A DNA stretch of 64,000 bases from Tubulanus polymorphus (Eukaryota; Nemertea; Palaeonemertea; Tubulaniformes; Tubulanidae), in assembly GCF_964204645.1 (NCBI RefSeq), contig NC_134026.1:20912650-20976649 (forward strand). Reading direction: 5' to 3'. How positions within the stretch are numbered: the stretch's first letter is position 1; each line of letters begins with the position of its first letter. Below are positions 1 to 64,000 of the stretch, piece after piece. The notes under the pieces are model-generated. The model was given only the letters and a program-made list of their open reading frames with translations. It was not told the origin of the DNA and searched no databases. The position numbers and the translations under genes are program-made.

Positions 1-3000
1 GCGTCCATCTGTAAGTTCTCTTAGAAATCCTCAGTTATCGTTACATGTACATTTGTACTGGTAATCTTATCAATGATGTGGCATTATATGAATTAAAAAG
101 GCGGACCTGACTATATCTACTATTTGGGAATACTTAATACTAAGGGCTCAATTCTAAAATCATCAAAATATGGTTGAAATCAGAATAATTTCTAGTTCAT
201 TTTCCATTTAACTACTATTTTTGAGTTCAAATTGTGGTGAAAAGTACTACATATGGAGACACCAAAAAGGCAGAAACTCCATTGTTAAATCCTGGTTTAG
301 TGCAATGAAGTTCTTGCAGTTCTAGGTCATTTGAGTAATCTACTCAAGTTGGTGAATTCTCCAAATTTTTCAATTTGCCCAACAATGCACTGAGCATAAT
401 GTTGTGACATCCTCCAATATCCAACAACAGTTCCAAGATCGATCAAACATTTGTGTCAATATTTTGAATACCAGTAACTGTGGATATACAATCTTATCGG
501 TTGATTCCGATTGCTCAATACCGTATATGTTAGTTTAGGTCTTTGTTCAACTAGTCAAAAAACTGCCATGCATGCAGACCCGGTTAACTTTACGACCCAT
601 AGATTATGAGTCAGTTATGAGATTTTCCATCTGCAGGCTTGTAAGGCATTGTGAGAACCATTTTGGGACCAAATCAATGATTTTATAACAAAGTCCTCTG
701 ATGGATGAAAATCAAAAACATACTAGTACTTCTGTTACCTACGGGTTCTTATATCATTTCAGCTAATCCTGTTGGTATTCTGATTGCGAATATAGTATCA
801 CCTGTTATCGTAACATCAGTGAAAAATGTTCCGTTAATGGTAAGTGAATGTGAAAGATATACGTAGTACATGTTTAGGCAGAGTCAGAGGTTAAAGCCAT
901 TACTCTCATGAATCACTGGTTCCATAGGCCTATCCCGGTAGCAGCGGAGATTGGTCAATATTGTTGTATGCTGTCAATACAGATATCTCAAGCCTTAATG
1001 ATAGGGCCATGATAGTTGTTCATGAGTTGAGGAATTTAATGAAGTGACCAAAAATAGGTCATTTTATATCTTCTCAAGCCTATCAAACAACATGTCAGTA
1101 TGATCAAAAATACATCCTCTTTATGTATTTTTGGTATGATGCACTAAGTGAATTATTGTCTCTGTGTTACAGTTACAGATCTATACCGGTCCTACTGCTC
1201 TTGCTGCGGTTATGACCATTTTTGGCGTATGCAGTAGCGTGCCACCTACTCCACCTACAGCGAGTGCTGCTGAAATCTCTGAACCGTTTTTAAAAGGTCT
1301 CAAAAAGGTAACCTATGTGAATGCTCTTTCAAAACCAACCACATGATGTGATTGCAAATTAAGCTCTTGCAATTGAAAATTCTAGATCATTTTAGACCCC
1401 TGATCTGATAAAATTTTTTGGTCTCCAGATACCATTCTAACTTTCTACTACGATCCCTTTCGCGATACAAGCCTGGCTTCCGCGAATTTGAAATTTTGCT
1501 GTTAATCCACCATTTGATCCCAAATTGCGTTAGATTCTAACACACGCTTATCAGTTGCCCATCATCAAGTGAAGTTCATAGAATTAACCCTTTCAATGCA
1601 TCTACACTGCAGTGCGATAAATAAATCGGTGATGGACTTTGCTGGGACACCACATAGCGGTGTATTGATGTAATTAGTAATTAGTTTTTATCTCTATTGA
1701 GAAATGGTAGCACCTGTCAAATATAGTGAAATATTAGTAACTTCAATGATATACTGCACAGCAGTGTAGATGCACTGAAGCGGTATGCCCGTTATTCAAC
1801 ACACTTGGGTGGAATTTTTTGAAATTTTCGAATAATCTCCAGCACTTTCGGGTATCAATTAGTCAGCCCTGAGAGGGTTAAACACAAACCAGATAAATAC
1901 AATCGTAGTCAAATCCTACGGACTGTACTCTTATAACTGTATTTGTAGATCGTAAAAAATCGTCCATATTGGATAATATTTGTATGTTTCGGAATTGGTA
2001 TGGGACTGTTCACCACTATATCGACGTATATTGAACAGATACTGTGTCCAAGAGGATATTCTGATGTAAGTAATCATTATATGTTATACATAACTATTTT
2101 TTTAGTAATTTTTATTTATAGTGATAGAACTGATTCATATTTCGAGGAATTTGTTACAGAAATTCTCTGGATTGTGCGGGGCATTAATGGTTGGCTGCGG
2201 TATCCTCGGAGCCGGTTTAGCCGGTCTCATAGTCGACAAAACTAAGAAGTTCGAAGAAGTAGCAAAAATTGCGTTTCTTTTATCGGCTTTATCATCCATA
2301 GTATTTTCTGTGGTAGGTTCCATTATGGATTAGCAGCCTCATCTGTGCTATCGGTGATGAATATTAAGGTCAATTGTTAATCAAAAAATGGGTATATTTA
2401 TCAAGATAAATTACATGTATTTTGTAGCTTAGTACCTTCACTCATATTTTCAATAAGTAATACAAACTTTTCCATCACTTTTCTATCAGCTAGTCTTATT
2501 TTGTTTGCTTATTAGAAGGGCCAGAATAAGTTTATCCTATCTTTATTCTTGCTATGAACGGGTATCAGTAATCTACCTTTTCAGGCATATCATATTATTT
2601 TTCAGAATTGTCATAGGCTTTTGCTCTAGCAATTAAAATGGTTTCTCATAACCCTGCTCAGTCATGAATATATCCATATTTCATTTTCTGTATTTTAGAT
2701 TTCCAAATACAGAGACATGGATGTACTTATAGCTGCATCAATAAGTACCTTTGGATTCTTCGGGTTTGCCGTTTACCCGGTAGTCCTTGAATTGGGAGTT
2801 GAATGTACGTTTCCAATATCTGAAGGTACTAGTGGAGGCCTTATCAACATGTCTGGGTATGTATTGAAATTCAACACTCGGAAGTACATAGTAAATCCTG
2901 GTCAAAGATATAAAAGAAAAAGAGTTGGTTTTAGTAAAAATTGAATTAGCAACTTGACATTACAATGGAAAGAGGTGCACTACAACTGCCTCAAATACTG

Positions 3001-3846
3001 ATATGCTTATAAAATTTAAGCTCCTTTTTAGAATCATTAGCTTTGATATAATATTTGTGTTATGATAATGGTATATGTATTCTTTTAAGTGGATTTTCAT
3101 TCATTCATTGCGATAGTTTCTGATATATTTTCAATTCTTTCCGAAACCAATCCTGAACTGTGGAATGTCTCCTGAATTCTTTGACTCCATCCATCCAGTT
3201 TGGTAGCATGAATTGCTACATGTACAAATATTGGTCTGTAAAAAGTACATAAATATTTTGATTTTTGTAGACAAATAATAGGAGTCATAATAATGGTAGT
3301 AGTGGGAATAGTCACTCCAAAGCTTCCCGAATCGCAGAGGATTTATTCTTGTTTTACTGGTAAAAAGTCTATTGTACCATTAGATTTTACTTGTAAGTAT
3401 ATTTCCTTGGGAAGATTAGAGAAATTTTTATTCCAAGTCACTGTTCGTACAAGTTGGCCATACATATAATACGCGCGTTGATAATTGTGTATATAATGTA
3501 GCTGAGAATTGTGAGTTGGGTAAATAGATCTGAAAAATAATGGCTACATACGCGAGTGTCTTAGATGAAAATGCCTTTGATGTTTGTAAGGAACCATTCA
3601 TAGAGTACACTCGGGTCAATATGTAATGCTTTAGCCCTCGATCAAAATTGAATATTGAAAGTGTTTCTTTTTCTTTCAGATACAAACATTGGACTGTCTG
3701 TTTTAGCCGTATTTGGTGCTTGTGTTTTTACAATATTCTTTAAAACTATTTACCGGCGTTTGAGAGCTGAACAACAAGTTGCTGCTGATAAAATACTGGG
3801 CTATCCTGAACATGGAACAATTTATGGTCCCGTTAATTCTCGCTGA
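1..3846 (+). CDS. SLC49A3: SLC49A3 (MFSD7)-like major facilitator transporter, 3' part
   Basis: Partial gene; the 5' exons lie left of the window. Coding exons: <1-10, 763-839, 1173-1307, 1949-2065, 2160-2312, 2699-2856, 3271-3359, 3680-3846 (stop TGA 3844-3846), about 301 residues. All have AG/GT borders and phases that close; bases 1-10 end in one base of a Ser codon completed at 763. The peptide shows the FLVCR/SLC49 hallmarks: NPVGILIANIVSP, then SSVPPTPPTASAAE with EPFLKGLKK (the loop typical of MFSD7), CPRGYSD, FSGLCGALMVGCGILGAGL and a late helix EGTSGGLINMSGQIIGVIIM. Several hydrophobic segments fit the C-terminal half of a 12-helix MFS carrier in a membrane. Family members FLVCR1 and FLVCR2 carry heme or choline; the substrate of SLC49A3 is not settled, so none is assigned. 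Another SLC49 member is the main alternative. A TTAA-flanked MITE sits in the intron at 1584-1881. Confidence 0.88.
1584..1881. mobile_element. TTAA-flanked MITE (piggyBac-like), copy 1
   Basis: This 298-bp element has TTAA at both ends and inverted termini: TTAACCCTTTCAATGCATC on the left against CCCTGAGAGGGTTAA on the right. Inner inverted blocks CATCTACACTGCAGTG and CAGTGTAGATGCAC follow. TTAA duplication with CCCT termini is typical of piggyBac-type elements. It has no coding capacity and lies in a transporter intron. A related copy is at 54155-54449. Confidence 0.75.
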
Positions 3847-4408
3847 TACATTTTATCGTTTGATAATTTTCACTATGAATGTACCGGTACTTGTCTTACA
3901 ATCGAGACTCAAGATAAGACCAGGCTTACCGCTAGCTAGCTCATTAGAATTAGAAATATGTCATTAGATTCAGGCCATTTAGATTATTTCATTGTTGGCC
4001 AGGGCATATGGTACCATTGCAGAATGTAAAGTAGCTTATCCTAGCCTTAGCTTGGACTTATCTGTACTGTGAATCTGACCCCTTTTTCACAATCGAGATG
4101 TTGGACTTGATGGGACCAGCTTTCATTCTGACAACAGGACCAAGAAAACCTAGTCTAAACATGTAGTGAATGTGGGGAAGAGAGTGGCGTGAAGTTTGTT
4201 AACATTGTATCGATGGTGCTTGAATTTCTATGAATGAAATGCTGTATTTTTTATAGCGTTTATTAATATGATGACTTCCTGCTTAGATTTCATGTGTTTA
4301 GGATTATATAAAAACTACGCTATATGATTTACCTATATGAAGTCTTAAGGTGTGCTTACAAAAAATATGTCTGTAAGAATACTGGTTAGAATACCCATCG
4401 ACCTAATA

Positions 4409-4600
4409 CAGTGGTACCTTGGTAGAACGAACTTCGGGAGACCAGAAAATATGTTCGTTATAACGGATAGTTCATTGTATACCGATAGAACATTGTATAC
4501 AGTATGAAATGATTGAAATTTTCCTATTTGGGACAAAATTCTAGGTTTGTAATAACTGATAAATCGTTAAATCCGAGGACATTATAAGGAGGTTCCACTG
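4409..4600. mobile_element. MITE with CAGTG termini (pogo/Tc1-mariner-like)
   Basis: It begins CAGTGGTACCTTGG after TA and ends GGAGGTTCCACTG, with the internal words GTTCGTTATAACGG and TTCATTGTAT. Termini and the ATAACGAAC-type interior resemble pogo/Tigger-derived MITEs. The 3' TA is not preserved (CA). Confidence 0.6.
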
Positions 4601-4831
4601 CATGACTTATACGAATTTAGAATTGCGAGTACTGGGGGGACTATATTATGTCAAGTTTAGATCAAATGGGTGCTGGTATAGTTGTTGAACTCAAAATTCC
4701 AGTTTGTGTCGAGAAATTATGGGAGAATTGTTGATGCATATTCAGAATATGATCGCCAATGAATCATTAGTGTAGCCATGTCTTTGTACAACCATGTTTT
4801 AACTTAATTAAGTTAACTACTAACCTCGCAA

Positions 4832-4915
4832 AATAAACAAGAATTTTGTATTCAAGGATTAGATTGTATATATCTGTGTCTATGATGATAACATTTTATA
4901 CGTTGAGGTAATAAA
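4832..4915 (+). promoter_or_regulatory. Polyadenylation signals for the SLC49A3-like gene (candidates)
   Basis: AATAAA occurs at 4832-4837 and again at 4910-4915, about 1 kb downstream of the transporter stop codon on the same strand. Either could end the transcript. If so, the 3' UTR contains the MITE at 4409-4600. This rests on the motif and position only. Confidence 0.4.
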
Positions 4916-5195
4916 GTTGAAAGCTATATATTTATCTTATTTTACATAGTTATCTTGTAAACATTTCAGTTCAATGAGGGTTTTTTGCTGAAATAGATTC
5001 ATCAGTGCTTTAAGAACAGATATCCCTATTCTGCTTATGCAGGTATCAATCTGTAGTCTAAATACCTCTGTCGTCAAGACGATCAGCACTTGTTTTTAAT
5101 TATCGCCTGGTAATGTCTAATGTCTGGTGCTTGCAGTCCATGTCTGGAGCGAGGTTATGTTAAGCCTGATTAAGTGTATGGGATGGGGTTTGGGC

Positions 5196-5515
5196 ATCCT
5201 CTCACCGGCAAGGATTTGAACCAGATAGCATCAAAACTTGCTATGATACGAAACCCTAACCTGCAACAAAAGCCTGAGCGTGCAGCTTATATGGTGTCAT
5301 TATTAGCCAATCAGAAATCCTGTTTTGTTTTGGCGCACGTTTTTCATTTATAGTTCCTCCGTGAAATTACTTGGCGATTATATGAGCAATCTGATTGGTG
5401 CTGCAAGTTTTCGCGCAGCTAACCTGCGCATATACGTCCAGTGTGGCAGGGTTTCGCACCGTGGCCGAGTGTAGCGATGCCATCAGGTTCGAATCACTGC
5501 TGAGGGAGGATGAGG
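5196..5515. mobile_element. Foldback element with tRNA-like arms, copy 1
   Basis: The left arm (5196-5270) is an imperfect reverse complement of the right arm (5440-5515). The right arm on + reads GTGGCCGAGTGTAGCGATGC then CAGGTTCGAATCACTG, close to pol III A-box and B-box sequences of Leu/Ser-type tRNA genes. The copy at 39521-39845 has the same design, and 16910-17010 is one arm. Confidence 0.6.
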
Positions 5516-6388
5516 TTTTGGCAACAGATTGATCACTCCGTATACTTATGTTTGGTGTCGTCTGCACAGGAATACTTGAAATTCTACCAATTTGATGAAA
5601 ACCAAGAAAAAAAAAATTCTCGTAGATATTTTATCCTACAATGTATTCCAATTTTATTAATGAAATAGCGATGCATATTTTATACATTCTTTCGATTATA
5701 GAGACTCCCTCAATCCATTATTTTAGCTAATCAACCAACGCTTAGAAAAACTTTGAATAAACATAACTTTCCATTGGACAATAATAAATGAATTTGTTTA
5801 ACACATGGGTATACACACACACACTGAAGTGCCTGTGTTGATTTGTGTTCGACATCATTTGTCTACTGAAAACGTACACAATCATTGCATAAAATTGGTA
5901 ATGCAAAACACCGATTCCCTAAATACACTTATTGTGCACCGGTAGAACAGCGTAATGGCCACAAATATAAACAGCTAGACTTATAAACTAATAATACAGG
6001 TCCGATAGGATAGATACAATTTTCTGAGCTGGAATATTGTTTTTGCCGAACTTATCGAGTCATCAATTGATTTAATAGCTCAATAGGTGCGCTAGTTTAC
6101 TTACAAACTCTATATGAAGGGCTCGAAATTTCTTTAATAGGGGGAAAATACCGTTAGATCAACAACAAACGAATTGTTTAAAATGACAAAAAGAGAGAAC
6201 ATAAGGTGAATTCTACATGTATACATAAAGAGTACTAGGAGGTCAACTCTGCAGTAGTCGTAAGAATCATTGGAAATGTATGCATGGCTGCAGTGCCATC
6301 TTATTTCAACAAAATTTCAAATTTACATTCATGCGAAATTCCATCTGAAACTCCTTGCAGACTTCTGTAGAGTCAACGATCACTGATA

Positions 6389-6564
6389 CAGTAGAACTCG
6401 CTTAATTCAGATTTTTCAATCCGGATTTTCAGTTAATTCAGATGAAAAATTTAGTCCATTTCGCTTGGAACCATGACGTAAACTAATTATTCATAATTCA
6501 GATTTTACTTAATTCGGAGAAATCTGGGCAGGCCCTATTCATCCGAATGAAGTGAGTTCTATTG
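6389..6564. mobile_element. MITE with CAGTAGAACTC termini and TA duplication
   Basis: Left end TA-CAGTAGAACTCGCTTAATTC and right end GAATGAAGTGAGTTCTATTG-TA form inverted repeats of about 20 bp with a TA target duplication. AATTCAGAT recurs inside. It fits Tc1-mariner/pogo-derived MITEs; no coding potential. Confidence 0.7.
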
Positions 6565-6682
6565 TATTTTCTTTAATTCGATAGTAATCATTAATTGAAA
6601 TTATTCTAACAAATTATACACGGCACAGGAACCATATTCAGGACCATATTCAATTCTCGGAAATATCCTTACATCATGTTCG

Positions 6683-7680
6683 GTTGAATGGTGCCTAGTT
6701 TTTGTATACACCGAAATATAACTACATTATATTACATCGTACATCATACGTTCACATAAGGCTTTCCCCATTCGCTAAAAACCACACATGAATCATTTAA
6801 AAAAATTATACATCAATGGATGTTCTTTCTATGCAGAACATAAACATTCTAAAAAATCATTAGGTTTTATATCTTTTTTATATCGATTAAAAAAATGGCA
6901 CCGAAGGATTTTACTTTCACGTTTAGAGACCGATTTAGAGTGAACAAATAGAACCACTGGACAAAAAATATATAATTTTCAATTTTATTTCAATTTCTTT
7001 CGATAACAGAAACAAGTTCTGAACTTTGTTTCCCTCAAATTTAGACGCTTCGATTAAAATTGAGCCGCGCGTTGCTGAGACAGATTCGGCGAAAAATAGA
7101 TTTCTTTCCATGTGAACGCGCGTGCAAGCAGTACAGGTATTAGCGACTGTAATGGTTCAATGGTGTCTAGTTTTTGATTGCACCAAAATATAATCATATA
7201 TACATTGTACGCACATTTAAATATGGTTTTTCCCATCAAGTTGGTTACGAAAAGTGAAATGAACGGAAACATGCGCAATTTGTCAAAGACTACGCATGAA
7301 TCGTCCAAAAAAAATCATACATCCACCGATGTTCTTTCTGCGCAGAACACAAACATATTAATAATTTATTGGATTTTTAAATCTATTTCGTATCTATTAA
7401 AAGACAGTTATGGCACCGAAGAAGGATTTTACTTTCACATTACGAGACTGATTTTAGAGTGAATAAATAGAACCACTGGACAAAAACATAATTTCCAATA
7501 TTGAAAACCTATCGTTTAACGACAATAAAAACTAGTTTGTAACTTTTTTTGCTGGAATTGAGATGCATCGAGTAAAAACGAGCCACTGCATCTGAGATAT
7601 ACCGAGATAGATTCGACAAGAAATGATTTTCATCACGAGCACGTACATGCATATGGCACAGATATTGGGGACTGAAGCGA
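6683..7680. repeat. Diverged tandem duplication of a ~470-520-bp unit
   Basis: Unit 1 (about 6683-7150) and unit 2 (about 7154-7680) share ordered blocks: TTGAATGGTGCCTAGTTTTT / TTCAATGGTGTCTAGTTTTT; ATGTTCTTTCTATGCAGAAC / GATGTTCTTTCTGCGCAGAA; ATGGCACCGAA; GGATTTTACTTTCAC; ATAGAACCACTGGACAAAAA; and a GAGCCRC...GAGAYAGATTCG block. The copies differ by substitutions and small indels, so the event is old. The units may be 3' UTR of NDRG (minus strand), because they hold several TTTATT words, but this is inference. Confidence 0.8.
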
Positions 7681-8801
7681 CGAAATTAAGACAACCTACT
7701 ACGTGTGACCAGAGAGAGGGATACAATATTACATCGAAAAAGTTTAAGTTATCACGTCTACCCTGAGTTTATCCAGATAAACATGCAATACAGGTGTAGT
7801 ATTCGGTGAACATGTACACTGGAATTTTTCGCCGCGAAAGAGAAAAAGGCACGAAAAGTACGTAAAACATACCACTGATTAGTCGTAAAGAGATCAGATT
7901 ATCGTATTTGCGAGGGGTCGATCACGCGGCCAGGGCTAAAACACACAAGCAGCCTGGCGTCAGAGCAAATATCAACCAGATTTGTGTTGCCAGGGGCTAT
8001 CCATTTTCTATTTCGGAAATCCAAAATAGCTGTTTGCCTATTTTTAGATATCACATACATCAAAGCAACCGATACTTCATCCTCTTGAAACAAACGCGTG
8101 TACTAAGAAATGGACAACCCCTCAATACACAAATGAGACACTATGTCTTTATCATATGCATAAACATTGATTTTGCAATGTTTTACACAGTCTGCAGGTG
8201 CGGACATCTTTTTCGAATACCGAGGCGTATGCAGATATACACATATAACGATCGTTTGGTATTTGGTTTCGATTACACGTAACAATCGAGAGACTTTAGT
8301 CGGTTATGTCGGAGACTAACCACATACGATATGAAAAATTACAACATTCAAATGATCAGAAAAACACTATTCTCTCTCCCTTATTGCTCTAATATTTTTG
8401 TCTGAAGCGCCTAACTAAACAAATCCCGACGTTAACACCGCCGTTCGGGAATTTGCACGCGTGGAAGATGACTAACTACCTGAAAACGAATGACGTCGTT
8501 ACTTATATACCAATAATAACATCAGAAGTCGTTTTTCAACTACTATTACTATACAGAGAATGCGTGGAAAGTCCCGTAAACTGAATTCGGATCAATCGCT
8601 TAATTATGATGATATTACGATAGAAATTTCGTCATCGGAGTTCCATATGTGACGTTATAATTACGAATAGCTGCTATGTATATAGACACGAGAGAAATAA
8701 CGTTTAACAGATGCGTGCAATAAATTAATCGCTTGATTCAGGCTACATTACTAACATTGACCTCTTATTAGTTTATGTATCGTCATCTACGACGACTTGT
8801 C

Positions 8802-9000
8802 TAGGCCCGTAGCCAGGGGATAGGGGTGGATAATATCTATACAAAAACGTAAGGTTTTAACAAAGCAAAGTCATTTGCGATAATGATTATGTTTTGGTAC
8901 ATGCCTTTGGTGCTACATGAACTATATCTATCTAGAACGTACCAAAAACCCCGGCTTACGACCCACGGATTTTAAAGTAGGAATACCCTGGCTACGAGCT
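8802..9000. mobile_element. MITE with CCCGTAGCCAGGG termini
   Basis: Left end GGCCCGTAGCCAGGGG and right end ATACCCTGGCTACGAGC are inverted repeats around about 170 bp of non-coding sequence. The superfamily is unclear; no exact target duplication was seen. Confidence 0.6.
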
Positions 9001-10077
9001 CGCTTTCGTCTTCCTTCACTCTTATTTCGAAAAACTATTTACATGTTCTATAGTTGTTTATCGGCATCGAGATAGGAAGAGATAAAGCCAAACAACAGGG
9101 GAATGTTTAATGATCAACACCACACACTCCCTGATGATCTTAACATATAATATATTTTTCATACGTTAGTATGTGCAGAGCGCTGACGGATGCAGAGAGA
9201 TGATCGATATCTGTTATTATCTTTAATGGAACCACAGATGACTAGTTGGCGAATAGTCTACACATTGAGTAAATCATACGACAATATTTGTTGCCTGGTT
9301 AATTTTTCGTTTGTTGTTGATAACAACGCTTGAAATAAACTGTTTTGTTCATGTATCTTGGAAACCTTACAAAATACACTCTGCTGCATGCTTTTTCCGT
9401 GCGTAGTTTTCTTTTAAGTTAAAGAGAGAGAATGCACGCTCGTTGTTTATGTAATAACAATTCATATTCGTCTAATAATATATCCATCAAAAATTGGTAG
9501 ACTTTGTATTTTCATTTAGGAATGAATTTTTAAAACTCTGTTTCTTTTAGGCATATACCAAAGTTATATGGCACAAATTTTTCGTCGAAAATTTGTGCTC
9601 ATGTCGAAAATCCGACAGACAAAACTTCCATTTATCGTTTCAATCGTTTGTAAAAAATACGAATCAAACCAAGGTAAGTAAAACACTCTAAATATCTAAC
9701 ATATGAAACTGACGCCTACGTACATGTACATACAATTACTGAGGTATCATCAACATTATTTCTACTATAATCATATTATTATTATTATTATCGATTAAAA
9801 GTGGAAACCAGTTCGAATTAATCAAGTTCATCGAAAAGATAATAATAATATTAATAATAATAATGACAATATGTATTTTTTTTATCGATTTAGAAAAATT
9901 AAAGATATTTTATAATAAGTAATTATTAATATGTGCAAGTAAGAAGAAAATGATAGTTCGTTAATATTCTATTTCATATGATATAAACAAACATCGCAAA
10001 CAAATTCAACTCTTCAGGTATCCGGCGCGCGAAGTCAGTCATGCTTCGGCGCAGTGATGCGGCAACTCGTAGCGTTC

Positions 10078-13000
10078 TTAAGACGGAGGATTCGTGCTAA
10101 ACGACGATTTCCTAGCGGCCATCGAACAGAGCGAATCTGCGCCGCGCGGAAGATCGGCTTCTTCCATCGACATGCTGCGTCCACGCTGACCGACCGAGCT
10201 CTTTCTGGTGACATTGGTCATCGATACGTGACCCACTGAAAAATTTACAAAAAAATACTATCACAATCGGTTTTACCGTTTTATTTATGGGTAACTATTT
10301 TCACCGCACTTCCCCTCCTCCCTCGACGGGATCCTAAACTGATGGCATCATGAAAACTGGGTCTGGGTACGAAAGCCTGCCTTTCAAAGCCATAAGAACC
10401 CACTTCCGCAATTCTGGGTGCAATCCCAGTCATTGAAAGATGCTACTTCTTGGTATTGTGTTGGACCTCATTACAGTGAACTTCCTTATCATATCCATGA
10501 AAAGTTTTAGCATTTGGGTCAAAGTTTTTTCAGATGTGATACGCGAGTTCATAATAACGAGGTTTCGCTGTAACATGAAAGCATATCTATTCATTTGTGG
10601 TTCAAAGCAGATATGCACAGTTTACACATTGAACGATAATTCCAGAAGACTGCTCGTCCTTGTTACTAAATTTACGGAATTTCGCTTTTTGTTTCTCCGA
10701 CCTGTATAAGGCTGTTCAATTTGATCACATTCCGTAAATTGTGCAAACTGCCTCTCAAGTACTCAGACCCAAATCCGCACAGAGTTGTTGTTACTTAGAT
10801 TTTACTCAGAACGAAAGTCACTAGGTTTCTATGATCAAAGCCCACTAAAGAGTAAAATAATAAAGTAACGACAACTTATTAGGGTTCAAACACTCCGGAT
10901 AGAATATACATATACCCTTTGTAGATTTCTTTTCCGATCACCGTTTTACCAACAAACCCCGATGAAGATAGGAAGGACCGACACACTAGTAAGTCTCGAA
11001 TAAAAACGTTTTTCATTCGATCATGTATCGTTTGAAAAGGAACAAAACTGGAAGCACTACACTGATGCCGACTCGCGTGATTTAATCCAGTGCTACAGTC
11101 CACCTGCGAATACTAGCGAAATGACATTGTGACATTCTTTTAGAATGGGAGGGTGTTTCGATTTTTCTGTTTTTTCAAATCTGACAGCGGAGGGAGGGTG
11201 TTTGCGTAGTGCATAGCATCCGGATTAATGATACGATAAATATTCTGTACAATTAACTTAAGATATAGGATAAGTATCACATTCACAACATTTTCATAGA
11301 CACTTTTCGATATACTCGAGATTCGAGCCTCACTCATCAATCAGGAGGAATTCACAGCCCATCACCAAACTGTGACAAATACATACCAGTACCATGTACA
11401 TTTACATTTATTTATCATAACTATTTGTTTATTAAATATATTCACATTATCTTTACGTTAGTCATAATTGACTTCATATGAATATAAAATCATTATTACT
11501 ATCATTATTATTATTATTATCATTGGTATTATGCATATTACCATAAAACCATCTCATTGCTGGCTGGTAATGTAGTGACACTATATCATAACCAACATAT
11601 AACATCTAGGAAAATTGAATATAGACCTTTCCATAAAAAATAGTGGCCTCCTAGGCTATCTAAGATTCCTCTATCACATCACCATTACCAAGCCACCTAC
11701 TAGTACTAGTAATTCGATCGAGAACATGGTCATGAACAGATCCAATCACTAGTTGATGACATCATAGGGAGAGTGAGGAGGCAGCTATTTTTCATAGAAG
11801 GGTCCTTCCAGTGACATCTAAGAAGTTGGTTTATAGAATGAAAGTCTCACGTGAGTACCAGTCAACATTTCATTATCACATCCATTTGCCCATTTCCCCG
11901 AGCCAGAAGTGACCAAGCAAAAGATAGTGTACGGTGCTATAAGCGAAGGCTGTAAGCGAATGCAATTGCGGATTTCCTATAGCAAGCTGAATGCATGAAT
12001 TCTACTTATCATAATAGTTAGTCAGAGTTAGCGGTTGATCCGGAATTTCGAGTAAACGCAACAATCAGCAACAACGGCAATAAATCCATCTCGCGTAAAG
12101 TTTTTCCTTAAATCTGATTATGACCGTACAGCACGAGGCTGGCAAAGGCTTCTTTATCGTCTCTTAGCTTAGCCACAGACATCTCAGCTTAATCTAACAA
12201 TGCTTTAGGTTACATCAGACTAACGTTGCAAGTCTGAGATGTCTTACGAACCAATGATTGTGGATTGGGTCAGCGATAATAAAGGAAATACCAATCAGGC
12301 AGTTACAACCACTGGATTACTACTGGTATCTAACTGATGCAAGGTCTAACTTAAATTGCTTAATCCTAAGTCTTACTTTCTATCTATCTATCTATCTATC
12401 CAAAATGCAGTAGGAACAACCCAGAATTTACGCCGATCTGCCAGCATACCTTCGAGTAAAAATCATTTCGACGAGAAAACAAAAGCGAACTAAACAATAA
12501 ACGCTAAATATTCCAAACTGATTGTTGCATATATTTGCATAGCTAGCGCAGACAAACCACGTTTCGGACATTCGTTAACAATCTTTTTTCTCAAGAAGAA
12601 TTAATTAGGTTAATCAATATTACAGATATATATGTATTGATAGAACTTACTCAAATTAATCGATTTAGATCATCTAACGCATTAATGTTAAAACCGACAA
12701 AAATATTTTAGAATGAATCGTGTACTTTCCAAATACTTGTAATTTAATCACACAAACATTTTAAACCACTATTCTAGCTCAAATAAATCATTAACTTTCT
12801 AAAACATTTCATCATAGTACTATTATTTTTTTTAAACTACTACTTACGTCGTAATCGAAGTGTTTTCCTACAATTCCTACTACCGCTATCATATTTCTAG
12901 TTTCTCGGAAACTATATCTTTTGAAACATATATTATATTATTCGTAAACTTAATTAATCAAATCAATTTATTCTTGGAGCAGGACAACCTAGACCCTAAC

Positions 13001-16000
13001 GCTATAAATATATATCATCATACTTTCATGAGCAATAAGGAACCGGCAACGCTACTGTGGCAATTAACGATTCCACCTGTCGCGAGAGACGATGCACCAG
13101 GTTGCGCTAGCATTCTACCGCCGGTCGTTTTTTCATACATTTCATTCTATTCAAGATATGCATGTTCCCTTTGGTAATTCAAATGGAAAACTTTATCAAC
13201 CAAACAAGCCTAATCTTTTTGGTACTCGCATGACAATTTCTTGAAATCAAAAGCCTATTATATCCAGCAAAAAATCGATTGAAAATGAACTTAATCTAGA
13301 CGACGTTAACCAGACTATGAACTCATGCCACCTGGTGGCACAGCTACACTAGCGTTGCATGTTCCCTATTGCGTAAAGTTTGAAGTCTCCAATCTTTTTT
13401 TCATGGATTGTATATCGTTTATGAATTGTTTTTAGCCATATGACGTATGCCTAATAATTCTAAACCAGTCCTTTAATCATCATGCATCGAACTATATACG
13501 CATGTATCCACATAAATATATCTATACTTATTATTACTCTAATACGATCTAAAGTTCGCGTTACTGATCATAGTTAACTACTTAATTTGGAGTATATTCA
13601 ATGCTGGAGTCCTTGGCCTGAAACTGAAAAGACGGAGAGGCATGGAAAATCAATGTTTCGGAAAAAAAATTTAAGTCAATCATTTCGCCGGTAGAAATAA
13701 ATCACAAAATCATACATCATATATGTAACAGTGGGAAGCGGGGCAAAATAATGTGCGTCAGGTACGGTACATCAATCATTAAAATATACGACAATCAAAC
13801 TCTAGTCTAAATACGATTAAAGTTAACCGGTCAACTTGAAAACACTTCAAATTCGATTGTTAAGCTTTTCGCAAAAAAACGCAGCAAAGTGACCGATAGC
13901 AAAACTGAGGTTGAATTTTTTCATGAAACCAAGTCCGGAGAATAAAACGTGCGTACGAACGATGCTCATAATTGCGCAAACACCGACGGTGTCCAAAATT
14001 TCGAGGATAGATTCCAACGACGAGACCGGTTCAAAATTCGACCAGTTTCATAAAGGTCTCGGTAGGATGAAGCGAATAATCGCATTACAGGCCTGCGAAG
14101 CCGTTGTCATTTCATTAGGGCGTTTCTTCGAAACTGTCATCTTCATCGAACAGACAAACGCAATTAATCGCATGATCGGCTTTTCAAAATGCGGTGGTAA
14201 TCGAGTAAAATCAATGATGTACGTCGGTAGTAAATCATGAAGTACATGTATATGCAATGAAATCGACTGTTCTATATGGCCGCGATCACACAACACTTTT
14301 GGCCTCGGTGTGCTAGGCACGATCAAAACATCAGACCAGGCCCGAGCCAAATCTTAACATGGGTCAAATTATTGCGTGCTAATTGCTACATGTTTCAGAA
14401 GGCATCCGCTTCGCTTTGTTTAAGCGTTGTTTAGTATCGAGTGAGTGGTTTGCGCATAAGCGCGCTCTCTAATTAGGCACGGGCCAGATCCATGCAAAAT
14501 CGTCTCCGCGTGATTGCGGCTCGTGTGTCAATGTTTTGGTTGATCGAGTTGCTTATGACAAAAATTCCCCCCCCCCACAATTCATAATAGACAATACATG
14601 TACCCGTACATTTACTACATGTGTATGCTTTGCATGTAAAAATGTACAAGGCGGAAAATGTTTTCAAGTGCAACAGGCAAAAACTATCTACAAATGTATA
14701 CAGATAAACGGTAATATAAATGCATGTATAAAACGTATATGAAATAGACATTAGGCTGACATGACGACGCTCTGCGAGCCGCGCAAGATTTTGAAATTAG
14801 ATTGAGCAGGCAGCGGAAGTAAAACCCTCTTCCGGTTAGCAATGCTAGCTAGCCCGCAAGATTAAAACTACCCTCTCGCCTCAAAAGTCTGCACTTACTC
14901 TTTCCTATTCCTTGTAAGAAGTACTGGAAACTAACTGCAAACTTGTCCGGCTGAAAAACAAAGATCGAATAGTTAATCAGACCAGCTTTCTAGCAATTTC
15001 ATCACACTTTGGCAAACAACAACAGGGTCAATATTATGCCTGCAGATGTGTTTAGGGTAGAAACATTTGTGTGAATCAAATAACAAGGCGATAGATCAAA
15101 GCTTGTTGAAAACCCTTCAAAATTACTTAGTTATCTAATTAACTAGAAAAAAAAAATTTTTCATCGTCTTGCAATCCTAGAAATATTCATCAACAAGAGC
15201 CCCAAGGGGCACAATGGCCAGCCTGTCAGATTTGCTTTTTATAAATGATGTAATCTGTGGGTTATATTTATCCATATACACTCCCTGCTCAATATCATTT
15301 ACATAGTAAAATCGTGTGTTAACACAGACAGCAGGAACGAATGTAATATAGAAATACTAAGTTATTGTATTGTTCAACGCCCCCTGGTGGCCATAAAAAA
15401 ACCAATGAGCTTGAAACTCACCTCGATCATAGAACATGTCATGAGCTACAACTTTCCAATTGATTATAGTAGCAAAATATGCTTAAGTATCAATTATGAT
15501 GTGGGAAAACTTTTTTTCCACCTACGAATGAGTACTGATGACCCCAAGATGGCTGCCAAGTGCGTCATAATTGCCTGGTCAAAAATACCCTCTCGGATAT
15601 AAAAGATCCCTTTCCAAAGAATACCCATTACAAATTGCAATGAAACATGGCGCACCATTAGAAAGCTACAGTACTCAGAATTCAGGCCAAAATTGACATT
15701 TTTGGGAACAAAAAAGGTCACAGTACGGCCATCTTGAGTCCGATCGACTCAATTTTTCTCATGCCGATGGGCCCTCGGGGGATACAAATATATACGAATG
15801 ATCAAGGTTATTGATAAAAGTGTCTTCAAAATTTCCCTCGAAAACTTCAAAAATGTGTAAAAAGTGCTGATTTTGGCGAACAACAATGGCTGCCAGTCGG
15901 CCATCTTGAATCTGACAGGGCCAGTTTTTGGCCTGAAGATGTGTCTAGGGTAGATACACGTATAAAACAAATATCAAGACATTACCTTGAAGCGTCTTCA

Positions 16001-18677
16001 AAACTTTGGAACTAACACGAACTATCTAGATGGTTATCTCTCGACCTCAATAGCTTCAAGACCCATCTCAAAACAACTTTGTTCCATGCAGCATACCATT
16101 AACTCTCGGAAAGCGAATTGTATTTAACATTTTTTGGCAGAATAAAATTTGATTGAATTTGCAATTCGGGCACATGGCTAATTAGCATATCAAGGTCATA
16201 CACCCGATTTGGTAAAACCTTTTTTTCGCGAACCTTGCGCAATTGTCAAGGATGAATTTTCTGTAGAGCAAATAAAAATTCCTCCCAAACACCAAATCAA
16301 CTAAAGATTTCATAGAAATCGATCTTGAAATACAATTTTAAATCTTAAAATAAAACCCGGAAGTAAAACAGTAGACAATACCGCGGATTCACGTGAACAC
16401 CTGATTTCTGTAAACGAAATGTTGGTTGTGACAAAATTGTTCAGACGGTTTTAGGTGGTAATAAGTACGGAAACGTAACGACCATGGTCGACTTATTCGA
16501 TGAAATCAGGCCTATGTGATATCCAAATTTTGACTTTTTTATTCTCCAGACCTCCCTGATATAGAAATAAAAAATTTTGGTGGTACGAAAGTGCAATCAC
16601 AGCGCCGACGGGGACAGAGCCGTGTCAGAGATCGGCGGAGTGAAAATTGAGGTGGACGAACACGAAGAAGTAGGCTATTGCGCTACTTGAATCACGAAAA
16701 CTCCTGGCGCGGCCCCGACGCTTTTCGTTGATTAAGTAATACAAATATCATGCAATGGGTTTTCACAATCTACCGCTGGTATTTACCGGATTTCAATATC
16801 ACTCCAAAATTCAAAGAAACCTCGAAATATCGAACCGGAACACTTCCGGTAGATATCCGTGGCTGCCCAACCGGGAAACTTATTTGTTTCAATAGATATT
16901 GATAGGATCCATCATCTTCACCCGTCAAGGGATTCGAACCCACTAAGCTAAAGCCATGCCAGAATCGGGTCGGGCCAATCACAGCGCTTGTAACAAACCA
17001 CATTAGGCTTCTGTGGAATTTCCCAGTAAATGGGCCAATCAGCGAACACGTAGCGAACGCGGAAGTATTGTCGCGTGTTGATACATGACGTCATGCGCAA
17101 AAGCGCCAGTAATGAAATCGCGATAATTCACGTGAACAGCTGCTGATATTTTCAGATAAACCAATCACAGGGAAGACACAACTTCCTGATTGGCTGATAA
17201 AAATTGAAATTTTCCCGATTTAACTTTCGTGAAAAATGCAGAAAACATTTTTATGAGACCCTATTTCAAAATTCTGCTCGCTACGATTCCGAGAATGGAT
17301 TACGCTTAAATACGTGATTTGTTCGAATATGCCCTCACTTGGCAAGCAAAAGAGCCTTTTGTGTGGAAACCATGTCATTTAAATTCGCTCCATTTGTATA
17401 GTAATAGGCTCAGCCTACGGCTGGCCTAAAAATGAATTTGCATATCTCAGTCTTAGTGAGACCAGCACACTCTGTGAAGTATGTAGGGAATGTTAACAAC
17501 AAACACCGATGTAACATCAATATCCATTTTGATGATAAGGGCCCAGTTTCACAAAAGAAATTAACTCATATCTATTTAGCTTCTTCATTCAGCAAATTTA
17601 GGAGTTAATCCTTATTGTGAAACTAGGCCCAAGGCCACTATTATAGGCAATTTCAAGCCATATTGGACACTACAGGACAAAATGTGACACTTGAATTACC
17701 GAAGGTCCTGAACCGATACCCGAGAATATACCGTAATCACTTACTGCTTCGGCAAGAACGTTGGCGACGCCGTCTATTTCCACCACTTCCAGTCGACTCC
17801 TGTCCTCGATTTGATTGTTCAATGCGTTGTACAGCGTAAAGACCGTGTGATTATGGGATGAATTCGCGCCGGTCATCAGCAAAATACGACACCTATAATA
17901 AACGAATTAAACATACGAGGTCAATAATTAGAATCAATCGTTCAGTCTATCGTCAGTGCTCAATTAAAAAACCAATGTCACTATTATGGATATATAATAT
18001 TATATTACGGATATATCAACATGTACGATGACAGTGTTTGCAGGGCTGCCAAACTCTGAATGAAAAGTGCTATCCCCTCGGTAACATCATTCACATTTCT
18101 CTACGCATTGAACATCAAATCGGTATTTCACGCGACAAAATACCAGCGGTGGCGAAATACAGAAAATCAGGAACAGTGGTAAGCTTAGAGTTCAGGCTGT
18201 CAACGCGGAGAAGGGAGTAAGAAAACGTTCAAATCGACCAGGTACTCAAGCGAAATAAGGGAACCCTCGGTATTTCATCAGTAGACATCAAACATACTGG
18301 AGTACCCTTCAAACCAAACTGTTGGCAGCTCTGTTTTTTTTTCTATATATAAATATATATATACTACGTCACGCTAAGCACTGTTATTCATGTATTCATA
18401 GCAGGTACTACGCAAGATGAATATATCATCGAATTTCGAAAAAGTACTAAGCAACGATCTATATACGTACGAATTCCGCAGTACCCTACTGCCGCGTTTT
18501 TCTCCCGATTCTCATACTTACTTCAAATCACCGGCGCGATTAACAAGCGGGGTACGACTGTAAATAGAATTTTTTAAAAACGTGTATAATTAATAGCATG
18601 AATAGATGATGATCACATGTAAAAAAGCTATTCGATGATTAAATGGATGAATACAGGAGAGTTCCCACCACTAATAC

Positions 18678-18758
<81 letters not shown>

Positions 18759-21700
18759 ATACATAATCAATCCAGACAGGATGACACAGATATATGGACA
18801 CGCAACTGGTCGTGTAATGTTATTTTGTGGCTATAAGGAAGGAAATAGCTGACAATGTGCATTAACTCATTAGTCACCACAGCATATAACGTATACAGAT
18901 GACATTTTTGTAGAAAATCTGAACGAAAAGCGGACAAAATAAAATACAGAATCCAGTTCCGCAGTTTCGAGTTAAGATTTAACTGAATGTAAACATTGAG
19001 AATAGACTAATTCTAACTGAAAAGTTAGCTCTAACTCACAACTGGGGAACCGGGTCCAGGGCGACATATACTTTGAAAACTCAACACTGAAGTGAGAATG
19101 GTTGGATTTTAGTCGGTTTTCGTCTCCAAAATAGCTCAAAACAATTTGCATTGTTTAACACTCCTCATTAATAGAATTATCAACATCGTCTAATCAATGA
19201 GTTTGCTTCCCTTGAGCTAAAAGTAACGTTATTTACCGTTATATAAAAGGCCTAAGGCGGCAGATTGGGGAAAAAATTATTGCAAGTAAAAAGTCAAAAA
19301 GTAATTGAAAGTTTGAAAGGCTGTAGGAAAATAAGCTCAAAATCACACAAACCACCTCTTTTCGTATCAATCTTATTAAAAAAAAATCATCGCCACCGAT
19401 CGGAGCTTTGCGCGATCTGAATAAGCCCGTCATTCACAGCGTAATTATTGATGCTGCCGGCTAATTAACAACTTCAGGACAAACGTGTCGTATGACGATG
19501 GTTCGTTAAAGATTGAGTGAAAACCACCCCTCCTCCCGCGACGTGTGCCACCGGCGCAATTAAACACCTACTACTAATTAATGAGCTGCGACAACGCGTT
19601 ACACAATAATGGCGCCCAACATCGGCAGAGAGATATCACAACGCCATACTCAATACGAAACTATCGGACCTAATTGGAGTGAAATTACAAGTCACATTGG
19701 TCAAAATGTATCGGCAGCTACTGTTAGCGCCAACATCAGGATGTCATGACTTGTTTGAACTCATATATTAGTGTCTACACACTTTACTTAGAAAAGGTGC
19801 TATATGCTTTACGGAATTTTAAGATTTCCGTCATTCGAACTAACCGTTGTCAAAAAAATGGACTCGCAGAAAAAATGATATCGCAGAACAGACAAGATAA
19901 CATCAGGACCAGCGCTGTAGGTTCATAGTAAACACAGGTCTTGGTAATCCAAATTGATGACCAAATATTATCACGTGAACATGGTTGCCGTGCAGATGGA
20001 TTCTAGACCAGTCCTTAATTGCGTAGGCACACCAGTTAGTTAACATGAGGTTACAACTATCAGGAGATACCATATCGCGTATTGATAAGATGGCTGAATG
20101 GCTATAGAGCTAAAGCCTTTTTTACCCTAAACCTAAGACCCTTAATTCTTCATTCAAGATCATTGATCCTTGAAGATACAACTATTACGCGAGAGTGGCC
20201 AATTTGCCCCCTTAGACCAATTCAATGAGTTTTTCCAAGATTTGTCCACATTAAACACATGTCAACAGGTTAATGGAGAAATGTTTCAATCTTTCAATTT
20301 TTCTCTGATAAAAGAAATGCCTGATTAATAGAAAACCAAATTCTTCTTTTTTCTTGATTTTTGAGGGGAGTTTTTAAGGTTTTCCAGGTTGGCCTTGTCA
20401 TCGGCCATCCTGCAATGGGAATCATCTCCATATATCATGTGCACTTACTATAGGAATGTCTCGACGTAGAATCTAAGGTTCTTCGGATTAATTTTTGTCT
20501 TCAAGTCCTGTTTGAACACTTCGATGACAGCCGTAACAGAGTCCTTATGGTCGGGATTGGGATCCTGAAATTTTTGGAAAAAAAAAGCTTTTGATGAGAT
20601 AAACGTAGAAAATAGACAAATCGAAAAAACCTTTCAATGCACCATAAAAAAAACTTTGTTTTATCATCAAATTCATTAAGAAAAAAAAAACATGTATTGT
20701 TAGTCTTATAAATTCAATGCAGTTATTAGTACTGCTGGATATCGACAAATTTGAATTCTGAATTTTCTCGTTTGATGGTGTCAGTCAGAACCGGATAAAC
20801 GAACCTAAGTCCGACCACATTTAAGTTCATTAGCAATAAAAAATCTCTTGCTGAATTGGAGTTTTTTTGGGTAATATTAAGAAATCTATATGTAGCCATT
20901 GAAATAAGGGTTTATCATACCGTAAGGCATCATAAGGACATCATATTTAAAAGATTACACGTGTATAGCAAGTAAAATAACCCTTACTTAAAGCTAGAGA
21001 TTTTTATTGCAAATAAACTAAAACGTGGTGGCTGTAGGTTCCAATTTCCAGTTCCAACTGGCGCCATCAAATGGGAAATTCCAGAACTTGAATTCGTCGA
21101 TATCCCGCACGCAAACCGGAGAAAACATAAGTCACAAATACGTCTCCAGTGCAACATTTCCAACGGAACGTTATCAAACAGAAATGCATCGTCAAGTTCG
21201 CGTCGATTTAACGTGACATTTAACATACTATATTCGAAGAATGTATTGATTCGTGTTATCGCATTTATGATATCATATTACGGCTATTATTTTGTTGACA
21301 ATTTAAGGAAATTTATCGCAGACAGTAGGCACAGTACCGCGGGGCAGTCGTTCGTCGACGCGTGGAACATTTTTAAATTCGAAATCGATAACGACTCATA
21401 CGGGAATTCAAGCGTTCTTTTTTTTTAAAGAACTAGGCCTTTTTTCAAAATAACTTGGAGTACGGATCTGCTTAGCCAACTATCCATAATGGTAAGAACA
21501 GGCCACAATTTACCATCATGGCAGATTAATCAGTGCAAGAATAATTACGTAATAATAATAATAAAGAGAATAACGATAGGGTTTTCTGCTGAATAGTCAG
21601 AAAACTTAAAGTTTCTGAATGTTTTTTCCTGTTCCCTTCCACGCCTGAAGTGCACTTTACCTTGACATTTATCTTTCTTTAAAAAATCTGTACTCCAAGT

Positions 21701-24700
21701 AATTGAAAAAATGCCAATGCGTATGAGTATGAGTAAACAGTATGAGTGGACGTTGTGACAGAGGAACGTATATGTACATACATTTCAATATTAAAAACTA
21801 TGGCTAATACGTTACATATCCGCCGGTGCCCTGGAGGCCAGGTATAACAGACCATTCTCTAGCGTAACATGTGCAACTTGCCAAGTACAATCCGTTGACA
21901 GGTCATGTCTCATGCGCATAGATATACTATAACCAGAGAGAATATTCGTATTCCGTCACGGCGAACATACGGCCGCCCCCCCCCCCCCCCCCCCCCGCTT
22001 AATCACATCGAAAATATATTGACAGTCGATAAACCTTGGAATTGGTGAGTTATTACTGAAATGATGGATGATGATGTCTAAGCCGAGGGGATAGAGCTAC
22101 CCGGTATATATGTATATATACAGTTAGAATTCCATCACAGGAACGCATATTGTCATCCACGCACCAATGTCCACCAGAGGCCGGCTTCGTAGACATTAGT
22201 CGTTAACCTCTTTATAAACAATGAGTTGAAAATTATCGAAGGTTCTATAACTTAACCCTGATCATGGATGTATAAACTAGGGTTTACAGAGTTTGTTCTA
22301 GTATCCGCATGAAAACTAGGGTTTGCTGAGTTTGCTCTATATCCACGTATAAACTAGAGTTTGCCCTTGTCTATACGTCCATGCCCCCACATCGCAGAAA
22401 CTTCATCCAGAGATTGATTTCGAAATCGATTTAAGAATGAATTAAGGGTTTAAACCAATTCAAGAGGTGACTTTTGATGGTCTTCTCAATCAGCTAAATC
22501 CAGCCAGGTGGTTAGGGGTATATATGGCATCCACTTGGGTGTAGTATTAATGTGGTATGGCGCGAGTGCGTAGAGCTAACGGATGTGTCATTTTTTCTAT
22601 CTAAAATTCGAGATATCTTAATGTTAATACGAGAGAGAGACCAACGACCACGACGGCGACACTTTCCTTTTCGGTCGATAAATCAACAGTCATCAATAGG
22701 ACATTACTATCAGCTTGAACCCACCAGTCATAAACTTACATTTATCTAGTACTACATGATTAAAGGCCGAGGAGCAGTATAAAAGCCCAATCAATGTCAA
22801 AGATGGCAGTACCCATGAAGCAATAGTGCAGTGGAGAGCTCCAACGGTTGAAACTGGAAATCTCCTATTTTCTCTGTCAGTTATCCGATTTGGACCCTCC
22901 TTTTTGTCAGACATATGTATTAATGTGTAATATATTCATTTCTGCAGTCAAAAATGTGTTTTAGGCCCTCCTCCACGAGAAATTAAGCTTTTTAGTTGGT
23001 ATTTCCTTCAAAATTTGAATCTTTGAATGACATAGAGGGAGGAGTTATCCAGTGAATTAGTGTAGCTCGGAGAGCACATTAACAGTAATTTGATACCTAT
23101 AGTCATCAGTATACATAAACAAAACATAGCCTCATTCATAGTACCAAAATTTGGCAACATCAAAACTTTTTCTATGGTCAATGGATCAGTCTGAAATTTC
23201 GTACACTTGTTTAGCTATCAACCATCAATGTTGTGTCCAAATTTCATGGAAATCGGATAAAAATTAATGATTTTCAAAAAATTTGAAATGTCTCTAAAAT
23301 CTTAAATCTTGGCCCTATCTCTACAAAAAAAGATCGCTTGCATCAGATTTTCATTCCCACTATGACTAGATTACTTAAAATTAGTTTAGAACTTGATATG
23401 AAAACTTTTATGAATTTGTCAAATTTAACTGTGTGTGACCTGCTTTTCTGTTATGAGCCAACCTCGCTCACTCTAAACATTATAAACAAGATACTGTAGT
23501 TAGTGGGACGGCCGATCTCAAGTGTTTGCCACCCGGTTAACTAGCATCCATACTCCTCGGCCTTTAAGGCATTTCACACACATGTGTATATGTGTGTATA
23601 AGAGACAAACATAATGACACAGATGCCTACGTATCTACTAAACATTCATGCATCTATAAAATACACAGAAACAACATAGAAAAAGCCAGTCAGTGATTTC
23701 TATTGAGAGTCTCTAACGGCTAAAGCGAAGAAAAAAATGCGTTCACGTCATGCGAGCGATTGTTTGGATCGGCGAGGCTGGTGTGTACGTGATTACCCCG
23801 CGTGAGCCAGTTGACTGCACGCACGTCGGTAAAGGTTACGGGTCACGCGTTTATATGTTTTTTTCTGGTCCCGTCGATACAGACGCCAGACGGAATCAGA
23901 AATCAATCGAGTAACTGTCTTCACACTGCCGCCGCCGCTGCTGCTGCTGCTGTCTCGTCCAGCCCTGCATCGTCAATATCTTACCAAATATAGCCATGTT
24001 TCGGATGAAAAGTGATTCATATCTCCTTTTCTTTACACTTTAGTCAAATTCCTTTTTTTCTATGCCAAACATTCGCGATATCGAAGTGGCCAATCTTTTA
24101 CGCATTTTTGAAACATCCAATAGATGCCCTGTCAATAATTCGATATACCCTTCGAAATTCCTACACGAGAAGCAGCATTGCGTAGTATATTAACCCTTAA
24201 ACTGCCAGTTTCTTTTTCAAATGTTGGAGATCATTATCGATCTTCACCGACGTTTGCCAAAGCGTCCATATTCGATGAACCGGTTGACAGGCTTGAATCC
24301 CTGTCCCAGAGAACTCGGTCCATCCCAAGTCCAATCTAAAACACCGAATCAAAGATCTGTATTCAATTGCGATCTCTTTGATCGAGACGTTTTGAGGCTG
24401 TTTCACAATCGGCTGTTACTGCCCGATTGGGCACTGACGCAATCGCGATAAAAGAGTTAACATATTTCGAATGCTTAATTCTTAATCAAACTGAAACCTG
24501 GAAAAAATTCCAATGTTAAGATGATAATCAAAACGAAACATCCTAATAGATGAATTGTAATAATAAGACACCAGATAGATGCGTTAGTAACTATCTACAG
24601 CCAGACTATCAACCCATTTGTTTCCTAATTAACGACTACATAAATGTGACAAGCCCCTTACTTAAATAAAATCCAGCTAAATTAAATAGGCAATACAATG

Positions 24701-27700
24701 AGATAGCTCAGGGATAATTATACACCCGGGTAACATCAGTTCCCAGGTGTACCGTATGTGAGCGTGAACCAACTGTCGCCAGTAAATAAATCTTGAATCA
24801 GGCAAGTGTGGTCATCACGATAACGGATACTTTGAACATCACAATCATAACTAGCATGATCACAATCGTGCGTGTGATCGTGATCAATAAGATCAGAACG
24901 CCACGATTGTGCATGCAAGCTCAATACTGACGATCGTGTGGTTTACCATGAACGTCAGATCATAATCATGACATTGTGATCACAATCATCATAAGATCGT
25001 AATCACGACACCCTGATCACCAAAAGACCATCAGATCATAATAATGATGCTACAATCACCATGGTTGCAATCGGAATACTGCAATTACCATAGTCATCGG
25101 ATCACAGTCAGGACACGGTGATCAATGTGATCATCAGATCATAATCAGGATTCTGCGATCACCATAATCATCAGATCACAACCAGGACATGGTGATCACT
25201 GTGACCATCAGATCAGAATCAGGTAACTGTGATCGCCATGATCGTCAGGCCACAATTCTGACATTGCGATCAAAAGCATAAATCGAGATCACAATGACGA
25301 GATAACGACGACAAGAACAATCGCAAAATCATGAACATGTGACCATGATCATGGTGACGACAGTGCGATTGTCATGACATGCACACGATATCAAAAAGTT
25401 TGTGCGCTTCACTGAACATAACTTCAATAATACAAGAACACATTGTAAAATCGAAGTTTGGAATTGGGGAGGTGATGAACATTAGGGGAGTTACTGACTC
25501 ATGCACCACTACCATCCACACACCTATTGCGAACTCATACATTTTCTCTATGAAAAACCAACTCAACATTTCTTTACGTCACTCGATGGTTGATAAAAAG
25601 TCTGAGACAACATTTTTTTAAAAACGATTTCGATTTCAACCTATCCATTCAAAATAGAAATCAGAAATGGTCTGCTGAACGTGACAAACCCGGTTGGTCG
25701 AAAGAAATGTTGAGCATTCATGATGAGACATTTTGCACTATATTCATGATTCATTGGGTTTTACCATCTCGGTACAAAATATGCCAGAAGGTATCTGAAG
25801 TGAAATCATGTACAAATATATAGGTAAAATAATCGTTATGTTGATAATATACGAATGTATTTAAAAAAAAACTCGGTCATTGCACAAAATGCCCGGAAAA
25901 CAGGATTCGAGCTTTGGAATGGGGAATTATCGGGAAAAGGCATGTGGCTTAACGGTTGACAATACCGAATCATAATCGGGAACAGTAGTAAAAACATTAT
26001 ATCAAAATCGACAATTTGATAATATACGATAATTGGGCCAGTTGCTCAAAAGTTGGTTAGAGTTAACCGGTTGATAGTCGACATGGAGACCATTAAAGCT
26101 CATTATTACTATGGTATTTATCCGTTGGTAATCTCTAACCAACTTTTGAGCAACTGGCTCCCGGTATTTCAGCGAGAAGAAAACGTTTTGAAATCAATCG
26201 ACAGCTTACAACCGCTTAACGAACATTGCAAATTCATTAATGATCATTAAACCTTAAATAGATGGCACTGGTAATCGACACGCAAAAACTCAAAAGGCAT
26301 TGAGAGCGAGATGCAATATTAGAATTTACCAGGATTGCGAACGGATTCGCGGTTTCGCATCACTAAAGCGTACTCGTCGATAAGTTAGTAGTGAAAGTAA
26401 CAATAAACAGAACGTCGCGGGTTTCGGGTTTGTTCCAAAAACGAACAAGGGCGGACACGAAAAAACTGCTGAGAAACAATTAATGAACAAACAGCTCAGC
26501 GCAAACGCGGGTCGATTAGTTTCAACGATGCTTACCTTTCCTTGATTAACAAGTCTTATTTCACTTTTCTAAAAATTATTGAGTATTTTTTCATACAGTT
26601 GTTTATTTTGTGTACGCGTACTTCACCGAGGCTAAGGCTACAGGCCCTAGTGGAGTTAGGCTATGATTATTACATAGCTTGACCAAAAGACTTAAAGGTA
26701 CGTTAGTAATGGTTTCAACATCTCAGTTTTAAAAGAAAGTCTTCGTGAGCTATAAGGGAGTGGTTAAAGTTCACACAAAATATGGCTCGGATTCTTCAGG
26801 GTAGCCACTAGCGTCTGGCTTTTCATGGTAACTGATGTGACGTGTCATCTAGCTATCTCATCAAATTTCCCCAATATTCAGGGGGCAGTTGCTCAAAAGT
26901 TGGTCAAAGATAACCAGCCCATAAATACCGTAGTAACAATGAACTTTTTACAGTCAGTAAGTCACCTATCCACTGGTTAACTCTGGTTAACTCCAACTTC
27001 TGAGCAACTGGCCCTAGCTTTTTTCGCTGACTTTTTTAAAAGATAGGAAATCTCTCCCCCGACTTTTCCGCGATTTCCCTGATTTCCACGTTTGCCACCC
27101 TGGTCCTATGACGGCCGCGACACGATAGATTTCATCATCCATTTTTGCGCAGTAACCAAAGTACGAGAGCCCGCGTACAAAGAATGTCGCTATCATCTAC
27201 GGAAATGCGGGAAATTGGATGAACCACGCCTCGCGCCGAGAAAATCCCGACGTACACACGACGACAACGATCTTAATTTCCGATATAAATGATTTTCAAA
27301 ACGTTAATCCAAACAGTGCGATAATTGCGTCTACTCTAGTTGCCACGGTAACACAGTGACACGATATACGATAAGTACAAACAATGGAGGAGAACTTATC
27401 AAACATTTCCGTCCTCACATGAACGGAGCGGGGCGCGGGAAAGAGCGCATGCGCTCGCGCGGTGATCGCGGCGCGCAAATGAACGAAAAGATGAGGGTTT
27501 TTTCACTATCGCCGCAAAAATGGAATTAATCGCGACGCCGTTCGGCGAACCGCGTACACCACCTTTAAATCAAGATGGCTGCCATTGCCGTATTCATCGA
27601 TGACATGGCCATTACGCGACAAACAGGGTGGCAACTTTTATTTGACTCGCTTTTTCCCTGATCTACGTTGTTTTCCCCGACTTGATCTGCTTAGAATTCA

Positions 27701-30700
27701 ATCAATCATCACAGTCAAATACGTAGGACATTAAGTGAAACCATTTAATTTTAAGTGCCATCTAGCAATCTCAATATATTTCCGTGACTATCAGCTAATT
27801 TTTAAAAATTCCCCGACTATTCCCTGACTTTTCGCAATATAAGTGGCCACCCTGATGAAAGTATCCAGCCCATACCTGGGTTCCCATTACAGGATTAAAT
27901 CATCCATATGACCGTGAAATGACTATAAAAAATTTGGACGTAGAAAGTAAAAAGGTTTCAATTTTCAGTCAGCGTTGAGTTCGAACGATATCCAAAAGCC
28001 AAACATAACTTCGTTGCTAACGGAAATATTGGTACGCAGTCTTTCACCACCTCAATTCAGATTCTAATCCAAGTTCTAAATGTATCCAACGTATTCCAGA
28101 TTTTACTCGTATAACATTTCGAACAGTTTAATGTAGCAGTTTTTATCGTCGCGCTTTTAAGCCCGAAACATCGTTTCGAAGACCCCATCAATCCGAAGGA
28201 AACTAGCCATCGCTGACCTTAACTACGCAGATTGGCCAAAATACTTTGTCGGTTGCAAACCTTTCAACAATCAAGTACACGCACAAGAGGAAGAAGGTGA
28301 GGAACTCCTCTATAAAAGTGGTCTACATATTGACGCATCATGCGCTTTAAAGGAGTCATCGAGAAACACTAAAAGCCAACCGTACACTGAAGTAGAACTG
28401 GCATTGCCAAAACACATATACTTTAATCTGGTGGTCCATTCTGCACAGAAATGGTAAACAGGCTGGTTGCTCAAAAGTTGGTTAGGGTTAACTGGTGGAC
28501 AAATACCATCGCAACAATGCAAATTCAATTGTCACCATGGTATTCATCCACTGGTTAACCCTAACCAATAAATGAGCAACTAATCCCAAATAGCTAAATA
28601 TTCTGAATATCCAGGGCACGGTTTTATAGACTAGTATTAACTTTAACCTGGAGGCTAACTAAAATTCATTTTCAAGTTAGTTAACCCCCCGGTTAAAGGT
28701 AATACCAGTCTATAAAACCGGGGCCCAGGGTTTTGCTATGTGCAATGACTACTATGCCCAAAATTTCTAGAGGCGCACGTTTTTGGCGTCAACAGTTCCG
28801 ACGTGTGTACGGCCAACTTTTTAAAAAAACTGAAAGCACATGTACGATAAGATGAATTTCAAAAGAGAAAAAAGAAATCATTCAGATAGATTCTAAAAAA
28901 AGAAAACAACAAACAAAATTCAGACAAGACCAGCTGCAGTTGGTCGACATCCTGCTAAGAAAATTCAGAGTGAATTGGATTTTGAGTACGGAAAACAAAA
29001 AGAAAATCGTGACTTGTTGCAACATAATATCAATGATAACTGATATAGGAGAGGAGATACATTTTTACATTACCGGGTTTTCCTTAATAAAGACATGAAA
29101 AAAGATTCAAGTACCATTTATAACAGCCACTTTAAGTCACCGAGCTTAAAATCAGTACAGTGTTCAATTAATACACAAGCAAAATATGTACGAAAAATCA
29201 GCATCAGTCTCTGATGCCATTAAAAGTTTATAGCCAGACTTAAACTCGAGGCAAGAATTTCCGTCCCGCTTGGGAGATCGCACAAATGGCGCATCGCTTT
29301 CCCGAGTCGAACGCCCGATTCCGAATCCTGTGGATTTCCTCGTCTATTACCGCCGCCAAGATTTCTAGGAATATCTAAATGTGTTAAGTCGGTCATTTTC
29401 TCCGTGGTATAATTCGATTTATTAGATTGTTCCAATGAGGGTGCAATTACTGATATCAGCCTCTGCATGTACAACTTCACGCAGATCTATAAGTTTTTTG
29501 CTAAAATTCAGTTTGATTGAGACTGTCCATCTGCTGCGATGGTGTGACACGGGCGCACAACTACCGCCCCTCAACTCAAAGAGATATTACATTGACCTCA
29601 ACTTTGGGGGCGCTTCCAGACAACCGTTGGTGGAACATTCTCTGAATCAGATACAGACATGACGGGGTGGATCCAGATCCTATCACTCATGCGGACCTGT
29701 TTACCCAGGTAGTTCCCACTGTGGTAGATTTCACCACAATTTGACATTGAAAATAAATAGTTCGATTGAAAATCATAAAAATCATGCCGATTTCGTGAGT
29801 ATTTTGATAATTCTGGGAGCAGTCGAGCTCTTTAAAGACTAGTAACCATTCTGTCAAATAGTAATGGTAGTTAGGTCTGCTCATGTTTTGTATCTGATTC
29901 CAGCAGGGCGCACCGACCTTTGAAAAGCGCTTTCGATAACAAAGCGAATATCTTTTCAATAACAGGTAATCGAAATATGAAAGGAAATGTTCGAATTAAT
30001 CAATAATCAACAGTTTTCGTCAGTAACATCTTTCATACCCACCAAACAAATCGAATCAGTATTTCTCGTCATAAAATAGTAACGACAACGGTTTAGCAGC
30101 TCAGTTCTAGATTGTTTATTCAGATTCTGACTGGCAGGTACTATACTACGCGATAGATCACGGGTTACTGATTTTGCCACCGGTATCTAACGACGTCAGA
30201 TCGATTTCGACCTGCGCTGCGGCGGCATTTATCGGTATCTATATATAAGGCTGACTCCGCCGATGAAAGATCGTATAATACGTGCGCGCGCCGCGCTGAA
30301 ACCGAGCACCCATTCATCAGTGCCATTTCCAAGGTCAGTATACTGTTGTGGAAATATCGAACGCAACTGTATCGAGAGCTGTTTACGACGATGACTGATG
30401 CGCGTGAGATGTTATATTCTTATTATCGCCGTAGGGCTAGGCACAGTTGAATATCGAATTTTGGTGAAAAATGCAACCGATCCGATCGACGAAAATACAC
30501 GTATAATCGATAATCGTCGCGAGTCAGCTGCGCGTGCGCCGATGATTCTCATCGTTATCGATGATCGCTCGGTGCGATAAAAATGATTTTCACGTCGATT
30601 CGATCAATGAAAATACGACTCGTAAATACACGCGGTCTTCGAACATGCAGTCAAGGGAAATCGATAGTTACAAGGAAAAGCCAGCGCAACCAATTCCAGG

Positions 30701-33700
30701 GTTTATAGCGAGGCCGTGACCAATCTCATTTAATGACTTTCAAGGACTTATATATATATATAATCTTCATGCTTAAGCCAGGAATCCTGAAACCGACATT
30801 TTCCAGGCAGAGCTGTAAAACGGTGAACTTGTATCTTGGATCTGCAGGACCAATGCCATTCAAGGACCATGACAATGATTTAAGGATTTTAGCGCCAGAT
30901 TCTATGTTACCCAAGGCCTTGGACTGAACCATTCCGATTTCAAAACTTCAAGGACGGCTATGAACTCTTAACAATTCGAGCCGAAACTGAAATTAGGCGA
31001 GAATAGGCTATTCACATATTTTTGATTATAATGAATTCATAGGTTGATGAGAGTTGAACTCAACAATTTTCACACAAATTTGGTTCAAAAATCACCACAA
31101 ATCTTAAGGCAGGTGTTAATTCATCAGGCCGGCTATGATAGGTAGGCTAGTTCAATGTTCAATTCAAATATCAGGAATGAAATAAAAATCACTAATATAA
31201 GATCAAGATATCTTCATTCTACCCCGGCCCTAGCTGTTGACGATTGCATTATCGCAGGGTACAACAAAAAAATCCAAAACCTTGGCCTGACGTTTTAAGA
31301 AAAACTGTAACAATCATGCTCTCATAGCCTGACGTCAATTGACTTCATTATATTCAGGAACCGCCCTGAATTACTGTGTCTCCAAGAAGAATGCTAGTAG
31401 TTCATCGAACGAAGGTGACGCCGATGCATACCGCTATAGTAATAGTAGAAGCGTAAACTCATTTTGTGTGCATTGCTTTCCACGCACATAATAACGACTG
31501 ACAAAGGAATGAATATCATGTCGAACGAAACCTACAGTACAGTCCAACCAATCATAAATCAGATTCTTAGACTAGCGTCAGCTTGTTTTTTTTTCTGGTT
31601 CTAAAGCAAGTCGACGAATTGAGACTTTTTTTTCAGTATTCACGATGAACAATATTGTTGAACTTCCAATTTTGAGTCATTTCAACAAATTTCTTGTAAA
31701 GATTTGCACGTTCATACTTTCATATAGAAATAGGGCCGCCGACTATTATACTACCGATAAACTTAAGAACAATTCAATGATTTACGAACATTGTTGACAT
31801 GCGCCGATCATGGGGGTATAGCACCTGGGGCGCAAGTGCTACCCTCTAGATTTCAGTTGGCCCCCAAAAATCTTTCCCGTCAAAAATTCGATACCACCTG
31901 AGGACGTTCTAAGGCTCCTATAGTTTTCTTTGGTGGAAACAAGCTCAAATCCTCAAATCAAATTGCATCTACGATAATTTGATTCATAATCTGGGGTTAA
32001 TTTTTCAAAATTTTTCTGGGGGAGGGCCACCAGACCCCCTTTAGCTACTTTACGCTACTCCTGGATAGTACCTCTTCTTGATGGTTATTGCCCTTTTCGT
32101 CGGGTGCTGACCCCTCTATGGATCGGCCCCTGGTTGACGTCAAGATTGTTACACGTCGAATCCAGTGACAATGAAAGTTTTCCAAATCATCGTTCGTTCA
32201 GGTTTAAAGGGGATCATTTTCATTTCTAGCGTAAGAGAACCTTATTAATAACCTGATTAATTAAATGGAAGGTATTAGTAACGAGAAAGGATCGTTTCAA
32301 ACGGGAAGTTCAATACATTTTTTACTATTCGGCGACTTATCATATTCAATACATACATAACTCTGCCGGGGATTGCTTTACTCATTGCTGTACGTCAGAA
32401 ATGGTGAAAAAGCTACCGGCGAACGCAGCCGTAAGCCTATTATGGCATAACATGCACGAATATCGAATATAGGCCTACGATGATTTTAAAGCGTTCCAGA
32501 TTAGATCGAATAGTATACTAGTAGAGATAGTATATGCGCGAGTATATGGCAAGCGTTATATGACAATTTTTCTTACAGATAGCTATGCGGGGTCATCCCT
32601 TTTTCATACATGAATGCAAGGCGACAGAAATGAATCATATCTCGTGTGTACATAATGCTAAATCGTGTTGTAATTTGGCGATGAATTGATGACCTTTATC
32701 TCGCATTCCATCTTTTGATACTAACGAGTTCATCTATCTATCTATCTATAGAAAGAGGGGTCTAGAAGAAATCATCTCCTACGTACCTATGCTTGAAACG
32801 CATTATACTACAAGGAAAACGATTAGCAAGATAATTAGATATGAATAAATTATTTGACGCATCAGAAAATGAATGTTTTTGGATAAGCTTATGTGGCAAT
32901 AGATTGAGCAAGGGGTTGTGCAGAGAAATTCGCCAAAGTTTCCATGGCTGAATTAGGGGTCGTGTAATGGGGAGTTCAGTTACGCAGTCGAAAAACTCGA
33001 GGTATTGCATAACAGATGGATGACCTTTAGTAGTACCCATCCCGATCCACTTTTAGTACACGGGCAGGAATTGAAGACATTAGCGCGTGAACGGTATTAA
33101 CGTTACGTGCGCGCACAGCAATTAATCGAAATAGCCTTCTTTTATCCGTATTCTATGATGTGTGCACCATAGAAACCAAAACATAGCCGCGACATAAATG
33201 GTTGACCTTTCACGTTACGATTTCATGATACGCGGATCTAGTAGTGATGTCATACGGCTAAGGACCGCGAACCAAGGCCGATGCCCACGAGGCAATCATC
33301 GCAGGGCGAGTGATTCGTGTAGATGGAATTTTATCAAAACGCCGAGAAAACAACGAAAAAGGGCATATTGAGATAGGAGACAAGAGAATAAAGCGTGAAT
33401 ACTAATAACAGATGCGCAAAAGCGAATATCATATCATTCTGGTATCCTTTCCGTGATCAAGATGCTAATGATACAGTTCATTTCATAGTCGAAAATACTC
33501 ATTTTTTTTTTACACGATACCCAATGCTCAAGACTGTCCGATCCTCGCCGCAAGAAATAACCACTATATATCATTCAAATTGAAAGACGCATTCAATACG
33601 CATAGATATTATTCTTTTTAAATCCGTTCTCGACAAATACCTGTTGAAGCCGCGAAAGTCGGGGTGAAAAAAGATTGTCCTGTAAAATCAGTTCATTATT

Positions 33701-36700
33701 ATCGATGATACCAGTAAAATGCACGTTCGTGTTGTTTCATAGCCGAGGGACGTACATAGCAAAGACTTCCTAAATGCCAGAGGGCTGCGTTTTCACTGAA
33801 TATGTCAATAGTATATCTATAAATTACATCCTATTGATTCATATTACATCAATAATATACCTATATATAATCATACACCGCTAGGCCTGGAGACAAAACA
33901 TGCTACCGGTAACAATAAAATTAACAGATTCTTGAAGCCAGGCCCTCGGTCATCTGAGCTATAAATTAGATCGACTAAGACCTAGTTTAAGACGATAGAT
34001 CCTAGTCCTATAAATCTAGGCCCACTTGCACAGTTTTAACTCGCACAGAGGTCTTACATCATACTACAGGTGTTAGTTAGGCTGGGACTAAGATAAAACC
34101 AAGACTGGTCTTACTTCTAAGCATTAACTGTTTGTTGGCCTAATAGCCATGTTTCACAGTGTCAAGGAATTCAGGCGGAGATAAATACCCTGATATCACA
34201 AAGATATTTGATAGCTTTCAATGAGAATTGGACTTCTAGAATCATCCATATCAACTAACCTGTCCGAATCGGTGACTTTCGAGGTACTGTTCCGTGGTTG
34301 ATGTCATTCCTTGTTTGCTAAGCTTGTAAGAAATGATCTGAAATGCAACGCAAATTTCTTAAAGAAATGGTACACGTATAAGCTAAGATGTTCTGTGAAC
34401 TTCTTAGAAGTCTGAAGAAAAGATGTATAAAGTGACACATAGTAAAAAACTCCCTTAGCGAACACTTTTTCTTGGGACCAACCAAAATTGTCTAATTAAT
34501 TTTTAATCACGTGAAACATCTCTACTCTGAACACCTAAGACGCATTGAACACTTCGCCTGGAACCAAATGTTCATTGTAGAAGTTTTACTATAATTGAAA
34601 AAGGTCAAACAAGCATTTCGTATGCTGACATTTTGAGGGACCTGGATCTAAAATGGAGTGTATGTGACTGGGCCTATACAGATCCACCATCAAAACTCAA
34701 ATATCGAAACATAAACTGTAACCTACAACTAATGGAATGGATAGGTAATCCATCAAATACCGCATCGATTAGAAGCTAAGGTAATCTTCTGTACACACAC
34801 ATACGCACACGTATGGTGTCTTTTTTGTCTTCACGCTCAATCTGTATCAAACCAACCCCTCCACCCGCAAAAAAATGAATCCATTCGCTGATGAATACAC
34901 ACCTTATCTTTGAATTTCTCCATGAAACCAGCAGTAGTTCCGGTACAATGAATTAAAACAACGCCCAACACACGATCATCATTCTTCATCTGTTACGAGA
35001 TCAAAAAACAACGAATTAATAAAGAAATGCACGTATCAAATACGAGTAAAAGATATACGAGAAGGAGATAGAGAGGGAGAGGATTCTCACGAACGAGCAG
35101 CGTTACTTACGGCAAATCGAGCCAGAATATTGGCACCGGCACCTTCGCCGAGACATACGACTTGAGAAACACTATCAAATAAATGAAGAAAACGAAATAG
35201 AGAATCTATTACACCATTAATTCACAATAAAATTTTCATAAAGTCTATCGATTGTAAAGACCAGATCCCATGTTGCACAGAGATTGGTGCTGCAGGCAAA
35301 CTTACTTCAACTGATCTAATACTTCTCTGAGACCTTCGCCGAGTTCTTGCATAGTCGCGTATTTTGTACTGGAAACGATAATGAATGAAATTTTATTCAT
35401 AAAATTCGAACATATCCGAGTATAGATATGAATGTTATAGATTGTCAACACGCGGCATTGTCAAAATCCTGAGTTTTCCCTAATTTTTCTAATGCCATGA
35501 GTTTTCCAGGTTTTCCAGGACAGTGGCCACACTGATTGTATACAGCCCCATTGTATTCATTCAGTCCTAAGACTAATTATTTCATCATCAACTCATCCAC
35601 TTTATGAAATTGAACCAGCTTGGAATTAAAGTCAGTCGATGATAGATAACTGGCCAGGACAGGTGCACTTCCTTGTCGTCGTGACAAGTTATCATGTAAT
35701 GCAAAGCTAACGGACCTTGATATTAATGTTGATAATAACGCAGCTAAACTACTGTTTGGAAGCTACAAACTATCATAAAAGACAGCATGAACGCAAATGT
35801 CACAGACAAGTCGACCCATGAATTACTACTAGATTTCTACATATCGTACTCGGAGATATACAAAATATCGATGATAAAACACACTGTACGTGCTTAGAAA
35901 TTAAATTCTGTTACCAGACAAAATATGAATACATTGTACATTGATTCGCGACATCGTTGAATTTCAAGGTCAAGATGACTCTTTTTTAAGGTACAAAAAT
36001 TGCCTTCGAACTCAATACTTCTGGGCTAGTATGGGCTTAGACCTTAACTTAAGCCTACCTAGAGTACTTCGTGAAATGGGCCCTTATAAGTGCCGGGCTG
36101 TTAGCACTGCTGTACAGAGGGCTAACCCCGAATTTGCAAGTTGATGACCAGTTTTCAGGTCATAAATGAGATTATTACAGTGAAACCTCGTTACAACGAA
36201 CTCGGACATGATGATTCATCAGATATAACTAATATAGAATTTTGTCCCAAGTAAGACAATTTGAATACTGGATATGATGAACTATCGGTTATAACGAACA
36301 TATTTTATTGTCGCGTGAAGTTCCACTGTACAAAGCTCATTATAACACCACCGGACGTTATTTTCATTGGATTTAAAAGCGATTTGCGTGCAAGCCAGCA
36401 CCAGCGATAAACTAAGATGTCGTTATAACACTGCACGCTGTCTCTTGAACGACACGAACAAAGTTCAACGATTTATTTCCTAGTAGATTGTGGCGGTACG
36501 GTGAACCTAATAGTCGCATCGCGGTGAGGTCGGCCGATCGCGACTACCATCGATCAAATAAATAAACATCGATCGAATAAACTTACTCCGGGGCTAGATC
36601 AGGCGATTCATCCTCCTGACCGGGAGCGTCAATGTGTATCCACTGCGCTCGTTTGGTTATATTCGTCATCGCCGGGTGAATCGCCAACTCATGAAACACA

Positions 36701-39700
36701 CGATCTACAAAAATATCACAATTTTACAGCATCTTATACAATACGGTCAAATATCAACACGGAATTGTGGAACCAGGTACAACAGAACCAGGTACAGCAA
36801 AGGTCATAAGTTAGTTATTTGAGTTAAATCTTTGGGTTAAATTAGTTTAGTTTCAAATATCCAACTCCCGAGAGTGAAATTTCAACCCAGAACTGTGGCA
36901 CTTGGTTCATGTTTTTAAATACACTGTTCCGGTTGTACATGTATCATAGTAATCATTCCTTGATTATGGGTTTTAGAGAAAAAATTCGAATTTTTAGATA
37001 TATTTTAATGTGTCGATGAATTTTCAAATTTCCAGTTTTTCATTGTGGGACTTAGATTTTATTGTGGTAATAATAGGAATTTCAACTGCTGTTTAAAAAT
37101 AATTCCAAGTAGCATTTTAAAAGTTGATGAGTGTACCCTACTAATCATGTTTGGCTTCTTGATTTGCTGCGAGACATTGGGCTTTTAGAAAAACCAACAC
37201 TTACGATTGCATCCTAAATCGTGGAAAGTTAAAATGTTCACTTCGGGATGCTCAACGCCCTGTAAAGAAAACAATGACGGCTGCTTAGCTATCATAAGCT
37301 TCATCTAGCAATCCTAGCCACCCTCCAAATTATTGAATTCTACCACCGTAGACTTGTGTCTTATTCAGAAACAAATAGAGTTGGCTGGATCGAGAGTTCA
37401 AGGAAATTGATAGTTGTTCCAAAAAATCACTGACTTGATCAGTTATTGCATGGACCGCTATAGAATAAAGTAAGTCTACGGTCGTAGTAACTTCACTGGA
37501 AATTTCAAAGTAACCTAGAAAGAAAACATGACAGTACCCATCACCTGAATGTAAAAACGAAAGTGCCAAAAATAACGAATTTTTTTCCTGTGAGTGCGCA
37601 AATTTTAGAAACAAAGATTAAGGGACTTTCAAACGAAAATGAGAAAAAAAGATTCTGAACTCTTTATTTCAAATAAAAAAATTTCTTTTTAAATGTAGAA
37701 ATCTGGCTGACGGAATTTGCTGAGTCATCGAAAAAGCTATAATATGACCACAAAGACATATATAAACTTACTATCAAATATATGTCAATTGTTGCACATA
37801 TAATAGATATACATGTATGCATATTTATGAAATGAATAGACAGGTTAGAAAATTGTATAAAATCACGAAGAACTAAGTTAGAGAAGTGAGATATTAATAG
37901 TTAGATTCTTCGTATTTGGTGCAAAATTAGTTTCGAGTAACCCGGTGAGCCTATATTGTTAAAATTAGATTTCTCAATTCAAAACTTTGCGATCTAGCGA
38001 TTAAAAACTATAGACGAAAAAACTGTCTTTAAACTGTACGTTACCTCAGAAGGCTAAAAATACAACATGAAACAAACAGCGCTATAATCATAATATGCGA
38101 AAAACAAACTAGTCACTAATACTTTCTTTTTCTGTCCGTTGGGTCGGTTGCGAACGAAACAAAACGATAAAAAAAAGAAGAAAAACACGAAAAAGCGAAC
38201 TAAGAAAATTGAAGGCAGGGATAAAACGGACGAAACGCGCTTTATGACACGCAGAAAAACGTAATCGAAAAAAAACTTACCTCAACGTATACATTGTACG
38301 TGATGTTATTAGCTGTCGTAACGACGTGGTGCTAAAATGAGAAATCACAATATTTTTTCAATCATCAGAGCTATTTCGTAAGTTTTCAGCAGTAGACGTG
38401 AGATATGTGCCGAGCGCGCTTAGGTTGTTCACCCAGTTTTGCGGGTTATGCCCAATCAAGAAAAAAAACAAAACAAAACAGCAAAGCATGCACTGAAGGC
38501 TATGCTGAATTGTCGTGAGCTAGTGTATATGCGTTCTATTAGCTAGACTAGGGGAAAGGTGCTACTTTCATCTAGCCATCAGCAACCTGGGGAACCAGCC
38601 AGCAAAATTGGGTGAAGTATACTGCGGCCATTATTCGCTCCCATCCGGATGCAAGACTCATGCAGAGCGCTAAGCACATTCTATTTCTAAGCAATTTCTT
38701 GTCAAACGCAGCCGCAGTCGCGATTTACTGGTACATAGAAAGCACTAACCGCCAGCATGGTCTCTTCTTCCATACAAGAGCCTGAGCTGCCCGCAAAAAT
38801 GCAAGCAACGTCCCAAAAAATAAATCGGATATAAATCGATCCTGGATCAACGATATCTCTTCAGCCCCGTGCTCGGCGCCAAATCAATCCGATTTTGACT
38901 CGCGCCTCATCAACACCGTTTATAAGGACCAATACCAGGCATAATTTACTTATTTCATTCAAATGCAATTAATAGAAAGTCTTACATCCAAAAGGCCAAT
39001 CACACATCAATTAATCAGCATAGGATTGGATTATCATGGAATCGAAATTATGTTTCAGGCAAAACAAGACTAGAGGCAAATCTCATTTTTAGAAATAGCA
39101 CTTTTGCCTGTTCAACGTTTCGCCATAAAGGTTTTTTAACAATTTCTCCACCACCGCCACCACCAGCGTATACATATGACTATCGAACTGAAGATTAAGT
39201 TCGTTTAAATCGATGCTTAACTCGAGAGATCAAAATGAAATCTTCACGACATTAATTAATCATGTCGTGTCTTAACGAAATTTCTCTCGATTAAGAGATT
39301 TTAATTCGATTGTTGCGCAGCTGTCAGCGGTAACACACTCGAAGCGTTTTCGACCGAACTGAAGACGAGAATTCCTACGTGTCAAAGGCGAAGTGAAGTA
39401 GGAATTATTTCGACAACATTCGCGCGAATGTGTTCCATTTATTGCGGGATAGGCCACAAACATGGGAATCTATTCCCCTTAGTTCATAATCATTGAAAAC
39501 ATTGACACTAGAGAAAAAGGCATACTCATATCTTCCCTCGGCAGGGATTCAAACCTGATGGCATCGCTAGACTCAGCCACGGCACGAAACCTTGCCACAC
39601 TAACTCCAGTGCGCAGGTACACAGGTTTGCCGCACGAAAACTTGTGGGGCCAATCAGATTGCTTGTTGTATAATCGCTGAAGCAAATGTCGAGGATAAAC

Positions 39701-42700
39701 TATTCAAATGGAAAACCCGGGCTAAAATAAAACGCGATTCTGAGTGGCTAATAATTACATCATCTAAGCTGCGCACTCGGGCAGGGTTATCGGCTGTGGC
39801 ATTCCCGATGCCAACAGGTTCTAATCCCTGCTGAGGTGGATGGCCATTTTATTATGAAAAGAGCCAAGAACACTCTGACAAGAGCAGCCAAATTCATACG
39901 ATTTGCGGATGATCATCAAATATTCACTTTCTACCAATATCAATTAACGAGCAAATTATCATAATGCAATCCAAATTTCAGCAATCAATTTTAATTACAG
40001 TAGACCCTGTTTAATTCTAGGCTGATGAAATCGACCATATTATCTATTCAGGATTAAACATAATAATTTGAATAGATTTATTCATGGAACATTCAAGGTG
40101 GAGCAAGAAACGGTATAAATTCCGATTAGGTCAAAATCTGGATCTACCCGGCTTTAAGCGGAGTCTACTGAAGAATTAATAAGGTATAGCCTGAATGAAA
40201 AGGAGTTCTATCTTACGCGTTGGAAGGGCTGAAATAAACAATGAATACTAAATGACAATCTAAACAATCATGTCAACAGCAAACCGATAAGCTGATACGA
40301 CCGAAGTCAGACGGAAGTCAAAATAATGCATCGCAATTAAGTGTCACCAAACTCCTCCACCATAAGGTGAGTCCAAATCCCGGCACTTTTATCTACCTAT
40401 CTGACTTGTGCGTAAGAATAGACAGTGCTATGTCATCATAACACTTTAGTGTACCATTAATGAGAAAATCTAACTATCTTCAAACTGGATAACAATCGTT
40501 TAGTCATTTCCAGCATATCTGCTGGTCCCCTAAAGGTTCATAACCATTACATAGGAATATCTATCTAGTAGAATAACCAGATACATAGAGATCAGTATCA
40601 GCAAAAATACATAAAAAGGTCTTTTATTTATTTTTTTGATATCGGCAATAGAGATGATTGGTTAACATGGTAACAAATACAACGAAAAACCAGGTCAGCC
40701 TAGTAGTACTTTAAGTTAACTGACAACTGCAAGCTTTCATAGCGAAAGCTCATAATTTCTGACAAAATCAGTTTTAACCTACAAGTAAACTAGACATTGT
40801 TTAGAATACGTAGAGTGATCAGTTATATGCCGATGCTATTTTATTCTAAGGCTTCTGGTTTTAATATTCATTGACATTTATTTGAATGTTTTGTATTGTC
40901 TTGTTCATTCAGAGATATTCTGTCTATAATAAAGCACCTGCCAGCAACTACTGCAGTCAGCCTACTTAGGAATGCGACAGTAAAAAAACACATTGTCAGA
41001 ATGAAAATATGCGAAAATACTTCCAGTCTACACTGCACCTGTGTAGTAGCTATCAGGCCTACGTATAGAAGTGTCAAAAATCATTTATAACAATTGAGAT
41101 AAAATGAACAAATGAATGGAAGGATAAGAATATATTTTCTTTCTCTAGTTCACTTCGACAAAGTTTTTAAGCGAGAGTGTGAAAAATGATTAATATCCTG
41201 TGATTCAAAGTATTGCACCAATTGGATAGCCTCTGTAGTACCAAATGTGCTAAAAAAGAAGTGGATTCCATGCCGACCCAGCATTGTTATTGTTTAACAT
41301 TTTTATGCAACTTTTTATCTATAGTAAGATACTCATATAAAATAACAATAATAATATTATAACATCATTAAGTTGAATGGAAAAGGATTAGGGTTCGGGT
41401 TAGAAGAGGGCTTGTGTTCTAGGCAAAGGGCTGGATAATGGTTATAGGGTTAGGAACTTTCTATTTTGTTTTCTTTTAACTCTTTCCTCTAATTGGCCCT
41501 CTAGTTCACACATCTAAATGCCATCCGATTGAAATGAGTTAGCAAATCCAAAGATATTGGCACACTTAAACTATGATTAAGTAGAAAAATGTACCCCAGG
41601 CCATAAAAAAAAGAATGCAAAGCTAAAAGACTTATAAAAGAGATATTGATAACGAAGTGGATATTTAACCATATGACGGCAAAGTATTTAGTTCCGCTAT
41701 TTTGCCGTACATTATTACTATATATATAGGCCTATAGTATTAACTATAAAAGTAACAATAAAATCATTATAATGGGTTTAGGGTTAGGGTTTCGATAAGG
41801 TTAGTATCGAGAGGGTGAGAAGAGGGTCCAGAGGGTTCCGTTTTACCCCAAGGGATAGGATTAGGGTAAGGTGGGGTACTATAGATAGTTAAAACATTCG
41901 GGTGGTTTTCGGCAAGCTCGGTGGTCTAGTGGTATGATGCTGTGCTAGTAATTTACTGGCCCGGGTTCGAGTCTTGCTCGATCCGCTCTATTTTCTCTAA
42001 CTCTGTTCTCGACATTTTCCTTGAATTTTCTAAGTCACGCACCCTAGTGCGCATGCGCAGCGTAACTCAGCCAATCAGCGACGATGTACGGTAAAATAGC
42101 AGAAATAAATACTCAGCCGTATACGGTAAAATATCCAATGCGTATTGAAAATCATTCTTTAATCTTTTCTGAATCTAGGACTAATAATACTTTAGTAATA
42201 AATTTAACAAGAAAATTAACTTTAATAAATTATTTGACGCCTGCGAAAAAATGTAGAATTTCTGGGATAAGCTAATGTGGAATTGCAAATTTGAAATCGA
42301 AGTTTTAAGAAATTTGGGGAATTATGAGATTTGGCGATGATACAGTCTTCGACTGGTCTAATTTAAAAAAAATTGTCAACTTGTGACCGACTTCAATTCA
42401 CTTTTGCTCTAAGCTGGTCTGCAACTTCATTGCCTCCATGGTTGAAGAAAGAGCTCTTCTGATGTCTGCTTCGTCATTCCTCTAGCATCCCCATGTCAGG
42501 GTCTGACTTTTATATCAGACTTCCAAATCGTGTATACATCCGCCATTTAACCGAATAATCCGATTTACTTATCATTTCTATTTATGCCTGCCGCTCCTGA
42601 TATAATCATACATCCTTTACTATTACAATACCTCTTATCATGATATTCGATGCAATATAACATTTCGACGTTCAAATAGAGGTCATTATATAATCCCAGG

Positions 42701-43169
42701 GAGCCATTCTACATCTTTATCAATAATATTTTGCCAAATAGCTTGTATGTGTACACATAAACCTGTGACGTTTTGAACATCGATTTACGGTTGTCGTTTG
42801 TAAAATGACGCTGAATGGTTAACATTGTTTAAGTTTCATAATGGTAACGTTTTATAAGGCGTCAAAAATGAAAAATTTCAATTGTGTATGCATGCAAAAC
42901 ATTGTCATTAATTCATACTACTAAAAATATATCACACGTTTTGCCCAAAATGAGATGTAAAATAGTGAAAAAACCTGTTAAAAATGTTATTATTAACTAT
43001 CTGTTTTATGTATGATTCATAAAAAACAATTTCGATTAGCCCTCTAGTGGCAGTAACCAATACTAAAAAATATGGGCCTCAAAAAACAAATCTTCCTATA
43101 AAGCGGAGACGAATATTGTGGTTCAAATAACGATTTCGTCGTATATACCTTCTCTCCGGGTTGAGCCAT
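10078..43169 (-). CDS. NDRG: NDRG family protein (N-myc downstream-regulated gene; alpha/beta-hydrolase fold)
   Basis: Thirteen coding exons on the minus strand, in transcript order: 43169-43149, 38331-38281, 37259-37205, 36704-36587, 35368-35306, 35171-35111, 34989-34903, 34337-34260, 20564-20449, 18557-18522, 17892-17745, 14950-14899, 10235-10078. They total 1044 nt (347 aa), the usual NDRG length, and all phases join. Start is ATG in MAQPGEK. Landmarks: NILTFHDLGCNH (residues 32-43), RAQWIHIDAPGQED, VVCLGEGAGANILARFA (about 107-123), VLGVVLIHCTG, LKCRILLMTG and PDKFAVSFQYFLQGIGK near the end. The nucleophile elbow reads GEGAG, so the serine of active hydrolases is Gly, as in other NDRGs, which are not thought to be enzymes. 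A Ser/Arg-rich tail (TRKSSVGQRGRSMS) resembles the phosphorylated tail of NDRG1-3. Vertebrate paralogue assignment is not meaningful. The intron between exons 8 and 9 is 13.7 kb. The first exon is short, so an alternative 5' exon is possible. Confidence 0.9.
10236..14898. other. NDRG last intron (4.7 kb)
   Basis: No additional gene is supported. It contains ATT/TTA simple sequence near 11500-11530, a (TCTA)n tract at 12378-12400 and short open frames without resemblance to known proteins. The open frame around 13911-14240 is not flanked by splice signals that would join a gene. Confidence 0.6.
15009..16015. repeat. Interspersed repeat with related ends, in an NDRG intron
   Basis: Blocks near 15009-15145 and 15868-16015 are related and in the same orientation: GGCAAACAACAACAG / GGCGAACAACAATGG, GATGTGTTTAGGGTAGA / GATGTGTCTAGGGTAGA, AAATAACAAGGCGATAGA / AAATATCAAGACATTACC. 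Between them are AAGAGCCCCAAGGGGCAC, GATGGCTGCC and GGCCATCTTGA words typical of high-copy invertebrate repeats. Limits are approximate; no coding frame. Confidence 0.45.
16910..17010 (-). repeat. tRNA-derived repeat arm
   Basis: On the minus strand this reads TTAGTGGGTTCGAATCCCTT, which contains a perfect pol III B-box (GGTTCGAATCC). The sequence towards 17000 (GGCCAATCACAGCGCTTG on +) matches the interior of the foldback copy at 39655-39670. I read it as a solo arm of the tRNA-like foldback family. It cannot fold as an intact tRNA. Confidence 0.5.
17539..17630. mobile_element. Short palindromic MITE, GGGCCCAGTTTCACAA ends
   Basis: This 92-bp element has GGGCCCAGTTTCACAA on the left and TTGTGAAACTAGGCCC on the right, able to fold into a hairpin. 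It sits 115 bp from an NDRG exon. Confidence 0.6.
18678..18755. repeat. (TA)n microsatellite, about 38 repeats
   Basis: An uninterrupted alternating TA tract of about 76 bases lies in an NDRG intron, 120 bp upstream (in transcript sense) of the 36-nt exon. It will be length-variable and is prone to assembly error. Confidence 0.95.
21976..21996. repeat. Poly-C tract of 21
   Basis: Twenty-one consecutive C residues on + (poly-G on -) in an NDRG intron. Tracts like this are often collapsed or miscounted, and the G strand can form quadruplexes. Confidence 0.9.
22761..23566. mobile_element. Non-autonomous DNA transposon with TAAAGGCCGAGGAG ends
   Basis: TTAAAGGCCGAGGAGCAGTA at the left and TACTCCTCGGCCTTTAA at the right are inverted repeats about 806 bp apart. 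The interior has only short open frames. Superfamily unknown. Confidence 0.6.
23929..23952. repeat. GCC/GCT trinucleotide tract
   Basis: Imperfect run GCCGCCGCCGCTGCTGCTGC and further CTG units. It encodes an alanine run in one frame, but nothing else suggests that this is coding. Confidence 0.8.
24190..24460. mobile_element. Possible second TTAA-flanked MITE type
   Basis: The element starts TTAACCCTTAAACTGCC and ends CGCGATAAAAGAGTTAA, giving TTAA at both ends and short, imperfect inverted termini over 271 bp. The ends are like, but not the same as, those at 1584-1881. Weak without other copies. Confidence 0.35.
24958..25272. repeat. 37-bp minisatellite built on GATCA
   Basis: Monomers begin at 24958, 24995, 25034, 25073, 25100, 25137, 25174, 25211 and 25248 (partial). 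Five are exactly 37 bp (24958 and the four from 25100), two are 39 and one is 27. The consensus starts GATCAYAATCAGGACA, has TGATCAC near the middle and ends GATCATCA. Flanks to about 24800 and 25380 contain more decayed GATCACAAT-type words. It lies in the large NDRG intron. Confidence 0.85.
26035..26162. mobile_element. Palindromic MITE, CCAGTTGCTCAAAAG family, copy 1
   Basis: The 128-bp copy has ends GGGCCAGTTGCTCAAAAG and CTTTTGAGCAACTGGCTCC. The arms continue as GTTGGTTAGAGTTAACC and TCTCTAACCAAC. Two more copies lie within 2.5 kb. Confidence 0.8.
26882..27013. mobile_element. Palindromic MITE, CCAGTTGCTCAAAAG family, copy 2
   Basis: Ends GGGGCAGTTGCTCAAAAG and CTTCTGAGCAACTGGCCC; same layout and length as copy 1, with internal divergence. 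Confidence 0.75.
27624..27854. mobile_element. MITE with CAGGGTGGC termini
   Basis: It starts CAGGGTGGCAAC and ends GTGGCCACCCTG; the interior has CCCTGACTTTTC-type words. The copy at 63709-63903 shares termini and interior. A single related end is at about 27030-27100 (TTTGCCACCCTG), and a fragment is at 35455-35535. The termini resemble hAT-derived MITEs, but no 8-bp duplication was found. Confidence 0.65.
28461..28587. mobile_element. Palindromic MITE, CCAGTTGCTCAAAAG family, copy 3
   Basis: Ends GGCTGGTTGCTCAAAAG and AATAAATGAGCAACTAATCC; arms GTTGGTTAGGGTTAACTGG and CCACTGGTTAACCCTAACC. This is the most diverged of the three copies. Confidence 0.7.
28612..28729. mobile_element. Palindromic MITE, GGTTTTATAGACTGGTATTA family
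   Basis: GGTTTTATAGACTAGTATTA on the left and TAATACCAGTCTATAAAACC on the right form a hairpin with GGTTAA arms inside. It is adjacent to, but distinct from, the preceding family. Confidence 0.7.
30160..30340 (+). promoter_or_regulatory. Candidate TATA-type promoter inside the NDRG intron
   Basis: TATATATAAGGC at about 30239-30250 is followed by a CpG-rich stretch (ACGTGCGCGCGCCGCGC) and a good donor (TTCCAAG|GTCAGT at 30333/30334), as in a TATA promoter with a short untranslated first exon on +. No matching downstream coding exon was found, so the product is unknown. The motif could be chance in AT-rich DNA. Confidence 0.3.
31800..32132. mobile_element. Degenerate hAT-like element
   Basis: The right end (GGATCGGCCCCTG) is the reverse complement of CAGGGGCCGATCC, matched by GCGCCGATCATGG at the left. 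Direct flanks GTTGACAT and GTTGACGT form an 8-bp target duplication with one mismatch. The interior contains AGGGCCACCAGACCCCC. Confidence 0.5.
34440..34592. mobile_element. MITE with TAGTAAAA termini
   Basis: TAGTAAAAAACTCCCTTAGC on the left pairs imperfectly with AATGTTCATTGTAGAAGTTT and TACTA on the right. It lies about 100 bp from an NDRG exon. Confidence 0.5.
36178..36328. mobile_element. MITE with CAGTGAAACCTCG termini and TA duplication
   Basis: TA-CAGTGAAACCTCGTTACAAC at the left and GTGAAGTTCCACTG-TA at the right, with AACGAAC motifs in the arms, strongly resemble pogo/Tigger-type MITEs. It lies in an NDRG intron. Confidence 0.7.
39521..39845. mobile_element. Foldback element with tRNA-like arms, copy 2
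   Basis: The left arm contains TTCCCTCGGCAGGGATTCAA and CCTGATGGCATCGCTAGACT. The right arm reads CATTCCCGATGCCAACAGG, TTCTAATCCCTGCTGAGG, its approximate reverse complement. This is the same architecture as 5196-5515, with a CCAATCAGATTGCTTGT interior. Confidence 0.6.
39998..40170. mobile_element. MITE with CAGTAGACCCTG termini
   Basis: TA-CAGTAGACCCTGTTTAATTC at the left and CTTTAAGCGGAGTCTACTG at the right. It is related to the copy at 57932-58070. Confidence 0.65.
41917..41988 (+). pseudogene. tRNA-like sequence with A and B boxes (decayed)
   Basis: GGTGGTCTAGTGGTATGAT is a good A box and D-arm. CCCGGGTTCGAGTCTTGC contains a B box with one mismatch, at normal spacing. The T-stem does not pair (CCGGG against CTTGC), the anticodon arm has no proper loop and the acceptor ends do not match. 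It is more likely a pseudo-tRNA or SINE head than a working tRNA gene. Confidence 0.45.
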
Positions 43170-43731
43170 CGCGTTGTCGTTAGCGCAATACAAAATCGAA
43201 CGTCTATAATCCACAAATTACGATTTCACTCTAAAGGTCGCAAGTGTTTTTACACCCACCACCAACTCGTAGTAATCTTCGGGAGCTTCCGGATATTTCC
43301 GTAATCGATGACGCTCAAATTCAAGTTGTCCATTTAGATTAACGCAAAAAAACCAAAACACAGTCTTTTCGAATATTTTAAGAAACTTTTTTGAGAGGAG
43401 AGTTAAGGATTTAATGCAAGAAGTGTTTTGAATAAATTGTCCGTCCGAGGTCCGTCCCTTAGTCCGGTTGTTAAGATAAACAAATATGGCCGCCAATGAT
43501 TAATCGTTGTCTTGTCAAAAAATGAAATAAGAGTGTAGGCCTAAACAAGAATTAAAGAAAAGATTCGATATCTGTATTCAAAGGTACTGTATCTAATGGA
43601 GACATAGGCCTAAAATAAGTTCCGTAATTCGATCAGACATAGGTTAAAGCTGAGGAGAGTGACAATTTCCTTCTTAATCTTGCTTGCTTGGTTGGGATGG
43701 AGGATTGTCATTGAAAAGAATAGATTTTGTT

Positions 43732-44508
43732 CACAGGGGTTTGGCGATGGGCTTGGATTTTATTTCCGGGTTGTTGATAATCTCGCGAGAATGGCGCTAA
43801 ATATGAACTGCGAATAAATTCAAAATATCACGGAAATACCTTGTGTTTATATTGTTGATTTATCCGCTATAAAGTTTCGATAAACAATTGGTCGTTAAGA
43901 ATCATTATCAGACGGTCGTCACGCTACTATATAAAATAACAAGGGATGAAACGCCTTCAGAGTTGTGCCAGCCAGAAAGTTGGGACAGTCACGTGACATT
44001 CTGATGATGTCATCACATTTAAAACTTTAACATGAAAAGTTAACATATTCACAGACCGATATCAATTGTCAGATTATGATTCATATGAAATTAATAACTT
44101 ATAAAGAATAAATTATGATCAAATATATAATTCATAGAAAAAAATGCATTTGAATGTAAGTTATTCTCAAATATTTTTCGTATCATAGTTTCCATCTTAG
44201 ATGCTTCGGGTTTGCATTCAGTCAAATAAGAAGCGTGACTGTCACGTGACTGTCCCAACTTTCTGGCTGGCACGAATTGAACTGCGTTTCATCCCTTGTG
44301 ATTTTATATAGTCAAGCGTGACGACTGTTTGATGATGATCCTTAATGACCAATTGTTTATCGGAACTTTATAGCGGATAAATAAACAGTATAAACACAAG
44401 GTATTTCTATGATATTTTGAATTTATTTGCAGTTCATATTTAGCGCCATTCTCGCAAGATTATCAACAACCCGGAAATTAAATCCAAGCCCATCGCCAAA
44501 CCCCTGTG
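43732..44508. mobile_element. Long-inverted-repeat element, CACAGGGG ends, 8-bp target duplication
   Basis: Arms 43732-43998 and 44240-44508 are near-identical reverse complements (about 268 bp) around a 240-bp spacer. The ends are CACAGGGGTTTGGCG and CGCCAAACCCCTGTG. The flanks carry an exact direct repeat ATTTTGTT (43724-43731 and 44509-44516). An 8-bp duplication fits hAT-like transposition. No transposase frame is present. It shares its CACAGGGG ends with 53438-53587. Confidence 0.85.
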
Positions 44509-44702
44509 ATTTTGTTTTAAAACATTTGCAAATAAAACGTGATTGAGAAGAAAACGTTATTTTTCGAAGCCTCTACAGCTTCTATTCTTAAATCTTCCCA
44601 ATTCAATTTCTCCTGAGACCTGTTCCTATTGAAAATCATGACAACACAGAACATGTCACCATTATTGTTTACACAGCTTCTTCGACTTCGTGAGGATTCT
44701 AG

Positions 44703-45140
44703 GACAATTGCCCCCCGGACAACTGCCCCCTTGAAATCCTTTTTGATTTGGATTTACACCACCTATATACTTTACTTAGAAATTCATTTGTATATTATTG
44801 AATATAGATTTATAAGATAGAATTACTAATGTTGTGTGCAGATCAAAAACTTTTAATCAGTCCTTTTGTGTTATTATAATTCACTTACCAAATTAAAGAA
44901 AACTTAATAAGTCCACTTATTAGTGCATTAGTTAATGTAAGCTAATTCATAAGAATTAGTTTTAGTGTTACTATAGCCAATCAAAAATTTTTAAGCAGTC
45001 CTAGAGTAATTAGCTATAGAATTAGTTCACTTCGTCTAATTAATTTGAATTAAATAACTGTGTTAATTTAAGATTAAAAAGATTTAATTTGGGGGCAATT
45101 GTCCAAGGGGGGCAGTTTTCCGGGGGGCAATTTTGCGAGG
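44703..45140. mobile_element. Inverted-repeat element with AATTGCCCCCCGG arms
   Basis: ACAATTGCCCCCCGGACAAC and CTGCCCCCTTG at the left oppose CAAGGGGGGCAGTTTTCC and GGGGGGCAATTTT at the right. The AT-rich interior has TTAATTAGT-type words and no coding frame. It lies just upstream of CFAP99. Confidence 0.65.
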
Positions 45141-45290
45141 TCACTTTCCCCTTTTTTGAAAAAGGATTATAGGCCTACTAGTTACCATTATTAGTTTAGG
45201 AATCATTATTGGTAAAGGATGACCCAATCGTTTTAATTGATTTGTTTTTTTTTTTCAGTCTGAGTGACGGCAATATTCAGAATCATCAAG

Positions 45291-48200
45291 ATGGAGCACA
45301 AACAATTGATATCGTTGTGTGTTGAAATACTTGACACATTTAACGTCGAAACTCGAGCGGCTGATGAACATTTTAATGAATTCTTGGAATATTATGAGGT
45401 AAGAATCCTTCTATGCTGATCTCGATCTGTGAATTGTGAGGGCTTTGTGATGTCCTTGAAGCTTTATTTCTTCTTAATTGTTTATTATGCCAGTGAAATT
45501 CACCTGAAATTATCCACATTTGTAAATTTCATGATGCGTAACTCCATTGAGACGTCTCAAATGAAATATACCAGCGTCCAATGTTCATTGCCAAATTGGT
45601 GTCGGTAGAACTACTGTAAAAAAATATTCACTTTTAAGTTGTGTAGTCGGAAAAATTGCTTGGAAATTAATGTAATGAACAAATGTAAAATGTCTCAAAA
45701 GTAAAACCCTCCGGTTTATAGCCTATAGAGAATTAAGGAAGCATTCAGTAACTAGCCGATTGTTGTCACTGATGATGGACTTACTACAATTTGTGATTAA
45801 TTATTTTTTGTAGATTGATGAGGTTGAATTTGAAACGTTTATAGAAGAAATTTTTTCGGGTTGTGTTCGCTACAGAAATGTTCTGCGGGTTGTGGTGGAC
45901 GGATTTTATGCCAAGGATGGCAAAATGGTTCGCAAATCAGAGTATAATCTTTATAGAGGTATGTACAATATTTTCTGTTTGAAGAGATAAACCTCTCTAA
46001 AAAGTACTAGTAATTCAATTAATTGACGATTAGAATTTTCATACAGAAAGCCCCATATTCTGTCTAATCTCTGGTGAACATTTATGGTTTTGTCCTATCA
46101 GAGTAAATGTAAAGACATATAATATTTTGAAGATTACTAGATTTTTTTAGTCTGAGCTTCCACTCCTAAGTGTCTGTAGCTTCATTACCGATTTGTCCTA
46201 TCGACTTCGCTTCTGCAACAGGATTTGCATTTTCATTTCAGTTTTCTGTTATATCGCCTTGTTTCGATTGGATGAACTAGGATTTGTGCAGTTCAGAAAG
46301 GTAGTCAGCAGTCAAGATATCAACAAAATGCACCAGGTAATAGATTTAGTCAGTGTGCTCCATCCTCTGGGGCTTAGTGTGATACAGCCTTCGAATGATA
46401 TTGCCACAAAATTTGCAATTTGCTACAAAATATGATTGATTCAAAATATAATTTTCATTTCAGTTTTTGACGTTTTTATTTGATGATAAACACCTAGTCA
46501 CTTGGATGAAAGATGAATGGATGAAATTGTACGATCCAAGCTTTGTTCAGAAATCGCTTCTCTCTCCTATCAGACAGTAAGTTTTACTGCTATGGATTTC
46601 TCACAATTTTATGTATACTATAGCAGAGTATATAGTACATTAACCACAATTGAGATAGAAATCAGTACAATTTCATTTTCTTTCAGGTGGCTACCGGAAG
46701 CGCTCGAATTTCTAACGCAGATGGATGATAGAATAAAGAATAAAGTGAAACCAAAGAAACCAGTTGTATCCACTACAGGTATTACTTATTTCGTGTGTTG
46801 GGATGTATTTCTAAGATTTCGTTACAATCACTTACAAAAACCGTATTTTCTTTTGCAGAAATGAAGCCATTTAATCTAACTAAACCGAGACCTAGAAGTA
46901 TACCGATGCCTGAACCGGTACGTAAGTTAGTTCGCGTTGATTTCAAAAACTTTCCACTTCTCGCCATAGTGTAGGAAAGAACAACAATTGATTTTGCCGA
47001 TACTCATCAATTTTCAGATACCCAAGCTACAGAAACATCGACCCGTTCCTAAAACGCTGTATGAACCACCGAAAGAACAGGAAAGCTTGTCTCATTTAAA
47101 GATACAAAACAGGCGAACTGCAGAAGTAAGAAACGATCTACTAAATGATTTGTTAGTAATTGATTGATACCGCAACCGATGATCTCATCGATCATGTGCA
47201 TTACGCAGATTTGTAAACAAGAAATGAATAAGAAAACTCTAATTTAGTTAACGCCACAAGTTTACAAACCCTGATAGCCTAGGTACCACAGACCACAATA
47301 TTGGTCACAAGTTAGAATCATGGCGTAGCAGTAGGGATACAGTCTATATAGTGTCTGCTACCCACTGAATTGAAATTTATTACCATTCACATGGTAATAT
47401 TCAATATGAAACCCTATTTTTTTTTCCTAAAAATCTCAGGAAGCTTCAGCTGGGTTGAAGCTGTCTGGTAATCAAGAGCATAATTTACGTATGAATTAAC
47501 TCAAACATTACTAGAATAGCATCTAACCATGTCTAGTACATTTTGTGTACACAATAGAATTGAGGCAGATCAAATGTTGTGAAGATAATGTTCAAATCTA
47601 ACGCCGCTGAAATCTCACACCTGTCAATGATATCAATAGAGACACAGTCCATTGAAAAAATGCCTCATTGTTATGGTACACAGCTGGTAAACTGATCAAT
47701 ATTCTTCTTTTCAGGATCGCCTTATGGAAGCTTCGAGATATCAGTTTGCCTGCGCGAATCCTGAATTATCGGCGAAAACTATCAACCGAATGCACAAAGT
47801 AATCATTGGCGAAGAAAATAAACTAGACTTCGAAAAGCACACAGCCAATCCACTACCCAATTGTCTGGTAAGGTTGCCGGAATTAATTCCATTTGAGATG
47901 AAAGTTGATCATCTGCTTCAGTTGTCCAATTCATTGGTTATTTGATCGATAATTTCAGAATAACGCAGTGCCGATTAAGTTGAATACAGCCACGATTCTG
48001 AGAGAAGGAAATCTTTATAAGAAAAAAGAGGAAGATGAGTTGAAAAAGTGAGAAAATTAATTCTGTTAATTGAATCGGAATAATTTCCAATCGATTAACT
48101 TACATACCCAGTTCTCATAGTTGTGAGTTGAAATTTGACTAGGCTTTGAAAAAGAACTAATTCTTAGTTTCATGTTTAAGTAGTCAATAATTTCTGTGAG

Positions 48201-50530
48201 TTTTCTGTGTTGTGTGGACACTTATGCCAGTTAAAACTCTAGAAAAATACTTGATATACTTTCAGTACTAACTTCACTCTGTACATTGTAGATTAGAGAA
48301 ACTAGAAGCTGGCGCAAAAGATGCGTCTGAATTTCTGAAATGGCAGACAGAAATGAGGAAGAACGACATGGACGAACAATTAGCCGAAATAGAACGGCGA
48401 AGAATCGAAGGCAAACTCAGCCACGAAGAGGCGATTCTGGCTCGAAAAAATCTCGTCAAAGAGAATAAGACTAAAGTGCAAGAAATTAAAGCAGAAGTGA
48501 GTAATATTATCAAAAGTATTCATACATAGCACAGCACAACAACATAATCTTTTTGAGAGCAGCTAAATAAAGATATCGGTGCCTAGTAGTAAGATAATGT
48601 CGACATTGAAAAATTCTCATTTCAGACTAAGAAGAGATTGGAGGAATATCTTCACAACAAACTCGAAGAAGAACAAGAAATGAAGTGAGTAGAATGATAA
48701 TTGAATGGCTTTGAAGTACCCTGGTTACAATTTGTCACGTTTTTCAATGCAAATTGTAGACGGTTGGTGGAAATCGTCACCGAAGGACATCACAATGCAA
48801 AAGATGCCAAGAAACGACTTCAAGAATACAAAGCAAAAATAGGTATGAAAGAGATATATGTTTAAAGGGATTCTGAGACAATTAATGCCCCCATTTGGGC
48901 TACAACATGTCAGCAAAATGAATTTCTTTTTGTAATTTAGTTCAAGAAGTACAGGGCGAAAGTAAGGAATTATTGCAACAAGCATTAGAAGAGGTGAGTT
49001 TTATCGTAACAAATACAAGTTTTATCAAATCCAATCAGTTACTGGGCCCACCGATGAATATAGTAAATTGTACATAACTAAAAATTCTTTGCTTTTAAAA
49101 AAAATTCTGTTGACATTGTTCTTACAATACATGTATATTGAAACTTGTTCATGCATCTGTTTTTCAACAATTTTCAGGCTGAAGCCGAAATGAGGCGTAA
49201 AATGGAATTGATTCATCAGATTCGTGCGATGGAGTCCGTCCCCGTTATTCGACAGAAGTTTGTCGATTTAACCGAGACTGCCGGTTATGGATTACTCAGT
49301 GAGATGTCGATAGCCGAGGTAAGCAACAATTCCAATTTTAAAAGATTTCTCAATTTGATATCGCAAAGAATTCAGAGTTTGATATTTGAGAAATGTTCAT
49401 TTACAGCTTAAAGAAAGGTTGTCGTTATTGCGAATTGCTGAAGCTAAGGCTGAGGATGGAAAGAGGGATGAAATTTTATCCGCAAAACAGGTAAGAAACT
49501 AATTTAACTACCGGTAACGAAGGCAGATTTTTGGTACAATTCAATTTATTGTCTTGGCAATAGATTTTCTGCCCTTGCCTTGAGGCACTTCATCCCCCAG
49601 TGGGACATAAAGCCACAACACATTCCCTCCAGTTTCTTCTATCTTTGGCTGTCTGCTGTGCCTTGTTTCATGTCAGCCCCATCAGTTTCAGCTCGTCAGC
49701 CAATGCTCACCTCCAGGTAACTTTTGGGCAGCCTTCTTTCTTCCATTGAGGGGCTTATGTTAGTAGTATAGGGCAGTCTTTGGTATGCTGCCAGGCTCCA
49801 TTCTGATGACATGTCCAAGTCCAAGCCATCTCAGTCTGATCAGAGATTTTCTGTACTAGAATATTTCAATATTTCCAGAAAACTTGGTATTTCTCAGACT
49901 TCACCATCTTCTTATCTTGAAATTCCCTTTCAGACTAAAGATCAAATTCTAATGGATACCCTCGACATGATCTCAAAACACAGAACCGAGAAAAGTAGGG
50001 CTGCAGCTTTAAAGTGAGTAGCAGCATTCTTCCGTGGTCCTCCGAAGTAATTTCATAGATCGTAAAAATTAATCGAATCCGTATTTCTATTTAGATTCGA
50101 GGAAAGAAAGAAAACGCGAAACAATAAAACAGCGATAAAAGACGATAAACTGGACGCGCTGCAGAAAAAACTCGACGAAAAACGTCAAGAACGATTGAAA
50201 GAACAGGAAAATTCTAAAATCAAAATCAGCAAAGGTTCAGCTCTGCGTACGCAGGCACTCATTAATGAAAAGGTAAATCAAAATTTGTCTAAATAAACCA
50301 TTGAATTTAACTTATTCTAAGTTCGAATGTTCCAACATGGTAAATATCTATCTTTTTGCAAGTTTTTTTAAAATTTTTTTTCTTGTCTGTAGAAAGCTAG
50401 AGAGGAAAGTCGTTGGGCTGAACTGGAACAAACTCGTGACAGAACCGCTAAATTAGCGTCGAAAGGAATCCATGGAAGCAGCAGCGCCACAAGATTATTG
50501 TCTAACAACAGAGTAGCAATTCATTCGTGA
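45291..50530 (+). CDS. CFAP99: Cilia- and flagella-associated protein 99
   Basis: Eighteen coding exons: 45291-45398, 45814-45958, 46242-46336, 46464-46576, 46687-46778, 46859-46917, 47018-47125, 47715-47867, 47959-48047, 48292-48496, 48626-48684, 48760-48842, 48941-48993, 49178-49318, 49407-49490, 49934-50013, 50095-50272, 50393-50530. The sum is 1983 nt (660 aa) with every phase closing. The ATG follows a splice acceptor at about 45258, so a 5' UTR exon is likely. Family hallmarks are PFNLTKPRPRSIPMPEP (about residues 187-203), LEAGAKDASEFLKWQ followed by LSHEEAILARKNLV, and SVPVIRQKFVDLTETAGYG with LLSEMS (about 471-495). The second half is charged and helical, mostly coiled coil (about 320-460 and 500-640). 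CFAP99 is an axonemal component expected in ciliated or flagellated cells; its exact role is poorly known. The intron before exon 16 holds a decayed retrotransposon end. Identification is from remembered family features, without a search. Confidence 0.87.
49575..49850 (-). pseudogene. Decayed non-LTR retrotransposon 3' end in a CFAP99 intron
   Basis: On the minus strand, frames separated by stops and a shift read LRWLG...GHVIRMEPGSIPK, then ELKLMGLT and AKDRRNWRECVVALCPTGG. This is the familiar end of non-LTR retrotransposon reverse transcriptase ORFs (RLRWLGHV..RM to W..V.ALC). It is truncated to about 275 bp and is broken, so it is a fossil. The clade (RTE, CR1, Jockey or other) cannot be set from this much. 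It is antisense to CFAP99. Confidence 0.7.
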
Positions 50531-50654
50531 TATCAGATCTGTGTAAATCTATTTGAACAATTACTATTCGTATAAGAGAAGGATTGTATGATTTAGTGAA
50601 GTGTCCGTCCATGTACAAATGAAATTATGATGTATTTTAAGATGTGAATAATAT

Positions 50655-50660
50655 AATAAA
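50655..50660 (+). promoter_or_regulatory. CFAP99 polyadenylation signal
   Basis: AATAAA lies 125 bases after the CFAP99 stop codon, followed by T-rich sequence at about 50700. It fits a short 3' UTR ending before the convergent PYROXD1 gene. Confidence 0.65.
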
Positions 50661-51341
50661 GTGTACCTTAAATACTGTGATTCATAGCCTAGTTTGAAGC
50701 TTTTTTCTTTTAAGGATAGGCCAAGGAAAGGAATTAACTCCACTTCAACCCATGTAAAAGGCTTTGCACCACACTGAAGGATTTTCTAACGAGAAAATTT
50801 CATGTCTCAAGGAAATTTCTGCATCACTTTCACATCCCAATCACTGTAGACTCCTCTCTGTTTCTAGTTTCTAATAAATTCGGTAACTGCTTAATTGGGT
50901 AAAGAAAAAATCCATGTCCCAATTGTTCGGATTCAGGGGTAGTCTATTGTACAACTTCTAAAGTATCCAATAGCTATTTCTCAAAATTGTATGAGTTTTA
51001 AAGGAGTTTCTGATATTTTGCTCAAATCAAAGGAGTTTCAAGCACCTTCAAAAGCATTTTCCATGAGTTTTAAAGGAATCTAGAAGTCTTAGGCACCCTG
51101 TTACAGGGTTTGGGATCTGTGTGCAGAAAACTTCTGAAAGCGATTCAGATATAAGCCCCCATGGATTACGTCCTAAATAATACAATTTTACTAATATTGT
51201 ACCGGGATCGCATATCATTTGAAAATCAACCGAAAGATAAAATACAACACAAGTTGAAAGAATCCATAAATTTTCACTCGAAAACAGACACGTATTTCTA
51301 TTTCATGTATGAAATATAATACATGTTCAGATAACTTAAAT
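50661..51341. other. Gap between convergent CFAP99 and PYROXD1
   Basis: This stretch holds the 3' flanks of the two tail-to-tail genes. I see no gene in it. No clear AATAAA for PYROXD1 was spotted on the minus strand, so its 3' end is undefined. Confidence 0.5.
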
Positions 51342-52865
51342 TCAATCGAAATAATCTTCGATATCGATATCGGGATGAAGCAAATCTTCGCCGTAACGAC
51401 TCAAATCCATCTGATTCAAAATCAGATTTTCGAAAGTTTCTTCCAGGTCGGTTTCGCCGATCAGGATAGCGCCTTGCATACGCCCGTCGTGCATGACGGC
51501 CTTGACGTATTCCCTACCCTCTGTCGTCCGCAACAAAACGTGATAATCGTTTCCCAAATCTTGCGCGTTAAATTTACCCAACAATACGACTTTATACCCG
51601 AAAAACTGCGTGACGTGCGTGAATATTTCGAAACAAAAATCGAGCGTCATTTCTCGAATGCGGCCGCGTAGATCGGCGTCGATACATTTCCCGGCGTATA
51701 TCCCCATTTGTCGTGCTTGAGTCCACAGTTTCATTTGTAACCAATGCTTCGCCGGTTCCCATGTCGGCGCGCACAAATCACCAGCCGCGTAAACATCCGC
51801 GATACTCGTCCGCATTTTATCGTCAACCATTAACCCTCCGTCGGCGGAAATGGTGAAATTATTCGATTTCGCGAACGGGTCTCGGTTCGGCTTGACGCCG
51901 GTGGCGCTGACGACGAAATCGCAGCCGTATATTTTACCGTTTGTAAGTTCGACATAAACCGGCCACCAATCGGTCCGATCACTCGGATTCGAAGTGACCA
52001 GGAAATTGCGCAGGTTTTCCTCACACATAAACTCCGATTGGGTCAAAATTCTCCGAACCTCGACTTTGTATTCGACGTGAACCGAACGCTGCTCGTCGCT
52101 GAGTCCTTTCAACTCGTAACCCGTATGCCAATCGGGACCGAGCGCGCTTCCTTTCACGTCCTCGTTCGCGCTCGTCTCCCCGCCGGACACGACGTACTTT
52201 TCGCGCTTAATCGGTCGAAAACGCGCCGTCGCTTTCCGCTCGTTCAAACTGGCGAGGAAAAATTCTGCGGCGCCGACGTCGATGAATGTCGCCGTAATCG
52301 ATTCGTCCTTGATTGCCCAGACGATCTCGACATTTTCCAACTCGTAGACGAGCTCGGTCGCTATGCCGCCGTTACCGACGATAACGACGCGCCGAGCGTC
52401 GGTTAGTTTCCGTTGAAACGTCCGCACGCTTTCCGTATCCCGGATTCCTAAAACATACGGATTATCTTCAACGACTATCTTGGGTCGTCCGCCCGCGCAT
52501 AGGCATAACTTCCGATAGCGATAAACCGAGTCATTGTCCGTGTATATCTTATGACCGACGGAGTCTAAGTCTGTGACTACGGCATGGATTACTTTCACGT
52601 TCGGGTAATTCGATTCCAGGTAGGACGAAGGTTTTTCTTCAACGTCGAATTCTTCGAGCACTTTCGTTAGTTGTTTGTAATTGATGACGGCTTTGATCAG
52701 AGGCGAGGCCGAAATTAACAATATCCGCGATTCCGTTTGCAGAAATGATAGGCTCTGTGCGCATGTAACTCCGGCGATGCCTCCACCCACGACGATAAGG
52801 TCGAAACAGGAATCCTCTTTGGACGCTGCCTCCTCACTGCCGGCTTGGTCGGCGGCGTCCATCAT
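51342..52865 (-). CDS. PYROXD1: Pyridine nucleotide-disulphide oxidoreductase domain protein 1 (single coding exon)
   Basis: An uninterrupted frame of 507 codons, matching the ~500-residue length of PYROXD1. It is a class I FAD/NAD(P)H flavoprotein; the known vertebrate protein is a reductase linked to redox protection of the tRNA ligase complex and to muscle disease. Visible motifs: the FAD dinucleotide fold VVGGGIAGVTCAQ (GGGIAG at 27-32), SPLIKAV plus LEEFDVEE, KLCLCAGGRPK, NPYVLGIRDT, the NAD(P)H fold VVIVGNGGIATELVYE (GNGGIA at 164-169), SATGVKPNRDPF and the second FAD contact ADVYAAGDLC. The CxxxxC redox pair of glutathione reductase-type enzymes is absent, as is usual for PYROXD1. Two ATGs are adjacent; the first gives M-M-D-A-A. 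A splice acceptor ending at 52895 (minus-strand reading ...TTTTTAG) suggests an intron in the 5' UTR. Vertebrate orthologues have many coding introns; this copy has none and is visibly more GC-rich than its surroundings. Confidence 0.95.
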   Translation of the reverse strand: MMDAADQAGSEEAASKEDSCFDLIVVGGGIAGVTCAQSLSFLQTESRILLISASPLIKAVINYKQLTKVLEEFDVEEKPSSYLESNYPNVKVIHAVVTDLDSVGHKIYTDNDSVYRYRKLCLCAGGRPKIVVEDNPYVLGIRDTESVRTFQRKLTDARRVVIVGNGGIATELVYELENVEIVWAIKDESITATFIDVGAAEFFLASLNERKATARFRPIKREKYVVSGGETSANEDVKGSALGPDWHTGYELKGLSDEQRSVHVEYKVEVRRILTQSEFMCEENLRNFLVTSNPSDRTDWWPVYVELTNGKIYGCDFVVSATGVKPNRDPFAKSNNFTISADGGLMVDDKMRTSIADVYAAGDLCAPTWEPAKHWLQMKLWTQARQMGIYAGKCIDADLRGRIREMTLDFCFEIFTHVTQFFGYKVVLLGKFNAQDLGNDYHVLLRTTEGREYVKAVMHDGRMQGAILIGETDLEETFENLILNQMDLSRYGEDLLHPDIDIEDYFD

Positions 52866-53745
52866 GGCAGCTTTTCACGTCAGCTCTTTCAGACCTAAAA
52901 ATATCAAAATTTCTATTCGGCATAAGTGTTAAGTGATAGGGCTTTTCTGGTGGTGGTTGACAGTATAAAAATTGTTATGCATGTCGTCTCACTAAGTAAA
53001 TAATCATGATAATGTAATTGAATTCTGAATTGAATTGGTCTGGACAGAGCAGAGCCGAGGGGTCTTTGCTTTAAAACTCAGACTCTCATCAAAAACACGA
53101 ACGACACCCAATTGCAACGCAATCTATTTTGGATTGCGATATATTACCTCGAAATGGGTGTGTAAAACCTCTTGTCATTTAGTTTAAATCGGTGATTCAG
53201 GCTATGAAACGTTTCATCTCGTATAGTTTCACTGCTCACCGCCAAACATTTGTGGCAGCACCTTCCGGTGTATAGAATTGATATATTATGACAAGTGCTT
53301 CAGCTTCTTTCTTCCGCATTTTATAGGATTTCATTCGCGTGAAGTGTATTTATTCCTCGAGGTAAACGTGCTATTAAAAGCTCCGTATAAACATGGCATG
53401 ATGTCGAATGTTGTCAAATGAGAATAATTGTTTTATTCACAGGGGCTCGTTACGATAGCTGGGGGTCCAAAATCAAAGATTTGACCCAGTATCCTAGGTA
53501 CCACCTATTTTTTTTTATAGGTGGTACCTAGGATACTGGGTCAAATCTTTGATTTTGGACCCCCAGCTATCGTAACGAGCCCCTGTGGTTTTATTAGGTT
53601 TCATTAACAAATTCAATTCAATGATTTATATTACTACTCTGCCTGACTGATGCAAGAATTTACAGTTTACAATTTGCCTTTAACCATGCATTTAAAGTTT
53701 TGGTGCAAGGAACTTAAAGCTAATGCCTATTTCTATTTTTAGGTG
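52866..53745. promoter_or_regulatory. Divergent 5' region between PYROXD1 and RMND1
   Basis: The start codons are 880 bp apart on opposite strands, so both promoters must be here. Splice acceptors just before both ATGs (exon starts at 52894 minus and 53743 plus) imply non-coding first exons. A possible RMND1 donor is CTCGAG|GTAAAC at 53361. A perfect-hairpin transposable element (53438-53587) occupies what would be the RMND1 5' UTR intron. No TATA box was clear. Confidence 0.5.
53438..53587. mobile_element. Perfect 71-bp inverted repeat (hairpin MITE) with 8-bp target duplication
   Basis: Arms 53438-53508 and 53517-53587 are exact reverse complements around an 8-base T loop. The ends are CACAGGGGCTCG and CGAGCCCCTGTG. 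GTTTTATT directly flanks it on both sides (53430-53437 and 53588-53595). It is non-coding and sits between PYROXD1 and RMND1. Perfect arms suggest a recent insertion or gene conversion. Confidence 0.9.
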
Positions 53746-56700
53746 ATGGCATTTGCATGTTGTTGTAAACGAGCTGTATTTGGCATTCTTTCGAGACAAA
53801 GTATCTCCAGTTATCGGTTACAATCAATTCATCGATTAGCGATAAATCGTAGAATTCACTTGCCGTCAACGGCAAAAATTTTAGAACCATTGTCGCCAAC
53901 TGAGATTAATCAAATCGGGATAAAATATACTCGAACTTTATGGAAATATTCTACGACAGCATGGCATAGTTTTAGCAGATGTAATATTGCGTTGTCGAGA
54001 GCGTACGCTTCCAGAAAAGGGGAGGAACAAAATCTCGAAGGCATTCAGAAACATGTCTCGCCACTTTCGACGAGGAGAGCTGCTCGAAAAAAGTCTAGTA
54101 GAGATGGCGGTGCTGTGAAAAGGGTCGGTATTGAATCGAAAAGAACTCTTCTTGTTTACCCTTTCAGTGTATCTGCACTGCAGTGCAGTGTATTAATCGC
54201 TGATGGACATTGCTTTAGTATGCTGCACCGCGGTGTAATGTAATTGATAATTAGCTTTTATCTCTTGAAAGATGGCAGGCTTACCTGTCAAAAAAAGTTA
54301 AATATTATTAACTAATGATACATCACACTGTGATGTAGATGCACTAAAGCGATATGCCCGTTATTCAACGCACTGGGGTGGAATTTCTTTTAAATTTCAA
54401 ATTTAAATCCAGTACTTGTGGGTATCAATTTGTCAGCACTGAAAGGGTCTCTTTTTCAAACTTGCAGTACAGATTTTTTCAAGAATAAGAATGGAAAGGG
54501 AAAATGAAAGAAATTGTTATCATTAATGAATGTATTGCAATCTTCTCATTCAAGGAATATATGGTCAGCGCCTATTCAATAGCGGAAGAGTGCGATCTCG
54601 AAGGTCTGATGAAAGAAATTGAAACACAAGGTCTTTACGCGTTATGTCCACTGCCAGGTGAGCTTCGAAATTCCATTGAGCTGATTATTTGCTTCGGTTT
54701 CTACTCGAGTACCCCTGTATAATTTTTCTGGGTATGTTTTTTATGCGTTCTAATACAGATACGAAAGATGTTCTGCATCTGAATGCCATTTATAAAGTTG
54801 ATGATGAAACGAGGGAGATATTCATCTTTAGGTGAGGTTAAGTCTCATGCCATTACAAAATATCTTGTTGTTGGTGCTGATGAGCTTTAGATAGGAACCA
54901 GGGGCGGATGCAGGATTTTCAAGGGGTCCTACGCTGGTTATCCCTAAGAAAAATTTTAAGGAATAGTCATGCAATTGTGTATTCTGAGTGTTGTTAATGT
55001 TTAATTTTCAGAGAAGGGTCGGCTGTATTTTGGAATGTACCCTATGATGAAGTGAGTTTCGTTTTCAGGCCATAAAACCAACTTTGTGAAATATCCCCAT
55101 TGCCTGAAATGGAATGAAATGTTGTTGACCGTCTTTTTCTTCCAGGAAATGGAAGTTTTGAAATTCTTGCACAAATATCTTGAGGATCCATACAGTCTGA
55201 AATTAGTGAATGGCGAAGCTGAAGAATTGACTTTCAAATATACTGAGTAAGTGTAAGGATAAAGTTTAGTGTGTACTTTCCGGTGAAGTGGGCCTGGTTC
55301 CCTTGACCCTAAGTTTTTGTATTGTTTTTCTAGTACGCCAACGAAACTAGATGGAGACGAAATACACATACACATCTCTGGTTCCAAATCAGAAGAGAAC
55401 AGTCAGGCGATACAGCACCAGAAATACGCTTTCTCAAATGCTTTATCTTTATCAGGTAAAGAGAAAAAGCTGCGAATCCGTTTATACAGGTTATGGGTCA
55501 TCCTTAAAAACCAGCCAAGTTACATATACGTAATGTTGTTATGACCAGTATATTTTTCACTATTCAAGTCAAGCTTGGAATATGGGAAGCGTCACTTGAA
55601 AAGTATGTCGCTTCTATCGAATGGGTTACCGAGGTAAGGCTTAACCGTGAATGTCAGAAAGCAATTGTGTATAAGTTTCTATATGACACTACGTATTGCT
55701 AATGAGTAGAAGTGTATTTCTTAAGGATTTGAAAAATGGGAAAAGCATTCGCATGACAAAACCGCAAGTATTGATAAAGACCGGGGAGCTTTTTACATTG
55801 AGGTAAGGTGATCGATTCTTGTGATTCGAATGCAGCCATAGCGTCAAATGAGAAACTTTCTGTCTTATTGTAGGCATTTGATCAATCTGAGCTCTGATTT
55901 GCTGGACACTCCGGATTTCTACTGGGATAGAGAGGATTTGGAGAGTTTGTACCAGAGTACGTGTTCCCAATTGAACATCAATAGAAGAACGATGGTATGT
56001 ATCATGTATCCTGAGATAGCTGCTTCAAATGCAGTTTAATTTTGTATCTTTACACAGAAAAATTATTCTTAATCGTGATTTTTTTTCAGGTGATGAATGA
56101 AAAGTTGAACTATTGTGTTGAATTAACACAGCTTGTCAGTGACCATCTGAATCAGGATCATCAGTCTCGTCTGGAATGGATTATCATTATTCTTATCCTT
56201 GTTGAGGTACATCCTGATAATACTGTTGACCCAGCGTAATTCAAATGTTGATCTTATCTAATTGAGATCTCGATTTTTCTCCTATTCCGACAAATCACCC
56301 AAACTTTTTAAGTGCCCTTTTGATTATGAGATTCAGGTCTTTCTGTAAAAGGAAGGCACGAGTTTGTCAATATTCTTGGAAAAGGTTTTTTCCGGAAACG
56401 ACCGACTGGCATGACTGTCCTTACTCATTTGGCCCAAAAATATCTGGCAAGACCCTCGGATATTGTCACTTTGTCCTAGCCTAAAACAGAATTCATTTTG
56501 TTGATCTCAAATGATCAGAGTCTACTTTCAAATAATACTTCTATATTTTCTCCATGAGAAATGGTTGATGACCCAATCTTACCTGAAGTGTTGAGGCAGC
56601 ATCTACTGCAGTACTTCATAACACGTTGGATAAAATAGTTCAATTATCTCTGGTTGGTCTCTTCTCTTCCTCCAGGTTATCTTCGAGTGCATACACTACG

Positions 56701-56786
56701 CGGAAAATTACCATGAAAAACAAGAAGCGAAACGCCGCGAACGAGAATTATTTGCATCGACAGAATCTTCTCGCAGCCAGAGTTGA
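53746..56786 (+). CDS. RMND1: RMND1, mitochondrial DUF155 protein
   Basis: Eleven coding exons: 53746-54123, 54555-54657, 54759-54831, 55012-55051, 55146-55246, 55334-55455, 55569-55633, 55726-55802, 55874-55994, 56090-56206, 56676-56786. They total 1308 nt (435 aa; human about 449). The end of exon 1 (AGG|GTCGGT, weak donor) is the least certain border; the others are canonical. RMND1 is an inner-membrane mitochondrial protein needed for mitochondrial translation. The N-terminus is Arg/Ser-rich without acids ([20 protein letters not shown]), as expected for an import signal. DUF155 hallmarks follow: [69 protein letters not shown] and [17 protein letters not shown] hydrophobic segment [16 protein letters not shown] (about 383-400) is the C-terminal membrane anchor. 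The start chosen is the ATG after the acceptor at 53741-53742. A MITE lies in intron 1 directly after exon 1. Confidence 0.92.
54155..54449. mobile_element. MITE, copy 2 of the 1584-1881 family, in RMND1 intron 1
   Basis: Shares with 1584-1881 the ordered blocks CCCTTTCAGTG / CCCTTTCAATG, TAATTAGCTTTTATCTC / TAATTAGTTTTTATCTC, GATGTAGATGCACTAAAGCG / AGTGTAGATGCACTGAAGCG, and ATGCCCGTTATTCAACRCAC. The right end is CACTGAAAGGG. The TTAA flanks are eroded here. It begins about 30 bases past the end of exon 1. Confidence 0.8.
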
Positions 56787-57531
56787 CAACATGAAATAAT
56801 TTATTTGCTTCCACTTTTTGCCAAATTTTATTGAAAAAAATAAGTTAAAGCATGCCATCATGTTTGTTTTTGTATATTATTGTGTATTTTATTCCTTTCT
56901 TAATCGATTTTGCATTTTGAGGAAGTACTCAACTGGTGTATTATGAAATGAGATGTCAGATAAATTACTTTCCTGGATATACAATTAGTTGAAAACAAAT
57001 CTAGTGAAGTCTGTACACTAAAGAGGACAAAAATCTATTCGCAGGCGTTGCCTTTATACGGATGCAGGATATCTGACTCTCAGGGTTATGGGCTGAGGGG
57101 GTTCTTCCCATCTCCCTAGTTGATGTAAACAGATGTTTCAGGGTAACTAATTAATAAATTCGGTATATACAATCAGTCCATCAATTTAAGAAGTATCTAT
57201 TTGGGATGTGGCTGAAGTCCTTCAAAATTGGCCCCTGGATCTGCTCCTGCTTGGAAATGGCACGCATCAAAACAATGAACAACAAATATACAAATACTCA
57301 TCATATCAAACATTGTACCTAATTTTATTTACAAATCTACATGATTTACTCATTTATAGAGATCTAAATAGCAACTTCATTATACAACAAAATCAACGCC
57401 GAGCTGAAAGGTTAATTTGATGACTTAGACCGACTGTTCATAAATATAATATTCGTTAATAAAACACACAAATTTCAGAAGAGCATCAAATGCAAGGATC
57501 TACTCGAAACTGTCAGTCCTCGTTTATCAAA
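56787..57531. other. 3' flanks of RMND1 and HIGD2A
   Basis: No gene is visible in this gap between convergent genes. AATAAA at 57153-57158 (+) could serve RMND1. TTTATT at 57324-57329 is AATAAA on the minus strand, about 205 bases past the HIGD2A stop, and could serve that gene. If both are used the transcripts stop short of overlapping. Confidence 0.45.
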
Positions 57532-58385
57532 CTAGGATGATTTCTTCTTCGAAGATCCGGCACCGTATAGAACTCCGCCTAAAATCGCAAAAACGGTGAA
57601 TCCCTGAGCTACTATTCTCGATCGCATCATCAACTGTGACATTTTCGTATCGCCCGTTTTTAACTGCCAAAGGCCGTACGTCAAAGCCAACGTCGTAAGT
57701 CCCATTCCTAGAATCAAAAAGTTAATTTTGCTAAATGTATATAAGGCTAAACCAAAAAAATATTTTGTTTCTCCGCAGCAGCCAGGTCATTTTTGTAAAA
57801 TATGATAAATAGAGTAATAAGTAATGTATAGGGTAGATAGGCAGCCAGCCGGGTCAACTTTTAAGCTCAGCAGAGCGGGGAAACGAGGTATCAATTTTTT
57901 TTAGCCTAATCCAAAGATTTGGTAGAAAATACAGTAGACCCTGCTCGCTTTGGATCCAATAAATCTCTCACTGACAGACTGAGCAGACAGGTCATCACAA
58001 AAACATTTCAGTTTAAATCTTAAGTCCAGGATCAGGACGCGCTATAATCTGTGGCAAGCATTGTCTACTGGAGCCGAACAACGGCGGCACTATCAGCATT
58101 TTTCACACATAACAACACTTTCTGATGATTGATACTGATAGTGATTACTATCTCCTTTGTCATTGCCTTGTCATTGTGGACCTTAACGATTGTACAAAAC
58201 AATTATGTCATTGTTGTCAACAATGAAAAAAAAATCTTACCGATAGGGACAAATGGATTCTCATCTGCTTTTCTTTTGAATTTACTGTAAAATGTTTCGT
58301 TGTAATATCGAGGAACATCGTCGATACTGGATTTAGGAGGCGCTAGATAAGCGAAATCTTCAGGTGGGGGTCCTATATTTGACAT
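57532..58385 (-). CDS. HIGD2A: HIG1 domain family member 2A (respiratory supercomplex assembly factor)
   Basis: Two coding exons on the minus strand, 58385-58241 and 57707-57532 (321 nt, 106 aa, the same length as the human protein). The join rebuilds a Gly codon in NPFVPIGMGLTT. The HIG_1_N domain has two membrane helices (about 49-65 and 84-98) and the conserved QX3RXRX3Q motif, here QLMMRSRIVAQ at residues 73-83. The C-terminus is basic (GSSKKKSS). Family members sit in the inner mitochondrial membrane and assist cytochrome c oxidase and supercomplex assembly, like yeast Rcf1. HIGD2A is preferred over HIGD1 because of the longer N-terminal arm with YYNETFYSKFKRK before ENPFVPIG. The 533-bp intron holds a MITE (57932-58070). 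It is divergent from MRPL43. Confidence 0.93.
57932..58070. mobile_element. MITE with CAGTAGACCCTG termini, in the HIGD2A intron
   Basis: CAGTAGACCCTGCTCGCTTTGG-like left end (first 20: CAGTAGACCCTGCTCGCTTT) and GGCAAGCATTGTCTACTG at the right. Same terminal family as 39998-40170. Confidence 0.6.
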
Positions 58386-58776
58386 TTTAGTACAGCACGG
58401 CCTCCATTTAAATTCAATTCAAAACTGTATTGTCATTGCGTAATGCCTTCAACTCCCGGGAGTAGGGCAGCTCCTGAAATTGTCTACTTCCTTGTAGACT
58501 GGTTGTCGGTCTCTATTTTTAAAATTTAATTAAAAAATGTACTGTTTGAGACTGAGTTTGAGTGATATAACAGAGGGGGAAAGTGTATCCTATTATTTCT
58601 TATCGACGATGCGGAAGATCAGAAATATTCATACGCAAAATAACTACGGATAACCATGGGATGGACGTCTCACCGACATCTATCATTCCGGATCCGGCAG
58701 CCGTCGTTTTAGGTAACGTTAGATCCGGTAAGAATCTGTAGGTCGCCGAGCGGTCCAGTGAAACGAGAAGGGAAAC
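58386..58776. promoter_or_regulatory. Bidirectional promoter region of HIGD2A and MRPL43
   Basis: Only 391 bp separate the start codons of two mitochondrial genes read in opposite directions, so a common promoter is inferred. The palindrome ACTCCCGGGAGT near 58449-58460 is the most striking site-like sequence. There is no clear TATA box, as expected for housekeeping genes. Confidence 0.6.
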
Positions 58777-59698
58777 ATGACGAGTTCGTCGATTCCGAGC
58801 ACATTTCTGAAGACAGTGCTGAAAAATGGGGTCGGAAGATATGTTTGTCAAATGCAGAGAATAACGTTCCGTTTCTGTAAAACTCATGGCGATAGCAGAG
58901 GAATGAGGTAAATGAAAAGATACTCATTTGTCAAAGTCGCCACACTCAATCAATGACAATGACTCACTTACTGGTCACTCACCACCAATCATAATATCAA
59001 TGGATACCAACCAATTAATTAAAATTTTTTGTGTTATCTTTTTCAGGGATTTCATTGAAAACAGTTTGCTGGATTTTGCGCGAAAAAATCCCGGCGTTGT
59101 GGTCTATCTTGAACCGAGGTATCGCGAAACTCCGGAGATTGAGGCTGAATATTGTAAGTTCTATATGAATAATGCTCTCATGTGGAGTCCTCTATTGACT
59201 ATAATAAGTAGGTTTTGTGAATGCGCTAATTAGCTTGGTCTGATTTATTGCAATTAGTTGTTGGTATTCAGGTGGTGTTACTTAAATCCACCGATTAAAA
59301 TTAGAATTGTAGAAAAAATAGGGGGCAAATATCCTGATACTGAATGATGATTATTGAAAGAATTCTTTTTTCTAGTGAATGGAAGAAGTGAAAAAATTTC
59401 GACGAAATGTTTTAACGAGGTCGAAATTTGTAAATGGACCGAACATCTGAAGAACCGGTCAGGAGAGAAGATCGTTCGTTTAAGAAAGATGTGGCACACC
59501 GATTCGCCGAGTATACAGGGACACTGGAGTCCGTTTACAAATAAAAATCCAAAACTGAACATTACTGAATTTCCGAATGACGAACTATCGCGATGCTTTC
59601 ATAAACCGAGCAATGCTACCGATTCGTTGTTGGAAATGCAAAATTTGGTCGTAGCTGGTGAATCAAAAAGTGGCGCTCAAACTAAGCAGACCGTCTGA
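58777..59698 (+). CDS. MRPL43: Mitochondrial large ribosomal subunit protein mL43
   Basis: Three coding exons: 58777-58907, 59047-59153, 59376-59698 (561 nt, 186 aa). The protein belongs to the L51/S25/CI-B8 thioredoxin-like domain family and is part of the mitochondrial 39S subunit. Recognised features are [39 protein letters not shown] and [20 protein letters not shown], all characteristic of mL43. The long last exon encodes [20 protein letters not shown], also typical. A polar tail ends in TKQTV. Start is the first ATG in frame, giving [17 protein letters not shown]2, another CI-B8 protein, is excluded by the specific motifs. It is convergent with NOC3L. Confidence 0.93.
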
Positions 59699-59913
59699 GA
59701 TTTTGGAAAGCGATTATCTTGATTTAGTAAATACATAAGTAAAAACCTGGTTACATCCAATGCGGATATTATCCAAGGTCCACTTTTATGTACATGAATA
59801 TGTGTGAAAGAATGTCATGTTTGATATAGATTTCCTGGTCCAATGAGGTTTGTTGTAACAAGGTTCCGTTGTAGAGCACTGATTTAGATTGTAAATATTC
59901 TATTATGAAATCT

Positions 59914-59919
59914 AATAAA
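59914..59919 (+). promoter_or_regulatory. MRPL43 polyadenylation signal
   Basis: AATAAA lies 216 bases after the MRPL43 stop codon and is the first such signal downstream. Confidence 0.6.
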
Positions 59920-60384
59920 ATGGTTCATCGGAAAGGTATTCAAATTGTCACAATCCTTTTGCTTGCCCTCAGAGCTAGTTCACTGCTCTTTATCCTTTTT
60001 GATGGAAAATAGACTAGGGAAGCACCTTCAACCGTGAAAACTCCAGTGTTACAACCTGAAGTTGGAGTCAAGTAACTACGAAAACTTGCATACCTAGCAA
60101 GAAGACAAAAGGATCAACTAATTTTCTTATGGCTAGAGAACTGGGAAGTAAAACGTAGGTGCAAGAAATATTTACAACTTGGGTTCATTCCAACAACATT
60201 TTTCATTCCTCTAGCACAACAACTAACAATACTCCGAATAACTTCTTTCCTGGCAAATATCATTGGTGGTTCCATGGCAATGTTGTATGAGCCCTTTTTG
60301 TATGTCCATAGAATAAGCGCAACTAATAATATTGGAATATTTTGTGGTTTTATTTACATAAATTCTGTTACATTTATCGCATTA
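59920..60384. other. Gap between convergent MRPL43 and NOC3L
   Basis: No gene is seen here. On the minus strand TTTATT at 60349-60354 reads AATAAA only 31 bases after the NOC3L stop codon, a plausible signal for a very short 3' UTR. Confidence 0.5.
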
Positions 60385-63300
60385 TCACGTTTCTAAAGAA
60401 TTGCCATTCAGTATTGGCTCTTTATTAGTTAGAACGCGAGAGAAGTCGACTTGTATGTCATCCGCAGCGATTTCCAGATTTACTGCATCCATCAACGTCT
60501 TGAAATCAGCTTGAATGAGTTGTGTGGGACGCTGCAAAACATTACATAATAAATGTAAATAATTAAACACTTCCACTACAATTGAAAAAGATCAGGAAAA
60601 TTTTCCACAGTTGTCATAAGTTGACTAATTGACTACACATTAATGTTGAATTTGTTTAATTTAAAATCGCTTAAATGTAAAATGAATTCATCTTGAACAC
60701 GGTCATGGGGTACAAGTGAAATATTGTATATTGTATTCAACGATGAAACCATTACCACAACAACCAGTAACCCAGCTTCCAGTACTCTATCCCTGCAACC
60801 TTTGGCCCAGCTACCAGTGCTTCTTATTTACAGATCATGGGATCTTAACTAAGATACACAATAGCTCAGACACGACCCTTGCTTTTATCAACAACACCCA
60901 CAAATATTTTCATAAGAGAAAATCATAGTTTACCTTCTGCTTTTTCTTGTTGCCTTTCTTTTTCACAAACAAATTACTGACTATATTCGGATCGTAGCTA
61001 TTGTATAAATCTATGGAACTCCTAAAATACAATTTCGAAGATACCAAATTCAACTACAGTGTATAGATAACATCATAGCTAACTCAAAGATTCTAACATC
61101 AATCAAAGTAACTCGTTGTTTTACCTGCGTAATAATTCTGGCGGTAATTGACCTTGTCCACTCAGAGGTGCCTGCTTAATCAAGTGATTACCGTATAGTT
61201 GAACTATTGGATGGTAATAATGCTGAAAATTGGAGAAAAAAATTTAGTAACTCCTGACAATAGAGAAACGTAAATTTGAAACAAGTTGTTTCAACAACCT
61301 ACCTTAGCTAAATGGAGTTCATAAAGAGCTGTATTTTGAGCATTACAATGTTCAGGTTCAACTAATTCCGGTTGATAAATACCACTGCCTTGCGTTTCCG
61401 TATCGAACAATAAATCACTTCGAGGATACGCCTGTAATGCAGAATGTACATTTCAAGAATCTGCTAATAAAGTTTTTTACGCTACAATATGGATAGGTAT
61501 TAGACTTACGTGTAAAACTGATCTGATAGAAGCCAATAGCCCAATTGCTGAGTGACTATTTTGTTGTAGAACGATGCCGGTCAACCGCTTAATATATCCA
61601 AGTGCTCGCTTCTGAGTTACCTATTTATTGATCAAACACAGATGTTCAGTACAGTCTCCAGATGCAATTAGGAAATTATGGATGAAGCCAATGATTAAGA
61701 AAGGTCGACGTGAACTTTTCACATCAAATACAATTAATGATACTGGAAATTGAGCATCACTGGACATTATACCACAAAGAATTCTGACTTCTTCATAGCT
61801 TTTCTGAAAACCCATGACATCTGACTTCAACGTGTCTGCCTGTAGGCTTATTGACATTGAATTGTGAGGTAAAATTCTTAGTACTGGGTCAACTCAAAAA
61901 AGATTTTTAGTTGATCCAACTTATAAGTTGAAGCATGATTTAATAATAGATTGTAAGGATAACTGGACGAACCTGCTTTTTCCTTTTGATCAACATCAGA
62001 TCGAGGCATTCGAGTATAATCAAAACCAGTTCATCGGATTGAGCTGAAAATATTGCGGAGGAACGAAAACAATTTTCCGAGAATTCATCAAACTGTTTTA
62101 AGCGACGAAGATAGACAGTGATTATACAGATTGGCCTACCTGAATCAATTTTCAAAAGACTGTCGTATAAATGTGTGTAGAAATGAAGAGGATCTATCGT
62201 TAATGCAGAGCCCTGGCCAGTTAGGATGATAAATGCAGTCTGGATACAGTGCAACATCTGTTTCAGGGTTAAATCCTGCAAATAGAAATTACTTTTAAAC
62301 ATTAATACAGGGTACATCACTTTGGAGTCGAAGACTGACATTTCATAAATTTCATACGCTTACATACCCCTGATTCGATCAAACTATTAAGAACATTGAA
62401 CAAATCGCTGAAGAATTCTATGTTGATTAGATGAGCGAATCTGTAATAGAGATATCAATTATTAAGTTAAAACCAGGGTTTGCTACGTATAAAACCAAAT
62501 GCATTTTTGATAAAACCGACTGCAAAGAACAAGAAAATAAGTTTGTTTTAAGATTGATACTTGTGTTACATGCAATCTAATCTGAAAATAATCAAATTTT
62601 CTTTAGTTAGAATTTTCGTAATAACGCCAACATGTCCTTACTTTGCCAAACCCTCAAGCACAGTAGAAAGTAACACTGATCGAGGAGCCTTCTTCAAGAT
62701 TCTGAAGTACGCCAGGAATACTGTTTCAACGATTTGTGTGTGCTATGTAAAAGAAACGTAATCAGAAATTAGATCAGTCCCTTTTTCTTGACTTACGTAT
62801 CAATATCGCCTCCACTATAAAATCGACCGATATTCTATAAACTACCGGGTATTTTTTAACTAACATGATTTCTTACCAATTTCACTTTCTCATTAACATT
62901 TTCGGCAGCAGCCGCATCCTCCAATTCCTTTTCTAGAGATGCCTTCTGCTTCATTTTCTATAATATAAAACATCTTGCATCATTTATAGACAGATATTGA
63001 ACAAAGTGAAGTTTTACTTTGTAGTCAAACTATCGAACTCTCAACTGTGGAATGGGTCCTGGGTATTTAGATACAGACATCTGGCCCCTGGGCTCTATTT
63101 TTGTTTGAGTTCTGTTACTCACTTTTCTTTCTCTTCTGGATAACTGTTTTAACTTCTCTTTGTGGGTGAGCTTCTTTTTCTTCGACTGGTCGGCGGTAAA
63201 ATCCACCTTCTTGATTTTGAGACTCATAAACACTTTGAGAACCTGTTTCAAATCGGATTGCGACGTTAAAATGCCAATCCGACAATGAGTCAATTTACCA

Positions 63301-64000
63301 TATATTAGACATTAGAGCAGTTAGTTACCTTTATCTTTACGCTGTATGATTTCATCTTTATAAACTTAGTAACCGCCCTGACAATCTGATAGGAAAGAAA
63401 ATCATAAAATTAAGTACCCGGCAACATAAAAATGCACCATTTATTCAATATTGCTATCAACCTCGGGATCAAACTCATTATCATTGAATGCTACTTATTA
63501 GGTATGAGTTCTGTATTAGGTATAGTGTTTTGATTAAGCCAAGGGTATTTGGTAATTATTTGTAAAACACATACCTCTAGCGAGACATTTCCAGTTTTGT
63601 CCTCCTTGAAAATGGTCTTCACAGCTTCGCTAACCACATCAGATATCTGCAACACGAGACATTCATGAGATACAATTCATATTTCCTAAGTCTTAGCAGT
63701 AGAAACACAGGGTGGCTACAGGGTGTGCGTGGTGACTTGATCTGTTAAGAATCCAACCAATCAACACAGTGAAACACGTAAGAAATAGACGGAAACTGTT
63801 TGATTTTACGCACGATCTAGCAATCTCAACAAATTTCTATGACTTTTTCTGAGATAAGAAAATTCCCCGACTTTTCCCTGATTTCCAAGTTAGGGGCCAC
63901 CCTGAAGTAGATCGTATACAATACCTTTGAATTGTTGTGATTCAACAATGGAACAATAGTGTTAATGATATTCGTTCTGTAGTTAAAATGCGGGTGTTGA
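60385..64000 (-). CDS. NOC3L: Nucleolar complex protein 3 homolog, C-terminal part
   Basis: Partial gene; its 5' exons lie beyond 64000. Minus-strand exons in transcript order: >64000-63925, 63646-63575, 63385-63329, 63242-63123, 62957-62877, 62742-62642, 62440-62368, 62275-62140, 62043-61973, 61620-61510, 61431-61303, 61222-61125, 61021-60934, 60531-60385 (stop TGA 60385-60387), about 453 residues with all phases closing. NOC3L is a nucleolar HEAT-like factor in 60S ribosome biogenesis and has also been tied to replication licensing. Family features: [109 protein letters not shown], and the CBF/NOC3 block [19 protein letters not shown]. Lysine-rich stretches ([25 protein letters not shown]) fit nucleolar location. 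A CAGGGTGGC-type MITE lies in the intron at 63709-63903. Confidence 0.93.
63709..63903. mobile_element. MITE with CAGGGTGGC termini, in a NOC3L intron
   Basis: It starts CAGGGTGGCTACAGGG and ends GGGGCCACCCTG, with CCCCGACTTTTCCCTGATTT inside, matching the element at 27624-27854. It occupies most of the intron between the first two visible NOC3L exons. Confidence 0.65.

Follow-up and report, generated by a model that had tools for sequence, protein, structure and literature searches.

Within the P superfamily of transposable elements, Galileo of Drosophila and the P-MITEs of Anopheles gambiae have target-site duplications (TSDs) of 7–8 bp or 8 bp, with non-autonomous copies that are numerous and differ in size (PMC4168063, PMC1562414), and Galileo is known for its long foldback terminal repeats (PMC4168063). 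Published target motifs are GTCCGGAC for the P element and GTNCGNAC for hobo (PMC3276498). Merlin elements have been described with 8–9-bp TSDs, terminal inverted repeats (TIRs) of 24–462 bp and a conserved terminal 5'-GG (PMC8101967). On a smaller scale, Made1 is an 80-bp palindromic MITE that lies behind hsa-mir-548 (PMC1784062).

The element described here is a 150-bp hairpin at positions 53438–53587 of the window (i.e. the whole stretch of 64,000 nucleotides that was analysed, C2:20912650–20976649), and it resembles each of these systems in part. As with Galileo and the P-MITEs of Anopheles gambiae, the TSDs of its family are of the 8-bp class and its non-autonomous copies vary in size; foldback anatomy is shared with Galileo, and the clan of related families to which the hairpin belongs has a TSD preference close to that of the P superfamily. 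The family departs from that superfamily in its TIR, CACAGGGGCTCG, and in having ends with no P transposase tied to them. In the Anopheles P-MITEs, furthermore, short TIRs are kept on either side of a central region; the present family consists of palindromes almost end to end. Made1 is likewise built of two terminal repeats and a loop of a few bases, giving a nearly perfect palindrome and a stable RNA hairpin if transcribed; however, it is Hsmar-derived (mariner type), in contrast to the 8-bp TSDs and 71-bp arms of the hairpin family. Merlin agrees in TSD class, in a TIR length range that includes the one seen here and in the presence of Merlin genes in this genome, but a terminal 5'-GG would be expected and the ends of the hairpin family start CA, which excludes it. 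There is also a likeness to hAT MITEs, which make TSDs of 8 bp and prefer GTNNNNAC-like targets (PMC3276498).

Location and anatomy of the hairpin

The hairpin lies within an 877-bp gap between two genes arranged head to head, PYROXD1 and RMND1. It stands 573 bp from the start of the PYROXD1 open frame, whose start codon is at 52865 on the minus strand. The surrounding genes were placed as follows.

51342–52865, minus strand: PYROXD1 homologue, an intact single open frame of 507 aa (E 5.5e-183 to the solved PYROXD1 6zk7; Pyr_redox_2)
53743–54243, plus strand: presumed first RMND1 coding exon, an open frame with a plausible 3' splice site at ~53742 and no Pfam match
55842–56039, plus strand: RMND1 exon, end of DUF155 (PF02582; E 2.2e-13)

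The element itself is composed of these parts.

53430–53437, unstranded: left TSD GTTTTATT, read directly, an exact 8-bp duplication
53438–53508, plus strand: left arm, 71 bp, starting CACAGGGGCTCGTTACGATAGC and equal to the terminal 71 bp of a ~1.15-kb family
53509–53516, unstranded: loop TTTTTTTT, eight T, read directly
53517–53587, minus strand: right arm, 71 bp, the exact reverse complement of the left arm
53588–53595, unstranded: right TSD GTTTTATT, an exact 8-bp duplication

The two arms are complementary at 71/71 nt (100%) with 8 nt between them, and the 150 bp, being nothing other than arms and loop, have no coding capacity. Folded as RNA, the sequence is predicted to form a single 71-bp stem of −146 kcal/mol, as against −39.5 ± 3.7 kcal/mol for shuffled sequences (z = −28.9; 0/200 shuffles as good). 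A perfect 71-bp inverted repeat is no chance event at such a size. The sequence-only reading had described a perfect 71-bp hairpin with an eight-T loop and an exact 8-bp duplication, and direct reading together with comparison of the arms bore this out. The boundaries of the hairpin are the termini of a repeated family that has other 8-bp duplications at other sites.

Relatives elsewhere in the genome

The 267.8-Mb assembly (77 contigs) was searched with the 150-bp hairpin, and two kinds of relatives were recovered, short palindromes and long foldbacks. Besides the window copy, at least 10 short palindromes of 134–167 bp (L007–L014, L017 and L037) have the common ends and exact 8-bp duplications, which are all mutually different and lie directly outside CACAGGGG/CCCCTGTG; additional short copies are damaged or have imperfect duplications. 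Thirteen long copies of 1133–1158 bp were cut out, all except one with exact, differing 8-bp duplications (12/13). Their pairwise identity is mostly 97–99%, with L024 and L027 more diverged (93–97%), and they are foldbacks end to end: L023 (1156 bp) matches its own reverse complement over its full length at 84%, and its longest stop-free stretch is 86 codons. Genome-wide, the 22-bp end CACAGGGGCTCGTYACGATAGC has 103 exact matches (56 + 47), on at least 11 contigs, compared with 0 for the reversed control.

Terminal inverted repeats, a TSD of fixed length at each copy, multiple dispersed copies and a lack of coding capacity are thus found together, as in a MITE. The earlier claim had been that the hairpin is a transposable element flanked by 8 bp of duplicated target sequence, to be given up if no other copies existed; that objection falls because short and long relatives, each with duplications of their own, were found, and the claim stands. 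Our main reading, to which we assign a probability of roughly 0.93, is that the hairpin is a non-autonomous palindromic MITE, young and cut from the ~1.15-kb foldback family, whose transposase most likely belongs to the P superfamily. The element is genuine, though of an ordinary kind.

Sibling families have ends in common with the hairpin family. Excluding the latter, CACAGGGGCTCGTR occurs 372 times in the genome versus 0 for the control, and the siblings bearing it (e.g. L106–L118) comprise short palindromes of ~150–180 bp and longer foldbacks. A third family of the clan is represented inside the window; at 92–100% identity, its near-full-length copies across the genome number at least 38.

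43732–44508, plus strand: second element of the same terminal type, 777 bp, ends CACAGGGGTTTGGCG, TSD ATTTTGTT, self-complementary over its whole length and a near-complete palindrome

Origin of the short form

Both arms of the window copy agree with the long-family ends at 71/71 positions. Among the long copies, the window arm is matched 71/71 by 13/13 left and 9/13 right ends (22/26) and by the rest at 70/71; this share of perfect ends is biased upwards and is an upper estimate, since the long copies were retrieved by their similarity to the window copy. The short copies vary mainly at the centre: next to the outer repeat comes the A/T-rich TATAAAAAAAGAAAAG, and how much of it is retained differs from copy to copy. 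As the window copy is the outer 71 bp of the long family, the best reading is that it derives by central deletion from a family that was recently active. Its eight-T loop is read as what is left of the A/T run that follows the terminal repeat, and presumably marks the deletion junction; the basis for this is that the centres of other copies are not alike.

The simplest reading of the short forms would be repeated central deletion of foldbacks, followed by transposition of some of the products. Alternatively, the short copies could be a single amplified MITE lineage with a slipping centre. Under repeated central deletion, loss of the ~1-kb centre would have joined the two outer terminal repeats of a ~1.15-kb foldback, as is suggested by short-copy centres that nearly all differ. 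A transposase supplied in trans recognised the ends CACAGGGGCTCGT... and excised an element, and insertion at GTTTTATT with an 8-bp stagger duplicated those 8 bp, as the anatomy shows. The identity of the arms would follow from near-invariant family ends and a young insertion. With a clean young palindromic MITE and its longer relatives at hand, the route from a long foldback to a short perfect hairpin becomes traceable in one genome.

Target-site preference and superfamily

Over 69 insertions, with TSDs drawn from the hairpin family and its sibling families, the 8-bp TSDs show a weak palindromic preference, GTYnnRAC. The bias amounts to 38% for G1/C8 (p 7e-8), 49% for T2/A7 (p 2e-5) and 70% for Y3/R6 (p 1e-6), with no bias at the centre. 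The GTCCGGAC-like preference of the P superfamily is seen over these 69 sites, which are partly compatible with hobo too. Wherever the TSD is exact, it fixes the terminus of the element as CACAGGGG.

Because no autonomous element was found, the superfamily had to be inferred, and from the ends and target sites we would give P slightly better than even odds, hAT about one chance in four and any other superfamily about one in five. P appears most likely in view of the 8-bp GTYnnRAC TSD, the 5'-CA ends and the Galileo-like foldback anatomy. Counting against it, those P elements in the genome whose ends can be placed start CAGGGA, not CACAGGGG.

Mobilisation of the same MITE by a hAT rather than a P transposase is a serious but clearly less probable alternative. 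Comparable TSDs are also made by hAT elements (hobo GTNCGNAC, PMC3276498), the GT....AC portion of the preference observed here fits hAT as well, hAT genes are plentiful in the genome (79 dimer-domain matches), and one hAT family in it starts CAGGGGCGGATCCAG. However, TSD positions 3 and 6 are biased to Y and R, where hobo has N; the TSD-defined end is CACAGGGG, not CAGGGG, in every exact-TSD copy; and 0/11 hAT loci have these ends. Elements of the hAT type have a CAGNG end, whereas the TSDs of the hairpin family place CACAGGGG at that boundary.

A broader proposal, which we regard as doubtful, would take in the whole clan: palindromic transposons of 150 bp–1.2 kb, self-complementary as whole elements, with CACAGGGG ends, a P-like target preference and a putative transposase, in which central deletion and arm homogenisation would repeatedly generate short perfect palindromes. 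The RMND1-adjacent copy would be one of these, and might be read as dsRNA.

Search for the transposase

Among the P, hAT, MULE and Merlin loci read, no transposase gene was found between hairpin-family ends. Within the stretches read, none of 10 of the 20 PF21787 P loci (L057–L066) has CACAGGGGCTCG ends, and no transposase lies between such ends at eleven hAT loci (L067–L077) or at five MULE and three Merlin loci (L078–L085). For P, the gene looked for was a related transposase with a THAP and an RNase H-like domain; the genome also has KDZ/Zisupton matches, which lie outside the set of loci read. Single-ended copies (L037–L056), which were read for longer elements, gave only nested, truncated or non-coding forms, and a literature search on the end sequence CACAGGGG returned nothing relevant.

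At L054, positions 101–2377 (2277 bp) have the family ends and an exact TSD, CGACAGAC, around an unrelated, non-palindromic interior in which every open frame is shorter than 90 codons. L078 contains a MULE-type transposase frame within 3131 bp (3659–6789) bounded by near-identical inverted ends GGGTCATACTAAACACC and exact 8-bp duplications AGTAAGTC; a separate sibling end is also present there. L085 has the unrelated CACAGGGGCTTCG.

One sibling locus, L126, was considered as the autonomous partner on account of a THAP match 684 bp inside a sibling end (C1:11711140), and was rejected for its disturbed context. The sibling foldback arm stops after 364 bp, and the sequence beyond it, where the THAP frame stands, is AT-rich and disturbed and carries odd open frames; the other copy of this THAP gene (C4:15484688) is 2.8 kb from a P RNase H match (C4:15487485), and the sequence upstream is not common to the two. 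For these reasons L126 does not settle the superfamily; its THAP frame beyond the sibling arm is suggestive. Positions 375–2001 of L126 (C1:11711504–11713130) are AT-rich (14–30% G+C from ~900 on), with frames that are weakly poxvirus VLTF3-like (E 0.0065), THAP and membrane-helix-like; the stretch resembles a nested insertion that may derive from a virus. On C4, two copies of the L126 THAP gene in divergent orientation and the P-element RNase H match fall within 5.5 kb (C4:15482201–15487673), in what is likely a P-element locus.

Age and arm identity

The sequence-only reading had called the hairpin either very young or maintained by conversion. Its youth was upheld, as the arms equal the terminal 71 bp of long copies, most of which are 97–99% alike. 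Conversion proved needless for the window copy, which is identical to the ends of its own family and therefore does not require it. Given a divergence of ~1–2% between long copies and their near-invariant ends, identical 71-bp arms would be expected in a young insertion.

If arm-to-arm gene conversion kept the arms of the hairpin identical, the element may be older than it appears, an explanation we consider unlikely. Consistent with conversion, the arms of a long copy show 0–1 mismatch over their outer 100 bp (two copies have a single 2-base gap in addition), against a difference of ~8% between the inner arms, though the copies themselves are 98–99% alike. Moreover, below position 450 there are 37 informative sites, at which L023 has different bases in its two arms, and at 27 of these L027 carries the variant of one arm, the right, on both arms; L027 may, however, retain an ancestral palindrome instead. 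The older short copies L011, L013, L017, L018 and L019 are unhomogenised, with 5–11 arm mismatches in 62 bp, and arms are therefore not kept identical as a rule. Conversion within the long family is possible; for the window copy we prefer a young insertion with family-identical ends. As an observation on the long copies, L027 (201–1356) is a long foldback with nearly identical arms (444/450), as against the ~8% difference in its sister copies, which hints at arm-to-arm conversion or at an ancestral palindrome that was near-perfect.

Possible RNA role and assembly

Placement of the hairpin in a 5' UTR intron of RMND1 is presumed and depends on where RMND1 transcription starts; a bidirectional promoter or a spacer fits the gap equally. 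If transcribed through, the hairpin would give a long perfect stem. That it is transcribed in the RMND1 pre-mRNA and yields siRNA or miRNA-like products, in the manner of Made1 and hsa-mir-548, seems to us quite improbable. The predicted RNA stem has no mismatch and is very stable, only 155 bp separate the hairpin from the presumed first coding exon of RMND1 downstream of it, and a precedent exists in the Made1 MITEs that gave rise to human hsa-mir-548 (PMC1784062). Against this, the 5' UTR intron is itself a presumption, and any product would lack specificity, given that about a hundred ends elsewhere are nearly identical. No Rfam match was found at the hairpin. The hairpin can be accounted for without any RNA function, and a function for RMND1 or PYROXD1 would be hypothetical.

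Lastly, foldback artefacts can produce perfect palindromes, but the chance that this one was assembled from a chimeric inverted read is negligible, since its boundaries are the ends of a repeat family with exact 8-bp duplications at many other places and an artefact would not stop there.
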